In this document: piece by piece, positions 1-39,480 of the stretch
How the letters are laid out: each line of letters starts with the position of its first letter
Position numbering within the stretch: position 1 is the first letter of the stretch
Source: an uncultured Clostridia bacterium
GTDB lineage: Bacteria > Bacillota > Clostridia > Oscillospirales > Acutalibacteraceae
Length of the DNA: 39,480 bases
Direction: 5' to 3'
NCBI GenBank assembly: GCA_947589415.1
Contig: CANQBP010000019.1
Location: 1-39,480 of the forward strand
Translations under genes and position numbers: made by a program
The notes under the pieces: model-generated
Told to the model about the DNA's origin: nothing
Seen by the model: the letters and a program-made list of their open reading frames with translations, nothing else
Database searches by the model: none

Positions 1-384
1 TGCTTTTACATCTCCGATACAATCGGGCATTTTTATATGAAGTCCGCCCTTTATATTTGCACCGTATTTTTTGAAAAAACGTGCCGAACAGCCGGTACCG
101 TCACCGCTAAATAACCCCATTGTGGAAATTATATAGATTTCCTTATTTTTGAAAATCTCCTTATTTGCCGTAATGTAATCACGGACTATTTTCGGCAGAT
201 TGCTGTAATAAACCGGATATGCAAAAACAATAAACTTGTGCTTTTTTATCTGCTCTGCCGACTCCGGCATTTCTATGGAATAGATACCCTCGCTGAATTT
301 ACACGCAGCCATAAACCTTTCCAAGCAGAATTTTGTATTTCCCGTACCGCTGAAATATATACCGACAGTATCGGTATTATTCAA
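1..384 (-). CDS. Flavodoxin-like protein, N-terminal part (runs off the window)
   Basis: The minus-strand frame reads 128 codons without a stop up to the window edge. Its start begins [10 protein letters not shown], which is the phosphate-binding loop of flavodoxin-fold proteins, followed by [11 protein letters not shown] and a Cys-containing [13 protein letters not shown] stretch. This pattern resembles the flavodoxin half of the EFR1-type flavodoxin/ferredoxin proteins common in Clostridia; whether a 4Fe-4S part follows cannot be seen. The start is placed at TTG 382-384 because the FMN loop lies at residues 8-17, so the internal ATG is too late, and because GGAGG inside the last codons of purM sits about 9 nt upstream. 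The gene therefore overlaps the purM stop by 8 bp and is probably translationally coupled to it. A redox role is inferred; any link to purine synthesis is only positional. Confidence 0.75.
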
Positions 385-1411
385 TTATTACGCCCTCCTC
401 GCTTTCAACCAGTTCACCGAGAATATATGCGTCCTCTCCGGCTGACTTGAGTACCTCGACAGCCTTGTCTGCCTCCGAAGAATCAACAACAACAGTCATG
501 CCGATGCCCATATTGAATGTATTGAACATATCACGTTCGGGAATATTTCCCGTCTTTGCGATAAGGTCAAATATCGGAAGTACCTGTACGTTTTTACGCT
601 GAATTTTTGCAGAAATACCGTTCGGGAGTGAACGGGGAATATTTTCGTAAAATCCTCCGCCCGTAATATGGGAAATTGACTTTACCTTAACGCTGTCAAG
701 AAGTGAAAGGATTGCCTTGACATAAATTCTTGTAGGAGTAAGGAGTGTTTCACCGAGTGTTGAACCGAGTTCATCGTAGTATTTTCCCACATTTTCCCCA
801 TTTATATCGAATACCTTACGTACAAGTGAAAATCCGTTTGAATGTACCCCGCTCGATTTTATGCCTATCATAACATCTCCCGACTTTTGTGTTGACGGGT
901 CAAGTATTTTAGACTTATCCACAACGCCTACCGAAAATCCTGCAAGGTCGTATTCGTCCTCCGGCATCATACCCGGATGCTCGGCAGTTTCTCCCCCCAC
1001 AAGGGCGCAGCCGCTTTGTACACAACCCTCTGCAACACCCGATACTATTTTTGCAACCTTTTCGGGATAGTTCTTGCCTATTGCAATATAATCAAGGAAA
1101 AATTGCGGTTTTGCACCACAGCAGATTATATCGTTTACACACATAGCAACACAATCTATTCCTATTGTATCATGCTTATCAAGAAGCATTGCTATTTTAA
1201 GTTTTGTTCCTACACCGTCCGTACCCGATACAAGCACGGGACGGTCTATACCTGTTGTGTCAATTTCAAACAGACCGCCAAATCCGCCTATGCCCGAAAG
1301 GACACCCTTTGTCATTGTTCTTGCAACATATTCCTTCATAAGCTCGACAGATTTATATCCGGCTGTTACATCAACACCCGCTGCCTTGTAGCTGTCACTA
1401 AAGCTCTTCAT
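377..1411 (-). CDS. purM: Phosphoribosylformylglycinamidine cyclo-ligase (AIR synthetase)
   Basis: PurM uses ATP to close FGAM into AIR, the fifth step of cytosolic purine synthesis. The 344-residue length is normal. The N-terminal part holds a glycine-rich [12 protein letters not shown] stretch (about residues 39-50) and the diagnostic DGVGTK motif at 65-70. Further on are [12 protein letters not shown] and [16 protein letters not shown], both conserved in the family. The start ATG at 1411 follows a good GGAGG. It sits 32 nt downstream of purF and is read in the order purE-purF-purM, the usual co-transcribed arrangement in Clostridia. Its 3' end carries the ribosome site and start of the next gene. 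Confidence 0.97.
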
Positions 1412-1443
1412 TTTTATACCTCCATAACGGCTCAGCCGTATTT

Positions 1444-2856
1444 TTATTTTATTTTTTGAGAATATTTGTCGTTTCTTGATGTATGAGAAACATCAACGGG
1501 ATAATTTCCCGTGAAACAGGCATCGCAAAATCCGAGCTTACAGCCTTCGGCAATTTTCGGAAGGCTTTCAGCCGACAGAAAACCAAGACTGTCTGCTCCG
1601 ATATATTCACATATCTCCTCAACGCTTTTTTTTGCGGCAATAAGATCCTCTTTCGGTGTTGTATCACTTGTAAGGTAGCAGGGATTTTTGAAAAGCGGAG
1701 ATGCAATCCTCATATGTACCTCGCTTGCCCCCGCCTGTCTTAACAGATCGACAATATGTTTGCTTGTAACACCTTTAAGCATTGAGTCATCTATTACAAT
1801 GACTCTTTTTCCCGCTATATTATATTTAAGGGCATTGAGCTTGATACGCAGAAGATATTCCGAATTATTTTTTCTGTTATTGAAAGCTCTGCCTATATAT
1901 TTGTTTTTCACAAGCCCCGTACAATATCTTATACCCGACTCCGTCGAATAGCCTATTGCCGATTCTATACCGCAGTCCGGCACTCCGAAAACTATATCGG
2001 CATCAACGGGGTGTTGCTTTGCAAGGAGCATACCTGCTCTTTGCCTTGCCATTGCAACGGATACACCGTCAACAACGCTGTCGGGACGTGAAAAATATAC
2101 ATATTCAAACAAACATAACGCTGTTTTTTCGGATTTTTCCGCCTCATAGCTATGGAAACCGTCACTGTCTATAACAATCATTTCCCCCGGCTTAACATCT
2201 CTTATAAATTCTCCGCCCATACTGTCGAATACACACGACTCCGAAGTTATGACATAGCTGTTGCCGAGTTTTCCGACACATAGCGGACGGACTCCGAGCG
2301 GGTCACGTACACCTATCAGCTTGCTCGGTGACATCATTACTATTGCATATGCACCCTTGAGTTGAGCAACTGCTTTTTTTACCGCTTCCTCTATGGTTTC
2401 CGAATTAAGCCTTGCCCTTGCAACAAGATAGGCAACTATTTCGGTATCACCGTTTGACTGGAAAATTGCCGCACCCTGATTAAGATCATCTCTAAGCACC
2501 TGATAATTTGTGATTGCACCGTTCATACACAGGGCAAGCTGACCTTTAATATATCTCATGACAAGCGGGGCAAGATTTTGGTGATCAACCGCTTCGCCCG
2601 ATGAATATTTAACGTGACCGAGAGCGATATTTCCGTTTCCGAGGCGGCTCACTTCGGATTCGGGGAGTGCTTCGGGAATCATTCCGAAATCCTTATGATA
2701 TACCATATTACCGTTATCGTTTACGGCTATACCGGCACCTACCTGTCCCCTATGCTGAAGTGTGTACATTGCAAGGTATGTTTCCTCAACAATATCCATA
2801 CTTCCGTCATTGCCGTAAATTCCGAAAACACCGCATTCATCGTGTAGTTCAGACAT
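1444..2856 (-). CDS. purF: Amidophosphoribosyltransferase (PurF, 4Fe-4S type)
   Basis: PurF transfers the glutamine amide to PRPP to make phosphoribosylamine, the committed purine step. The N-terminal Ntn glutaminase has Cys8 in [10 protein letters not shown], so a 7-residue propeptide must be removed, as in Bacillus PurF. Cys248, Cys393, Cys444 and Cys447 (the last two in [12 protein letters not shown]) line up with the four cluster ligands of the Bacillus enzyme, indicating an oxygen-sensitive 4Fe-4S form. The PRPP loop at about 352-363 is [13 protein letters not shown], a variant of the usual DDSIVRGTT, and the flexible loop after GRAF lacks the usual IxPxQ pattern. GGAG lies 9 nt before the ATG. 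It is 11 nt downstream of purE. Confidence 0.96.
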
Positions 2857-2867
2857 AAAAACTCTCC

Positions 2868-3383
2868 TTATTTGTTAATAAGTTCTCCTACCTTTTTTTG
2901 AATATCCTCATCTTTTTTCGCAACACCGTTCTTCATGTTTTCCTTTTCCGCAGCGAGTTTCTCCGCAAGAACCTCGTCAGAAAGTGCGAGTATCTGAACC
3001 GCAAGTATTGCAGCATTGTCCGCACCGTCAACCGCTACCGTTGCAACAGGTATTCCTTTCGGCATCTGTACCGTTGCAAGCAAAGCGTCAAGTCCGTCAA
3101 AGGTTGAAGATTTTATCGGTATTCCTATAACGGGCAAGGTTGTATGTGCCGCAAGAACACCCGCAAGATGTGCAGCCTTTCCTGCTGCTGCAATTATCAC
3201 ACCGAAACCGTTTTTACGGGCATTTGCCGAAAATTCGGCAGCCTTTTCGGGTGTGCGGTGTGCGGACATGATATGCACCTCAAAGGGTACTCCGTATGCA
3301 TCAAGAGTTTTAATTGCACCCGATACTGTCGGGAAATCGCTGTCGCTGCCCATTATGACAGCTGCTTTTTTCTTTTCTGACAT
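2868..3383 (-). CDS. purE: N5-carboxyaminoimidazole ribonucleotide mutase (class I PurE)
   Basis: PurE converts N5-CAIR to CAIR. The 171 residues begin with the substrate-binding GSDSDFPTV loop (residues 12-20) and contain MSAHRTPEKA with the catalytic His of class I enzymes, then IAAAGKAAHLAGVLA. The C-terminus is slightly longer than usual and lysine/glutamate rich. GGAG precedes the ATG. It is the first gene of the purine operon, with a promoter 45 nt upstream (3428-3456). No purine riboswitch aptamer fits in the short leader, so control is probably by a repressor or not transcriptional. No purK is seen in the window. Confidence 0.96.
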   Translation of the reverse strand: MSEKKKAAVIMGSDSDFPTVSGAIKTLDAYGVPFEVHIMSAHRTPEKAAEFSANARKNGFGVIIAAAGKAAHLAGVLAAHTTLPVIGIPIKSSTFDGLDALLATVQMPKGIPVATVAVDGADNAAILAVQILALSDEVLAEKLAAEKENMKNGVAKKDEDIQKKVGELINK

Positions 3384-3427
3384 ATAAACTTCTCTCCTTT
3401 TTAATTTTAGGAAAACATTCCTTATAT

Positions 3428-3456
3428 ATTTTAGCCTATATTTATCAAAAAAGCAA
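3428..3456 (-). promoter_or_regulatory. SigA promoter of the purE-purF-purM operon
   Basis: On the minus strand TTGCTT (3451-3456) and TAAAAT (3428-3433) are separated by exactly 17 nt. Transcription would start about 40 nt before the purE ATG. Confidence 0.7.
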
Positions 3457-3461
3457 GACTA

Positions 3462-3511
3462 TATCCCAACTTAACGGTAGTATTTGTATCTCAACTTAAC
3501 AAGAGTATTTT
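3462..3511. repeat. Two tandem 25-bp imperfect repeats beside the pur promoter
   Basis: Positions 3462-3486 and 3487-3511 share TATC-Y-CAACTTAAC then AGTATTT, about 20 of 25 positions by eye. They abut the -35 box of the purE promoter on its upstream side. They could be a regulator site or an A/T-rich upstream element; they do not match the Bacillus PurBox. The rest of 3512-3645 shows no gene. Confidence 0.5.
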
Positions 3512-3645
3512 ATTGCAGGCGTGAATATACTTTCGATACCCGCCCAAAACCGAAAAATAAATCAAAGTGATAATCGTCAAAAATATTATTAGAACAGGTC
3601 AGTAATACGGTAAAAATAAGTTGCTAAAATTCACTAAATTTTCTA

Positions 3646-3677
3646 TTGACATTTATATGCAAATATGATATTATAAT
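3646..3677 (+). promoter_or_regulatory. SigA promoter of the tRNA-Ser pair
   Basis: A consensus TTGACA at 3646-3651 is followed after 17 nt by TATTAT (3669-3674), overlapping a second possible -10, TATAAT (3672-3677). It lies 24 nt before the first tRNA. Confidence 0.75.
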
Positions 3678-3700
3678 AAAGTCGCAGATGACAGACAAGT

Positions 3701-3789
3701 GGAGAGGTATCGAAGCGGTCATAACGAGGCGGTCTTGAAAACCGTTTGTCCGAAAGGACACATGGGTTCGAATCCCATCCTCTCCGCCA
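3701..3789 (+). tRNA. tRNA-Ser(UGA)
   Basis: The gene folds as a class II tRNA. The 7-bp acceptor GGAGAGG pairs with CCTCTCC, the anticodon loop CTTGAAA places TGA at 3736-3738, a long variable arm forms around TGTCC-GAAA-GGACA, and the T loop is GTTCGAATC. The 3' CCA is encoded in the DNA (3787-3789). Confidence 0.95.
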
Positions 3790-3837
3790 CATATTTGTCC
3801 CGGTATCTTCGGGTATCGGGACGGAATATTCACCTTT

Positions 3838-3924
3838 GGAGGATTACCCAAGTGGTGAAGGGGATCCCCTGCTAAGGGATTAGGTCGGGAAACCGGCGCG
3901 AGGGTTCGAATCCCTTGTCCTCCG
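3838..3924 (+). tRNA. tRNA-Ser(GCU)
   Basis: A class II tRNA with acceptor GGAGGAT/GTCCTCC (last pair T-G), anticodon loop CTGCTAA with GCT at 3871-3873, a variable arm around GTCGG-GAAA-CCGGC, and T loop GTTCGAATC. Unlike its neighbour it has no encoded CCA (TAG follows the discriminator G), so it depends on the CCA-adding enzyme encoded at 19772-21133. Confidence 0.95.
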
Positions 3925-3928
3925 TAGA

Positions 3929-3974
3929 AACCGCATGATTGCCGAGGTTCGGTGTTCATGCGGTTCTTTCGTTT
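3929..3974 (+). terminator. Rho-independent terminator of the tRNA operon
   Basis: A perfect 10-bp stem (3929-3938 with 3956-3965) has an inner CCGA/TCGG pairing in its loop and is followed by CTTTCGTTT. It starts five bases after the second tRNA. Confidence 0.75.
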
Positions 3975-4068
3975 ATCAAATCCTTACGTTTATAAACCCT
4001 TACGCTATTACTGTATTGCTTTCTGATAAAAGTATATTTTCTCAAAAAATATAAGTGTATATGAAAAG

Positions 4069-4113
4069 CCGTCCGCAGAAACGTATAATAACGCTGCTGC
4101 GGACGGTTTTTTT
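4069..4113. terminator. Bidirectional terminator between tRNA operon and signalling operon
   Basis: The stem CCGTCCGCAG (4069-4078) pairs with 4097-4106 and is followed on the plus strand by seven T. On the minus strand it lies 22 nt beyond the HD-GYP stop and is followed by CTTTT, so it probably ends the signalling operon too. Confidence 0.75.
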
Positions 4114-4134
4114 ACAGACCGAAATTTTTATAGC

Positions 4135-5178
4135 TTACTCGGTTTCACCGCTTTTACTTTCATTAACTAATGCCTCAAAGGCATCTATGAGTTTAGGATT
4201 AAACATTCCGCACTCACCGTTTTTAATCATACTGACAGCTTTTTCATGTGAAAACGGCTTTTTATATACCCTTTCTGCCGTCAACGCATCATAAACATCG
4301 GCAACGGAAACGACCTGCGCCCATATAGGTATGTCATCACCCGCAAGTCCGTCGGGATAACCTTTTCCGTCCCATCTTTCATGATGATATCGACATATAT
4401 CACAACTGTATTTATACGTACTCTCATCAATAATATCGGGAAATTGCATAAGAAATTCATATCCCTTTACGGTATGCTGTTTCATAATTTCGTACTCATC
4501 AGATGTGAGTCTGCCCGGTTTTGTCAAAATACTGTCGGGTATTGATATTTTTCCGACATCATGCAGAACCGACGACTTGGAAATTTTGTCTATTTCCTCT
4601 TCGGTCATATAGTATTCGGGATATCTGCTGCTGACCTCGGTCATGAGTAATTTTGTAAAGCCCGCAATACGCTTTACGTGTTCACCGGACTCGCAATCAC
4701 GGAACTCGACAGCCGTCGCAAGCATTTCAATCATTGACTGATTAAGTTTGTTGAGCTTTGCCACCTGCTGTTCGACTATATTTGCCAAATCGTTTCTGTG
4801 TGCGTAAAGCTCGATAATATTGTTTATTCTGTGTTTAAGGAAATGTGACATAAACGGTTTTCGTATCACATCAACAGCTCCGAGGTGATAGCCCTCTATA
4901 AGCATTTTTTCGTTTTCTTCGGCAGTAATAAGAAATACAGGTATATTCTTTATTTTGCCGCTTTTTTTCATATCCCTCAAAACGCCCAGACCGTCTGTTC
5001 CGGGCATTATAAGATCAAGAAGAACGGCAGAAATATCAACATTCCCGTTAATGGTTTCTATTGCCTGATTTCCGTCACACGCCTGAATTATATTATAGTT
5101 ATCCTTGAAAATTTCCGCAAGAATGATACGGTTAATTTCCATATCGTCAACAATGAGAATAGTCTTTTCTTTATCCAT
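4135..5178 (-). CDS. Response regulator: REC domain fused to HD-GYP c-di-GMP phosphodiesterase
   Basis: The protein has an N-terminal receiver domain (about 5-125) with the acidic pair Asp11-Asp12, phospho-acceptor Asp55 in LLDLIMPG and Lys108 in RKPF. A C-terminal HD-GYP domain (about 150-345) keeps all signatures: HD at 206-207 in LHDVGKISIPDSIL, HH at 265-266, and GYP at 273-275 in WDGKGYPDGL. It is therefore predicted to hydrolyse cyclic di-GMP when phosphorylated. The start was set at ATG 5178, because GGATGTGA sits 5 nt upstream; an upstream in-frame TTG (5193) has no good ribosome site. It follows the HPt gene by 27 nt and is the last gene of the operon. Family function is established; the phosphorelay input is inferred from context. 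Confidence 0.92.
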   Translation of the reverse strand: MDKEKTILIVDDMEINRIILAEIFKDNYNIIQACDGNQAIETINGNVDISAVLLDLIMPGTDGLGVLRDMKKSGKIKNIPVFLITAEENEKMLIEGYHLGAVDVIRKPFMSHFLKHRINNIIELYAHRNDLANIVEQQVAKLNKLNQSMIEMLATAVEFRDCESGEHVKRIAGFTKLLMTEVSSRYPEYYMTEEEIDKISKSSVLHDVGKISIPDSILTKPGRLTSDEYEIMKQHTVKGYEFLMQFPDIIDESTYKYSCDICRYHHERWDGKGYPDGLAGDDIPIWAQVVSVADVYDALTAERVYKKPFSHEKAVSMIKNGECGMFNPKLIDAFEALVNESKSGETE

Positions 5179-5205
5179 TTTACTCACATCCAATTAAAAA
5201 CAAGC

Positions 5206-5559
5206 TCAGTGCGAATTTTTTTCTATACACTCTATAATCTCATTTAGTACAGGGGTAATTTTGACAAGTACTTCCTTTGCACGCTTAGGTTCTCCCGAAC
5301 GCAGCAGGCTGACTATTTGAGTATATCCCTCATATACCGGTGTCACGGAAAGATTTCCGGCAATTCCCTTTATAGCGTGAGCCTTATCTGTAATATCGCT
5401 ATAATTCTCTTCGTCAAAATCAGTGCTTATGCCGTTCTCCCTGACAGCCTTTACGAAATTACCGAGTAATCTCCTGTACAGAGCCTTATTCCCCCCAAGG
5501 CGGTTCACACCGTCACTCACATTAACTCCAATTTTTTCTAATTCATCTAATAAATCCAT
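5206..5559 (-). CDS. Histidine phosphotransfer (HPt) protein
   Basis: A 117-residue, probably all-helical protein with the HPt signature AHAIKGIAGNL, phospho-accepting His61. It carries no other domain. It lies between the solute-binding lipoprotein and the REC-HD-GYP gene, downstream of a hybrid kinase that has two receivers but no HPt domain of its own. It would therefore shuttle phosphate from a kinase receiver to Asp55 of the HD-GYP protein. AGGAG precedes the ATG by 6 nt. The assignment to the family is secure from the motif; the partners are inferred from gene order. Confidence 0.88.
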   Translation of the reverse strand: MDLLDELEKIGVNVSDGVNRLGGNKALYRRLLGNFVKAVRENGISTDFDEENYSDITDKAHAIKGIAGNLSVTPVYEGYTQIVSLLRSGEPKRAKEVLVKITPVLNEIIECIEKNSH

Positions 5560-5597
5560 AAAAATCTCCTTTTCTCCTCAATAATATATTTTATAAT

Positions 5598-5626
5598 ACA
5601 AATTTCGCCGAATATGTGAAATTTGT
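5598..5626. repeat. Inverted repeat between lipoprotein and HPt genes
   Basis: ACAAATTTC (5598-5606) pairs with GAAATTTGT (5618-5626) around an 11-nt loop. On the minus transcript no T run follows, so it is more likely an RNA-processing or stability hairpin inside the operon than a terminator. Confidence 0.5.
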
Positions 5627-5638
5627 TATAAGCGGATA

Positions 5639-6961
5639 TCATTCATGCAGCGTTGCGCTTTTAATCCCGTTTTCAATCTCTCTGTTTCCGATAGTGTCAA
5701 TTTTTTCCGCAACTTCCTCAACAGAAAGATCCCCGTAGAGAAGATGCTGCATCAGCTTGTAAAACGCAGCCCTTACGCCTTTCCAGTTAGGTTTATTTTT
5801 TGTAAAGGTAACAGAGGTATCCGAGTTATCAATATACTTCTGTATATCTGCGAGTCTGTCTTTATACTTAGCCGATACTCTTTTGCTTATCGGCATATTT
5901 TCGGCAGAGTAATCAAGCCAATCACTTTCATAAATATATTTTATAAAGTCCTTGCAAACATCTGTTTTTGTTTTATCTCCGCAGTCAAATATTTCAAATC
6001 CCGTGATATAACTGTTACAGAAGCCCGTACCGTCAACAGACGGGAAATTCACATAACCCAATTCAAAATCGGCATTTTTAACATCGGGCATATATGCCGA
6101 ATTTAGAACATACAAACCGAGCTGACCGTTTATAAACATCGAAAAATTATCAAGCATGACCAATGTTTCGGCGTTGTGCGGGAAATAGTTGTTTTCATCG
6201 CAGCTTTTAAGCCATTTCAGCGCATCTATCCCCTTTTCGTTATTCACATTGAGATAGCCCTCGCTGTCAAAAACTTCACACCCCCTGCTTCGCAGCAGTG
6301 TCATAATGTGTATTATTCCCTCCTCATTTCCGGCATACATCATCATCGGATACGATGTTTCGGGAAGATATTTACGCAGCTTTTCAAGAATAATATCCCA
6401 TTCTTTCAATGTCCAGTTCTGTATTGCGTTTTCGTCTGATATATATTCTTCCAAACCCGCCTTACGGAACATATCCTTATTGTAGCAGAAAGTATCCTGA
6501 CTTGCAAAAAACGGCATCATATAAGTTTTTCCGTCAACTTTGCTCAAATCCCAGAAAACAGGTTTTATATCATTTCTTATTTCCGAGGTTATCATATCAT
6601 CAAGCGGTACGACTCTTCCGCTGTATATGTAAGTTGACATATCAAAGTAATTTGCGAACAGAATGTCGGCTGCGTTCTCCGTATCGAAACAGTCCGTTAT
6701 TTCCTTGTCCTCCATGCCTGCCTCATACTGTTCCACATTGACGGTAACATTCGCTTCCGTATATTTTTCGCAGAAATCATTTGCCGCTTTTCTGATAAAT
6801 GAGCTTACGTCCCGCACATCACTGTCAATCAAATCATTCATGGCGATAACAGGCAGCTTTACATTTATCGTAACAGATGCTTTTTCGCTGCCTTTGCCGC
6901 ATCCTGTCATAAATCCCGCTGCTATTATCGCAGACAGAACAAAACAGATTATTTTTTTCAT
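5639..6961 (-). CDS. Extracellular solute-binding lipoprotein (family 1 type)
   Basis: The 440-residue protein starts with a lipoprotein signal peptide: MKK, a hydrophobic run, then lipobox FMTGC with Cys21 as the lipid anchor. The mature part resembles the sugar-type solute-binding proteins (family 1): ADILFANYFDMS, a DTFCYNKDMF stretch, NWTLKEWDII, and a late WKGVRAAFYK segment. No ABC permease or ATPase lies next to it. Instead its start overlaps the stop of the hybrid kinase by one base (TAATG) and the next gene is HPt. This suggests it captures a ligand for the kinase sensor or scavenges for an unlinked transporter. Family assignment is firm; the ligand and the signalling role are unknown. 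Confidence 0.85.
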   Translation of the reverse strand: MKKIICFVLSAIIAAGFMTGCGKGSEKASVTINVKLPVIAMNDLIDSDVRDVSSFIRKAANDFCEKYTEANVTVNVEQYEAGMEDKEITDCFDTENAADILFANYFDMSTYIYSGRVVPLDDMITSEIRNDIKPVFWDLSKVDGKTYMMPFFASQDTFCYNKDMFRKAGLEEYISDENAIQNWTLKEWDIILEKLRKYLPETSYPMMMYAGNEEGIIHIMTLLRSRGCEVFDSEGYLNVNNEKGIDALKWLKSCDENNYFPHNAETLVMLDNFSMFINGQLGLYVLNSAYMPDVKNADFELGYVNFPSVDGTGFCNSYITGFEIFDCGDKTKTDVCKDFIKYIYESDWLDYSAENMPISKRVSAKYKDRLADIQKYIDNSDTSVTFTKNKPNWKGVRAAFYKLMQHLLYGDLSVEEVAEKIDTIGNREIENGIKSATLHE

Positions 6962-9588
6962 TATTTATTTCCTTCTTCGTTACCAAAAATATCCGAAAGG
7001 GTTTCCATCAGTAATGCAATATCTATCGGCTTTCCGAGATGACCGTTCATGCCCGCCTCCATTGCCTCCTGACGATCCTCTACAAACGTATCCGCTGTCA
7101 TTGCTATAATCGGAATATTTGCAAGTTCTTTATTCTCTAATTTTCTTATTGCTTTTGTTGCATCATATCCGTTCATAACAGGCATCTGAATATCCATAAG
7201 TATCAGATTGTACCTGCCCGGCACGGAGTTTTTAACCATATCAAGAGCTTCCTTACCGTTTTCGGCACACTCCACCAAAAATCCGGCTTCCTCAAGAATT
7301 ACACAAGCAATTTCACGGTTAAGTTCAATATCCTCGGCAAGAAGTATGCGTTTTCCCTCAAAATCCTTATTGACAACAACAGACTCCTGTTCCTTAGGCT
7401 CTTCCGCTTTTCCGCAGACCTTGAGGAGGGTAGTACGCAAATCGGATACAAACAGAGGTTTGCTCACGAAACCGTTTACACCGGCATTTTTTGCTTCTTC
7501 CTCAATGTCGCCCCAGTCATATGCCGAAAGAATTATTATCGGTGCATCATTTCCAACAACCTTTCTTATCTGTCTTGCGGTTTCGATACCGTTCATGTCC
7601 GGCATCAGCCAGTCTATGATGTACACCTCAAATTTTTCGCCCATTTCCATGGCTTCGACAGTTCTTGCAACGGCTTCCTTTCCGTACATCGTCCAGTCGG
7701 CTTTCATTCCTATCTGACGGAGCATTTTTGAAACGCTTTGGCAGGCATTAAGGTCATCGTCAACGACAAGTGCATGAATACCCTCCAGTTCTTCTATAAG
7801 GAGGCTTTCCTGATGTTCGTCCTGAATTTTAAGTTCAAGCCTTACGGTAAATTCCGTTCCCTTTCCTACTTCGCTTTCAACATCAATAGTACCGCCCATC
7901 ATGGTGACGATATTTTTTGTTATTGCCATTCCAAGACCCGTTCCCTGTATTCCGCTGACGGTTGAGGTACGTTCTCTTGTAAACGGCTCAAATATGATTT
8001 GTGCATATTCGGGACTCATGCCGATACCCGTATCCTTTACCTTAAACTCATACAGAGCGTACCCCTCTTTTGAACACGGCTTTTGTATTATTCTTATTGA
8101 TACCGTACCGCCGGGATTTGTGAATTTCATAGCGTTCGATATAAGGTTAAGCAAAATCTGATTGAGTCGGAGTCGGTCGCAGTAAATATTTTCGTTGCTC
8201 ACGTCTACCGTGTCCACAAAAAGCTCAAGCTGTTTTGATTTTATATCCGCTTGGATTATATTACATATATTATGGAGTATTTCCGCAATATTTTCCGTGT
8301 TTTCCTCAATCGTAACATTTCCCGATTCTATACGGCTCATGTCAAGAACATCATTTATAAGCGAAAGAAGATGACTTGATGAACGTGATATTTTCGTGAG
8401 GTAGTCCTTTACTCTCTCTTTATTGTCTATATGTGTTGTAGCAAGGGCAGTAAATCCTATGATAGAGTTCATTGGGGTGCGTATATCATGTGACATATTG
8501 TTAAGGAAAGTCGTCTTTGCCCTGCTTGCCTGTTCGGCAAGTGCGAGTGCCTCCGCAAGTTTTTTACGGTGCTGTATTTCGATTGCAAGTGTTTTTGTAC
8601 GTTTGCGTATAAATATGATCGATGTAAATACGCCCACAAGTATTATAGTAATGATGAGTACAGCAAGCACACTTGCTATTGACGCACTCTGTCTCCAGAA
8701 AACCGAAATCGGCACGGACATTACAAAATACCAGTCAACATTGTCCATAGGCGTGAACGTCATAATACAGGTATCGCCGTTTTCGGGCGTATGGGTAATA
8801 TAAAAATTCTCTTTTTTCTCTATCTGTTTGTGTATATTTTCTACTGTATTACCGGCTTCAAGACCTTCATTTGTCACCTCGGAATAGAAGTTTTCTTTTG
8901 TACCGTCGTTGCTGTTTCTGTTAATTTTTACGATATAGTTACCCTCGGCATCAATAACGCTGCTGTATCCTTTTCCGTCGTAGCTGTCTATTTTCAGTTC
9001 GTCCTGAAGTGCATTTATATCCATTCTGCAAACAAGATAGGTGTAGGTTCTGCCCTCAACGGTAAATGGTGTAATTTTTACTCCCATTACAAGCAATTCG
9101 TTTCTTCCCTCAACGCTTGCCTCAAGGTTATCTCTCCGATATATGAAACGAACACCGACCTTCTTATACTGTTCAAGCATTTCCTTACTGTTAGACAACT
9201 TCATACTGCTGTTAATGGTATCGCCGTTTTCCGCAAAAAGAGTCAGTCTTATACAGTCTATCATATGCTTTGAGGCACTCAGCTTGCGCATAAGTTCCTC
9301 TGTTGTTTCACACTTTTCCTGCCTGATATTCAAAGCAATACCGTCGAGTGTATCCCACCTGTTGTCAAGACTTGATGCAATAGCCTTTTTGTCGTGGTTT
9401 GCCAATTCCTCCATGGTACTTATCGAATTATCGGTTATTATATTGCTTATCAGAAAAAAGGAAAATATAATTACAAGTATTCCGATAATAACAGTAACCG
9501 CAATTATAACAGCATTATGCAGACGTGTCTTTTTCTTTTCGTCCGTCAATTCATTTTCATTATTGATTTTCATATCCGTTACATTCAT
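6961..9588 (-). CDS. Hybrid sensor histidine kinase with two receiver domains
   Basis: The 875 residues run as follows. There is a cytoplasmic N-tail; TM1 about 25-50; an extracellular sensor of about 250 residues (Cache-like by pattern, including GYSSVIDAEGNYIV and a closing DWYFVMSVP); TM2 about 304-327; a short coiled linker; a HisKA box NNMSHDIRTPMN with His367; a HATPase domain with N box NLISNAMKF, DTGIGM and GTGLGMAI; REC1 with Asp659 in YIIDWLMPDMNG; and REC2 with Asp799 in ILMDIQMPVMNG. GGAG sits about 10 nt before ATG 9588. It heads the operon after a 190-nt leader. It lacks an HPt domain, which is supplied by the separate gene at 5206-5559. The ligand is unknown. Confidence 0.93.
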   Translation of the reverse strand: MNVTDMKINNENELTDEKKKTRLHNAVIIAVTVIIGILVIIFSFFLISNIITDNSISTMEELANHDKKAIASSLDNRWDTLDGIALNIRQEKCETTEELMRKLSASKHMIDCIRLTLFAENGDTINSSMKLSNSKEMLEQYKKVGVRFIYRRDNLEASVEGRNELLVMGVKITPFTVEGRTYTYLVCRMDINALQDELKIDSYDGKGYSSVIDAEGNYIVKINRNSNDGTKENFYSEVTNEGLEAGNTVENIHKQIEKKENFYITHTPENGDTCIMTFTPMDNVDWYFVMSVPISVFWRQSASIASVLAVLIITIILVGVFTSIIFIRKRTKTLAIEIQHRKKLAEALALAEQASRAKTTFLNNMSHDIRTPMNSIIGFTALATTHIDNKERVKDYLTKISRSSSHLLSLINDVLDMSRIESGNVTIEENTENIAEILHNICNIIQADIKSKQLELFVDTVDVSNENIYCDRLRLNQILLNLISNAMKFTNPGGTVSIRIIQKPCSKEGYALYEFKVKDTGIGMSPEYAQIIFEPFTRERTSTVSGIQGTGLGMAITKNIVTMMGGTIDVESEVGKGTEFTVRLELKIQDEHQESLLIEELEGIHALVVDDDLNACQSVSKMLRQIGMKADWTMYGKEAVARTVEAMEMGEKFEVYIIDWLMPDMNGIETARQIRKVVGNDAPIIILSAYDWGDIEEEAKNAGVNGFVSKPLFVSDLRTTLLKVCGKAEEPKEQESVVVNKDFEGKRILLAEDIELNREIACVILEEAGFLVECAENGKEALDMVKNSVPGRYNLILMDIQMPVMNGYDATKAIRKLENKELANIPIIAMTADTFVEDRQEAMEAGMNGHLGKPIDIALLMETLSDIFGNEEGNK

Positions 9589-9777
9589 TATTTTTACACT
9601 CCGATCGTCAAGCAGGCATATGATACTCCCCGGCCGATAAACGGGTCGGCGGACAGCAACGAATAATAAAAGGCTTTCAAATTAAAGTATTTAGTGACAT
9701 ACTTCCGCCGTCCGCAATTTATTCGGGAGCAGAAAGGATTTTTAACTTCGGGTCAAAATACGCAGCTTTTTACAGTC
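9589..9777 (-). promoter_or_regulatory. Long structured 5' leader of the signalling operon
   Basis: Between the promoter and the kinase ATG lie about 190 transcribed nt. On the minus strand GCGGACGGCGG (9703-9713) can pair with GTTGCTGTCCGC (9649-9660), about 11 pairs including G-U. The stem encloses a small hairpin AAGTAT/ATACTT. Further down CCGA/TCGG forms a second hairpin, and CTCCC (9725-9729) could pair with GGGAG just before the ribosome site. I recognise no known riboswitch; the c-di-GMP-I and -II consensus sequences are not present. Confidence 0.45.
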
Positions 9778-9783
9778 ATTTTA

Positions 9784-9812
9784 ATTATAGCATATCCCAT
9801 GTTATATTGCAA
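9784..9812 (-). promoter_or_regulatory. SigA promoter of the signalling operon
   Basis: On the minus strand TTGCAA (9807-9812) and TATAAT (9784-9789) are spaced by 17 nt. Confidence 0.8.
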
Positions 9813-9885
9813 CGTGATTTTGTAATATTATAAAAATATTTTTCGGGAATGTCAATAAATTGAGAATTTTTTGTATATATAGCAT

Positions 9886-9927
9886 AAAACAAAAATCACT
9901 CTCCGAATTTGCCGAAGAGTGATTTTT
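9886..9927 (-). terminator. Terminator after the ClpE-like gene
   Basis: A perfect 12-bp stem (9891-9902 with 9916-9927) with a partly paired loop ends on the minus strand in TTTTTGTTTT. About 100 bases with no recognisable gene separate it from the clpE stop. It also insulates the signalling promoter downstream; the A/T-rich bases 9813-9885 show nothing else. Confidence 0.85.
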
Positions 9928-10025
9928 GAGTTTTATACATTATTCTATACGGTAAAAATGAGATGTCGGCATACCAAAGCTGCACGCCTGCAATTCACAT
10001 ATTAAGAACAGACCTCGGACAGACA

Positions 10026-12347
10026 TTACTTTATTTCAAGTTCTGTTTTACCGTCCTTTGCCGTAACGTTTACTTCCGTAAGAATACCGTCGGAGCTGTC
10101 AACGATAGCGGAAGCGATCTTATCCTCGACTTCCTTGCGTATAAGGGTTCGCAGATCTCTTGCACCGCTCTGACCGCCGTATGCTTTATTTGCAAGGTAT
10201 TTGCAAAGACTTTCATCATAATTGAAAGCTATGCCTTTTTCACTTAATGAATTGACATATTCATCAAGCATGAGCTTACTGATTTTCACAAAATCGTCCT
10301 CGTCAAGGTTTCTGAATACTATAATTTCATCAAGCCTGCTGAGAAATTCGGGTCTTAAAAATTCCGAAAGAGCCTTCATGACCTTTTCCTTTGTTGCCTC
10401 GTCACGAGTCTTTGCGAAACCGAGTGCATTCTCACGCTTATCACTTCCGGCGTTTGACGTCATTACAATGACAGTATTGCTGAAATTGACCTTTCTGCCC
10501 TGGGCATCCGTCAGTGTTCCCTCGTCAAGTATTTGCAGGAGTATATTAAGCACATCGGGGTGTGCCTTTTCTATCTCATCAAAAAGCAGCACGGAATACG
10601 GTCTGCGGCGAATTTTTTCCGTTATCTGACCCGCCTCGTCATATCCTACATATCCGGGAGGCGAACCTATTATTTTTGATACCGAATGTTTCTCCATAAA
10701 TTCGGACATATCGAGTCTTATAAGTGTTTCGGGTGTATTGAAAAGTTCAGATGCAAGCACCTTGACAAGCTCTGTTTTTCCGACACCTGTCGGACCTACG
10801 AAAATAAACGAAGCCGGTCTTCTTCTCGGACTTATCTGTACTCTGCTTCTCCTGACCGCCGACGAAAGCGCCTTGACCGCATCGTCCTGACCTATCACCT
10901 TTGATTTCAGTACATCTTCAAGACCGGACAGTTTTTTCAGTTCGTTTTCCCTAACCTTTGATGCGGGTATTCCTGTCCAAAGTTCTATAACACCTGCGAC
11001 ATCGTCCTCTGTCACGTCCGCAAAAAGAGATTGTGCGTCCATTTCCCCGATTTCCTTTTCAAGACGGGCTATATCGGTTTTTATTTCCGCAAGTTTTTCA
11101 AAGTCTATATCTTCTTCGCTTTCCATTTCCTCACAAACGGATTTAAGATTTTCGATTTTGTCTTTTGAGCTGTCATATTTTTCAAGATCCTTATTTCTTA
11201 GCGAAGCGTGTGTACAGGACTCGTCAAGAAGATCTATCGCCTTATCCGGCAGAAAACGGTCTGTAATGTATCTTTCGGATATGACTACCGTTTTTCGCAC
11301 TATATCATCAGGCATATGAACTCTATGATAATCCTCATAATAGCTTTTTACTCCGAGCAGCATTTCAATGGTTTCCTGAATTGAGGGTTCGGAAACCGTG
11401 ACAGGCTGGAAACGTCTTTCAAGGGCAGCATCTTTCTCTATAAAACGTCGGTACTCACTGAAAGTTGTTGCTCCTATAACCTGTATTTCACCCCTCGAAA
11501 GTGCAGGCTTCATTATATTTGCGGCATTCATTGAGCCTTCGGAATCACCTGCTCCGACAAGACTGTGTACCTCATCTATAAACAGTATGATATTTCCGGC
11601 TTCCTTTACTTCTGTGATAAGACCCTTGATGCGGCTTTCAAATTGACCTCTGAACTGTGTTCCCGCAACAAGGGAGGTGAGGTCGAGAAGCTGTATCTCC
11701 TTATCCTTGAGTCTGTGCGGCACGTTACCGTCAGCTATTTTTAGTGCAAGTCCCTCCGCTATTGCAGTTTTTCCTACACCCGGTTCACCTATCAGACACG
11801 GATTATTTTTTGTGCGGCGTGACAATATCTGAACGACTCTGTCAATTTCCTTATCTCTTCCGATTATTCTGTCCAGTTCGCCGTCAGCAGCCTTTTGAGT
11901 AAGGTTAGTACAATACGCATCAATATGTTTTCTTCCCTTACTGCGTTTTTTTCGTGATTCGTTTCTGCCGCCGTCCTGCCTTTCCTCTTTCTTTTCTTTA
12001 TCCGACAGTTTTTCGCTCGGATTTTTCGAGCCGAAAAGATTTTTAAAGAACGGAGGAAATGTCGGAGCGCCGCCCCTGCTGAAATCATCGTCATCATCGT
12101 CGTCATTTATACCCTCAAAGGTATCCGGACCCGTCATAAATCCCGAATCGGCAAATTCATTCATTTGCTCTTGGATACTGTCTATATCGTCCTCGGAGAT
12201 GCCCATTTTTTCCATAATATCGGTAACAGGCTTAACGCCCAGCTCCTTTGCACAAACAAGACAATATCCGGTTGTATTCGAGCCGTCTGCGGTACTTGAT
12301 AAAAACACCACTGCCGGTCTTTTATTGCATCTGCTGCATAACATCAT
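10026..12347 (-). CDS. clpE: ClpE-like AAA+ unfoldase (Clp protease ATP-binding subunit)
   Basis: A two-ring Hsp100 ATPase of 773 residues. Instead of the ClpC N-domain it starts with a zinc finger, CSRCNKR and CLVC (Cys4, Cys7, Cys29, Cys32), as in ClpE, followed by an acidic Asp-rich linker (82-88) and a basic stretch. AAA-1 has Walker A GEPGVGKT (about 187-194). A UVR-like coiled segment near residue 410 separates it from AAA-2 with GPTGVGKT. An ALGF loop after [10 protein letters not shown] matches the ClpP-docking loop position, so it likely works with ClpP, which is not in the window. AAGGAG precedes tandem ATGs. It has its own promoter; no CtsR heptad repeat (GGTCAAA) is visible there. 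It could equally be labelled a ClpC-family protein. Confidence 0.88.
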
Positions 12348-12421
12348 TTTCTTTTACTCCTTTCCACACTTCCGTTTTGTTTCGGAGTGATTCGGGGTAA
12401 GTGCATACTCCCCGTTTAGTT

Positions 12422-12451
12422 ATAATAACATATTTTACAGGTATCTGTCTA
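12422..12451 (-). promoter_or_regulatory. SigA promoter of the clpE-like gene
   Basis: TAGACA (12446-12451) and TATTAT (12422-12427) are 18 nt apart on the minus strand. The leader of about 65 nt has a small hairpin CGGGG/CCCCG. No CtsR site is seen. Confidence 0.6.
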
Positions 12452-12549
12452 CTAAAAAATAAAATATTTACGACTTACGGTTAAAATATGTTTATTTTTC
12501 AGGACTTTCCGCTCGGATTTAAGCAATATGCAGTACATATGCACACATA

Positions 12550-13266
12550 TCAAATGCCGTGCATTGCATCAATTATCATTTCGGGAACATTTATCTCATA
12601 AATATATTTGAGCAGATGTGTTGAATTTATACCCTCTCTTAACGCCATAGAAGAATTGTCGGGCAGCAGCACGATAAGTATATATAAAACCAACATCAGC
12701 ACCATTATTATAACAACCGCCGCCAACAGTCCGAGGAGCGCTCCCGATATTCTGTTAAGAATGCTGAGTCCCGCAAAATCAACAGCCGATGTAACGGAAC
12801 GTGTGAGAAGTGATATTACGGCGGCAAAAACCGTAAACAAAGCCAATCCGATAATGATTGCCAGAAGTTTTATTATAATGGGACGTATCATTCCCTCAAG
12901 CACATCCGGAACGTTCAGCGGAGAGCTGCTTATTTCCTGTGTGAGCGAAGCAGTATTTATACCCGACATACTTAGCGCATTTTTTGCAAAATCAGGGAGA
13001 TCGCTCATAAGCGCACCTGCTATATCCTTAGGGCTTGTAGCCATTGTTATTTGCGGCATATTTTTTTCTACCGCTTCTATTATCTTCGGCTGTATGAATT
13101 TGAAATAAAAATTATCTGCTAAAAATGATGCAATAAACACGGATAATACGCACGATACGGCAGAACCGACAAGATGTGCGACCGAATTAAGTATTCCCCT
13201 TTTATATCCGCTTACTACAAAAATCACAAAAACCGATATTACCACTAAATCCATTATATAATTCAC
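12550..13266 (-). CDS. cvpA: CvpA family inner-membrane protein
   Basis: The 238 residues show the CvpA layout: TM1 at about 4-21 ending in SGYKRG, TM2 about 28-50, then a loop of roughly 75 residues (longer than in the short enterobacterial protein), TM3 about 130-155 and TM4 about 176-200. The conserved family pattern of a short positively charged turn after TM1 is present. The molecular role is not established; family members are linked to colicin V production and envelope stress. GTG 13266 is taken as start because GAGGTGG lies just upstream; an ATG follows 12 nt later. It is monocistronic between its own promoter (13308-13336) and that of clpE. Confidence 0.75.
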   Translation of the reverse strand: MNYIMDLVVISVFVIFVVSGYKRGILNSVAHLVGSAVSCVLSVFIASFLADNFYFKFIQPKIIEAVEKNMPQITMATSPKDIAGALMSDLPDFAKNALSMSGINTASLTQEISSSPLNVPDVLEGMIRPIIIKLLAIIIGLALFTVFAAVISLLTRSVTSAVDFAGLSILNRISGALLGLLAAVVIIMVLMLVLYILIVLLPDNSSMALREGINSTHLLKYIYEINVPEMIIDAMHGI

Positions 13267-13307
13267 ACGACCACCTCTTTACACAATATTTCGTACACCC
13301 GGATTAT

Positions 13308-13336
13308 AATATATCATATTGCAATCGTTTTTTCAA
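13308..13336 (-). promoter_or_regulatory. SigA promoter of the CvpA-family gene
   Basis: TTGAAA (13331-13336) and TATATT (13308-13313) are spaced 17 nt on the minus strand, about 40 nt before the GTG. Confidence 0.6.
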
Positions 13337-13383
13337 CCTCAACATGAAAGATATAGGTATTTTAGTCCGATACATCACAAAAT

Positions 13384-13419
13384 GACCGCCGTATCAGTCT
13401 TTACTGTTGTACGGCGGTC
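13384..13419 (-). terminator. Terminator after plsY
   Basis: GACCGCCGTA (13384-13393) pairs perfectly with 13410-13419; on the minus strand ATTTTG follows, a weak T run. It lies about 40 nt after the plsY stop. Confidence 0.6.
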
Positions 13420-13459
13420 TGTATTTGTCCGAAACATAAATCATGCAAACGTCCCGTGA

Positions 13460-14179
13460 CTACTTTTTTTCCGATACTATTTTATTTTCACTTCCGTCTA
13501 AAATTCGTTTTATATTGTCCTTATGCTTTATTATAATTATTGCACCGTTTATGAATGTCAATACAAACACACACACGATAAATACCGTTGTCGTATTTTT
13601 TACGGGAGAAAGTGCAGTCATTATTCCCGACTTGTCCGCAATCCGCAGTCCCGCCGAAATAAACGGATATAATGCCGAACATACCAACGAACATTTTGAA
13701 ATTGTTTTAGTGGCTGCAAACAATATTCCGAAAAATATAAGTTCGACCGCAAGCACACGCCAGTCTGTCATTATTACTACCGATGCAGTCGTAACAACAC
13801 CTTTTCCGCCCTTAAATTTATAATAAATCGGGAACATATGTCCCACAACGGCAAACAGTCCTGCAAGGTACATAAGCAGAGAACGTTCCAACTGCTGTTC
13901 GGGACTGTCCCAGCCGAATGTGAGAAAATACGGTATAAGGACAGACACAACGCCCTTGAGGAAATCCCCCGCAAAGGTAATTATTGCAGGCAGTTTTCCG
14001 ACACATCTGAGTACATTCGTAAAACCCGCATTACCGCTGCCGAGTTTACGTATATCCTCATGTTTAACGATATATGTAATGATGATAGATGTGTTCACGC
14101 TGCTTATGAGGTAAGAGCCTGCACACGATATAAGAATAAGCAGCCAATGATTTGTCAAAAGATCCGTAAGTATTTCCAA
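13460..14179 (-). CDS. plsY: Acyl-phosphate:glycerol-3-phosphate acyltransferase
   Basis: PlsY acylates glycerol-3-phosphate from acyl-phosphate at the membrane, the first step of phospholipid synthesis. The 239-residue multi-pass protein has the family signatures: SYLISSVNTS near the N-terminus, RKLGSGNAGFTNVLR (phosphate-binding GSGN), DFLKGV, and FKGGKGVVTTASV. It is slightly longer than typical because of an extended loop with SPEQQLERS. The start is TTG 14179: AAAGGA lies about 9 nt upstream and no ATG precedes the first TM. It has its own strong promoter and a terminator, so it is probably a single-gene unit. Confidence 0.92.
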   Translation of the reverse strand: MEILTDLLTNHWLLILISCAGSYLISSVNTSIIITYIVKHEDIRKLGSGNAGFTNVLRCVGKLPAIITFAGDFLKGVVSVLIPYFLTFGWDSPEQQLERSLLMYLAGLFAVVGHMFPIYYKFKGGKGVVTTASVVIMTDWRVLAVELIFFGILFAATKTISKCSLVCSALYPFISAGLRIADKSGIMTALSPVKNTTTVFIVCVFVLTFINGAIIIIKHKDNIKRILDGSENKIVSEKK

Positions 14180-14210
14180 AGCAATCTTCCTTTACTGAAT
14201 TTCAACTAAG

Positions 14211-14239
14211 ATTATACATCATATTTTACTGCAAATCAA
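14211..14239 (-). promoter_or_regulatory. SigA promoter of plsY
   Basis: TTGATT (14234-14239) and TATAAT (14211-14216) are 17 nt apart on the minus strand, about 32 nt before the TTG start. Confidence 0.75.
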
Positions 14240-14287
14240 TCCCAATGCGACAAATTTATTTTTGAATTTTACGTGGATTTTATCATT

Positions 14288-14488
14288 TCACATTTCCGCA
14301 GCATACAAAATTTCGTATGCTGCGGAACAGACGGACGGATCTTTCCCGTTGTCCGACAGCACGGCTCTGAAAAAATCAATTGACAGTATCTCCGTTTGCA
14401 AAAAATGTTTATTTGCAAACGAACTCTTACCGCTCATATCTGCACCTATCATAACAACAAGTGAAAATTCGGGTATTTCTATTCGCAT
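14288..14488 (-). pseudogene. Truncated polynucleotide kinase (Pnkp N-terminal fragment)
   Basis: The 66-residue frame closely resembles the start of bacterial RNA-repair polynucleotide kinase-phosphatase (Pnkp): IPEFSLVVMIG, a P-loop GADMSGKSS, FANKHF, then SIDFFRAVLSDNGKD where the family has SSDFCR..VSDDEND, and YEIL where it has a V/I-L-H motif. Full Pnkp proteins run to several hundred residues with phosphatase and ligase domains; here a TGA ends the frame early. The last eleven codons lie inside a perfect 13-bp inverted repeat. A short ribosome-like GGGGG lies upstream. It is probably a decayed remnant, though a small expressed P-loop peptide cannot be excluded. It lies 122 nt downstream of RNase R. 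Confidence 0.6.
14294..14327. repeat. Perfect 13-bp inverted repeat at the end of the Pnkp fragment
   Basis: TTCCGCAGCATAC (14294-14306) pairs with 14315-14327 around an 8-nt loop. No T run follows on either strand, so it is not a standard terminator. It may stabilise the 3' end of the rnr transcript or mark a rearrangement joint. Confidence 0.7.
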
Positions 14489-14610
14489 ACTGCAAAACCC
14501 CCGTTTTATTTTTGCGGCATTTTTTCATTTCGTTATATCGGCTGATTATTTTATTTTTTCGGGATATGAACCGAGTCGTTTTTATATGCTAAAGCAGACC
14601 TGCATTGACT

Positions 14611-16713
14611 CTACAACAGACTGAAATCTATCATACCCGATGCCACATTAGCCGCAATTACCTCTATATTTACCTCGTCACCCACGGAATAACATTTTCC
14701 GCTTACTCTGTCTTTCATCATAATCATTCCGTCAAATTCAAAATTGCTTCCTGCAATATCCGTGAGTCTGACAAAGCCCTCTATACCGTTGGCAAGCATT
14801 ACAAAAATGCCGTTATTTGATGCACCCGATACGACCCCGCCGTATCTTTCTCCAATATGCATATTCATATACTCGGCGGCATAGCATTTTTCTGCATCAC
14901 GCTCAGCCCTTACTGCCCTTATTTCAAAGTCGGAGGACAGCTCCGCGGATTTATCGACAAATTCGCTGTATCGTTTTGTGATGATATCCGTCGGTACACC
15001 GCTTACAAGTTCACTAAGTATGCGGTGTATTGACGTATCGGGGTAACGTCTTATAGGTGATGTAAAATGACAATAATCCGCAAGTGACAAACCGAAATGA
15101 CCGACGGGTCGGCTGCTGTATTTTGCTTTAGCCATGGAACGTAATACCTGCATTGATATCAGTCTTGAATATTTTGTGTCCTTAGCCTCATTTATTAGTG
15201 CCGAAAGATCTGTCCTGCGCACTCCGTTCCTAAGCCTTCTTGTCTGAAATCCGCACGATGCCGCAAGTTCCGCAAGTGAATACAGCTTTTCCGAATCGGG
15301 AGCTTCATGCACACGATATACAAACGGTATTCCCGCACTTTTTGCATACAGTGCAGCCGCATTATTAGCCATTATCATAAACTGTTCTATTATCTCCTCG
15401 GCTTCTCCCCTCTCTCGTGCCGCTACATCGACACATACTCCGTTCTTATCAAGAACAAATCGGAGTTCCGAGCTTTCTATATCCAATTCTCCCCGTCTTG
15501 CGGACTTCTCTTTCAGGATATTTGCGAGCTTTTCGGCTTCCGAAATAACGTCCGAAACCGGTGCATATTTCTCCCTGATATCCTCTCCCGCACTTCCGTC
15601 AAGTATTGCGTTTACCTCCGAATACACACCTCTCACCTTTGATATTATATACCCCTTTTCAAATCGGTAATCCGTAAGCTCCGCTTTCTCGTTAAGTGTC
15701 ATTATAGCCGAAAAGGTGAGTTTCTTTGTTCCTGCATTAAGCGAACAGCAGCCGTTTGATATTTCTTCGGGCAGCATTGGTATGACTCTGTCCGCAAAAT
15801 ATACGGAAGTTCCCCTTCTTTGTGCTTCCTCATCAAGTTTACTTCCGCTTGTGACATAATGTGACACGTCGGCAATATGGACTTGCAGTTCCCAGCCATT
15901 TTCAAGTTTTTTTACACAAATCGCATCGTCCAGATCTTTTGCATCAGCCCCGTCAATAGTAAAAACGGGTTCACCCGTAAAGTCCGTACGCTTTGCCATT
16001 TCCTCCTCGGTTATGCGTTGTGCCGCCGCAATTGCCGCCTCGTGTTTTACGGGAACGGGAAATTTTGTCGGAATACCGTAGCTGTCTATTATAGCGTCCG
16101 AGCATATTTTTGCTGAATTACCGCTTCCGTACACCTTTATTACCCTTGCCTGCACGGACTTTTTTGAGCTGTCATAAAATATACTTGCCTTGACCTTGTC
16201 GCCGTTTTTACTTTTCAGCTCACCGCCCCTGACAATCTTCAAACTATGCGAAAAACCGCTGTCAGCCGTCAGGTATGCCGAGCCGCCGCTGCGCATTCTT
16301 TCTACCGTACCCGTTATAATTCTCTTTCCCTTTTCAAGTATCTTGTCCACCTCTCCCGACAGACCCTTTGCGCTTTCCTTTATGTTTTTTAATAAAACCG
16401 TATCTCCGGGCATAGCTCCTTTGGTGGACTGCGAATTTATATAAATATCCTCCATGCCGTCATTCTGCGGTCTTGCAAAAGAAAAACCCTTTGCCTGTCT
16501 TACCACGGTTGCCGAAACATAGCCCATCATCTGCGGCAATCCCACTTTTTTTCTGTTTATAACTATTTTTCCGTTTTTTTCAAGATATGACAGCGCATTA
16601 TTGAAATCCTCAATTTCAAGAATACCGCTTATCACTTGCAGATCACGTCTTTCAACAGGCTCGGTCTGTTCCTCCAAAACAGCTAAAATTGTATCATTAA
16701 CTTCCGTATTCAT
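14611..16713 (-). CDS. rnr: Ribonuclease R (RNase II/RNB family 3'-5' exoribonuclease)
   Basis: This exoribonuclease degrades structured RNA from the 3' end. The 700 residues contain an N-terminal helical/winged region, cold-shock OB domains (about 60-210), and the RNB catalytic domain with DGADAKDLDDAI carrying the metal-binding Asp cluster. SPIRRYPDTSIHR follows later in the RNB domain. An S1 domain lies at the C-terminus (ERYGGVVSGASNNGIFV). The lysine-rich tail of some RNase R proteins is absent. The ATG at 16713 is preferred because GAGGAGG lies 7 nt upstream; an earlier in-frame TTG contains that ribosome site within its codons. It follows the DegV gene by 65 nt. Confidence 0.93.
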   Translation of the reverse strand: MNTEVNDTILAVLEEQTEPVERRDLQVISGILEIEDFNNALSYLEKNGKIVINRKKVGLPQMMGYVSATVVRQAKGFSFARPQNDGMEDIYINSQSTKGAMPGDTVLLKNIKESAKGLSGEVDKILEKGKRIITGTVERMRSGGSAYLTADSGFSHSLKIVRGGELKSKNGDKVKASIFYDSSKKSVQARVIKVYGSGNSAKICSDAIIDSYGIPTKFPVPVKHEAAIAAAQRITEEEMAKRTDFTGEPVFTIDGADAKDLDDAICVKKLENGWELQVHIADVSHYVTSGSKLDEEAQRRGTSVYFADRVIPMLPEEISNGCCSLNAGTKKLTFSAIMTLNEKAELTDYRFEKGYIISKVRGVYSEVNAILDGSAGEDIREKYAPVSDVISEAEKLANILKEKSARRGELDIESSELRFVLDKNGVCVDVAARERGEAEEIIEQFMIMANNAAALYAKSAGIPFVYRVHEAPDSEKLYSLAELAASCGFQTRRLRNGVRRTDLSALINEAKDTKYSRLISMQVLRSMAKAKYSSRPVGHFGLSLADYCHFTSPIRRYPDTSIHRILSELVSGVPTDIITKRYSEFVDKSAELSSDFEIRAVRAERDAEKCYAAEYMNMHIGERYGGVVSGASNNGIFVMLANGIEGFVRLTDIAGSNFEFDGMIMMKDRVSGKCYSVGDEVNIEVIAANVASGMIDFSLL

Positions 16714-16778
16714 ATTATACCTCCTCTTCAATATTTATATAATTCCCCATAATTCCCCGTCGGCAGTTGATTTTACGT

Positions 16779-17633
16779 TTATTCTGTCATAAAAAGAATA
16801 CCGAGAGTACCGGGGCCGCAATGTGATGAAATTGTGCAGCTTGCCGTTGTTATATATATATTTTCAAACAGATTTTTATTTTTTATATGGTCGAATACCG
16901 TTTTTACATGGTCATCTCCGATACCCGCATGAGTTATGAAAATTTTGTCATAACGTATATTATCGTATGAAGAGAGTTTCTCGTCAACGTATTGCAAAAG
17001 AACGCTGTCGAGTTTTCCTCTGTATTTTTTTCCGACAGTCATTGAGCCGTCACGGTTATTTACCTCGATACAGGGTTTAAGCTGTAAAATATTTGCACCC
17101 AGCACGGCAAGAGCAGAACATCTTCCGCCCGCACGGAGATAATTCAGTTTATTTATAATAAAGCTCGAATGTACCTTTTTTGTCAGCAGTTTAAGCCTTT
17201 CGACTATATCATCAGCCTCAAGTCCCTGTTTTATCATATCGGACGCCTCTATGACTATGTGGGCAGTTCCGGTAGAGAGGTTACAGGAATCCACGGGATA
17301 TACATTCCCTATTTCCTCCGCAGCTTTACACGCATTTTGATATGATGACGAAAGTGCCGAACCGATATTTATATGAATGACGGTATATCCCTGATTTGTA
17401 AACCGTTTAAAAAAATCCGTATATTCCCCGACATTGACGGCAGCGGTTTTCGGCAGAGTACCGACAGCATCAAACTGTTTGTAGATTTCCTGCGGAGTTA
17501 TATTAACTCCGTCATCATAGCTTTTCTGCGCAACGATTATGTGCAGCGGAGTATAAGCCGCCACACGGAATTTTTCTTTAAGTTCGGGTGTAAGGTCACA
17601 AGTACTGTCAGCGGTTAAAATAATTTTTGCCAT
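16779..17633 (-). CDS. DegV family (FakB-like) fatty-acid-binding protein
   Basis: DegV/FakB proteins hold a fatty acid for phosphorylation by FakA, feeding acyl-phosphate to lipid synthesis. The 284 residues begin ILTADSTCDLTPEL, the family signature. Further in are HINIGSALSSSYQNA, VDSCNLSTGTAHIV, and YLRAGGRCSALAVLGANILQLKP, all conserved positions around the lipid head group. Length is normal. GGAGG lies 8 nt before the ATG. It is 13 nt downstream of the DnaI-like gene. The acyl-phosphate user PlsY is encoded about 2.6 kb away; FakA is not in the window. The specific lipid is unknown. Confidence 0.9.
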   Translation of the reverse strand: MAKIILTADSTCDLTPELKEKFRVAAYTPLHIIVAQKSYDDGVNITPQEIYKQFDAVGTLPKTAAVNVGEYTDFFKRFTNQGYTVIHINIGSALSSSYQNACKAAEEIGNVYPVDSCNLSTGTAHIVIEASDMIKQGLEADDIVERLKLLTKKVHSSFIINKLNYLRAGGRCSALAVLGANILQLKPCIEVNNRDGSMTVGKKYRGKLDSVLLQYVDEKLSSYDNIRYDKIFITHAGIGDDHVKTVFDHIKNKNLFENIYITTASCTISSHCGPGTLGILFMTE

Positions 17634-17646
17634 AATAAAACCTCCG

Positions 17647-18642
17647 TTATTTTTTGCGTTCTCGCCTTTTTATTTGTCTGATATCATTTCCGATAAATTC
17701 AACTCTGTCAAGCATACCGATAATCCTTGACATCATTCTTGCCCCGTAAAGCTCCTGAATTTCTTTTCCCGAAAGATTTGTGCTTATTATTGTGGGACGG
17801 TTTGTTATCAGTCTGGTATTGATAATATTATATACTGCCGAAGATGTATATTTCGTCTGAAACTCGGTACCCAAATCGTCAAGTATAAGCAGGTCACATT
17901 CATTAAGAAACTGTTCCGTTTCTCCCTTGCGTTCGGCATTATTTCCGAAACGTTCGCTTTCAAGCCGTGAAAGTATATTCGGTGCAGAAACGTAAATAAC
18001 GCCGTAACCCTTATCAATAACCGCCTGCGCTATGGAAAGCGAGAGGTGAGTTTTTCCGAGACCCGGGCCGCCTTGAAAGAGCAGGCTGTGTGAGTCCCCG
18101 GAAAACTCATCTGCATATTTTTTGCAGAATTTCAGCACGGACTGCATATACTCAAACGGTATTTTTCCCGTTTTGTTATCTTTTGATGACGGGTAGTAGC
18201 CGAGTGAAAAGGTTTCAAAGCTGCAAAGGGAAAGGGGAGAAATTTTGTTAAGCTGTTCATATGCGGTTTTTTTAAGCAGATTTTTCATGCAGCTGCACAC
18301 TTTCCCGTCGATATTGCCCGTATCACCGCATTTATCGCACACATACCATTCCTCAAGATAATTTTTCGGGAGATTATATTTTTCAAGCAGGTCGCTAAGC
18401 TCCTTTTGCAGTATAAGGCTTTTATTTTTAAGTATTTCAAGCTCTTTTCGGACATCTGCACCCATTATAACACGTTTTCCCGCACAAGCCGATATTTTTA
18501 TAAGTTCACGTTCGATCTCACGTGTACGCGGACAGATTTCATACAGTCTGTTTCTTCTTTTTTCAAGTTCCTGTTCGGCAAAAATTCTTCTCTGTTCCAT
18601 CTCCTTTCCTGCAAAATCATAAACTTCCCTGCTGTACCCCAT
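17647..18642 (-). CDS. DnaI/DnaC-like replicative helicase loader (AAA+)
   Basis: The N-terminal half (1-95) is charged and helical. A zinc-ribbon-like cluster Cys102-x2-Cys105...Cys116-x-Cys118 follows, then the AAA+ core: Walker A GGPGLGKTHL (191-200), Walker B LLILDDLGTE (251-260), sensor I STN (287-289) and an Arg pair near 302-305. This is the build of DnaI/DnaC loaders that place the DnaB-type helicase. It starts inside the stop of the DnaD-domain gene (TAATG overlap), with GGAGGGAG as ribosome site inside that gene, so the two are coupled. The pairing supports a role in replication restart or initiation. An IstB-like transposase helper is unlikely because no transposase is adjacent. 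Confidence 0.87.
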   Translation of the reverse strand: MGYSREVYDFAGKEMEQRRIFAEQELEKRRNRLYEICPRTREIERELIKISACAGKRVIMGADVRKELEILKNKSLILQKELSDLLEKYNLPKNYLEEWYVCDKCGDTGNIDGKVCSCMKNLLKKTAYEQLNKISPLSLCSFETFSLGYYPSSKDNKTGKIPFEYMQSVLKFCKKYADEFSGDSHSLLFQGGPGLGKTHLSLSIAQAVIDKGYGVIYVSAPNILSRLESERFGNNAERKGETEQFLNECDLLILDDLGTEFQTKYTSSAVYNIINTRLITNRPTIISTNLSGKEIQELYGARMMSRIIGMLDRVEFIGNDIRQIKRRERKK

Positions 18643-19694
18643 TATTCTCCCTCCTCGTCAATAATGCTTGTGCTTTCATATTCGGAAATATCGTAGGTTG
18701 CCTCATACGATTTCTTTTCCCTGTTTTTACTTCCTTTATTTTTTGGTGCATCTGCCTGTTCGGGTGTAGAGATCCCGCTGTTGAACCACCTGCTTAAAAT
18801 CGAATCGACATATTTCGGAATGTATTTGTTTTTTGTATCAACACATATCTCATATGCCTTCCTTATCATATCATTCGTAAATTTCCATGTATTTATCCAC
18901 CTGTCGCCGTACATGGTTTCTTTTTCCGTCGGGGAATGTTCCTCAAGACCCAATATTCTCTGTATCATAATTGCGGCATTTCTTCCGCTTGTGAGCTGCT
19001 GTATTTTCCTTTCGGCCGCCTCAAGGTTTGTTATTTCGTTATCCGCCCACGAAATAGCCGTTTTTTCGATATATCTGATATTACACTTTTCTATGCTTGC
19101 GGCATATTGCATCAGCATAACAATAACTTCAACCGGAAGTCCGTCAGTTTCATGTATCATCAGTAAAGTTTCCTTATCGTTATTGCTTGTAGGTCTGCCG
19201 AAAATTTCATCGGCGGACTGCATAAGATAAACTACTTCCGCACTTTCGGACATTCTCCTGCTCAAGTATTTCAGATCGGGTTTTTCGGGACGTGAGATCA
19301 TTCTGGTCGTTTTTTGCGGTTGTTCCTCCCGTGGCTGCTGCACTTCGCCGATATTTTGCTCTGCTGTCGTTTCGGGGATTTGTTCTTTAAGTTCCGTATG
19401 CACCGATTGATTTCCTTTTTCTGCCGCCTCGGTTTCCGAGGGTGCAATAAAGCCGTCACACACTTTGATTATACCGCTTTCCTCCCAATACAGCATACTG
19501 TCCCTGACATCGGCTGTCTGCATAGAAAGAAATTCGGCTATATCCTCAACCGTAAACTTTTCTCCCGCATGGCGCAAGACCCATAGTATGACTTTAAGCT
19601 GTACACCGCCTGCCAATTTCAGGTGACGGTCTACCAATTCGCTCGGTACGGCAAAAATACTTTCCCATGAACCTAAATTTAATTTATAATCCAT
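18642..19694 (-). CDS. DnaD domain replication initiation protein
   Basis: A 350-residue protein with an N-terminal winged-helix-like part (about 15-90, ILWVLRHAGEKFTVEDIAEFL), a Glu/Gln-rich linker (about 105-145), and a DnaD/DnaB_2 domain (about 160-235) ending in the diagnostic YxxxIxxxW motif seen as YIEKTAISW. A second related C-terminal repeat (about 245-320) has RWINTWKF and YIPKYVDSILSRWF. Proteins of this type remodel origin DNA and recruit the helicase loader; here the loader gene follows with a one-base overlap. GAGGG precedes the ATG. A possible promoter upstream (TTGACG near 19750) lacks a well-spaced -10, so it may be read from the cca transcript. Confidence 0.85.
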   Translation of the reverse strand: MDYKLNLGSWESIFAVPSELVDRHLKLAGGVQLKVILWVLRHAGEKFTVEDIAEFLSMQTADVRDSMLYWEESGIIKVCDGFIAPSETEAAEKGNQSVHTELKEQIPETTAEQNIGEVQQPREEQPQKTTRMISRPEKPDLKYLSRRMSESAEVVYLMQSADEIFGRPTSNNDKETLLMIHETDGLPVEVIVMLMQYAASIEKCNIRYIEKTAISWADNEITNLEAAERKIQQLTSGRNAAIMIQRILGLEEHSPTEKETMYGDRWINTWKFTNDMIRKAYEICVDTKNKYIPKYVDSILSRWFNSGISTPEQADAPKNKGSKNREKKSYEATYDISEYESTSIIDEEGE

Positions 19695-19771
19695 TCTTTT
19701 CCCTCTTAATAATTTTATTTCATTAACAAGTATAACACAAATTGTTCGTCAAGTACATACAAACAGTTACT

Positions 19772-21133
19772 TTATACATTTTTTTTCCCCATATTATTAT
19801 TTTCAATATATGCCTTTGCCTCTTCAACAAGTGCTTTGTGTGAGTTTTCGAGTCTGCCGTCAATAACACACTCAAGCAGATATTTCAGTACCTCTCCGAT
19901 TTTTTTTCTGTCGCCGATACCCGAAGTGATTATGTCGTTTCCGTTTATTTCAAGCATTTTCAAGTTATATTCCTCACCGCAGGCAGTCTGTTTTCTGAAA
20001 ATTCTTTCAAATTCGTCTATAAGCTCCAGTTTCTTTTCGAGCATCGCAGGATTTTGCCCCATTGCATCGGCTTTTTTTATTTGTATAAGCTGCTCTGTTC
20101 CTTTCACTCCGATTTCGGAAACAAGCTGCCGCACGTTTTTTTCGTTTATTTTCGGTCGTCTGTCATGATACCTTATAAGCATACACACATTTTTTATGGT
20201 TTTATTGTCAATTTTCAGTCTTTTCATTATCCGATATGCCTTTTCCGCACCCTTTTCGGGGTGTCCCTTGAAATGACCCGTACCGTCCTGATCCGTATAA
20301 AAGCACTCCGGTTTTGATATGTCATGCAAAAGTGCGGCGAGCCTTAGTACTCTGTCGTGAGGTGAATTAACAACTACTTTTACCGTATGTGTCCATATGT
20401 CGTAAATGTGATGAGGATTATATTGCAGATGTCCTATCATATCTTTTATTTCGGGTATGAATACACATAAGACGTCCGCATAATCCGTAAGCACATTTTC
20501 GGCATAATCTCCGTCGATTATTCCGAAAAGCTCACTTGTTATCCTCTCATATGATATATTTTTCAGCAGGTTTGCATTTCTGTGTACGGCATCGGCAGTT
20601 TCTTCCTCTATCGTAAATCCGAGGCGTGACGAAAAACGCAGCGCACGAAGTATCCTAAGACCGTCCTCACGAAACCGTTCATCGGGAATACCGACGCAGC
20701 GTATGACATGATTTTGAATATCCGCCTCACCTCCGAAAAAGTCACAAAGCCCCTTGCTGCAATTATACGCAAGCGCATTGATTGTAAAATCCCTTCTTGC
20801 AAGATCCTCCCTTAGCGACTTTATAAACTTAACACTTTCCGGACGTCTGTTATCGTTGTATTTCCCATCAATGCGAAATGTAGTTATCTCGTAAAACTCA
20901 TTGTTAAATCCTACTGTTACCGTACCGTGTTTCAGACCGTTTGAGATTATATTTGTCTTTCCGAGAATTTCAAGTGTTTCCTCCGGAAGTGCCGAGGTGC
21001 ATATATCCCAATCATGCGGTTCAACACCCATAATGCTGTCACGGACGCAGCCGCCGACGGCATATGCCTCAAATCCGGCAGATTGTATTTTATCTATTAT
21101 TTTTTTTACGTTTTCGGGAATTTCTATCTTCAT
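19772..21133 (-). CDS. cca: CCA tRNA nucleotidyltransferase with HD domain
   Basis: The enzyme adds or repairs the 3' CCA of tRNA. The N-terminal class II nucleotidyltransferase head has VGGCVRD (26-32) and the catalytic Asp41 and Asp43 in HDWDICTSA, then EITTFR and the RRDFTINALAY motif at 113-123 for nucleotide choice. After the neck (FSSRLGFTIEE) an HD domain follows with LAALLHDISKP and later RYHDRR, so a phosphohydrolase activity is possible. The 453-residue length fits the HD-containing form. GAGAGG precedes the ATG. Both tRNA-Ser genes are in this window and one lacks CCA, so the activity is needed. The gene may be activated by readthrough of the secG terminator or by an unseen promoter. 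Confidence 0.93.
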   Translation of the reverse strand: MKIEIPENVKKIIDKIQSAGFEAYAVGGCVRDSIMGVEPHDWDICTSALPEETLEILGKTNIISNGLKHGTVTVGFNNEFYEITTFRIDGKYNDNRRPESVKFIKSLREDLARRDFTINALAYNCSKGLCDFFGGEADIQNHVIRCVGIPDERFREDGLRILRALRFSSRLGFTIEEETADAVHRNANLLKNISYERITSELFGIIDGDYAENVLTDYADVLCVFIPEIKDMIGHLQYNPHHIYDIWTHTVKVVVNSPHDRVLRLAALLHDISKPECFYTDQDGTGHFKGHPEKGAEKAYRIMKRLKIDNKTIKNVCMLIRYHDRRPKINEKNVRQLVSEIGVKGTEQLIQIKKADAMGQNPAMLEKKLELIDEFERIFRKQTACGEEYNLKMLEINGNDIITSGIGDRKKIGEVLKYLLECVIDGRLENSHKALVEEAKAYIENNNMGKKNV

Positions 21134-21149
21134 GTCTACCTCTCAATTT

Positions 21150-21188
21150 AAAAAAACAGCATCTTCAACGATTACACATTGAAGATGC
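21150..21188 (-). terminator. Terminator after secG
   Basis: A perfect 10-bp stem (21159-21168 with 21179-21188) is followed on the minus strand by TGTTTTTTT. It sits 33 nt beyond the secG stop and 16 nt before the cca ATG. Confidence 0.85.
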
Positions 21189-21220
21189 CTGATTTCCGAT
21201 AACTCTCTATTGAAGTGTTA

Positions 21221-21814
21221 TTATTCAGCACTTGATGAAGTCGTTTCGCTGTTCACGCTCGTCTGCGAAGACTCTGCGCTGCTTTCGGACGCTGCACTTG
21301 ATACGCTGCTTTCAACAGTACTTGCAGCACTGCTCTCGGCAGCACTTGCCGTACTGCTTTCTGCTTTACTTACCGTACTGCTGCCCTCATCTGCCGAACT
21401 TTCCTTTGATGAACCGCCTGCCGCAGATTCGTCTTTTCCGGACTGTTCAGCATTGCTTCCCTCATCAGATGCTCCAGACTCTTCTTTCGCCGAGCTTTCA
21501 CTCGTACTTGCCTCACTAACGACCGAACTTTCGGAAGCGGCGGCATTGTCCTCAATGCTGTTACCTGTAATGCCGAAGAAAGAAAGTGCATTCAGCAACA
21601 CAACAAGAACGAAAAATGTTATGGCACAATACTTTGTCACTTTAGCGAAAATCGCATCGGCAGTACGTGCCTTACCCTTTGAAAGAAAGGAATCGGCGCC
21701 GCCCGTAACGGTTCCCAAACCTGCCTGATGACCCTCCTGCAGTATAATAACGATTACCATAATAATAGACAATATAAGTACCAATATACCTACAACTATT
21801 TCCCAAATTCCCAT
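21221..21814 (-). CDS. secG: Preprotein translocase subunit SecG with long Ser/Ala/Glu tail
   Basis: SecG assists SecYE/SecA protein export. The first 80 residues are an ordinary SecG: TM1 about 4-25, the conserved loop QEGHQAGLGTVTGGADSFL, and TM2 about 62-82. Residues 86-197 form a tail made almost only of Ser, Ala, Glu, Thr and Asp with no hydrophobic stretch, about 110 residues longer than the Bacillus protein. By the usual SecG topology the tail would face outside. The start is ATG 21814, since GGAGG sits 8 nt upstream and inside the longer frame that begins at 21835. It has its own promoter and terminator. Confidence 0.88.
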   Translation of the reverse strand: MGIWEIVVGILVLILSIIMVIVIILQEGHQAGLGTVTGGADSFLSKGKARTADAIFAKVTKYCAITFFVLVVLLNALSFFGITGNSIEDNAAASESSVVSEASTSESSAKEESGASDEGSNAEQSGKDESAAGGSSKESSADEGSSTVSKAESSTASAAESSAASTVESSVSSAASESSAESSQTSVNSETTSSSAE

Positions 21815-21856
21815 TATATTAAATCCTCCATTCATTTGTACTCAACATACCCGTTT

Positions 21857-21885
21857 ATCATAACACATAATTATAATAAAATCAA
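21857..21885 (-). promoter_or_regulatory. SigA promoter of secG
   Basis: TTGATT (21880-21885) and TATGAT (21857-21862) are 17 nt apart on the minus strand. Confidence 0.65.
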
Positions 21886-22142
21886 GTCATTTATGGATTA
21901 AAAAAGAATATTTTTGATAAAATTTTCCGCTGATATTTTTATGTAATATGCATATCATACTATTGTCGGGAAAACACGGAAAAATTTCGGTCAACAGACT
22001 CAAATAAAAATTTCCTGTTTCCCGTCAAATCAACATGATGCCAAAGACTGCGTGTCTTTTGGCACAAAAAAGAAAATAATTCTGTCGGCGGGGAAATGTT
22101 TGAGGTTTTATAAGCCTGAACATTTCCCCTTATTTCAGCGGT
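21886..22142. other. A/T-rich intergenic stretch between parC-like gene and secG promoter
   Basis: I see no gene here. Besides the terminator-like hairpin at 22090-22129, there is an imperfect hairpin TGCCAAAGAC/GTCTTTTGGCA (22041-22065) without a T run on the minus strand. The rest is A/T-rich with no recognisable motif. Confidence 0.5.
22090..22129 (-). terminator. Hairpin after the topoisomerase A-subunit gene
   Basis: GGGGAAATGTT (22090-22100) pairs with AACATTTCCCC (22119-22129). It starts 14 nt after the stop; the T-rich stretch on the minus strand comes only about 14 nt later (TTATTTTCTTTTTT), so efficiency is uncertain. Confidence 0.55.
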
Positions 22143-24377
22143 TCAAAACGTCATCTGTTCCGCTTCGCTTGATTTGGGCAGCTGACCCGCGGACGGTAAT
22201 ACCTTAGCTCTGTACCGTTCGGGGTCACTTATTACACCGTCCGTGAAAATTCTTGCGGATATCACCCTATGTCCCTTTCTTTGTTTCATTACCGCAACGC
22301 CCTGAGTTGATCTTGTGGATTTTGTAAGCAGGTCGCCCGCCTTGAATATCAAAGCTCTGCCTGATGACGATATTAAAACAATCTCGCTTTCGTCATCGGG
22401 GGCATAACAAATTGCCGCAAGTCTTTCCTTTTCGCTGTATGCACCCGTCAGTTTTTTGCGGTTCGTCTTTGTCGCATAGGCTTCAAGCGCAACCTTTGCG
22501 ACCTTGCCGCTTTCAAATACAAAAAATACATAACCCTTATAATCCTTTGTTGATATCATGTATATTGCATTTTCTCCCTCATCGAAAGACAGCTTTGTCG
22601 GTATATAATCTCCGAGGACACTCGTCTTTGTATCACCGAAATCAGAGCCTTTCGCCTTATATGCCTTAGCCATATCGGAGAAGAATATCATATCGGTATT
22701 ATTTGTTGTTTCTATGTGTTCGGTTATCTCATCGCCCTCTTTCAGCTTATGCTCACCGCTCATTCGCAGTGACAGCGGTGTGATTTTTTTGAAATAACCC
22801 TCTTTTGTGAAAAACAAATGAACAGGATAATCCGGTACTTCCTCCGCCGTTTCGTCATCATCTATATCATCGGCACGTATTATCATGCTGCGGCGGGGCT
22901 GACCGTATTTTTCGGCAATTTCCGAAAGCTCTCTTATTATTATATTTTTAATTTTCGTCTTACTGTTCAATATTGACTCAAGCTCGGATATTTCCTTTTC
23001 AAGTTCCGATATATCCTTGGTTCGTTTCAGTATATACTCTCTGTTGAGGTGTCTTAGTTTTATTTCTGCAACGTATTCCGCCTGAATTTCATCTATCCCG
23101 AAACCCTCCATAAGGTTTGGAACGACCATTGCTTCCTCCTCGGTATTTCTTATAATTTGTATTGCCTTGTCTATATCGAGCAGTATTTTTTCAAGACCGC
23201 GGAGAAGATGAAGTCTGTCCTGCTTTTTACGGTAGTCGAAATTTGTTCTGCGCCTTACACATTCAATTCTGAATGACGACCATTCGTTAAGGATTTCTCT
23301 GACTCCGAGTACTTTCGGCGTACCCTCCGTCAGCACGTTAAAATTGCAGGCGAAACTATCCTCAAGCGTGGTCATTTTATAGAGCTTTGCCATCAGCTTA
23401 TCGGGATTAACACCCCTTTTCAGGTCAATGGTTATTTTAAGTCCGTCAATACCGGTTTCATCACGTACATCGGATATATCTTTTAGTTTTCCCTGTTTTG
23501 AAAGCTCGGTAATTTTTTCTATTATTGCTTCGCTGGTCGTTGTCTGCGGAATTGAAAGCACATCAATGCAGTTTGCAAATTTATCATATACATATCTTGC
23601 ACGAAGCCTTATACTTCCCCTGCCCGTTTCATATACCGTCCGCATTGTCTGTTCGTCATAAATTATTTGTGCGCCGCCGGAAAAATCGGGTGCGACAAGC
23701 GTAGACATTATATCAAAATCGGGGTCACGCAAAAGTCCTATTGTCGTATGGCAAACCTCTGCTAAATTAAAGGAGCATATTGAACTTGCCATTCCTACCG
23801 CTATACCCGTATTTGCATTCACAAGCACGGACGGAAAAGCCGCCGGAAGAAGTGTCGGCTCTTTCATTGTATTGTCGTAATTATCCGCAAAATCAACCGT
23901 ATCCTTATCTATATCCCGAAAAAGCTCGTTGCATATCGGATCGAGTTTTGCCTCCGTATATCTTGAGGCTGCCCATGCCATATCTCTGCTGTAAAACTTA
24001 CCGAAATTTCCCTTTGAATCTACAAAAGGGTGCAGAAGTGCCTCGTATCCCCTGCTTAGTCTTACCATTGTATCATATATTGCCGCATCTCCGTGCGGAT
24101 TAAGTTTCATTGTCTGTCCGACAATGTTTGCCGACTTCGTTCTTGTCGTACCTAAAAGTCCCATTTTGTACATTGTGTAAAGCAGCTTTCTATGTGACGG
24201 CTTAAATCCGTCTATTTCCGGTATGGCACGGCTCAATATTATACTCATTGCATAGGGCATGAAATTTTCCTCAAGTGTGGAAACAATCTTTTCCTCCACA
24301 ACTTCTCCCGCACCCTCAATATATCCTTGTATTTTCTGTGTCGGTACAGATGTATTTGTTTTCTTTCTTTTCGCCAT
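22143..24377 (-). CDS. parC: Type IIA topoisomerase subunit A (ParC/GyrA family, topoisomerase IV-like)
   Basis: This subunit cuts and rejoins DNA. The N-terminal part has RAIPEIDGFKPSHRKLLY, the quinolone-pocket stretch NPHGDAAIYDT (94-103), and the active-site Tyr140 in AASRYTEAKL. A coiled segment near 430-480 and a C-terminal beta-propeller follow. No GyrA box (QRRGGKG) is seen in the propeller, which favours a relaxing/decatenating topoisomerase IV role over gyrase. The residue matching Ser83 of E. coli GyrA is Ala98, as in some intrinsically less quinolone-sensitive enzymes. GGAG precedes the ATG. The B subunit lies upstream, with a small membrane-protein gene between them. It could be an extra gyrase-like copy; the name parC is a best guess. 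Confidence 0.85.
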   Translation of the reverse strand: MAKRKKTNTSVPTQKIQGYIEGAGEVVEEKIVSTLEENFMPYAMSIILSRAIPEIDGFKPSHRKLLYTMYKMGLLGTTRTKSANIVGQTMKLNPHGDAAIYDTMVRLSRGYEALLHPFVDSKGNFGKFYSRDMAWAASRYTEAKLDPICNELFRDIDKDTVDFADNYDNTMKEPTLLPAAFPSVLVNANTGIAVGMASSICSFNLAEVCHTTIGLLRDPDFDIMSTLVAPDFSGGAQIIYDEQTMRTVYETGRGSIRLRARYVYDKFANCIDVLSIPQTTTSEAIIEKITELSKQGKLKDISDVRDETGIDGLKITIDLKRGVNPDKLMAKLYKMTTLEDSFACNFNVLTEGTPKVLGVREILNEWSSFRIECVRRRTNFDYRKKQDRLHLLRGLEKILLDIDKAIQIIRNTEEEAMVVPNLMEGFGIDEIQAEYVAEIKLRHLNREYILKRTKDISELEKEISELESILNSKTKIKNIIIRELSEIAEKYGQPRRSMIIRADDIDDDETAEEVPDYPVHLFFTKEGYFKKITPLSLRMSGEHKLKEGDEITEHIETTNNTDMIFFSDMAKAYKAKGSDFGDTKTSVLGDYIPTKLSFDEGENAIYMISTKDYKGYVFFVFESGKVAKVALEAYATKTNRKKLTGAYSEKERLAAICYAPDDESEIVLISSSGRALIFKAGDLLTKSTRSTQGVAVMKQRKGHRVISARIFTDGVISDPERYRAKVLPSAGQLPKSSEAEQMTF

Positions 24378-24462
24378 AATTCTTTTTCTCCTACCCGGTT
24401 AATAATTCCGAAAATCTGTTTTTCTATATATTCGTTTACTGATTGTATGTTCGTCACGATGC

Positions 24463-24834
24463 CTATATAAAAAAATCGAATATGATATAGGCTAACATCG
24501 GTACGGCGACCAAGCCTCCTAATACACCTGTAAAAGATCCGATTTTTTTATATTTTGTTTTTTTATTTATGATTATTCCTGCAGCAGCCAAAAGTATTCC
24601 CGATAATGTCGGTAAAAACCGGCCTGCCGTATTATACAGCCGGATATAAAATTGAACTGCGACAAAAACTAACATCGGAGTGACCATCAGTCCTCCCAAA
24701 ACACTCATACAAAATCCGATTTTTTTATATTTCGTTTTTTTGTTTATGATTATTCCTGCAGCAGTCAGAAGTATTCCGAATAATGTAAACAAAAACCACC
24801 CGACTATAACGATCGCTAAACCTATAAAAGCCAT
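24463..24834 (-). CDS. Small membrane protein with internal tandem duplication, unknown function
   Basis: A 123-residue hydrophobic protein that I do not recognise. It consists of a start segment (MAFIGLAIVIVGW) and two copies of a unit of two hydrophobic helices joined by the basic turn INKKTKYKKIG. Aligned over 51 positions, the copies agree at about two thirds of residues by eye, and AGIIINKKTKYKKIG is identical. Four to five TM segments are likely. The ATG at 24834 is chosen because GGAGG sits 6 nt upstream, in the gap after the parE-like stop (24851); the longer frame from 24873 would overlap parE. It sits between the two topoisomerase subunit genes, probably in the same transcript. Confidence 0.7.
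   Translation of the reverse strand: MAFIGLAIVIVGWFLFTLFGILLTAAGIIINKKTKYKKIGFCMSVLGGLMVTPMLVFVAVQFYIRLYNTAGRFLPTLSGILLAAAGIIINKKTKYKKIGSFTGVLGGLVAVPMLAYIIFDFFI
24466..24797 (-). repeat. In-frame 177-bp tandem duplication
   Basis: Positions 24466-24620 repeat at 24643-24797 with an offset of exactly 177 bp (59 codons). The middle 70 or so bases (24537-24609 versus 24714-24786) are nearly identical, the flanks more diverged. It includes runs of seven T in both copies. Confidence 0.8.
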
Positions 24835-24850
24835 AATTAACCTCCATATG

Positions 24851-26839
24851 TTATGAAACGTCAAGGTCGTCAATATACTTTGACCCGTTTTCGATTATAT
24901 AATCTCTTCTCACGGCGAGGTTGTCGCCGAGGAGTATATCAAACATTTCCGATGTAACGACCGCATCATCGGGCAATACTTTTATAAGACGGCGTGTATC
25001 GGGATTCATGGTAGTAAGGCTCATCATATCCGGCTCGTTTTCACCAAGTCCTTTTGAACGCTGGATAGTAAAACTGTCTTTTCCTATTTCCTTTATAAAT
25101 TTTTCTTTTTCAGACTCCGTATAGGCAAAATATACCTTATTTTTCGAGGTTATTTCATACAGCGGTGACTCTGCAATAAACACCTTACCCTCTTTTATGA
25201 GTGTCGGGACAAGGCGGTATATCATCGTAAGCAGAAGTGTACGTATATGAAAGCCGTCCACATCTGCATCTGTACATAATATTATCTTATTCCAACGGAG
25301 AAGATCCATATCGAATGAGGCAAGCTCCTTGTTTGCCTTTGATTTTATTTCTACCCCGCAGCCCAAAACCTTTAGGAGATCCGTTATTATCTCACTTTTA
25401 AATATTTTATTGTAATCGGCTTTAAGACAGTTGAGTATCTTACCCCTTATCGGCATTATAGCTTGAAAATCGGGGTTTCTCGCCTGCTTGCAGGCACCGA
25501 GTGCGGAATCACCCTCAACTATGAATAATTCACGCTCACTCTTATCTTTACTGCGGCAGTCCACAAATTTTGCCACTCTGCCTGCCATATCCATATTTCC
25601 CGCAAGTGTTTTCTTGATATTAAGCCTTGTTTTTTCCGCACTTTCACGGCTTCTTTTGTTTATAAGTACTTGGGCGGCAATTTTATCCGCATCAAACTTA
25701 TTTTCTATAAAATATACTTCAAGACGGTGACGCAGATATTCCGTCATAGCATCTTGAATACCTTTGTTTGTTATTGCCTTTTTTGTCTGATTTTCGTATG
25801 ATGTAACGCTTGAAAACGAGGATATAACTATAACAAGGCAGTCCTTAACATCATCTATATTTATTTTCGCTTCATTTTTTGAATATTTTCCGTTTGCCTT
25901 GAGGTATGCATCTATGGCATAGACAAAAGCATTTTTAACGGCCTTTTCGGGCGCACCGCCGTATTCGAGCCATGAGGAATTATGGTAGTATTCCGATGTG
26001 CTTACCTTATTTGAAAACGCAAGGGCAATGTTAATTTTTGTCTTATATTCGGGCTTATCCTCACGGTCACGCACCATTTTTTCGGTCTGCCAATACTGGA
26101 CAGACGATATTGCATCCTCACCGACTAACTCTTTTACATGGTCTTCAATACCGTTTTGATATAAAAATTCTTTTTCCTCAAAGCCGCCTTCAGCCTTTTC
26201 CGAACGATAAATAAAAAGTATGCCCGCATTAACAACGGCTTGACGTTTTATCGTATCAATAAAATATTCATCTGTAATATTTATATCGGTAAAAACCTCT
26301 ATATCGGGTTTCCATTTTATTTTTGTACCGGTTTTCCTACCTGCGTATTTTTCCTTTTTAAGTCCGCCGATGTTTTCACCATGCTCAAATTTTAATGTGA
26401 AAAGAGTTTCGTCACGACGTATCTCCACATTCATATATTCGGATGAATACTGCGTCGAGCAAAGTCCCAAACCGTTCAGTCCGAGAGAAAACTCATAGTT
26501 TTCGCTTTCGCTGTTGTTATATTTTCCGCCCGCATAAAGCTCGCAGAAAACAAGCTCCCAATTATATCTTTCCTCGTTTTTATTATAATCAACAGGTATG
26601 CCTCGTCCGAAATCTTCAATTTCAATCGAATGGTCGGCATATTTTGTCACTATGATTTTATTGCCGTAGCCCTCTCTCGCCTCGTCTATGGAATTGGAAA
26701 GTATCTCAAAAGCCGAATGCTGACAACCCTCTATTCCGTCCGAACCGAATATTACTGCCGGACGTTTTCTTACTCTGTCCGCACCCTTTAGGGAGCTTAT
26801 ACTTTCATTTCCGTATTCCTGTGTATTTTTCTTTGCCAA
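24851..26839 (-). CDS. parE: Divergent type IIA topoisomerase subunit B (ParE/GyrB family)
   Basis: The ATPase subunit partner of the A subunit downstream. It keeps the GHKL frame: Glu45 and Asn49 in EILSNSIDEA, DFGRGIP (76-82, usual DNGRGIP), and a lid SLGLNGLGL where the family has SGGLHGVG. The TOPRIM part has EGDSA at 442-446 and DADVDGFHIRTLLLT from 524, then RSKGLGE. The 662-residue size is normal. Substitutions in otherwise fixed ATP-site positions mark a divergent clade. The start is TTG 26839 with AGAGGA 7 nt upstream; the family N-terminus begins only a few residues later. It is 35 nt downstream of the SUKH gene. The choice between parE and a second gyrB is uncertain. Confidence 0.85.
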   Translation of the reverse strand: MAKKNTQEYGNESISSLKGADRVRKRPAVIFGSDGIEGCQHSAFEILSNSIDEAREGYGNKIIVTKYADHSIEIEDFGRGIPVDYNKNEERYNWELVFCELYAGGKYNNSESENYEFSLGLNGLGLCSTQYSSEYMNVEIRRDETLFTLKFEHGENIGGLKKEKYAGRKTGTKIKWKPDIEVFTDINITDEYFIDTIKRQAVVNAGILFIYRSEKAEGGFEEKEFLYQNGIEDHVKELVGEDAISSVQYWQTEKMVRDREDKPEYKTKINIALAFSNKVSTSEYYHNSSWLEYGGAPEKAVKNAFVYAIDAYLKANGKYSKNEAKINIDDVKDCLVIVISSFSSVTSYENQTKKAITNKGIQDAMTEYLRHRLEVYFIENKFDADKIAAQVLINKRSRESAEKTRLNIKKTLAGNMDMAGRVAKFVDCRSKDKSERELFIVEGDSALGACKQARNPDFQAIMPIRGKILNCLKADYNKIFKSEIITDLLKVLGCGVEIKSKANKELASFDMDLLRWNKIILCTDADVDGFHIRTLLLTMIYRLVPTLIKEGKVFIAESPLYEITSKNKVYFAYTESEKEKFIKEIGKDSFTIQRSKGLGENEPDMMSLTTMNPDTRRLIKVLPDDAVVTSEMFDILLGDNLAVRRDYIIENGSKYIDDLDVS

Positions 26840-26874
26840 TTTTCTTTCCTCTTTTCATAAAAGTAAATCATAAT

Positions 26875-27813
26875 TCAGTATTTTTCCGTGATACCCTTAA
26901 AATATCCGAGCAGCCAGTTTTCAAAGGTCATATTGTAAAGATGTATCCTGTCATCAATGCTGAATGTAAATGCCGCTATCTGTCCTTTATACTTACCCGT
27001 ACATATAAGATAAATTGAATTTTTGCCGTCCTCCGACGAGCAGATTTCGATAAGTCCGTTATACAGCTCCGTTGAAAGTTTTCTGTAATCGCCGCCGTTT
27101 GAATAGGTCCGTCCGAGATTTTCGTACCACTCGAACCATTTTTCCTCATCTTCGGCATAATTTATAACAGGTTCGGCATCTTTGACCGTGTACGGTATAT
27201 CATGATAATCCCGTCTTGCCCTTATCATGGCGTAGCTGCACGATGTCGGGGAATGACAAAGGTAATTATTAAACTCAACCTCGTCAAGCGAATACAGTCC
27301 CCCTTCAGGCCCTGCACCGCCGTTTCCTACCTGCGTAAGAAAATCCTTATATCCTGCGGGCAGCTCGATTTTATGCTTTTCTTCAAAGCTCTTAATCATT
27401 GATACGGGTGCAGCTGCGGAAAATTTGTATTTATGTTTGTCTGCACCGTATTCGTTAAAATTCCTGTCATGTTCTTTGGCTTTATTGGCAAGACCGATAA
27501 GCTGCAAAGAAAATGACGACAGTTTCGGAAGTTCGGGTTCGGCAATTCGCTTTATGTTCTCAAGACCTGCTATCCCGCTTTCCTCGCCCGATACGGCTAT
27601 ATTGATATTTTCGCAGGAAAGCTGCGTTTTTTCCGAACGTTTTATTTCTTCCTCCTCCGTAACGTCCTCTCTGATATCCTCCTCATCACTGACAGGTCGT
27701 ATCATATCGAGTCCCCCGATATCGACCATATTATTTTCCTCTATCTTTTTGATTTTGTCAAGACCCGTAATATCGGATTTTTCCGAATTTTTATTATTTT
27801 CGGTCATTTCCAT
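26875..27813 (-). CDS. SMI1/KNR4 (SUKH) family protein with repeated GL-x-I motifs
   Basis: The C-terminal half (about 135-305) is a SUKH domain: SFEEKHKIELPAGYKDFL, QVGNGGAGPEGGLYSLDEV, and a late FENWLLGYF. SUKH domains bind proteins and often act as toxin immunity proteins. The N-terminal 100 residues are acidic and probably disordered but carry three copies of a short motif: ITGLDKIKKI (15-24), IGGLDMIRPV (32-41) and IAGLENIKRI (81-90). No toxin gene is adjacent, so an orphan immunity or house-keeping role is open. AGAGGTGA precedes ATG 27813. It sits 79 nt after uvrB and upstream of the parE-like gene. Confidence 0.8.
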   Translation of the reverse strand: MEMTENNKNSEKSDITGLDKIKKIEENNMVDIGGLDMIRPVSDEEDIREDVTEEEEIKRSEKTQLSCENINIAVSGEESGIAGLENIKRIAEPELPKLSSFSLQLIGLANKAKEHDRNFNEYGADKHKYKFSAAAPVSMIKSFEEKHKIELPAGYKDFLTQVGNGGAGPEGGLYSLDEVEFNNYLCHSPTSCSYAMIRARRDYHDIPYTVKDAEPVINYAEDEEKWFEWYENLGRTYSNGGDYRKLSTELYNGLIEICSSEDGKNSIYLICTGKYKGQIAAFTFSIDDRIHLYNMTFENWLLGYFKGITEKY

Positions 27814-27892
27814 ACCGTTTTCACCTCTGATTTTTTATAATTTTTCTAAAGCACCCTGCGGGCAATATCACATAATGATATCAACTCCGTAA

Positions 27893-29854
27893 TTATTTAT
27901 CACCTTGAAGTTCCTTTATTTTATCACGCAGATAGGCTGCGTGTTCAAATTCGAGCAGCTTTGCCGCCGCTTTCATTTCTTTTGTAAGTTGGGCAATAAG
28001 TTTTTCTCTTTCCGCCTTGCTGAGTTTGGTCTTTCCTCTTAGTTTCCTGTCACTTCTTGCAGATATTTCTATAATGTCGCCGACCTTTTTTGTTATGGTT
28101 TTCGGAGTAATTCCATGTTCTTCGTTGTACTTCATTTGTATTGCTCTTCGGCGTTCCGTTTCGGTTATAGCCTTTTCCATAGAGTCCGTAACCTCATCTG
28201 CATACATTATAACCATACCTTCCGCATTTCTAGCCGCCCTGCCTATTGTCTGTATAAGAGAGCGCTCACTCCTTAGAAAGCCTTCCTTATCGGCATCAAG
28301 TATTGCTACAAGTGAAACTTCGGGAATGTCAAGTCCCTCACGCAAAAGGTTTATTCCGACCAGTACGTCAAATTCTCCGAGGCGCAGATCCCTTATTATT
28401 TCCATTCGCTCGACCGTATCAATATCATGGTGCATATATCTTATTTTTATGCCCATAGTAGTAAGATAATCCGTCAAATCTTCCGCCATTTTTTTTGTAA
28501 GTGTCGTTACAAGCACTTTCTGTTTTTTCTCGGTGCGCATATTGATTTCGGATATCAGATCGTCCATTTGTCCCTCAACGGGGCGCACACTTATTTCAGG
28601 GTCAAGAAGTCCCGTAGGTCTTATGACCTGCTCCGTTACCTTTCCGCTTTTTTCAAGTTCAAAATCTCCGGGAGTTGCGCTGACGAATATCACTTGGTTA
28701 ATTCTTTCGTAAAATTCGTCAAAATTCAGCGGTCGGTTATCATACGCCGACGGAAGTCTGAAACCGTATTCTACAAGATTTTGTTTTCTTCCTCTGTCAC
28801 CGCCGTACATTCCCCTCACCTGCGGCAGCATAACATGGGACTCGTCAACAAAAAGGAGATAATCCTCCGGAAAATAATCGAGCAGCGTATAGGGAACGCT
28901 TCCGGGCTTTCTTCCCGAAAGCACACGGGAATAGTTTTCTATACCGCTGCAAAAACCTATCTCCCTCAACATTTCAATGTCATATCTCGTGCGCTGTTCT
29001 ATTCTCTGCGCCTCAAGCAGCTTTCCCCTGTCCTTAAAGAATTTAATTCTTTCCTCAAGCTCTTTTTCTATTTCTTTTATTGCAATTTCTATTTTTTCTT
29101 TCGGTACGATATAATGTGAGGCGGGATATATTGCCGCATGGCGCAGGTATGCTCTGCGCTCTCCCGTCAGAGGATTTATCTCGCTTATTCTGTCTATTTC
29201 GTCACCGAAAAATTCTACTCTTATAACGGAATCGGCAGATGCGGCGGGAAAAATTTCAACAACGTCACCACGCACACGGAATTTGTTTCTTGACAGATCT
29301 ATGTCGTTTCTTTCGTATTGAAGTTCAATAAGTTTTTTCAAAAGTTCATTTCTCGGTTTTTCCATTCCGGGACGGAGGGATATTACCATATTTCGGTAGT
29401 CAATAGGATTACCGAGTGAATATATACACGATACGCTCGCCACGATTATAACATCACGTCTTTCAGACAGCGCAAGCGTTGCGGAATGGCGCAGTTTGTC
29501 TATTTCGTCATTTATCGCACTGTCCTTTTCTATATAAGTATCCGTTGTCGGAACATAAGCCTCCGGTTGGTAATAATCATAGTATGAAACAAAGTATTCA
29601 ACGGCATTATCGGGGAAAAATTCACGAAATTCGCTGCAAAGCTGTGCCGCAAGCGTTTTATTATGTGCAAGTACCAATGTGGGACGGTTAAGCTGTGCAA
29701 TAACATTCGCCATTGTAAATGTTTTTCCCGAACCCGTAACGCCGAGGAGGGTCTGTTCCCTGTTCCCCGCCTTTATTCCCTTTACAAGCTCTTCAATTGC
29801 GGCAGGTTGATCACCTGTCGGCTTATAATCGGATACCAGCTTAAACTTATCCAT
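27893..29854 (-). CDS. uvrB: Excinuclease ABC subunit B
   Basis: UvrB verifies DNA damage and loads UvrC in nucleotide excision repair. Walker A is GVTGSGKT (38-45), the damage-wedge beta-hairpin is [12 protein letters not shown] (91-102), and the helicase motifs [47 protein letters not shown] and QTIGRAARN are intact. The UVR domain that contacts UvrC ends the protein (about 620-650, [14 protein letters not shown]). Length of 653 is typical. GAGGTG lies 6 nt before the ATG. It follows the flavoprotein gene by 20 nt; uvrA and uvrC are not in the window. Confidence 0.97.
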
Positions 29855-29874
29855 AACAACACCTCGTTATACTG

Positions 29875-30351
29875 TTATTTTTCCTTTATACTCTTTCCCG
29901 TAATATGTTCGGGGACAAGCTCCAAACACAAAACATTATCACTGTGCTTCTTTATTTCGTTTTCCGCATATTCCGTATCATCATTAAATTTAAGCATCAG
30001 TCTGCGGCAAATATCGAGAGTTTTTTCACGGTTATCAACAATTCTTATCCTACCGAAAACTATAACGCTTTTAAAACGCAGATACCATTCTCCCGCATTT
30101 TTATAACCGCTGCCGCATACACAAAATGATACTTTGTCACATCTTTTTACGGCATCAATTTTATGTCCCGCCTTACTTCCGTGAAAGCAGATAGTACCGT
30201 TTTCCTCGCAGTAAATATAATCTATCGGCAGTCCGTACGGGTATCCGTCATCACCGATAAGAGAAAGTATTCCTCTTTTTTCATTTTTCAATATTTCCGT
30301 ACATTCGCCGTTTGAAAGCTGCTGATTTATTCTTCGCATTTTTCTGAACAT
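29875..30351 (-). CDS. Pyridoxamine 5'-phosphate oxidase-like FMN-binding protein (NimA-related)
   Basis: The 158 residues match the split-barrel flavoprotein group that includes 5-nitroimidazole reductases. Seen are MRRINQQLS, then GILSLIGDDGYPYGLPIDYIY (N-terminal strand pair), a FHGSKAGHKIDAV segment that contacts FMN phosphate, and KVSFCVCG. The substrate is unknown; a real nitroimidazole activity cannot be claimed from sequence. The ribosome site is weak (GGGG about 7 nt before ATG 30351). It lies between the U32 gene (20 nt upstream) and uvrB and is probably co-transcribed with them. Confidence 0.82.
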   Translation of the reverse strand: MFRKMRRINQQLSNGECTEILKNEKRGILSLIGDDGYPYGLPIDYIYCEENGTICFHGSKAGHKIDAVKRCDKVSFCVCGSGYKNAGEWYLRFKSVIVFGRIRIVDNREKTLDICRRLMLKFNDDTEYAENEIKKHSDNVLCLELVPEHITGKSIKEK

Positions 30352-30370
30352 ATCGTAACCCCATTACAAC

Positions 30371-31594
30371 TTATTTATTCTCATCTCTTTTTTTCCTCAA
30401 AACAGAACCGGCAGGTATCTCCGTCTTACACGGAAAAACCACTTTCTGCATTGCGTGCGGGGCAACATCTATCTGTTCCCCTCTGTCATTCTCCATATAC
30501 TCAACAGCAATTTCAAATGGCATACCGTTCGGCGGCAGAACATCAAGTGTATCTCCCGAAAAAAATCTGTTTCTCTGTGTAAGATATGCCGTGCCGTTCT
30601 TATACTCATCGCATACCGCTACGACATCATAATGACGTATATATCCGCCGTTGTCCGTAACCTGTCCGGGTTCTCCACCGAAGAAAAAGCCTGTGCTGTA
30701 TTCTCTGTGGCTGACCTTTTCGAGTTCCTCTTTTATCCAAGGTGAAAGTGTCTTTTTGCCGTCTGACATCACACATTCATCTATCGCGTGACGGTAGGCG
30801 TTCGTAACAACGGAAACATAGTATGCCGATTTAGCTCTTCCCTCAATTTTAAAGCTGTCTATACCCGCTGCTATCAATTCGGATATATGTTCAATCATGC
30901 ACAAATCACGGGAATTATACAAAAACGTACCGTCACCGTTTTCTTCCACGGGGAAATACTGTCCCGGTCTGTGTTCCTCATAAAGATGATATTTCCAGCG
31001 GCACGGCTGCGCACAATCTCCCCTGTTTGCATCTCTCCCCGTCATATAGCTTGATATAAGACACCTTCCCGAAAAAGACACGCACATTGAACCGTGTACA
31101 AATGCCTCCAACTCAAGCGGGGCGGGAATTTTTGCCCGTATATCGGCTATTTCGTCAAGGCTTAATTCTCTTGCAAGCACAACTCTTGAAGCACCTGCCT
31201 CATACAGAAAACGTGCCGTTCTGTAATTAACTATACCTGATTGTGTCGAAACATGGCGCTGTACCTTAGGGGCATATTTTGCAGCCATTGACATTACTCC
31301 GAGGTCGGCGATAATCAATGCATCTGCACCCGCCTGCTGTACGGTTTCCAAAAATTCCGGCAGTCTGTCTATCTCATTATTTCTCGGAAGTGTATTACAG
31401 GTGACATACACCTTTATGTTTTTTTCGTGTGCTTTTTCGACTGCCGCTTTAAGTTCATCAGGGGCAAAATTTTTTGATGCGGTTCGCATACCGTATTCCG
31501 TACCCGCAAGATATACGGCATCAGCTCCGAAATGAATTGCGCTTTCAAGACATTCGCAATCTCCGACGGGAGCAAGCAGTTCAGGTTTATTCAT
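30371..31594 (-). CDS. Peptidase U32 family protein (TrhP/RlhA-like RNA hydroxylation enzyme)
   Basis: The N-terminal TIM-barrel part starts ELLAPVGDCECLESAIHFG and contains the U32 signature EAFVHGSMCVSFSGRCLIS (about 163-181), followed by RGDCAQPCRW; these cysteines match the iron-sulfur ligands of the family. Later DSFKIEGRAKSAYYV and a C-terminal beta domain (VTDNGGYIRHYD) are typical. U32 proteins such as TrhP make 5-hydroxyuridine in tRNA from prephenate rather than acting as peptidases. ATG 31594 is chosen since GGAGG is 8 nt upstream; the ATG two codons earlier would leave only 2 nt. A strong promoter precedes it. It probably heads a unit with the flavoprotein and uvrB. Confidence 0.87.
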   Translation of the reverse strand: MNKPELLAPVGDCECLESAIHFGADAVYLAGTEYGMRTASKNFAPDELKAAVEKAHEKNIKVYVTCNTLPRNNEIDRLPEFLETVQQAGADALIIADLGVMSMAAKYAPKVQRHVSTQSGIVNYRTARFLYEAGASRVVLARELSLDEIADIRAKIPAPLELEAFVHGSMCVSFSGRCLISSYMTGRDANRGDCAQPCRWKYHLYEEHRPGQYFPVEENGDGTFLYNSRDLCMIEHISELIAAGIDSFKIEGRAKSAYYVSVVTNAYRHAIDECVMSDGKKTLSPWIKEELEKVSHREYSTGFFFGGEPGQVTDNGGYIRHYDVVAVCDEYKNGTAYLTQRNRFFSGDTLDVLPPNGMPFEIAVEYMENDRGEQIDVAPHAMQKVVFPCKTEIPAGSVLRKKRDENK

Positions 31595-31636
31595 AGTCAT
31601 ATCCTCCGATATTTGTTTTATTCGTGCTTTTTATGT

Positions 31637-31665
31637 ATTATATCACTAATGGACACGGATTGCAA
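31637..31665 (-). promoter_or_regulatory. SigA promoter of the U32-flavoprotein-uvrB unit
   Basis: TTGCAA (31660-31665) and TATAAT (31637-31642) are spaced 17 nt on the minus strand. Confidence 0.8.
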
Positions 31666-31721
31666 CGAAAAATAACCCGGTCGGGTCTGCCCGTATTTCA
31701 GTGCGCAATAATTTGTAACAG

Positions 31722-31751
31722 AAAATTAAAACCGCAGGAGTTCCTGCGGTT
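31722..31751 (-). terminator. Terminator after der
   Basis: AACCGCAGGA (31730-31739) pairs with TCCTGCGGTT (31742-31751), and TTAATTTTC follows on the minus strand, 14 nt after the der stop. Confidence 0.75.
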
Positions 31752-31764
31752 CAACAGCACGTAT

Positions 31765-33093
31765 TTATTTTTTGTTTTCGTTTCTTTCACGAATAATAAA
31801 ATGAATAGGTGTTCCCTGCATACCAAAGGTTTCCCTTATCCTGTTTTCAAGATATCTCTGATATGAAAAATGAAAAAGCTCGGCGTTGTTTACAAAAAAT
31901 ACAAATGTCGGAGGTTTGACCGATGCTTGTGTAACGTACATTATTTTAAGTCTTTTACCCTTATCGGTCGGCGGCTGTACTCTTGCTGTTGCATCGGCAA
32001 GAAGTTCGTTGAGCATACCCGTGGTTATTCTCATTGCCGCAGAATTGACAACGGTTATTATAAGTTCAAACAGTCGGTCGAGTCTTTGACCTGTTTTTGC
32101 GGAGATAAATATAAACGGAGCATAGGACATATACGAAAATTCGGTTTCGAGTTTTTTGCGGTACTTATCCATTGTCTTACCGTCCTTTTCGACTGCGTCC
32201 CATTTATTTACCGCTATTATACAGGCTTTTCCCGATTCATGCGCAAGACCTGCTATTTTGGTATCCTGCTCGGTTATTCCGTCAACGGCATCTATCATTA
32301 TAACGCATACATCACTTCTTTCAATTGCCATTCTTGCACGGATAATGCTGTATTTTTCTACTGCATCATCTACTTTGCTTTTTCTGCGTATTCCTGCGGT
32401 ATCGGTAAAGCAGAAACGACCGTATTTATTTTCTATGACCGTATCCGTGCTGTCACGAGTCGTACCCGCAATATCGGATACAATACATCTGTTTTCGCCC
32501 GTGATTTTATTTATAAGTGATGATTTTCCCGCATTCGGTCTGCCTATCACGGCAACCTTTATGCTTTCTCCGACTTCCTCACCTTCGTTGTCCTCCGGTA
32601 AATACTCGAATACCGCATCAAGCAAATCTCCCGTTCCGTGACCGTGAACCGAGGATACCTGTATCGGCTCTCCGAGACCGAGGTTATAAAATTCATAAAA
32701 ATTAGGATCGGGCTCACCGACGGTATCGCATTTATTTACGCAAAGCACCACATTTCTTCCGCTTTTCCTTAGCATGGAGGCTACCTCCTCGTCAGCGGCA
32801 GCGACTCCGCTGCGTACATCGGTAACAAGTATTATAACATCTGCCGCATCAACTGCAAGCTCCGCCTGACGCCTCATCTGTTTCAGTATTATATCGTCCG
32901 AATACGGCTCTATACCGCCGGTATCTATGACAGTCAGCTTTCTTCCTCTCCATTCGCACTGTCCGAATATTCTGTCCCTTGTGACACCCGGCGTATCATC
33001 AACGATAGCAATGCGTGCGCCAACCAATTTATTGAAAAGCGTTGATTTGCCGACATTAGGTCTGCCGACTATTGCTATAACAGGATTTGCCAC
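31765..33093 (-). CDS. der: Ribosome assembly GTPase Der (EngA)
   Basis: Der is the double GTPase needed for 50S ribosome assembly. GTPase 1 has GRPNVGKSTLF (about 8-18), DTGG and NKCD; GTPase 2 has GRPNAGKSSLI (about 183), DTAG and NKWD. The C-terminal KH-like domain is present (KIMYVTQASVKPPTFVFFVN). The 442-residue length is normal. The start is GTG 33093: GGGAGGG lies about 6 nt upstream and MANPVIAIVGRPN is the expected N-terminus. It lies 85 nt downstream of rpmF, after a terminator hairpin, so it may depend on readthrough from the YceD-L32 promoter. Confidence 0.96.
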   Translation of the reverse strand: MANPVIAIVGRPNVGKSTLFNKLVGARIAIVDDTPGVTRDRIFGQCEWRGRKLTVIDTGGIEPYSDDIILKQMRRQAELAVDAADVIILVTDVRSGVAAADEEVASMLRKSGRNVVLCVNKCDTVGEPDPNFYEFYNLGLGEPIQVSSVHGHGTGDLLDAVFEYLPEDNEGEEVGESIKVAVIGRPNAGKSSLINKITGENRCIVSDIAGTTRDSTDTVIENKYGRFCFTDTAGIRRKSKVDDAVEKYSIIRARMAIERSDVCVIMIDAVDGITEQDTKIAGLAHESGKACIIAVNKWDAVEKDGKTMDKYRKKLETEFSYMSYAPFIFISAKTGQRLDRLFELIITVVNSAAMRITTGMLNELLADATARVQPPTDKGKRLKIMYVTQASVKPPTFVFFVNNAELFHFSYQRYLENRIRETFGMQGTPIHFIIRERNENKK

Positions 33094-33131
33094 ACTAATC
33101 CCTCCCTGTATCTAATATATTTCTGCGCAAC

Positions 33132-33162
33132 GAAAAATAGAGAAGGATCTCTCCTTCTCTAT
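33132..33162 (-). terminator. Terminator or attenuator after rpmF
   Basis: ATAGAGAAGGA (33137-33147) pairs with 33152-33162 around a 4-nt loop and ends in TTTTTCG on the minus strand. It lies between rpmF and der. Confidence 0.8.
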
Positions 33163-33178
33163 CAAATCCAATAAGCTG

Positions 33179-33361
33179 TTAAGCCTCTGTTTTGAGTACA
33201 ACCCTTCCCTTATAAAGACCGCAGCTTCTGCAGGCTCTATGTGCGAGCTTGTATTCGCCGCAGTTGGGACAAGTTACGAGTGCAGGAGCATCGAGCTTCC
33301 ATACGGTAGATCTTCTCTTATCTCTTCTTGCTTTAGAAGTTTTTCTCTTAGGTACTGCCAT
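33179..33361 (-). CDS. rpmF: 50S ribosomal protein L32 (zinc-binding form)
   Basis: A 60-residue basic protein beginning [17 protein letters not shown], the hallmark of L32, followed by a zinc ribbon [18 protein letters not shown] (Cys x2 Cys, Cys x2 Cys). This is the zinc-bound (C+) form. AGGGGG precedes the ATG. It sits 34 nt after the YceD gene, the usual neighbour across bacteria. Confidence 0.97.
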
Positions 33362-33395
33362 TTTAAATAACCCCCTTGAAATTAAAGTACAAAAA

Positions 33396-33890
33396 TCATT
33401 CTTCGAGCAGCTTGCTTAATACTGCAAATGCGGAATTACCCTCATGCATTATACAGCCACATTCTCCCTCATTGAGATTTTTTCCGCACTTTGGACACAA
33501 GCCCTTACAGGAATCCTTACAAAGGAGCTTTGACGGAAGCTCCAAAAGAATATCATCTCTCAGCAAAGCGTCAGTGTCGAGCATATAGTCCGGTGCTTCG
33601 ATATAATCGTCACAGCCGTCTTTCGGCATTTCTGTAACAAGAATATGTTCAAACCTGTAAGCAAAGTCTTTGTCAAACGGCTCACAGCATCTGTCGCAAA
33701 CGCAGCGGCAGCCGAAACGAACATCTGCCTCGAATACCACCATTCCGGCGTGATTGCTCACTTTTATATCCGCAGATATTTTTTCGGGAACAATGTTCCT
33801 GTCTATCGTATCCTCCGACATATCAAACTCGGTTTTAACCGACAGACTTTCATTCTCATTCAGAAAAATCTTTTTCAGTTCAAGAACCAC
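33396..33890 (-). CDS. YceD/DUF177 family protein
   Basis: The 164 residues match YceD: an N-terminal beta-rich half with [13 protein letters not shown], and a C-terminal CxxC pair in [19 protein letters not shown], likely metal-binding. The gene precedes rpmF as in most bacteria and YceD is linked to 23S rRNA/L32 production. The start is GTG 33890 with GAGGTGA just upstream, part of a duplicated leader element (33895-33934). A consensus promoter lies about 65 nt upstream. The biochemical role is not established. Confidence 0.88.
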
Positions 33891-33894
33891 AAGC

Positions 33895-33934
33895 TCACCT
33901 CAACAAAGTCCGAATTATCACATCAACAAAGTCG
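33895..33934 (-). repeat. Duplicated ribosome-site element in the YceD leader
   Basis: A 17-nt segment (33895-33911) is repeated at 33918-33934, 23 bp apart: on the minus strand GACTTTGTTGA then G/T and GTGA. Only the copy next to the GTG has a full GAGGTGA; the other reads GATGTGA. Confidence 0.65.
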
Positions 33935-33956
33935 GCATGATAAAACGCCATAGACT

Positions 33957-33985
33957 ATTATAATTGCATTAAGCCGCTTTGTCAA
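33957..33985 (-). promoter_or_regulatory. Consensus SigA promoter of the yceD-rpmF unit
   Basis: A perfect TTGACA (33980-33985) and TATAAT (33957-33962) with a 17-nt spacer on the minus strand. Confidence 0.88.
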
Positions 33986-34004
33986 TATATTTTTTGAAAA
34001 AAGA

Positions 34005-34058
34005 CAAAAAAACAAAGGGATACCGCACAAAGCTACCATACTCTATGCGGGTCCCTTT
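34005..34058 (-). terminator. Terminator after the P-loop gene
   Basis: AAAGGGA (34014-34020) pairs with TCCCTTT (34052-34058) and CCGCA with TGCGG inside; on the minus strand GTTTTTTTGTC follows. It also insulates the yceD promoter. Confidence 0.78.
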
Positions 34059-34122
34059 TAGTCAAATAATGTACTGTTCGTTTCCGACAGCCTGAGGTAC
34101 GACCATACCCTGCGGCTTATTG

Positions 34123-34539
34123 TCAGATTTTTTCCGAAATAGCTGCAAGACTTGTCGGCAACTCACTTTCTTCTGCCGATACGAGGAAAGTAAACTGCGT
34201 ATCCGTCTTAGCGGCAAGAGAATTTATCTTCTCCACAAATTCCGCGAATTCGTCCATATTCTGTCCGCCGATCTTGAATGTAGAATCAACAAGAACGTCC
34301 GTCATATCATAATTTCCCGCACAAAGTCCGCTGAGAAAACCGAAAAATGCATCGTAGCCCGAAATTGCGTAATGCTCGGTATCAATAAGCCGGGCCTTAT
34401 GAGTAACGTCATAAGTGAGCTTTGATCCTTTTTCAATAACGACTACATTTCCGTTTGAGCTTTCAACAGCCTCGTTTGCAAGGTTGATGAGCTTTTTGGT
34501 TTTTCCGGTACCCTTTTTACCGACAATCAGTTTAACCAT
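34123..34539 (-). CDS. Small P-loop protein of unknown function
   Basis: A 138-residue protein with a Walker A right at the N-terminus, VGKKGTGKTKKLI (residues 6-18), and a Walker B-like hydrophobic stretch ending DVLVDSTF near 88. Short P-loop proteins of this kind occur in Clostridia next to ordinary genes and are sometimes mislabelled as PilT-related; I see no pilus-specific feature. GGAGG lies 7-8 nt before the ATG. It has its own strong promoter and terminator, so it is a single-gene unit. Nucleotide binding is likely; the function is unknown. Confidence 0.75.
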   Translation of the reverse strand: MVKLIVGKKGTGKTKKLINLANEAVESSNGNVVVIEKGSKLTYDVTHKARLIDTEHYAISGYDAFFGFLSGLCAGNYDMTDVLVDSTFKIGGQNMDEFAEFVEKINSLAAKTDTQFTFLVSAEESELPTSLAAISEKI

Positions 34540-34612
34540 AATTTCTGCCTCCTTGAAAGTTATGCCGCGCAGCGACCTATCCTTTGCATAAAAAAACTTT
34601 TATCAATTATAT

Positions 34613-34639
34613 ATTATAATAATTTCCACGAACTGTCAA
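34613..34639 (-). promoter_or_regulatory. Promoter of the small P-loop gene
   Basis: TTGACA (34634-34639) is followed on the minus strand by TATAATATATAAT; the nearest -10 (34613-34618) gives a 15-nt spacer, alternatives 17-18. The leader is about 60-70 nt. Confidence 0.65.
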
Positions 34640-34673
34640 CAGTTTTAAGACAAAGTTATGTGAAAATTTATTT

Positions 34674-36011
34674 TTATTTCAATCTTGCCTCAAGTGCTTC
34701 TTTCTGATCCTCATATCCGGGCTTACCGAGAAGTGCAAACATATTTTTCTTATAGCTTTCGACTCCGGGCTGATTGAACGGATTTATTCCGAGGGTATAA
34801 CCGCTTATTGCGCAGGCTTTCTCAAAGAAATATATCAGATATCCCAACTCACTCTCACTTGTATCCTCCATATTAAGTATAACATTCGGCACCATTCCGT
34901 CCGTATGTGCAAGCACTGTTCCCTCAAAAGCCTTTTTGTTTACGAAATCCATTGTTTTTCCCGAAAGGAAATTAAGTCCGTCTACATTTTCGGGATCGGT
35001 TCCGAGTGTTATCTCGTATTTGGGCTTTTCTATTTGTACAACCGTTTCAAACATGGTTCTTGTACCGTCCTGTATAAACTGACCCATAGAATGAAGATCC
35101 GTAGAGAACACCACTGATGCAGGGAAAAGTCCTTTTTGATCCTTTCCCTCACTTTCACCGAACAACTGTTTCCACCATTCGTTCATCATTGTAAATGACG
35201 GCTCATAGCTGACAAGAAGTTCTATCTTCTTACCCTTGCGGTACAGGAGATTACGTATTGCCGCATATTTGTAGCAGTCGTTTTTGTCGAGATCGGTACT
35301 CATAAGCTCCTCACGAGCCTTTGCCGCACCACTCATAAGCGCATCTATATCCGCACCCGAAACGGCAATGGGAAGAAGTCCCACGGCAGTAAGAACACTG
35401 TAACGTCCTCCGACATCATCGGGTACGACAAAGGTTTCATAGCCTTCTTTATCTGCAAGCTGCTTGAGTGTTCCCTTTGTCTTGTCTGTCGTGCAGAAAA
35501 TTCTCTCCCTTGCTCCGTCCTTGCCGTATTTCTTTTCAAGAAGTTCTCTGAATACACGGAACGCTATGGCGGGTTCGGTCGTCGTTCCCGACTTCGATAT
35601 CATGTTAATGGAAATATCCTTTCCCTCGCATATCTCAAGAAGCTCGGAAAGTGCGGTAGAGCTTATTGAATTACCCGTGAAATATATATCGGGCGTATCT
35701 TTTTTGATTGCATTGTAATTCGGGGATTTAAGAAACTCGATTGCCGCACGTGCGCCGAGATACGAGCCTCCTATACCTATAACGATGAAAACATCGGTGT
35801 TATCCTTTATTTTACAGGCAGCCTTTTTTATTCTCTCAAATTCTTCCTTGTCGTAATCGACGGGAAGATCCACCCAGCCGGTAAAATCACTGCCAAGACC
35901 GGTTTTGCTGTGCAAAAGCTCATGGGCAGCGGAAATCTGCGGCGCAATAGCCTGATATTCCGTGTCATCAATAAATTGTTTAACGTGCTTATCACTTAAA
36001 GTAACAGCCAT
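34674..36011 (-). CDS. pgi: Glucose-6-phosphate isomerase
   Basis: Pgi interconverts glucose-6-phosphate and fructose-6-phosphate in glycolysis. Seen are [17 protein letters not shown] (about 77-93), the phosphate-binding [14 protein letters not shown] (about 139-152), [18 protein letters not shown], and [16 protein letters not shown]. The 445-residue length fits the short Gram-positive form. AGGAGG lies before ATG 36011, just below a stable leader hairpin. It has its own promoter at 36066-36094. Confidence 0.97.
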
Positions 36012-36025
36012 AAAAAATCCTCCTC

Positions 36026-36050
36026 AACAGCAGGAGCGTCAGCCCCTGTT
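36026..36050 (-). promoter_or_regulatory. Leader hairpin next to the pgi ribosome site
   Basis: On the minus strand AACAG/CTGTT encloses AGGGGC/GCTCCT with one bulge. It ends one base before the AGGAGG, so it could modulate or protect translation initiation. Confidence 0.5.
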
Positions 36051-36065
36051 AAATAATATAAATCT

Positions 36066-36094
36066 ATTTTACAATATTTCCTTATAATTTGCAA
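36066..36094 (-). promoter_or_regulatory. SigA promoter of pgi
   Basis: TTGCAA (36089-36094) and TAAAAT (36066-36071) are 17 nt apart on the minus strand. Confidence 0.75.
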
Positions 36095-36257
36095 GGAATT
36101 GTATAAAAATTATTTATATTTTCCTAAAATATTTATGTAAAGGCAGTTTCCTTTAATGTAAAGAAAATTACTTCACGCTGCTGTTTGCGACATTTTTATG
36201 TATAAAAAATGACCATTACTTTGATAAAAACGCTCTAAAATTGTTACACTATTCCGA
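36095..36257. other. Divergent intergenic region between pgi and the carboxypeptidase
   Basis: No gene is seen. It is A/T-rich and contains a short direct repeat, TTTATGTAAAG (36132-36142) and TTTAATGTAAAG (36152-36163), about two helical turns apart, between the two divergent promoters. Confidence 0.4.
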
Positions 36258-36286
36258 TTGACATACAAATACAATAATGGCATAAT
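36258..36286 (+). promoter_or_regulatory. SigA promoter of the plus-strand carboxypeptidase gene
   Basis: TTGACA (36258-36263) and CATAAT (36281-36286) have a 17-nt spacer, about 38 nt before the start codon. Confidence 0.72.
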
Positions 36287-36324
36287 ATATCTTGCCTATT
36301 TTATTTTGAAAGGGAATTATTGTG

Positions 36325-37635
36325 ATGCAAAAAAGAAAAGATGAATATGTGGATATCTCTGACAGTTTCAAGGCTGACGATAAAGAGGATAATTATAATA
36401 AAAAATATGCGGAGGAAGTGAGTTTTTCCTCCAAAAAACCCGAAATGCCCAAAAAAAAGAATAACGGTATCAAAAAGTTGTGTATCATATCTGCGGTTTT
36501 TGTACTGCTTTGCGGCAGCGTTGCCGTTGCTGCCATGTCGGGGCTGTTGAGGTCACCGGATACCGAAGCCGATACGAAAAAAAGTGAGTCGTCCGTTGTT
36601 TCAACTAATGTTAAGGAAGATAAAAATTCAAAAGAGGAAAGTGTTGAGGAAGAAAGCAGCGGACTTTCATACGAACCGACAGGCAGTTTTAGTATTAACA
36701 ACAAGGCTTTGAGCAAATCCGCTGTTGAAGAAATTAACGAAAGGGTGACTGCGGGGTATGTTGTGCTTTACGATGCAACAGCCGATGAGATTATTTTCCA
36801 AAGGGACGGCAACGAAAAGTGTTATCCTGCAAGTACGACAAAAATGCTTACGGCAATTGTCGCAAGCAAAATTATTCCAAAGGATACCGTAATAACCGTG
36901 GGTGACGAAATCGAGATGATAAATTTCGATTCGAGTACGGCGGGACTTCAAATAGGAATGAAAATGACGTATGAGGCTCTTCTTGATGCACTTTTGCTCC
37001 CCTCCGGAAATGATGCGGCATATACCGTTGCCGTCAATGCCGCAAGGATATATACGGGAAACAACAAGCTCTCCAACGAAAAAGCCGTGGAAACGTTTAT
37101 GGAGCTTGTAAATGAGGCTGCCAAGGGAATCGGCTGCACCAAAACTCATTTTGTTACTCCTGACGGTTGGCACGATGACGATCACTATACCACTGCTGCT
37201 GATCTTGCAAGAATTGCCGCATATGCCCGCACAATACCCGTGATAAAGGCTTCATGCGGAAAGTCCGAGGCTGAATGGGATCTTATACAGGACAGCAGCA
37301 ATAATTCTTCTGAACTTTCGGATAAATCCGATACAGCCGATGATGAATCGGCTGAAGAGGAAACGAGTTTACCGTCGTCAATGTTTTGGTACAATTCAAA
37401 TGCTATGCTTCAGGAGGGTAATGAAAATTATTCCAAATACTGCGACGGTATGAAAACAGGATTTACAGATGAAGCGGGAACTTCGGTTGTTGCTTCTGCC
37501 GAGATGAACGGGCATACGTTTATTGCCGTTGTAATGTACGGTGAGTCCTTATACAAAAAGTACGAAGATGCTAACATACTTTTTACGGAGGGTTTCAAGC
37601 TGTATGATCTTGAATACACTTACGGTATTGAATGA
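36325..37635 (+). CDS. Membrane-anchored D-alanyl-D-alanine carboxypeptidase (PBP5-like)
   Basis: The only plus-strand protein gene. It has a charged cytoplasmic tail (1-50), one TM anchor (about 53-73), a Ser/Glu/Lys-rich spacer (about 80-115), and a serine D,D-peptidase domain. Counting from the adjacent upstream GTG (36322), the motifs are S171-T-T-K174, S228-G-N230 and K378-T-G380. Such enzymes trim the terminal D-Ala of peptidoglycan stem peptides outside the cell. An acidic Ser/Asp/Glu insert (about 323-350) lies before the KTG motif. The PBP5 C-terminal beta domain is absent. AAAGGGA precedes tandem GTG-ATG codons; I use the ATG, 3 nt later than the GTG. It converges with a second carboxypeptidase. 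Confidence 0.9.
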   Translation: MQKRKDEYVDISDSFKADDKEDNYNKKYAEEVSFSSKKPEMPKKKNNGIKKLCIISAVFVLLCGSVAVAAMSGLLRSPDTEADTKKSESSVVSTNVKEDKNSKEESVEEESSGLSYEPTGSFSINNKALSKSAVEEINERVTAGYVVLYDATADEIIFQRDGNEKCYPASTTKMLTAIVASKIIPKDTVITVGDEIEMINFDSSTAGLQIGMKMTYEALLDALLLPSGNDAAYTVAVNAARIYTGNNKLSNEKAVETFMELVNEAAKGIGCTKTHFVTPDGWHDDDHYTTAADLARIAAYARTIPVIKASCGKSEAEWDLIQDSSNNSSELSDKSDTADDESAEEETSLPSSMFWYNSNAMLQEGNENYSKYCDGMKTGFTDEAGTSVVASAEMNGHTFIAVVMYGESLYKKYEDANILFTEGFKLYDLEYTYGIE

Positions 37636-37657
37636 TTTTAGCGATAAACAATAAATA

Positions 37658-37685
37658 TTCGGGGGTGTCATATTGACGCCCCCGA
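37658..37685. terminator. Shared hairpin between convergent carboxypeptidase genes
   Basis: TTCGGGGGTGTCA pairs with TGACGCCCCCGAA around a 2-3 nt turn (one G-T pair). Located 23 nt after one stop and 23 nt after the other; T runs are short on both sides, so it is a likely but imperfect bidirectional terminator. Confidence 0.65.
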
Positions 37686-37707
37686 ACATTTATGGTAATG
37701 ATTATTG

Positions 37708-38850
37708 TTACTTTATCAATCTTTTAAATATCAAATCAAATATTTTTGAAAAACTTATTTTTTCCACCTGTTCCGCTGAATTTATGGGGTATTCCGCTAT
37801 ACTTTTTCCGTTTCTTTTGTATGTTATTTTACCTATTTTATCCCCCTTATTTACAGGTGCTTCTATGCTTTCGGGGAGTGTTATATCGTATGTGATATCC
37901 TTATCCCCTCCTTTTTTTATTAAAAATTTTCCGTTGATTTCGGTTTCTGTTTTTACTTTGTCATTCATACCGTTGGTTACGGTAATATCGGTAAATGCCT
38001 CATCGGGTGATTTTGGTGTATAGACGGTATAGTTTGCAAAACCGTAATCGAGAAGTACAGCCGCATCGCTAAATCTGTCTTTACCCGTTTTACTTCCGAG
38101 TACGACTGCTATAAGGCTAAGTCCGTCCCTTTCGGCTGTTGCCGATATACAACTTCCCGCTTGAGATGTTGTTCCCGTTTTTAGACCCGTTATTCCGTTA
38201 TATGATTTAAGGAGCTTGTTTGTATTGACAAGTTGTGTTTTGCCGTTACGGAGTGTATCCATCCATATTTGGCTGTATTTAAAGATAGATTTATGTCTTA
38301 TAAGATCTCTTGACATAAGTGCAACATCGTATGCGCTTGTTATATGACCCTCTTCGTCAAGACCGTTGCAATTTTTAAATACGGTATCTTTCATTCCCAG
38401 TTTTTTAGCTTTTTCGTTCATCATTACTACAAATTCGTCTTCAGAACCGCATATATGTTCGGCGAGTGCAACAGCGGCATCGTTTGCGCTTGCGACTATT
38501 GTGGCCTTAACCATTTCATCTACTGTCATAGTTTCTCCCGGTTCGAGCCATATATCCGAACCGCCCATTGATGAAGCGTGTTCGGAAGCTGTAACTGTAT
38601 CAGTCCATTTTATTCTGCCGTTATCGAGTGCCTCCATAACGAGGTCAAGTGTCATTACCTTTGTTATTGATGCACAAGCACGTTTTTCGTGCGGATTTTT
38701 CTGATACAGCACCTCACCCGTTTCCGAATCCATTAGTACTGCTGCCGGTGCGGTTATATCCTTGTCTGAAATTGCGAATGCTTTTACTTGGGTAAAAAAC
38801 ATCAGAGATACAGCAGCCATAAATAGTGTGAATATCTTATAAATTTTCAT
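37708..38850 (-). CDS. Secreted D-alanyl-D-alanine carboxypeptidase (DacF/PBP5 type)
   Basis: The 380-residue protein has an N-terminal signal peptide (hydrophobic about 5-20, likely cut after AFA), then the D,D-peptidase motifs in order: ACASITKVMT (SxxK), VASANDAAVAL (SxN) and GLKTGTTSQAGSC (KTG). A PBP5-type beta domain follows, and the C-terminus SFSKIFDLIFKRLIK is an amphipathic membrane anchor. It removes terminal D-Ala from cell-wall peptides. The start is ATG 38850 because GGAGG lies 6 nt before it and inside the codons of a longer frame from 38862. It is convergent with the related plus-strand gene. Upstream lies the hairpin block; I cannot see a clear promoter there. Confidence 0.92.
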   Translation of the reverse strand: MKIYKIFTLFMAAVSLMFFTQVKAFAISDKDITAPAAVLMDSETGEVLYQKNPHEKRACASITKVMTLDLVMEALDNGRIKWTDTVTASEHASSMGGSDIWLEPGETMTVDEMVKATIVASANDAAVALAEHICGSEDEFVVMMNEKAKKLGMKDTVFKNCNGLDEEGHITSAYDVALMSRDLIRHKSIFKYSQIWMDTLRNGKTQLVNTNKLLKSYNGITGLKTGTTSQAGSCISATAERDGLSLIAVVLGSKTGKDRFSDAAVLLDYGFANYTVYTPKSPDEAFTDITVTNGMNDKVKTETEINGKFLIKKGGDKDITYDITLPESIEAPVNKGDKIGKITYKRNGKSIAEYPINSAEQVEKISFSKIFDLIFKRLIK

Positions 38851-38930
38851 AGACGCCTCCATTTAATTATTCTGTTAATACTTATTCACCTCCCAAAAAA
38901 AATATGCAGCACGCCGCCGGGGGCACTCTG

Positions 38931-38948
38931 CCGGCGAAGTGTCGCCGG
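38931..38948. repeat. Hairpin 1 of the right-edge array
   Basis: CCGGCGA (38931-38937), loop AGTG, TCGCCGG (38942-38948), perfect 7 bp. Confidence 0.7.
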
Positions 38949-38973
38949 GATTAGTTTGCGAAGGCATTGACAA

Positions 38974-39005
38974 GGGGACGCCCTCTCGCAGGGCGTCCCC
39001 TCTTT
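38974..39005 (+). terminator. Hairpin 2 of the array, terminator-like on the plus strand
   Basis: GGGGACGCCCT (38974-38984) pairs perfectly with AGGGCGTCCCC (38990-39000) around CTCGC; TCTTT follows on the plus strand. No plus-strand gene ends here, so termination is only one possible role. Confidence 0.6.
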
Positions 39006-39033
39006 AAAAACAGTCCACCGGATTGTTTTTAAA
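39003..39033. repeat. Hairpin 3 of the array
   Basis: TTTAAAAACAGTC (39003-39015) pairs with GATTGTTTTTAAA (39021-39033) around CACCG; 13 pairs with one G-T. It overlaps the T-rich tail of hairpin 2. Confidence 0.7.
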
Positions 39034-39068
39034 TTCACCCCTCGCCCAGGCGTGAAGGATAAGAGATT

Positions 39069-39107
39069 TCGCCGTCTGCGGACGGCGACCAAAGGCTCTG
39101 CCTTTGG
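39069..39107. repeat. Hairpins 4 and 5 of the array, back to back
   Basis: TCGCCGTC/GACGGCGA (39069-39076 and 39081-39088, loop TGCG) is followed without a gap by CCAAAGGC/GCCTTTGG (39089-39096 and 39100-39107, loop TCT). Both stems are perfect 8 bp. Confidence 0.72.
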
Positions 39108-39110
39108 AAA

Positions 39111-39274
39111 CCGCAAGCCTTTGAAAAGGCTTGACCTAAACTTGCATTTTCGATACTGTAACTTTTTTATTGCGGAGTGGCTCGTTAGAGCCACTCTCGA
39201 TATAAACCTACCCATACCGATAGGTAAGTTTATTATCGCGGAAACAGACTACCCCACTCAAAAGTCAAAGCGAA
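39111..39274. repeat. Tandem repeat, copy A
   Basis: About 164 bp. It begins with a perfect 8-bp hairpin CAAGCCTT-TGAA-AAGGCTTG (39114-39133), holds the GTTA-capped stem (39175-39196) and the CCTA...TAGG element, and ends with a block (about 39228-39274) almost identical in copy B. The start-to-start distance to copy B is about 207 bp. No protein function is supported. Confidence 0.85.
39175..39196. other. GTTA-capped 9-bp stem, copy A
   Basis: GAGTGGCTC, loop GTTA, GAGCCACTC, perfect 9 bp. Its counterpart in copy B differs at three base pairs, each changed on both sides. Confidence 0.85.
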
Positions 39275-39302
39275 CGTAAGTGAGCGTAAGCGCGAATTGA
39301 CA

Positions 39303-39317
39303 GCGGAGGCACTCCGC
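39303..39317. repeat. Spacer hairpin between repeat copies
   Basis: GCGGAG, loop GCA, CTCCGC directly before copy B. The rest of the spacer (39275-39302) holds two CGTAAG direct repeats. Confidence 0.65.
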
Positions 39318-39480
39318 CCGCAAGCCTTTGAAAAGGCTTGACCTAAACTTGCATTTTGATGCCATAACTTTCTTACGGCGAAACGGCTCGTTAGGGCCGT
39401 TTTCGATATAGACCTACTCATTCCGATAGGCAAGTTTATTATCGCGGAAACAGACTACCCCACTCAAAAGTCAAAGCGAA
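39318..39480. repeat. Tandem repeat, copy B (continues past the window)
   Basis: It repeats the layout of copy A: the CAAGCCTT hairpin (39321-39340), the GTTA-capped stem, CCTA...TAGG (39413-39430) and the block ending at the window edge. The ends and the CAAGCCTT region are nearly identical to copy A, while the middle has diverged. Further copies may follow. Confidence 0.85.
39381..39402. other. GTTA-capped 9-bp stem, copy B
   Basis: AAACGGCTC, loop GTTA, GGGCCGTTT. Relative to copy A, stem pairs 1, 3 and 4 changed G-C to A-T, G-C to A-T and T-A to C-G; pair 8 changed T-A to T-G. The stem and loop are kept. Confidence 0.85.

Follow-up and report, generated by a model that had tools for sequence, protein, structure and literature searches.

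A dispersed, tandemly arrayed hairpin repeat resembling REP/BIME and BOX elements in an uncultured Clostridia bacterium

Introduction

Bacterial REP sequences are located near gene ends and between the genes of operons. REP and BIME sequences are described as extragenic palindromes that form composite clusters, with many per genome (PMC3733652, PMC2817692). The BOX elements of Streptococcus pneumoniae consist of composite boxA-boxB(n)-boxC modules, inside which lies a tandem array that varies in length, and are predicted to fold if transcribed (PMC3049150). According to PMC8794818, template switching during replication can produce matched double changes in one step, and its proposed footprints are multi-base compensatory changes and stem extension. 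A term search of the available text of PMC3733652 found neither the bacteria considered here nor compensatory change, and that of PMC12306157 gave a single table passage on Bacillota and nothing further. No description of the present repeat family was found in a search of the literature on such repeats, most subscription papers lying outside its scope.

The window analysed here (the whole stretch of DNA, 39,480 nt) is contig 19 of a 2.29 Mb genome of 95 contigs that is 95.99% complete. An initial annotation had pointed out a doubled sequence at its right end, which we consider probably to be part of a dispersed, tandemly arrayed, non-coding hairpin-mosaic repeat, similar to REP/BIME and BOX and growing at its 3′ hairpin. 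Like REP and BIME, it consists of palindromes outside genes, grouped in composite clusters and numerous in the genome, and palindromes in many extragenic copies are a mark of REP/RAYT systems. Unlike REP and BIME, its unit reaches about 400 bp and holds several hairpins, arranged head-to-tail rather than alternating. It shares composite modules and a variable-length tandem array with BOX (PMC3049150), the comparison being one of architecture, and it is not classed as BOX for that reason; unlike BOX, its blocks have a common 3′ hairpin but variable 5′ ends. By analogy, it would work like BIME and BOX repeats.

Anatomy of the Repeat Unit

Two head-to-tail copies of a 207 bp unit, starting at 39111 and 39318, were found by direct reading and by repeat search, in agreement with the initial annotation. 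The first 40 nt of each (39111-39150 and 39318-39357) are identical at a spacing of 207, and a stretch of 127 nt (39148-39274 and 39354-39480) show 86% identity at a spacing of 206. The first copy had been taken to end at 39274 but reaches 39317, and the second stops at 39480 because the contig ends there; the array therefore continues past the assembly, and the window shows its start. While the doubling itself stands, the full unit is larger than had been noticed, as it extends upstream to about 38915 with four further palindromes (H1-H4), so that it spans about 400 bp and contains at least seven hairpins. The features are as follows.

38915-39317, plus strand: repeat unit, consisting of a B module (38915-39110) and an A module (39111-39317); its 5′ border was chosen by us and is not sharp
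38973-39001, unstranded: H1, AGGGGACGCCCT-CTCGC-AGGGCGTCCCCT (inverted repeat; stems at this position differ in other genomes)
39003-39033, unstranded: H2, TTTAAAAACAGTCC-ACC-GGATTGTTTTTAAA (inverted repeat; other genomes compared)
39069-39088, unstranded: H3, TCGCCGTC-TGCG-GACGGCGA (changed on both sides in 5 of 8 pairs)
39089-39107, unstranded: H4, CCAAAGGC-TCT-GCCTTTGG (changed on both sides in 6 of 8 pairs)
39111-39317, plus strand: A module copy 1, 207 bp, completing the first copy of the initial annotation (direct reading, repeat search, genome matches)
39114-39133, unstranded: H5, CAAGCCTTTGAAAAGGCTTG (inverted repeat), within a 32-base motif common to other genera
39173-39317, plus strand: core segment H6-H7, 145 bp, whole in three sister species (distinct core hits)
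39175-39196, unstranded: H6 copy 1, GTTA-capped stem (changed on both sides in 7 of 9 pairs, 35 copies)
39303-39317, unstranded: H7, GCGGAG-GCA-CTCCGC, the 3′ terminus of most blocks and the point where the following block is attached (joints; four pair types at one pair)
39318-39480, plus strand: A module copy 2, truncated where the contig stops (89% identity over query positions 1-164)
39381-39402, unstranded: H6 copy 2 (direct reading)

The H6 stem reads GAGTGGCTC-GTTA-GAGCCACTC in copy 1 and AAACGGCTC-GTTA-GGGCCGTTT in copy 2. As initially reported, three of its nine pairs are altered on both sides, one changes from T-A to T-G, and the GTTA loop is the same; the TGAA hairpin (H5) and the sequence CCTAYYCATWCCGATAGG are also common to both copies. 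The GTTA loop is not conserved beyond the window, being present in 9 of 43 unique H6 hairpins (68 copies, four species), with GTAA, GCA, GCAA, GGA, ATCA and more in the others. By eye, the CCTA/TAGG pairing is lost in many other copies of the own genome. H7 has the general form GCGGnG-GCA-Cn′CCGC.

The sister species keep the 145 bp core, which in one of them (G024) is largely found with a different 5′ module. Among 118 distinct core hits in the loci examined, 88 begin at the first model position and 80 finish at the last. Thirty-two full-length B modules, 19 of which come from genomes beyond the four species or from named records, keep the order H1-H5 and parts of the linkers while their stems differ (grouped by eye); the alignment of B modules takes in 23 of these 32 eligible sequences. 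In two copies (L064:2230-2439 and L238:1364-1573) an H7-type head (GGCGGCACACCGCC) stands in place of the inner half of H6, as though heads were exchangeable between hairpins.

Copies in the Own Genome and in Relatives

The 207 bp unit gave 51 matches in its own genome, the best besides itself at E 5e-73. A number of these sit at contig ends, and arrays are found at many contig ends of the assembly. In a search of 60 genomes, with at most 13 candidates per genome scored where more existed, the unit was matched at E ≤ 0.001 in 29, i.e., its own, 28 of 36 of the same genus, and none of 23 from other families. Among the matches listed, those outside the own genome exceeded about 100 bp only in G001, G021 and G024, and the remaining genomes showed short fragments, mostly from one of the two ends. 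By eye, no array is present upstream of dacF in these three nearest relatives; none lies between the gltX- and glnS-type genes of G021, and the same interval of G024 holds just a different, partial remnant. When an own-genome locus comprising core and flanks was compared with the sister species G024 (loci L226-L236 and L265-L271), 93 matches were obtained; two are the flanking genes, and many carry a different 5′ module.

The exact 32-base motif occurs in at least 117 stretches of named genomes. Among the matches listed, its hosts include Ruminococcus sp., Oscillospiraceae, Candidatus Faecivivens, Clostridium sp. and Roseburia sp., along with uncultured Clostridiales MAGs, and several come from rumen or gut. 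A covariance model of three hairpins (H3-H5) matched 25 of 197 genomes of the order including the own genome (17 of 111 genera, 8 families); seven genomes had at least 24 candidates, at most 24 being scored per genome. Other copies do exist, and the stem pairing is mostly kept in them; neither of the two outcomes that the initial annotation named as refuting was seen.

Covariation of the Stems

An alignment of H6, a middle helix and H7 took in 35 of 57 distinct eligible copies from four species. Paired cells made up 97.1%, against 91.4% in shuffles, and sliding the partners by 1-3 columns reduced pairing to at most 54.1%. Both-sided change was seen in 8 of 20 pairs, and for all five measures none of 500 shuffles scored as high. 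In the H3-H5 set (the window plus 27 named-genome sites) 97.4% of cells were paired, 18 were unpaired, and one of the five measures, the number of further pair types, was reached by 89 of 500 shuffles; H5 is invariant in this set because it served as the search motif. Double-changed cells numbered 35 in the H6-H7 alignment (9.1 in shuffles) and 62 in the H3-H5 set (15.6 in shuffles, 0 of 500 as high), counts that are not independent events because the copies have common ancestors and one genome may contribute several sites. Together, H3 and H4 have 62 double-changed cells against 3 wobble cells. Covariation that keeps pairing, as in structured non-coding RNAs of the Rfam type, is thus present.

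The stem GAAAGCCTC/GAGGCTTTC was found in 6 of 68 H6 copies and departs from the usual GAGCGGCTC/GAGCCGCTC at three pairs, two of them by transversions. One H6 pair is a mismatch or wobble in 7 of 30 own copies, and these intermediates indicate that point mutation acts too. A candidate core helix, CGATA/TATCG, was rejected, as it showed no both-sided change and one of its pairs was broken in 12 of 35 copies.

Wobble Pairs

An RNA strand tolerates G-U but not A-C pairs, while a DNA palindrome has no such bias. Wobble pairs were scored in three of the seven hairpin classes (H3, H4 and H6) and were strand-symmetric, with a total of 22 G-T and 28 A-C. By class, there were 12 G-T and 11 A-C in H6 (43 unique hairpins, 68 copies), 9 and 17 in H4 (43 unique, 104 sites, a set that holds some badly defined hairpins), and 1 and 0 in H3 (13 unique, 27 sites). 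The G-U excess over A-C expected of a structured non-coding RNA was not found in these three classes. As a positive control, the acceptor and T stems of own-genome tRNAs (31 unique sequences, loci of 30 of 43 matches) gave 43 G-T and 5 A-C, with stem registers that are approximate because the control contains 20 other mismatches. A greedy hairpin search of the 32 B modules gave 985 Watson-Crick, 76 G-T, 87 A-C and 105 other pairs, also symmetric, although this search over-extends. A stricter count upstream of the 32-mer (38 unique hairpins; 289 Watson-Crick, 1 G-T, 3 A-C and 3 other pairs) was set aside because its scoring disfavours wobble, and a permissive pattern extraction of hairpins was discarded as mostly false matches.

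The wobble symmetry, being unlike that of tRNAs, favours template-switched DNA palindromes, or a DNA hairpin under selection, rather than an RNA under selection, and it also fits selection on an (extruded) DNA hairpin. The conclusion of the initial annotation that structure appears selected does not follow, since pairing is kept but wobble lacks strand bias, and the stretch between H6 and H7 shows no folding excess over dinucleotide shuffles on either strand (z -0.5 and -0.7).

Placement beside Genes

Neighbours were counted as open frames of at least 90 aa, taking the longest within 400 bp of the last core hit and skipping arrays that ended 60 bp or less from the end of a locus. Such a frame was present near the 3′ end of 41 of 53 arrays in the regions examined from four species. 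Thirty-four of the 41 face the array by their stop codon and 7 point away, where symmetry predicts half. In these 34 cases the stop codon lies a median of about 30 bp from the last core hit, and 18 are within 31 bp. Elsewhere, among the matches listed, 124 sites of the 32-base motif lie between frames that are codirectional (54), convergent (16) or divergent (4); the remaining 50 have one or no neighbour within 800 bp, or are inside a frame.

Ten flanking proteins that were scanned belong to ordinary chromosomal genes (D-Ala-D-Ala carboxypeptidase, PEPCK, two class I tRNA synthetases, histidinol dehydrogenase, an aminotransferase, an acetyltransferase, Cu/Zn superoxide dismutase, RF3 and a WG-repeat protein), and none of the ten is a transposase. 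One array (L066:2522-5658) lies between same-strand genes for histidinol dehydrogenase and an aminotransferase; these genes probably form a his operon, and the array may therefore be transcribed along with them. In the window, about 50 bp (38863-38915) separate the array from the start codon of a dacF-like gene (37708-38862, minus strand), a gap so short that the promoter or leader of this gene may lie in or beyond the repeats. Predicted frames of about 90-140 aa overlap the arrays, where copies differ by indels of 1-2 nt. Away from the array, a 111-aa frame (3624-3959, minus strand) is antisense to two tRNA genes (3701-3786 and 3838-3924) and is probably spurious.

Block Ends and Joints

The 403 bp unit was tiled across 20 own-genome regions, the window and L029. 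Of the 52 free 3′ ends of blocks, 40 fall at the last bases of the unit, i.e., H7 (39303-39317), and 12 elsewhere, two of these being a palindrome artefact; the 5′ starts are spread over 29 positions. At 28 of 31 joints the departure is within 6 bases of the end of H7. By eye, the segment that follows H7 often starts with CCGC, CGG or similar, which suggests microhomology at the joints. Units are more alike within an array (0.888, 17 pairs) than between arrays (0.821, 418 pairs), a difference reached by none of 2000 label shuffles. Slippage would account for tandem growth, not for spread.

Interpretation

The repeat consists of short palindromes and conserved linkers in intergenic DNA, with H7 usually a short distance past the stop codon of the neighbouring gene. 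Among the three options raised initially, an undescribed structured RNA, a REP-like mobile hairpin element and a protein-binding array, the REP-like element fits best, given the many dispersed copies and their patchy presence among relatives. For the arrays to grow, synthesis would stall at H7 and restart in a nearby unit. Template switching between the arms of a palindrome could keep them complementary and make the 'compensatory' changes together, and the matched stem changes look more like such upkeep of palindromes at the DNA level than like a new RNA gene. The template-switch hairpins of PMC8794818 are described for RNA genes, whereas the present repeat is interspersed and has no sign of RNA-strand bias. 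Candidate routes of spread to new genes are a transposase acting in trans, or recombination; no target-site duplication was made out, and at dacF and gltX-glnS no exact insertion border or empty site could be read. On mRNA, the arrays would be hairpins of 3′ UTRs or between cistrons, by analogy with REP/BIME, and the gene-facing placement could stem from selection on mRNA.

Such selection could also be primary, the repeat being a structured RNA or 3′ UTR element that, on the strand of the genes (minus here), forms a string of hairpins stabilising, terminating or modulating mRNA. We regard this as unlikely. It is consistent with the placement and orientation to stop codons (34 of 41), and the folds are very stable, though on both strands (z -8.2 minus, -9.1 plus). 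The genes' strand is the lower-folding one in 63 of 67 distinct cores and 54 of 58 middle regions in raw comparison, but with dinucleotide-preserving shuffles in only 12 of 30 sampled cores, and strand-specific folding of the middle region was rejected because it is gone with such shuffles. By eye, H2 is an A-tract/GC/T-tract palindrome; the scan lists minus-strand H3, not H2, as terminator-like. The H6 loops vary, and the wobble asymmetry that tRNAs have is absent. Searched against Rfam, the window has no match at the gathering score except two tRNAs, and three further matches by E-value were rejected as far below the cut-offs.

Another reading, also improbable in our estimate, is a REP or MITE proper, in which non-autonomous units are moved in trans by a transposase that recognises terminal hairpins. 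The units are dispersed, presence is species-specific, and a hairpin lies at each end of the 145 bp core. The transposase search covered the Y1 class. Matches to the Y1 (RAYT) family PF01797 occur in 11 of 37 genomes of the genus, including core-carrying G021 with 7, but there are none in the own genome, in copy-rich G024, or in G001 (62% complete). A Y1 transposase was thus rejected as the mover, and the repeat is not classed as REP because none was found in the own genome. Of the two tags that REP/RAYT palindromes have at one end, GTAG was not seen before H6 in own copies and stands within a few bases ahead of H6 in many copies of G024, and CGTC lies within the H3 stem (all by eye). Neither terminal inverted repeats nor a target-site duplication, as expected of a MITE, were seen by eye in the flanks, and variable 5′ ends fit poorly with a two-ended transposon.

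A more specific form of the hairpin-mosaic reading is offered tentatively, and we think it rather unlikely to be right in full. In these Clostridia, amplification may be one-ended and anchored at a hairpin, with units copied from a fixed 3′ hairpin to variable 5′ stops behind stop codons, while the same template switching rewrites the arms in concert. If so, stems would be entirely different from one genus to the next, with loops, linkers and order mostly retained. Covariation is usually strong evidence for a selected RNA; here it is strong without the strand-biased wobble of tRNAs, and the repeat family is therefore a caution for RNA discovery. It is also a natural data set for measuring the evolution of palindromes by template switching, and, lying behind stop codons, it lends itself to direct tests of effects on mRNA decay, termination and translation.

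A related element in a Ruminococcus sp. MAG (L084:5740-6050) is seemingly bordered by inverted GATTTCGTACCAAGAT-like ends, and is perhaps a MITE form of the repeat family.
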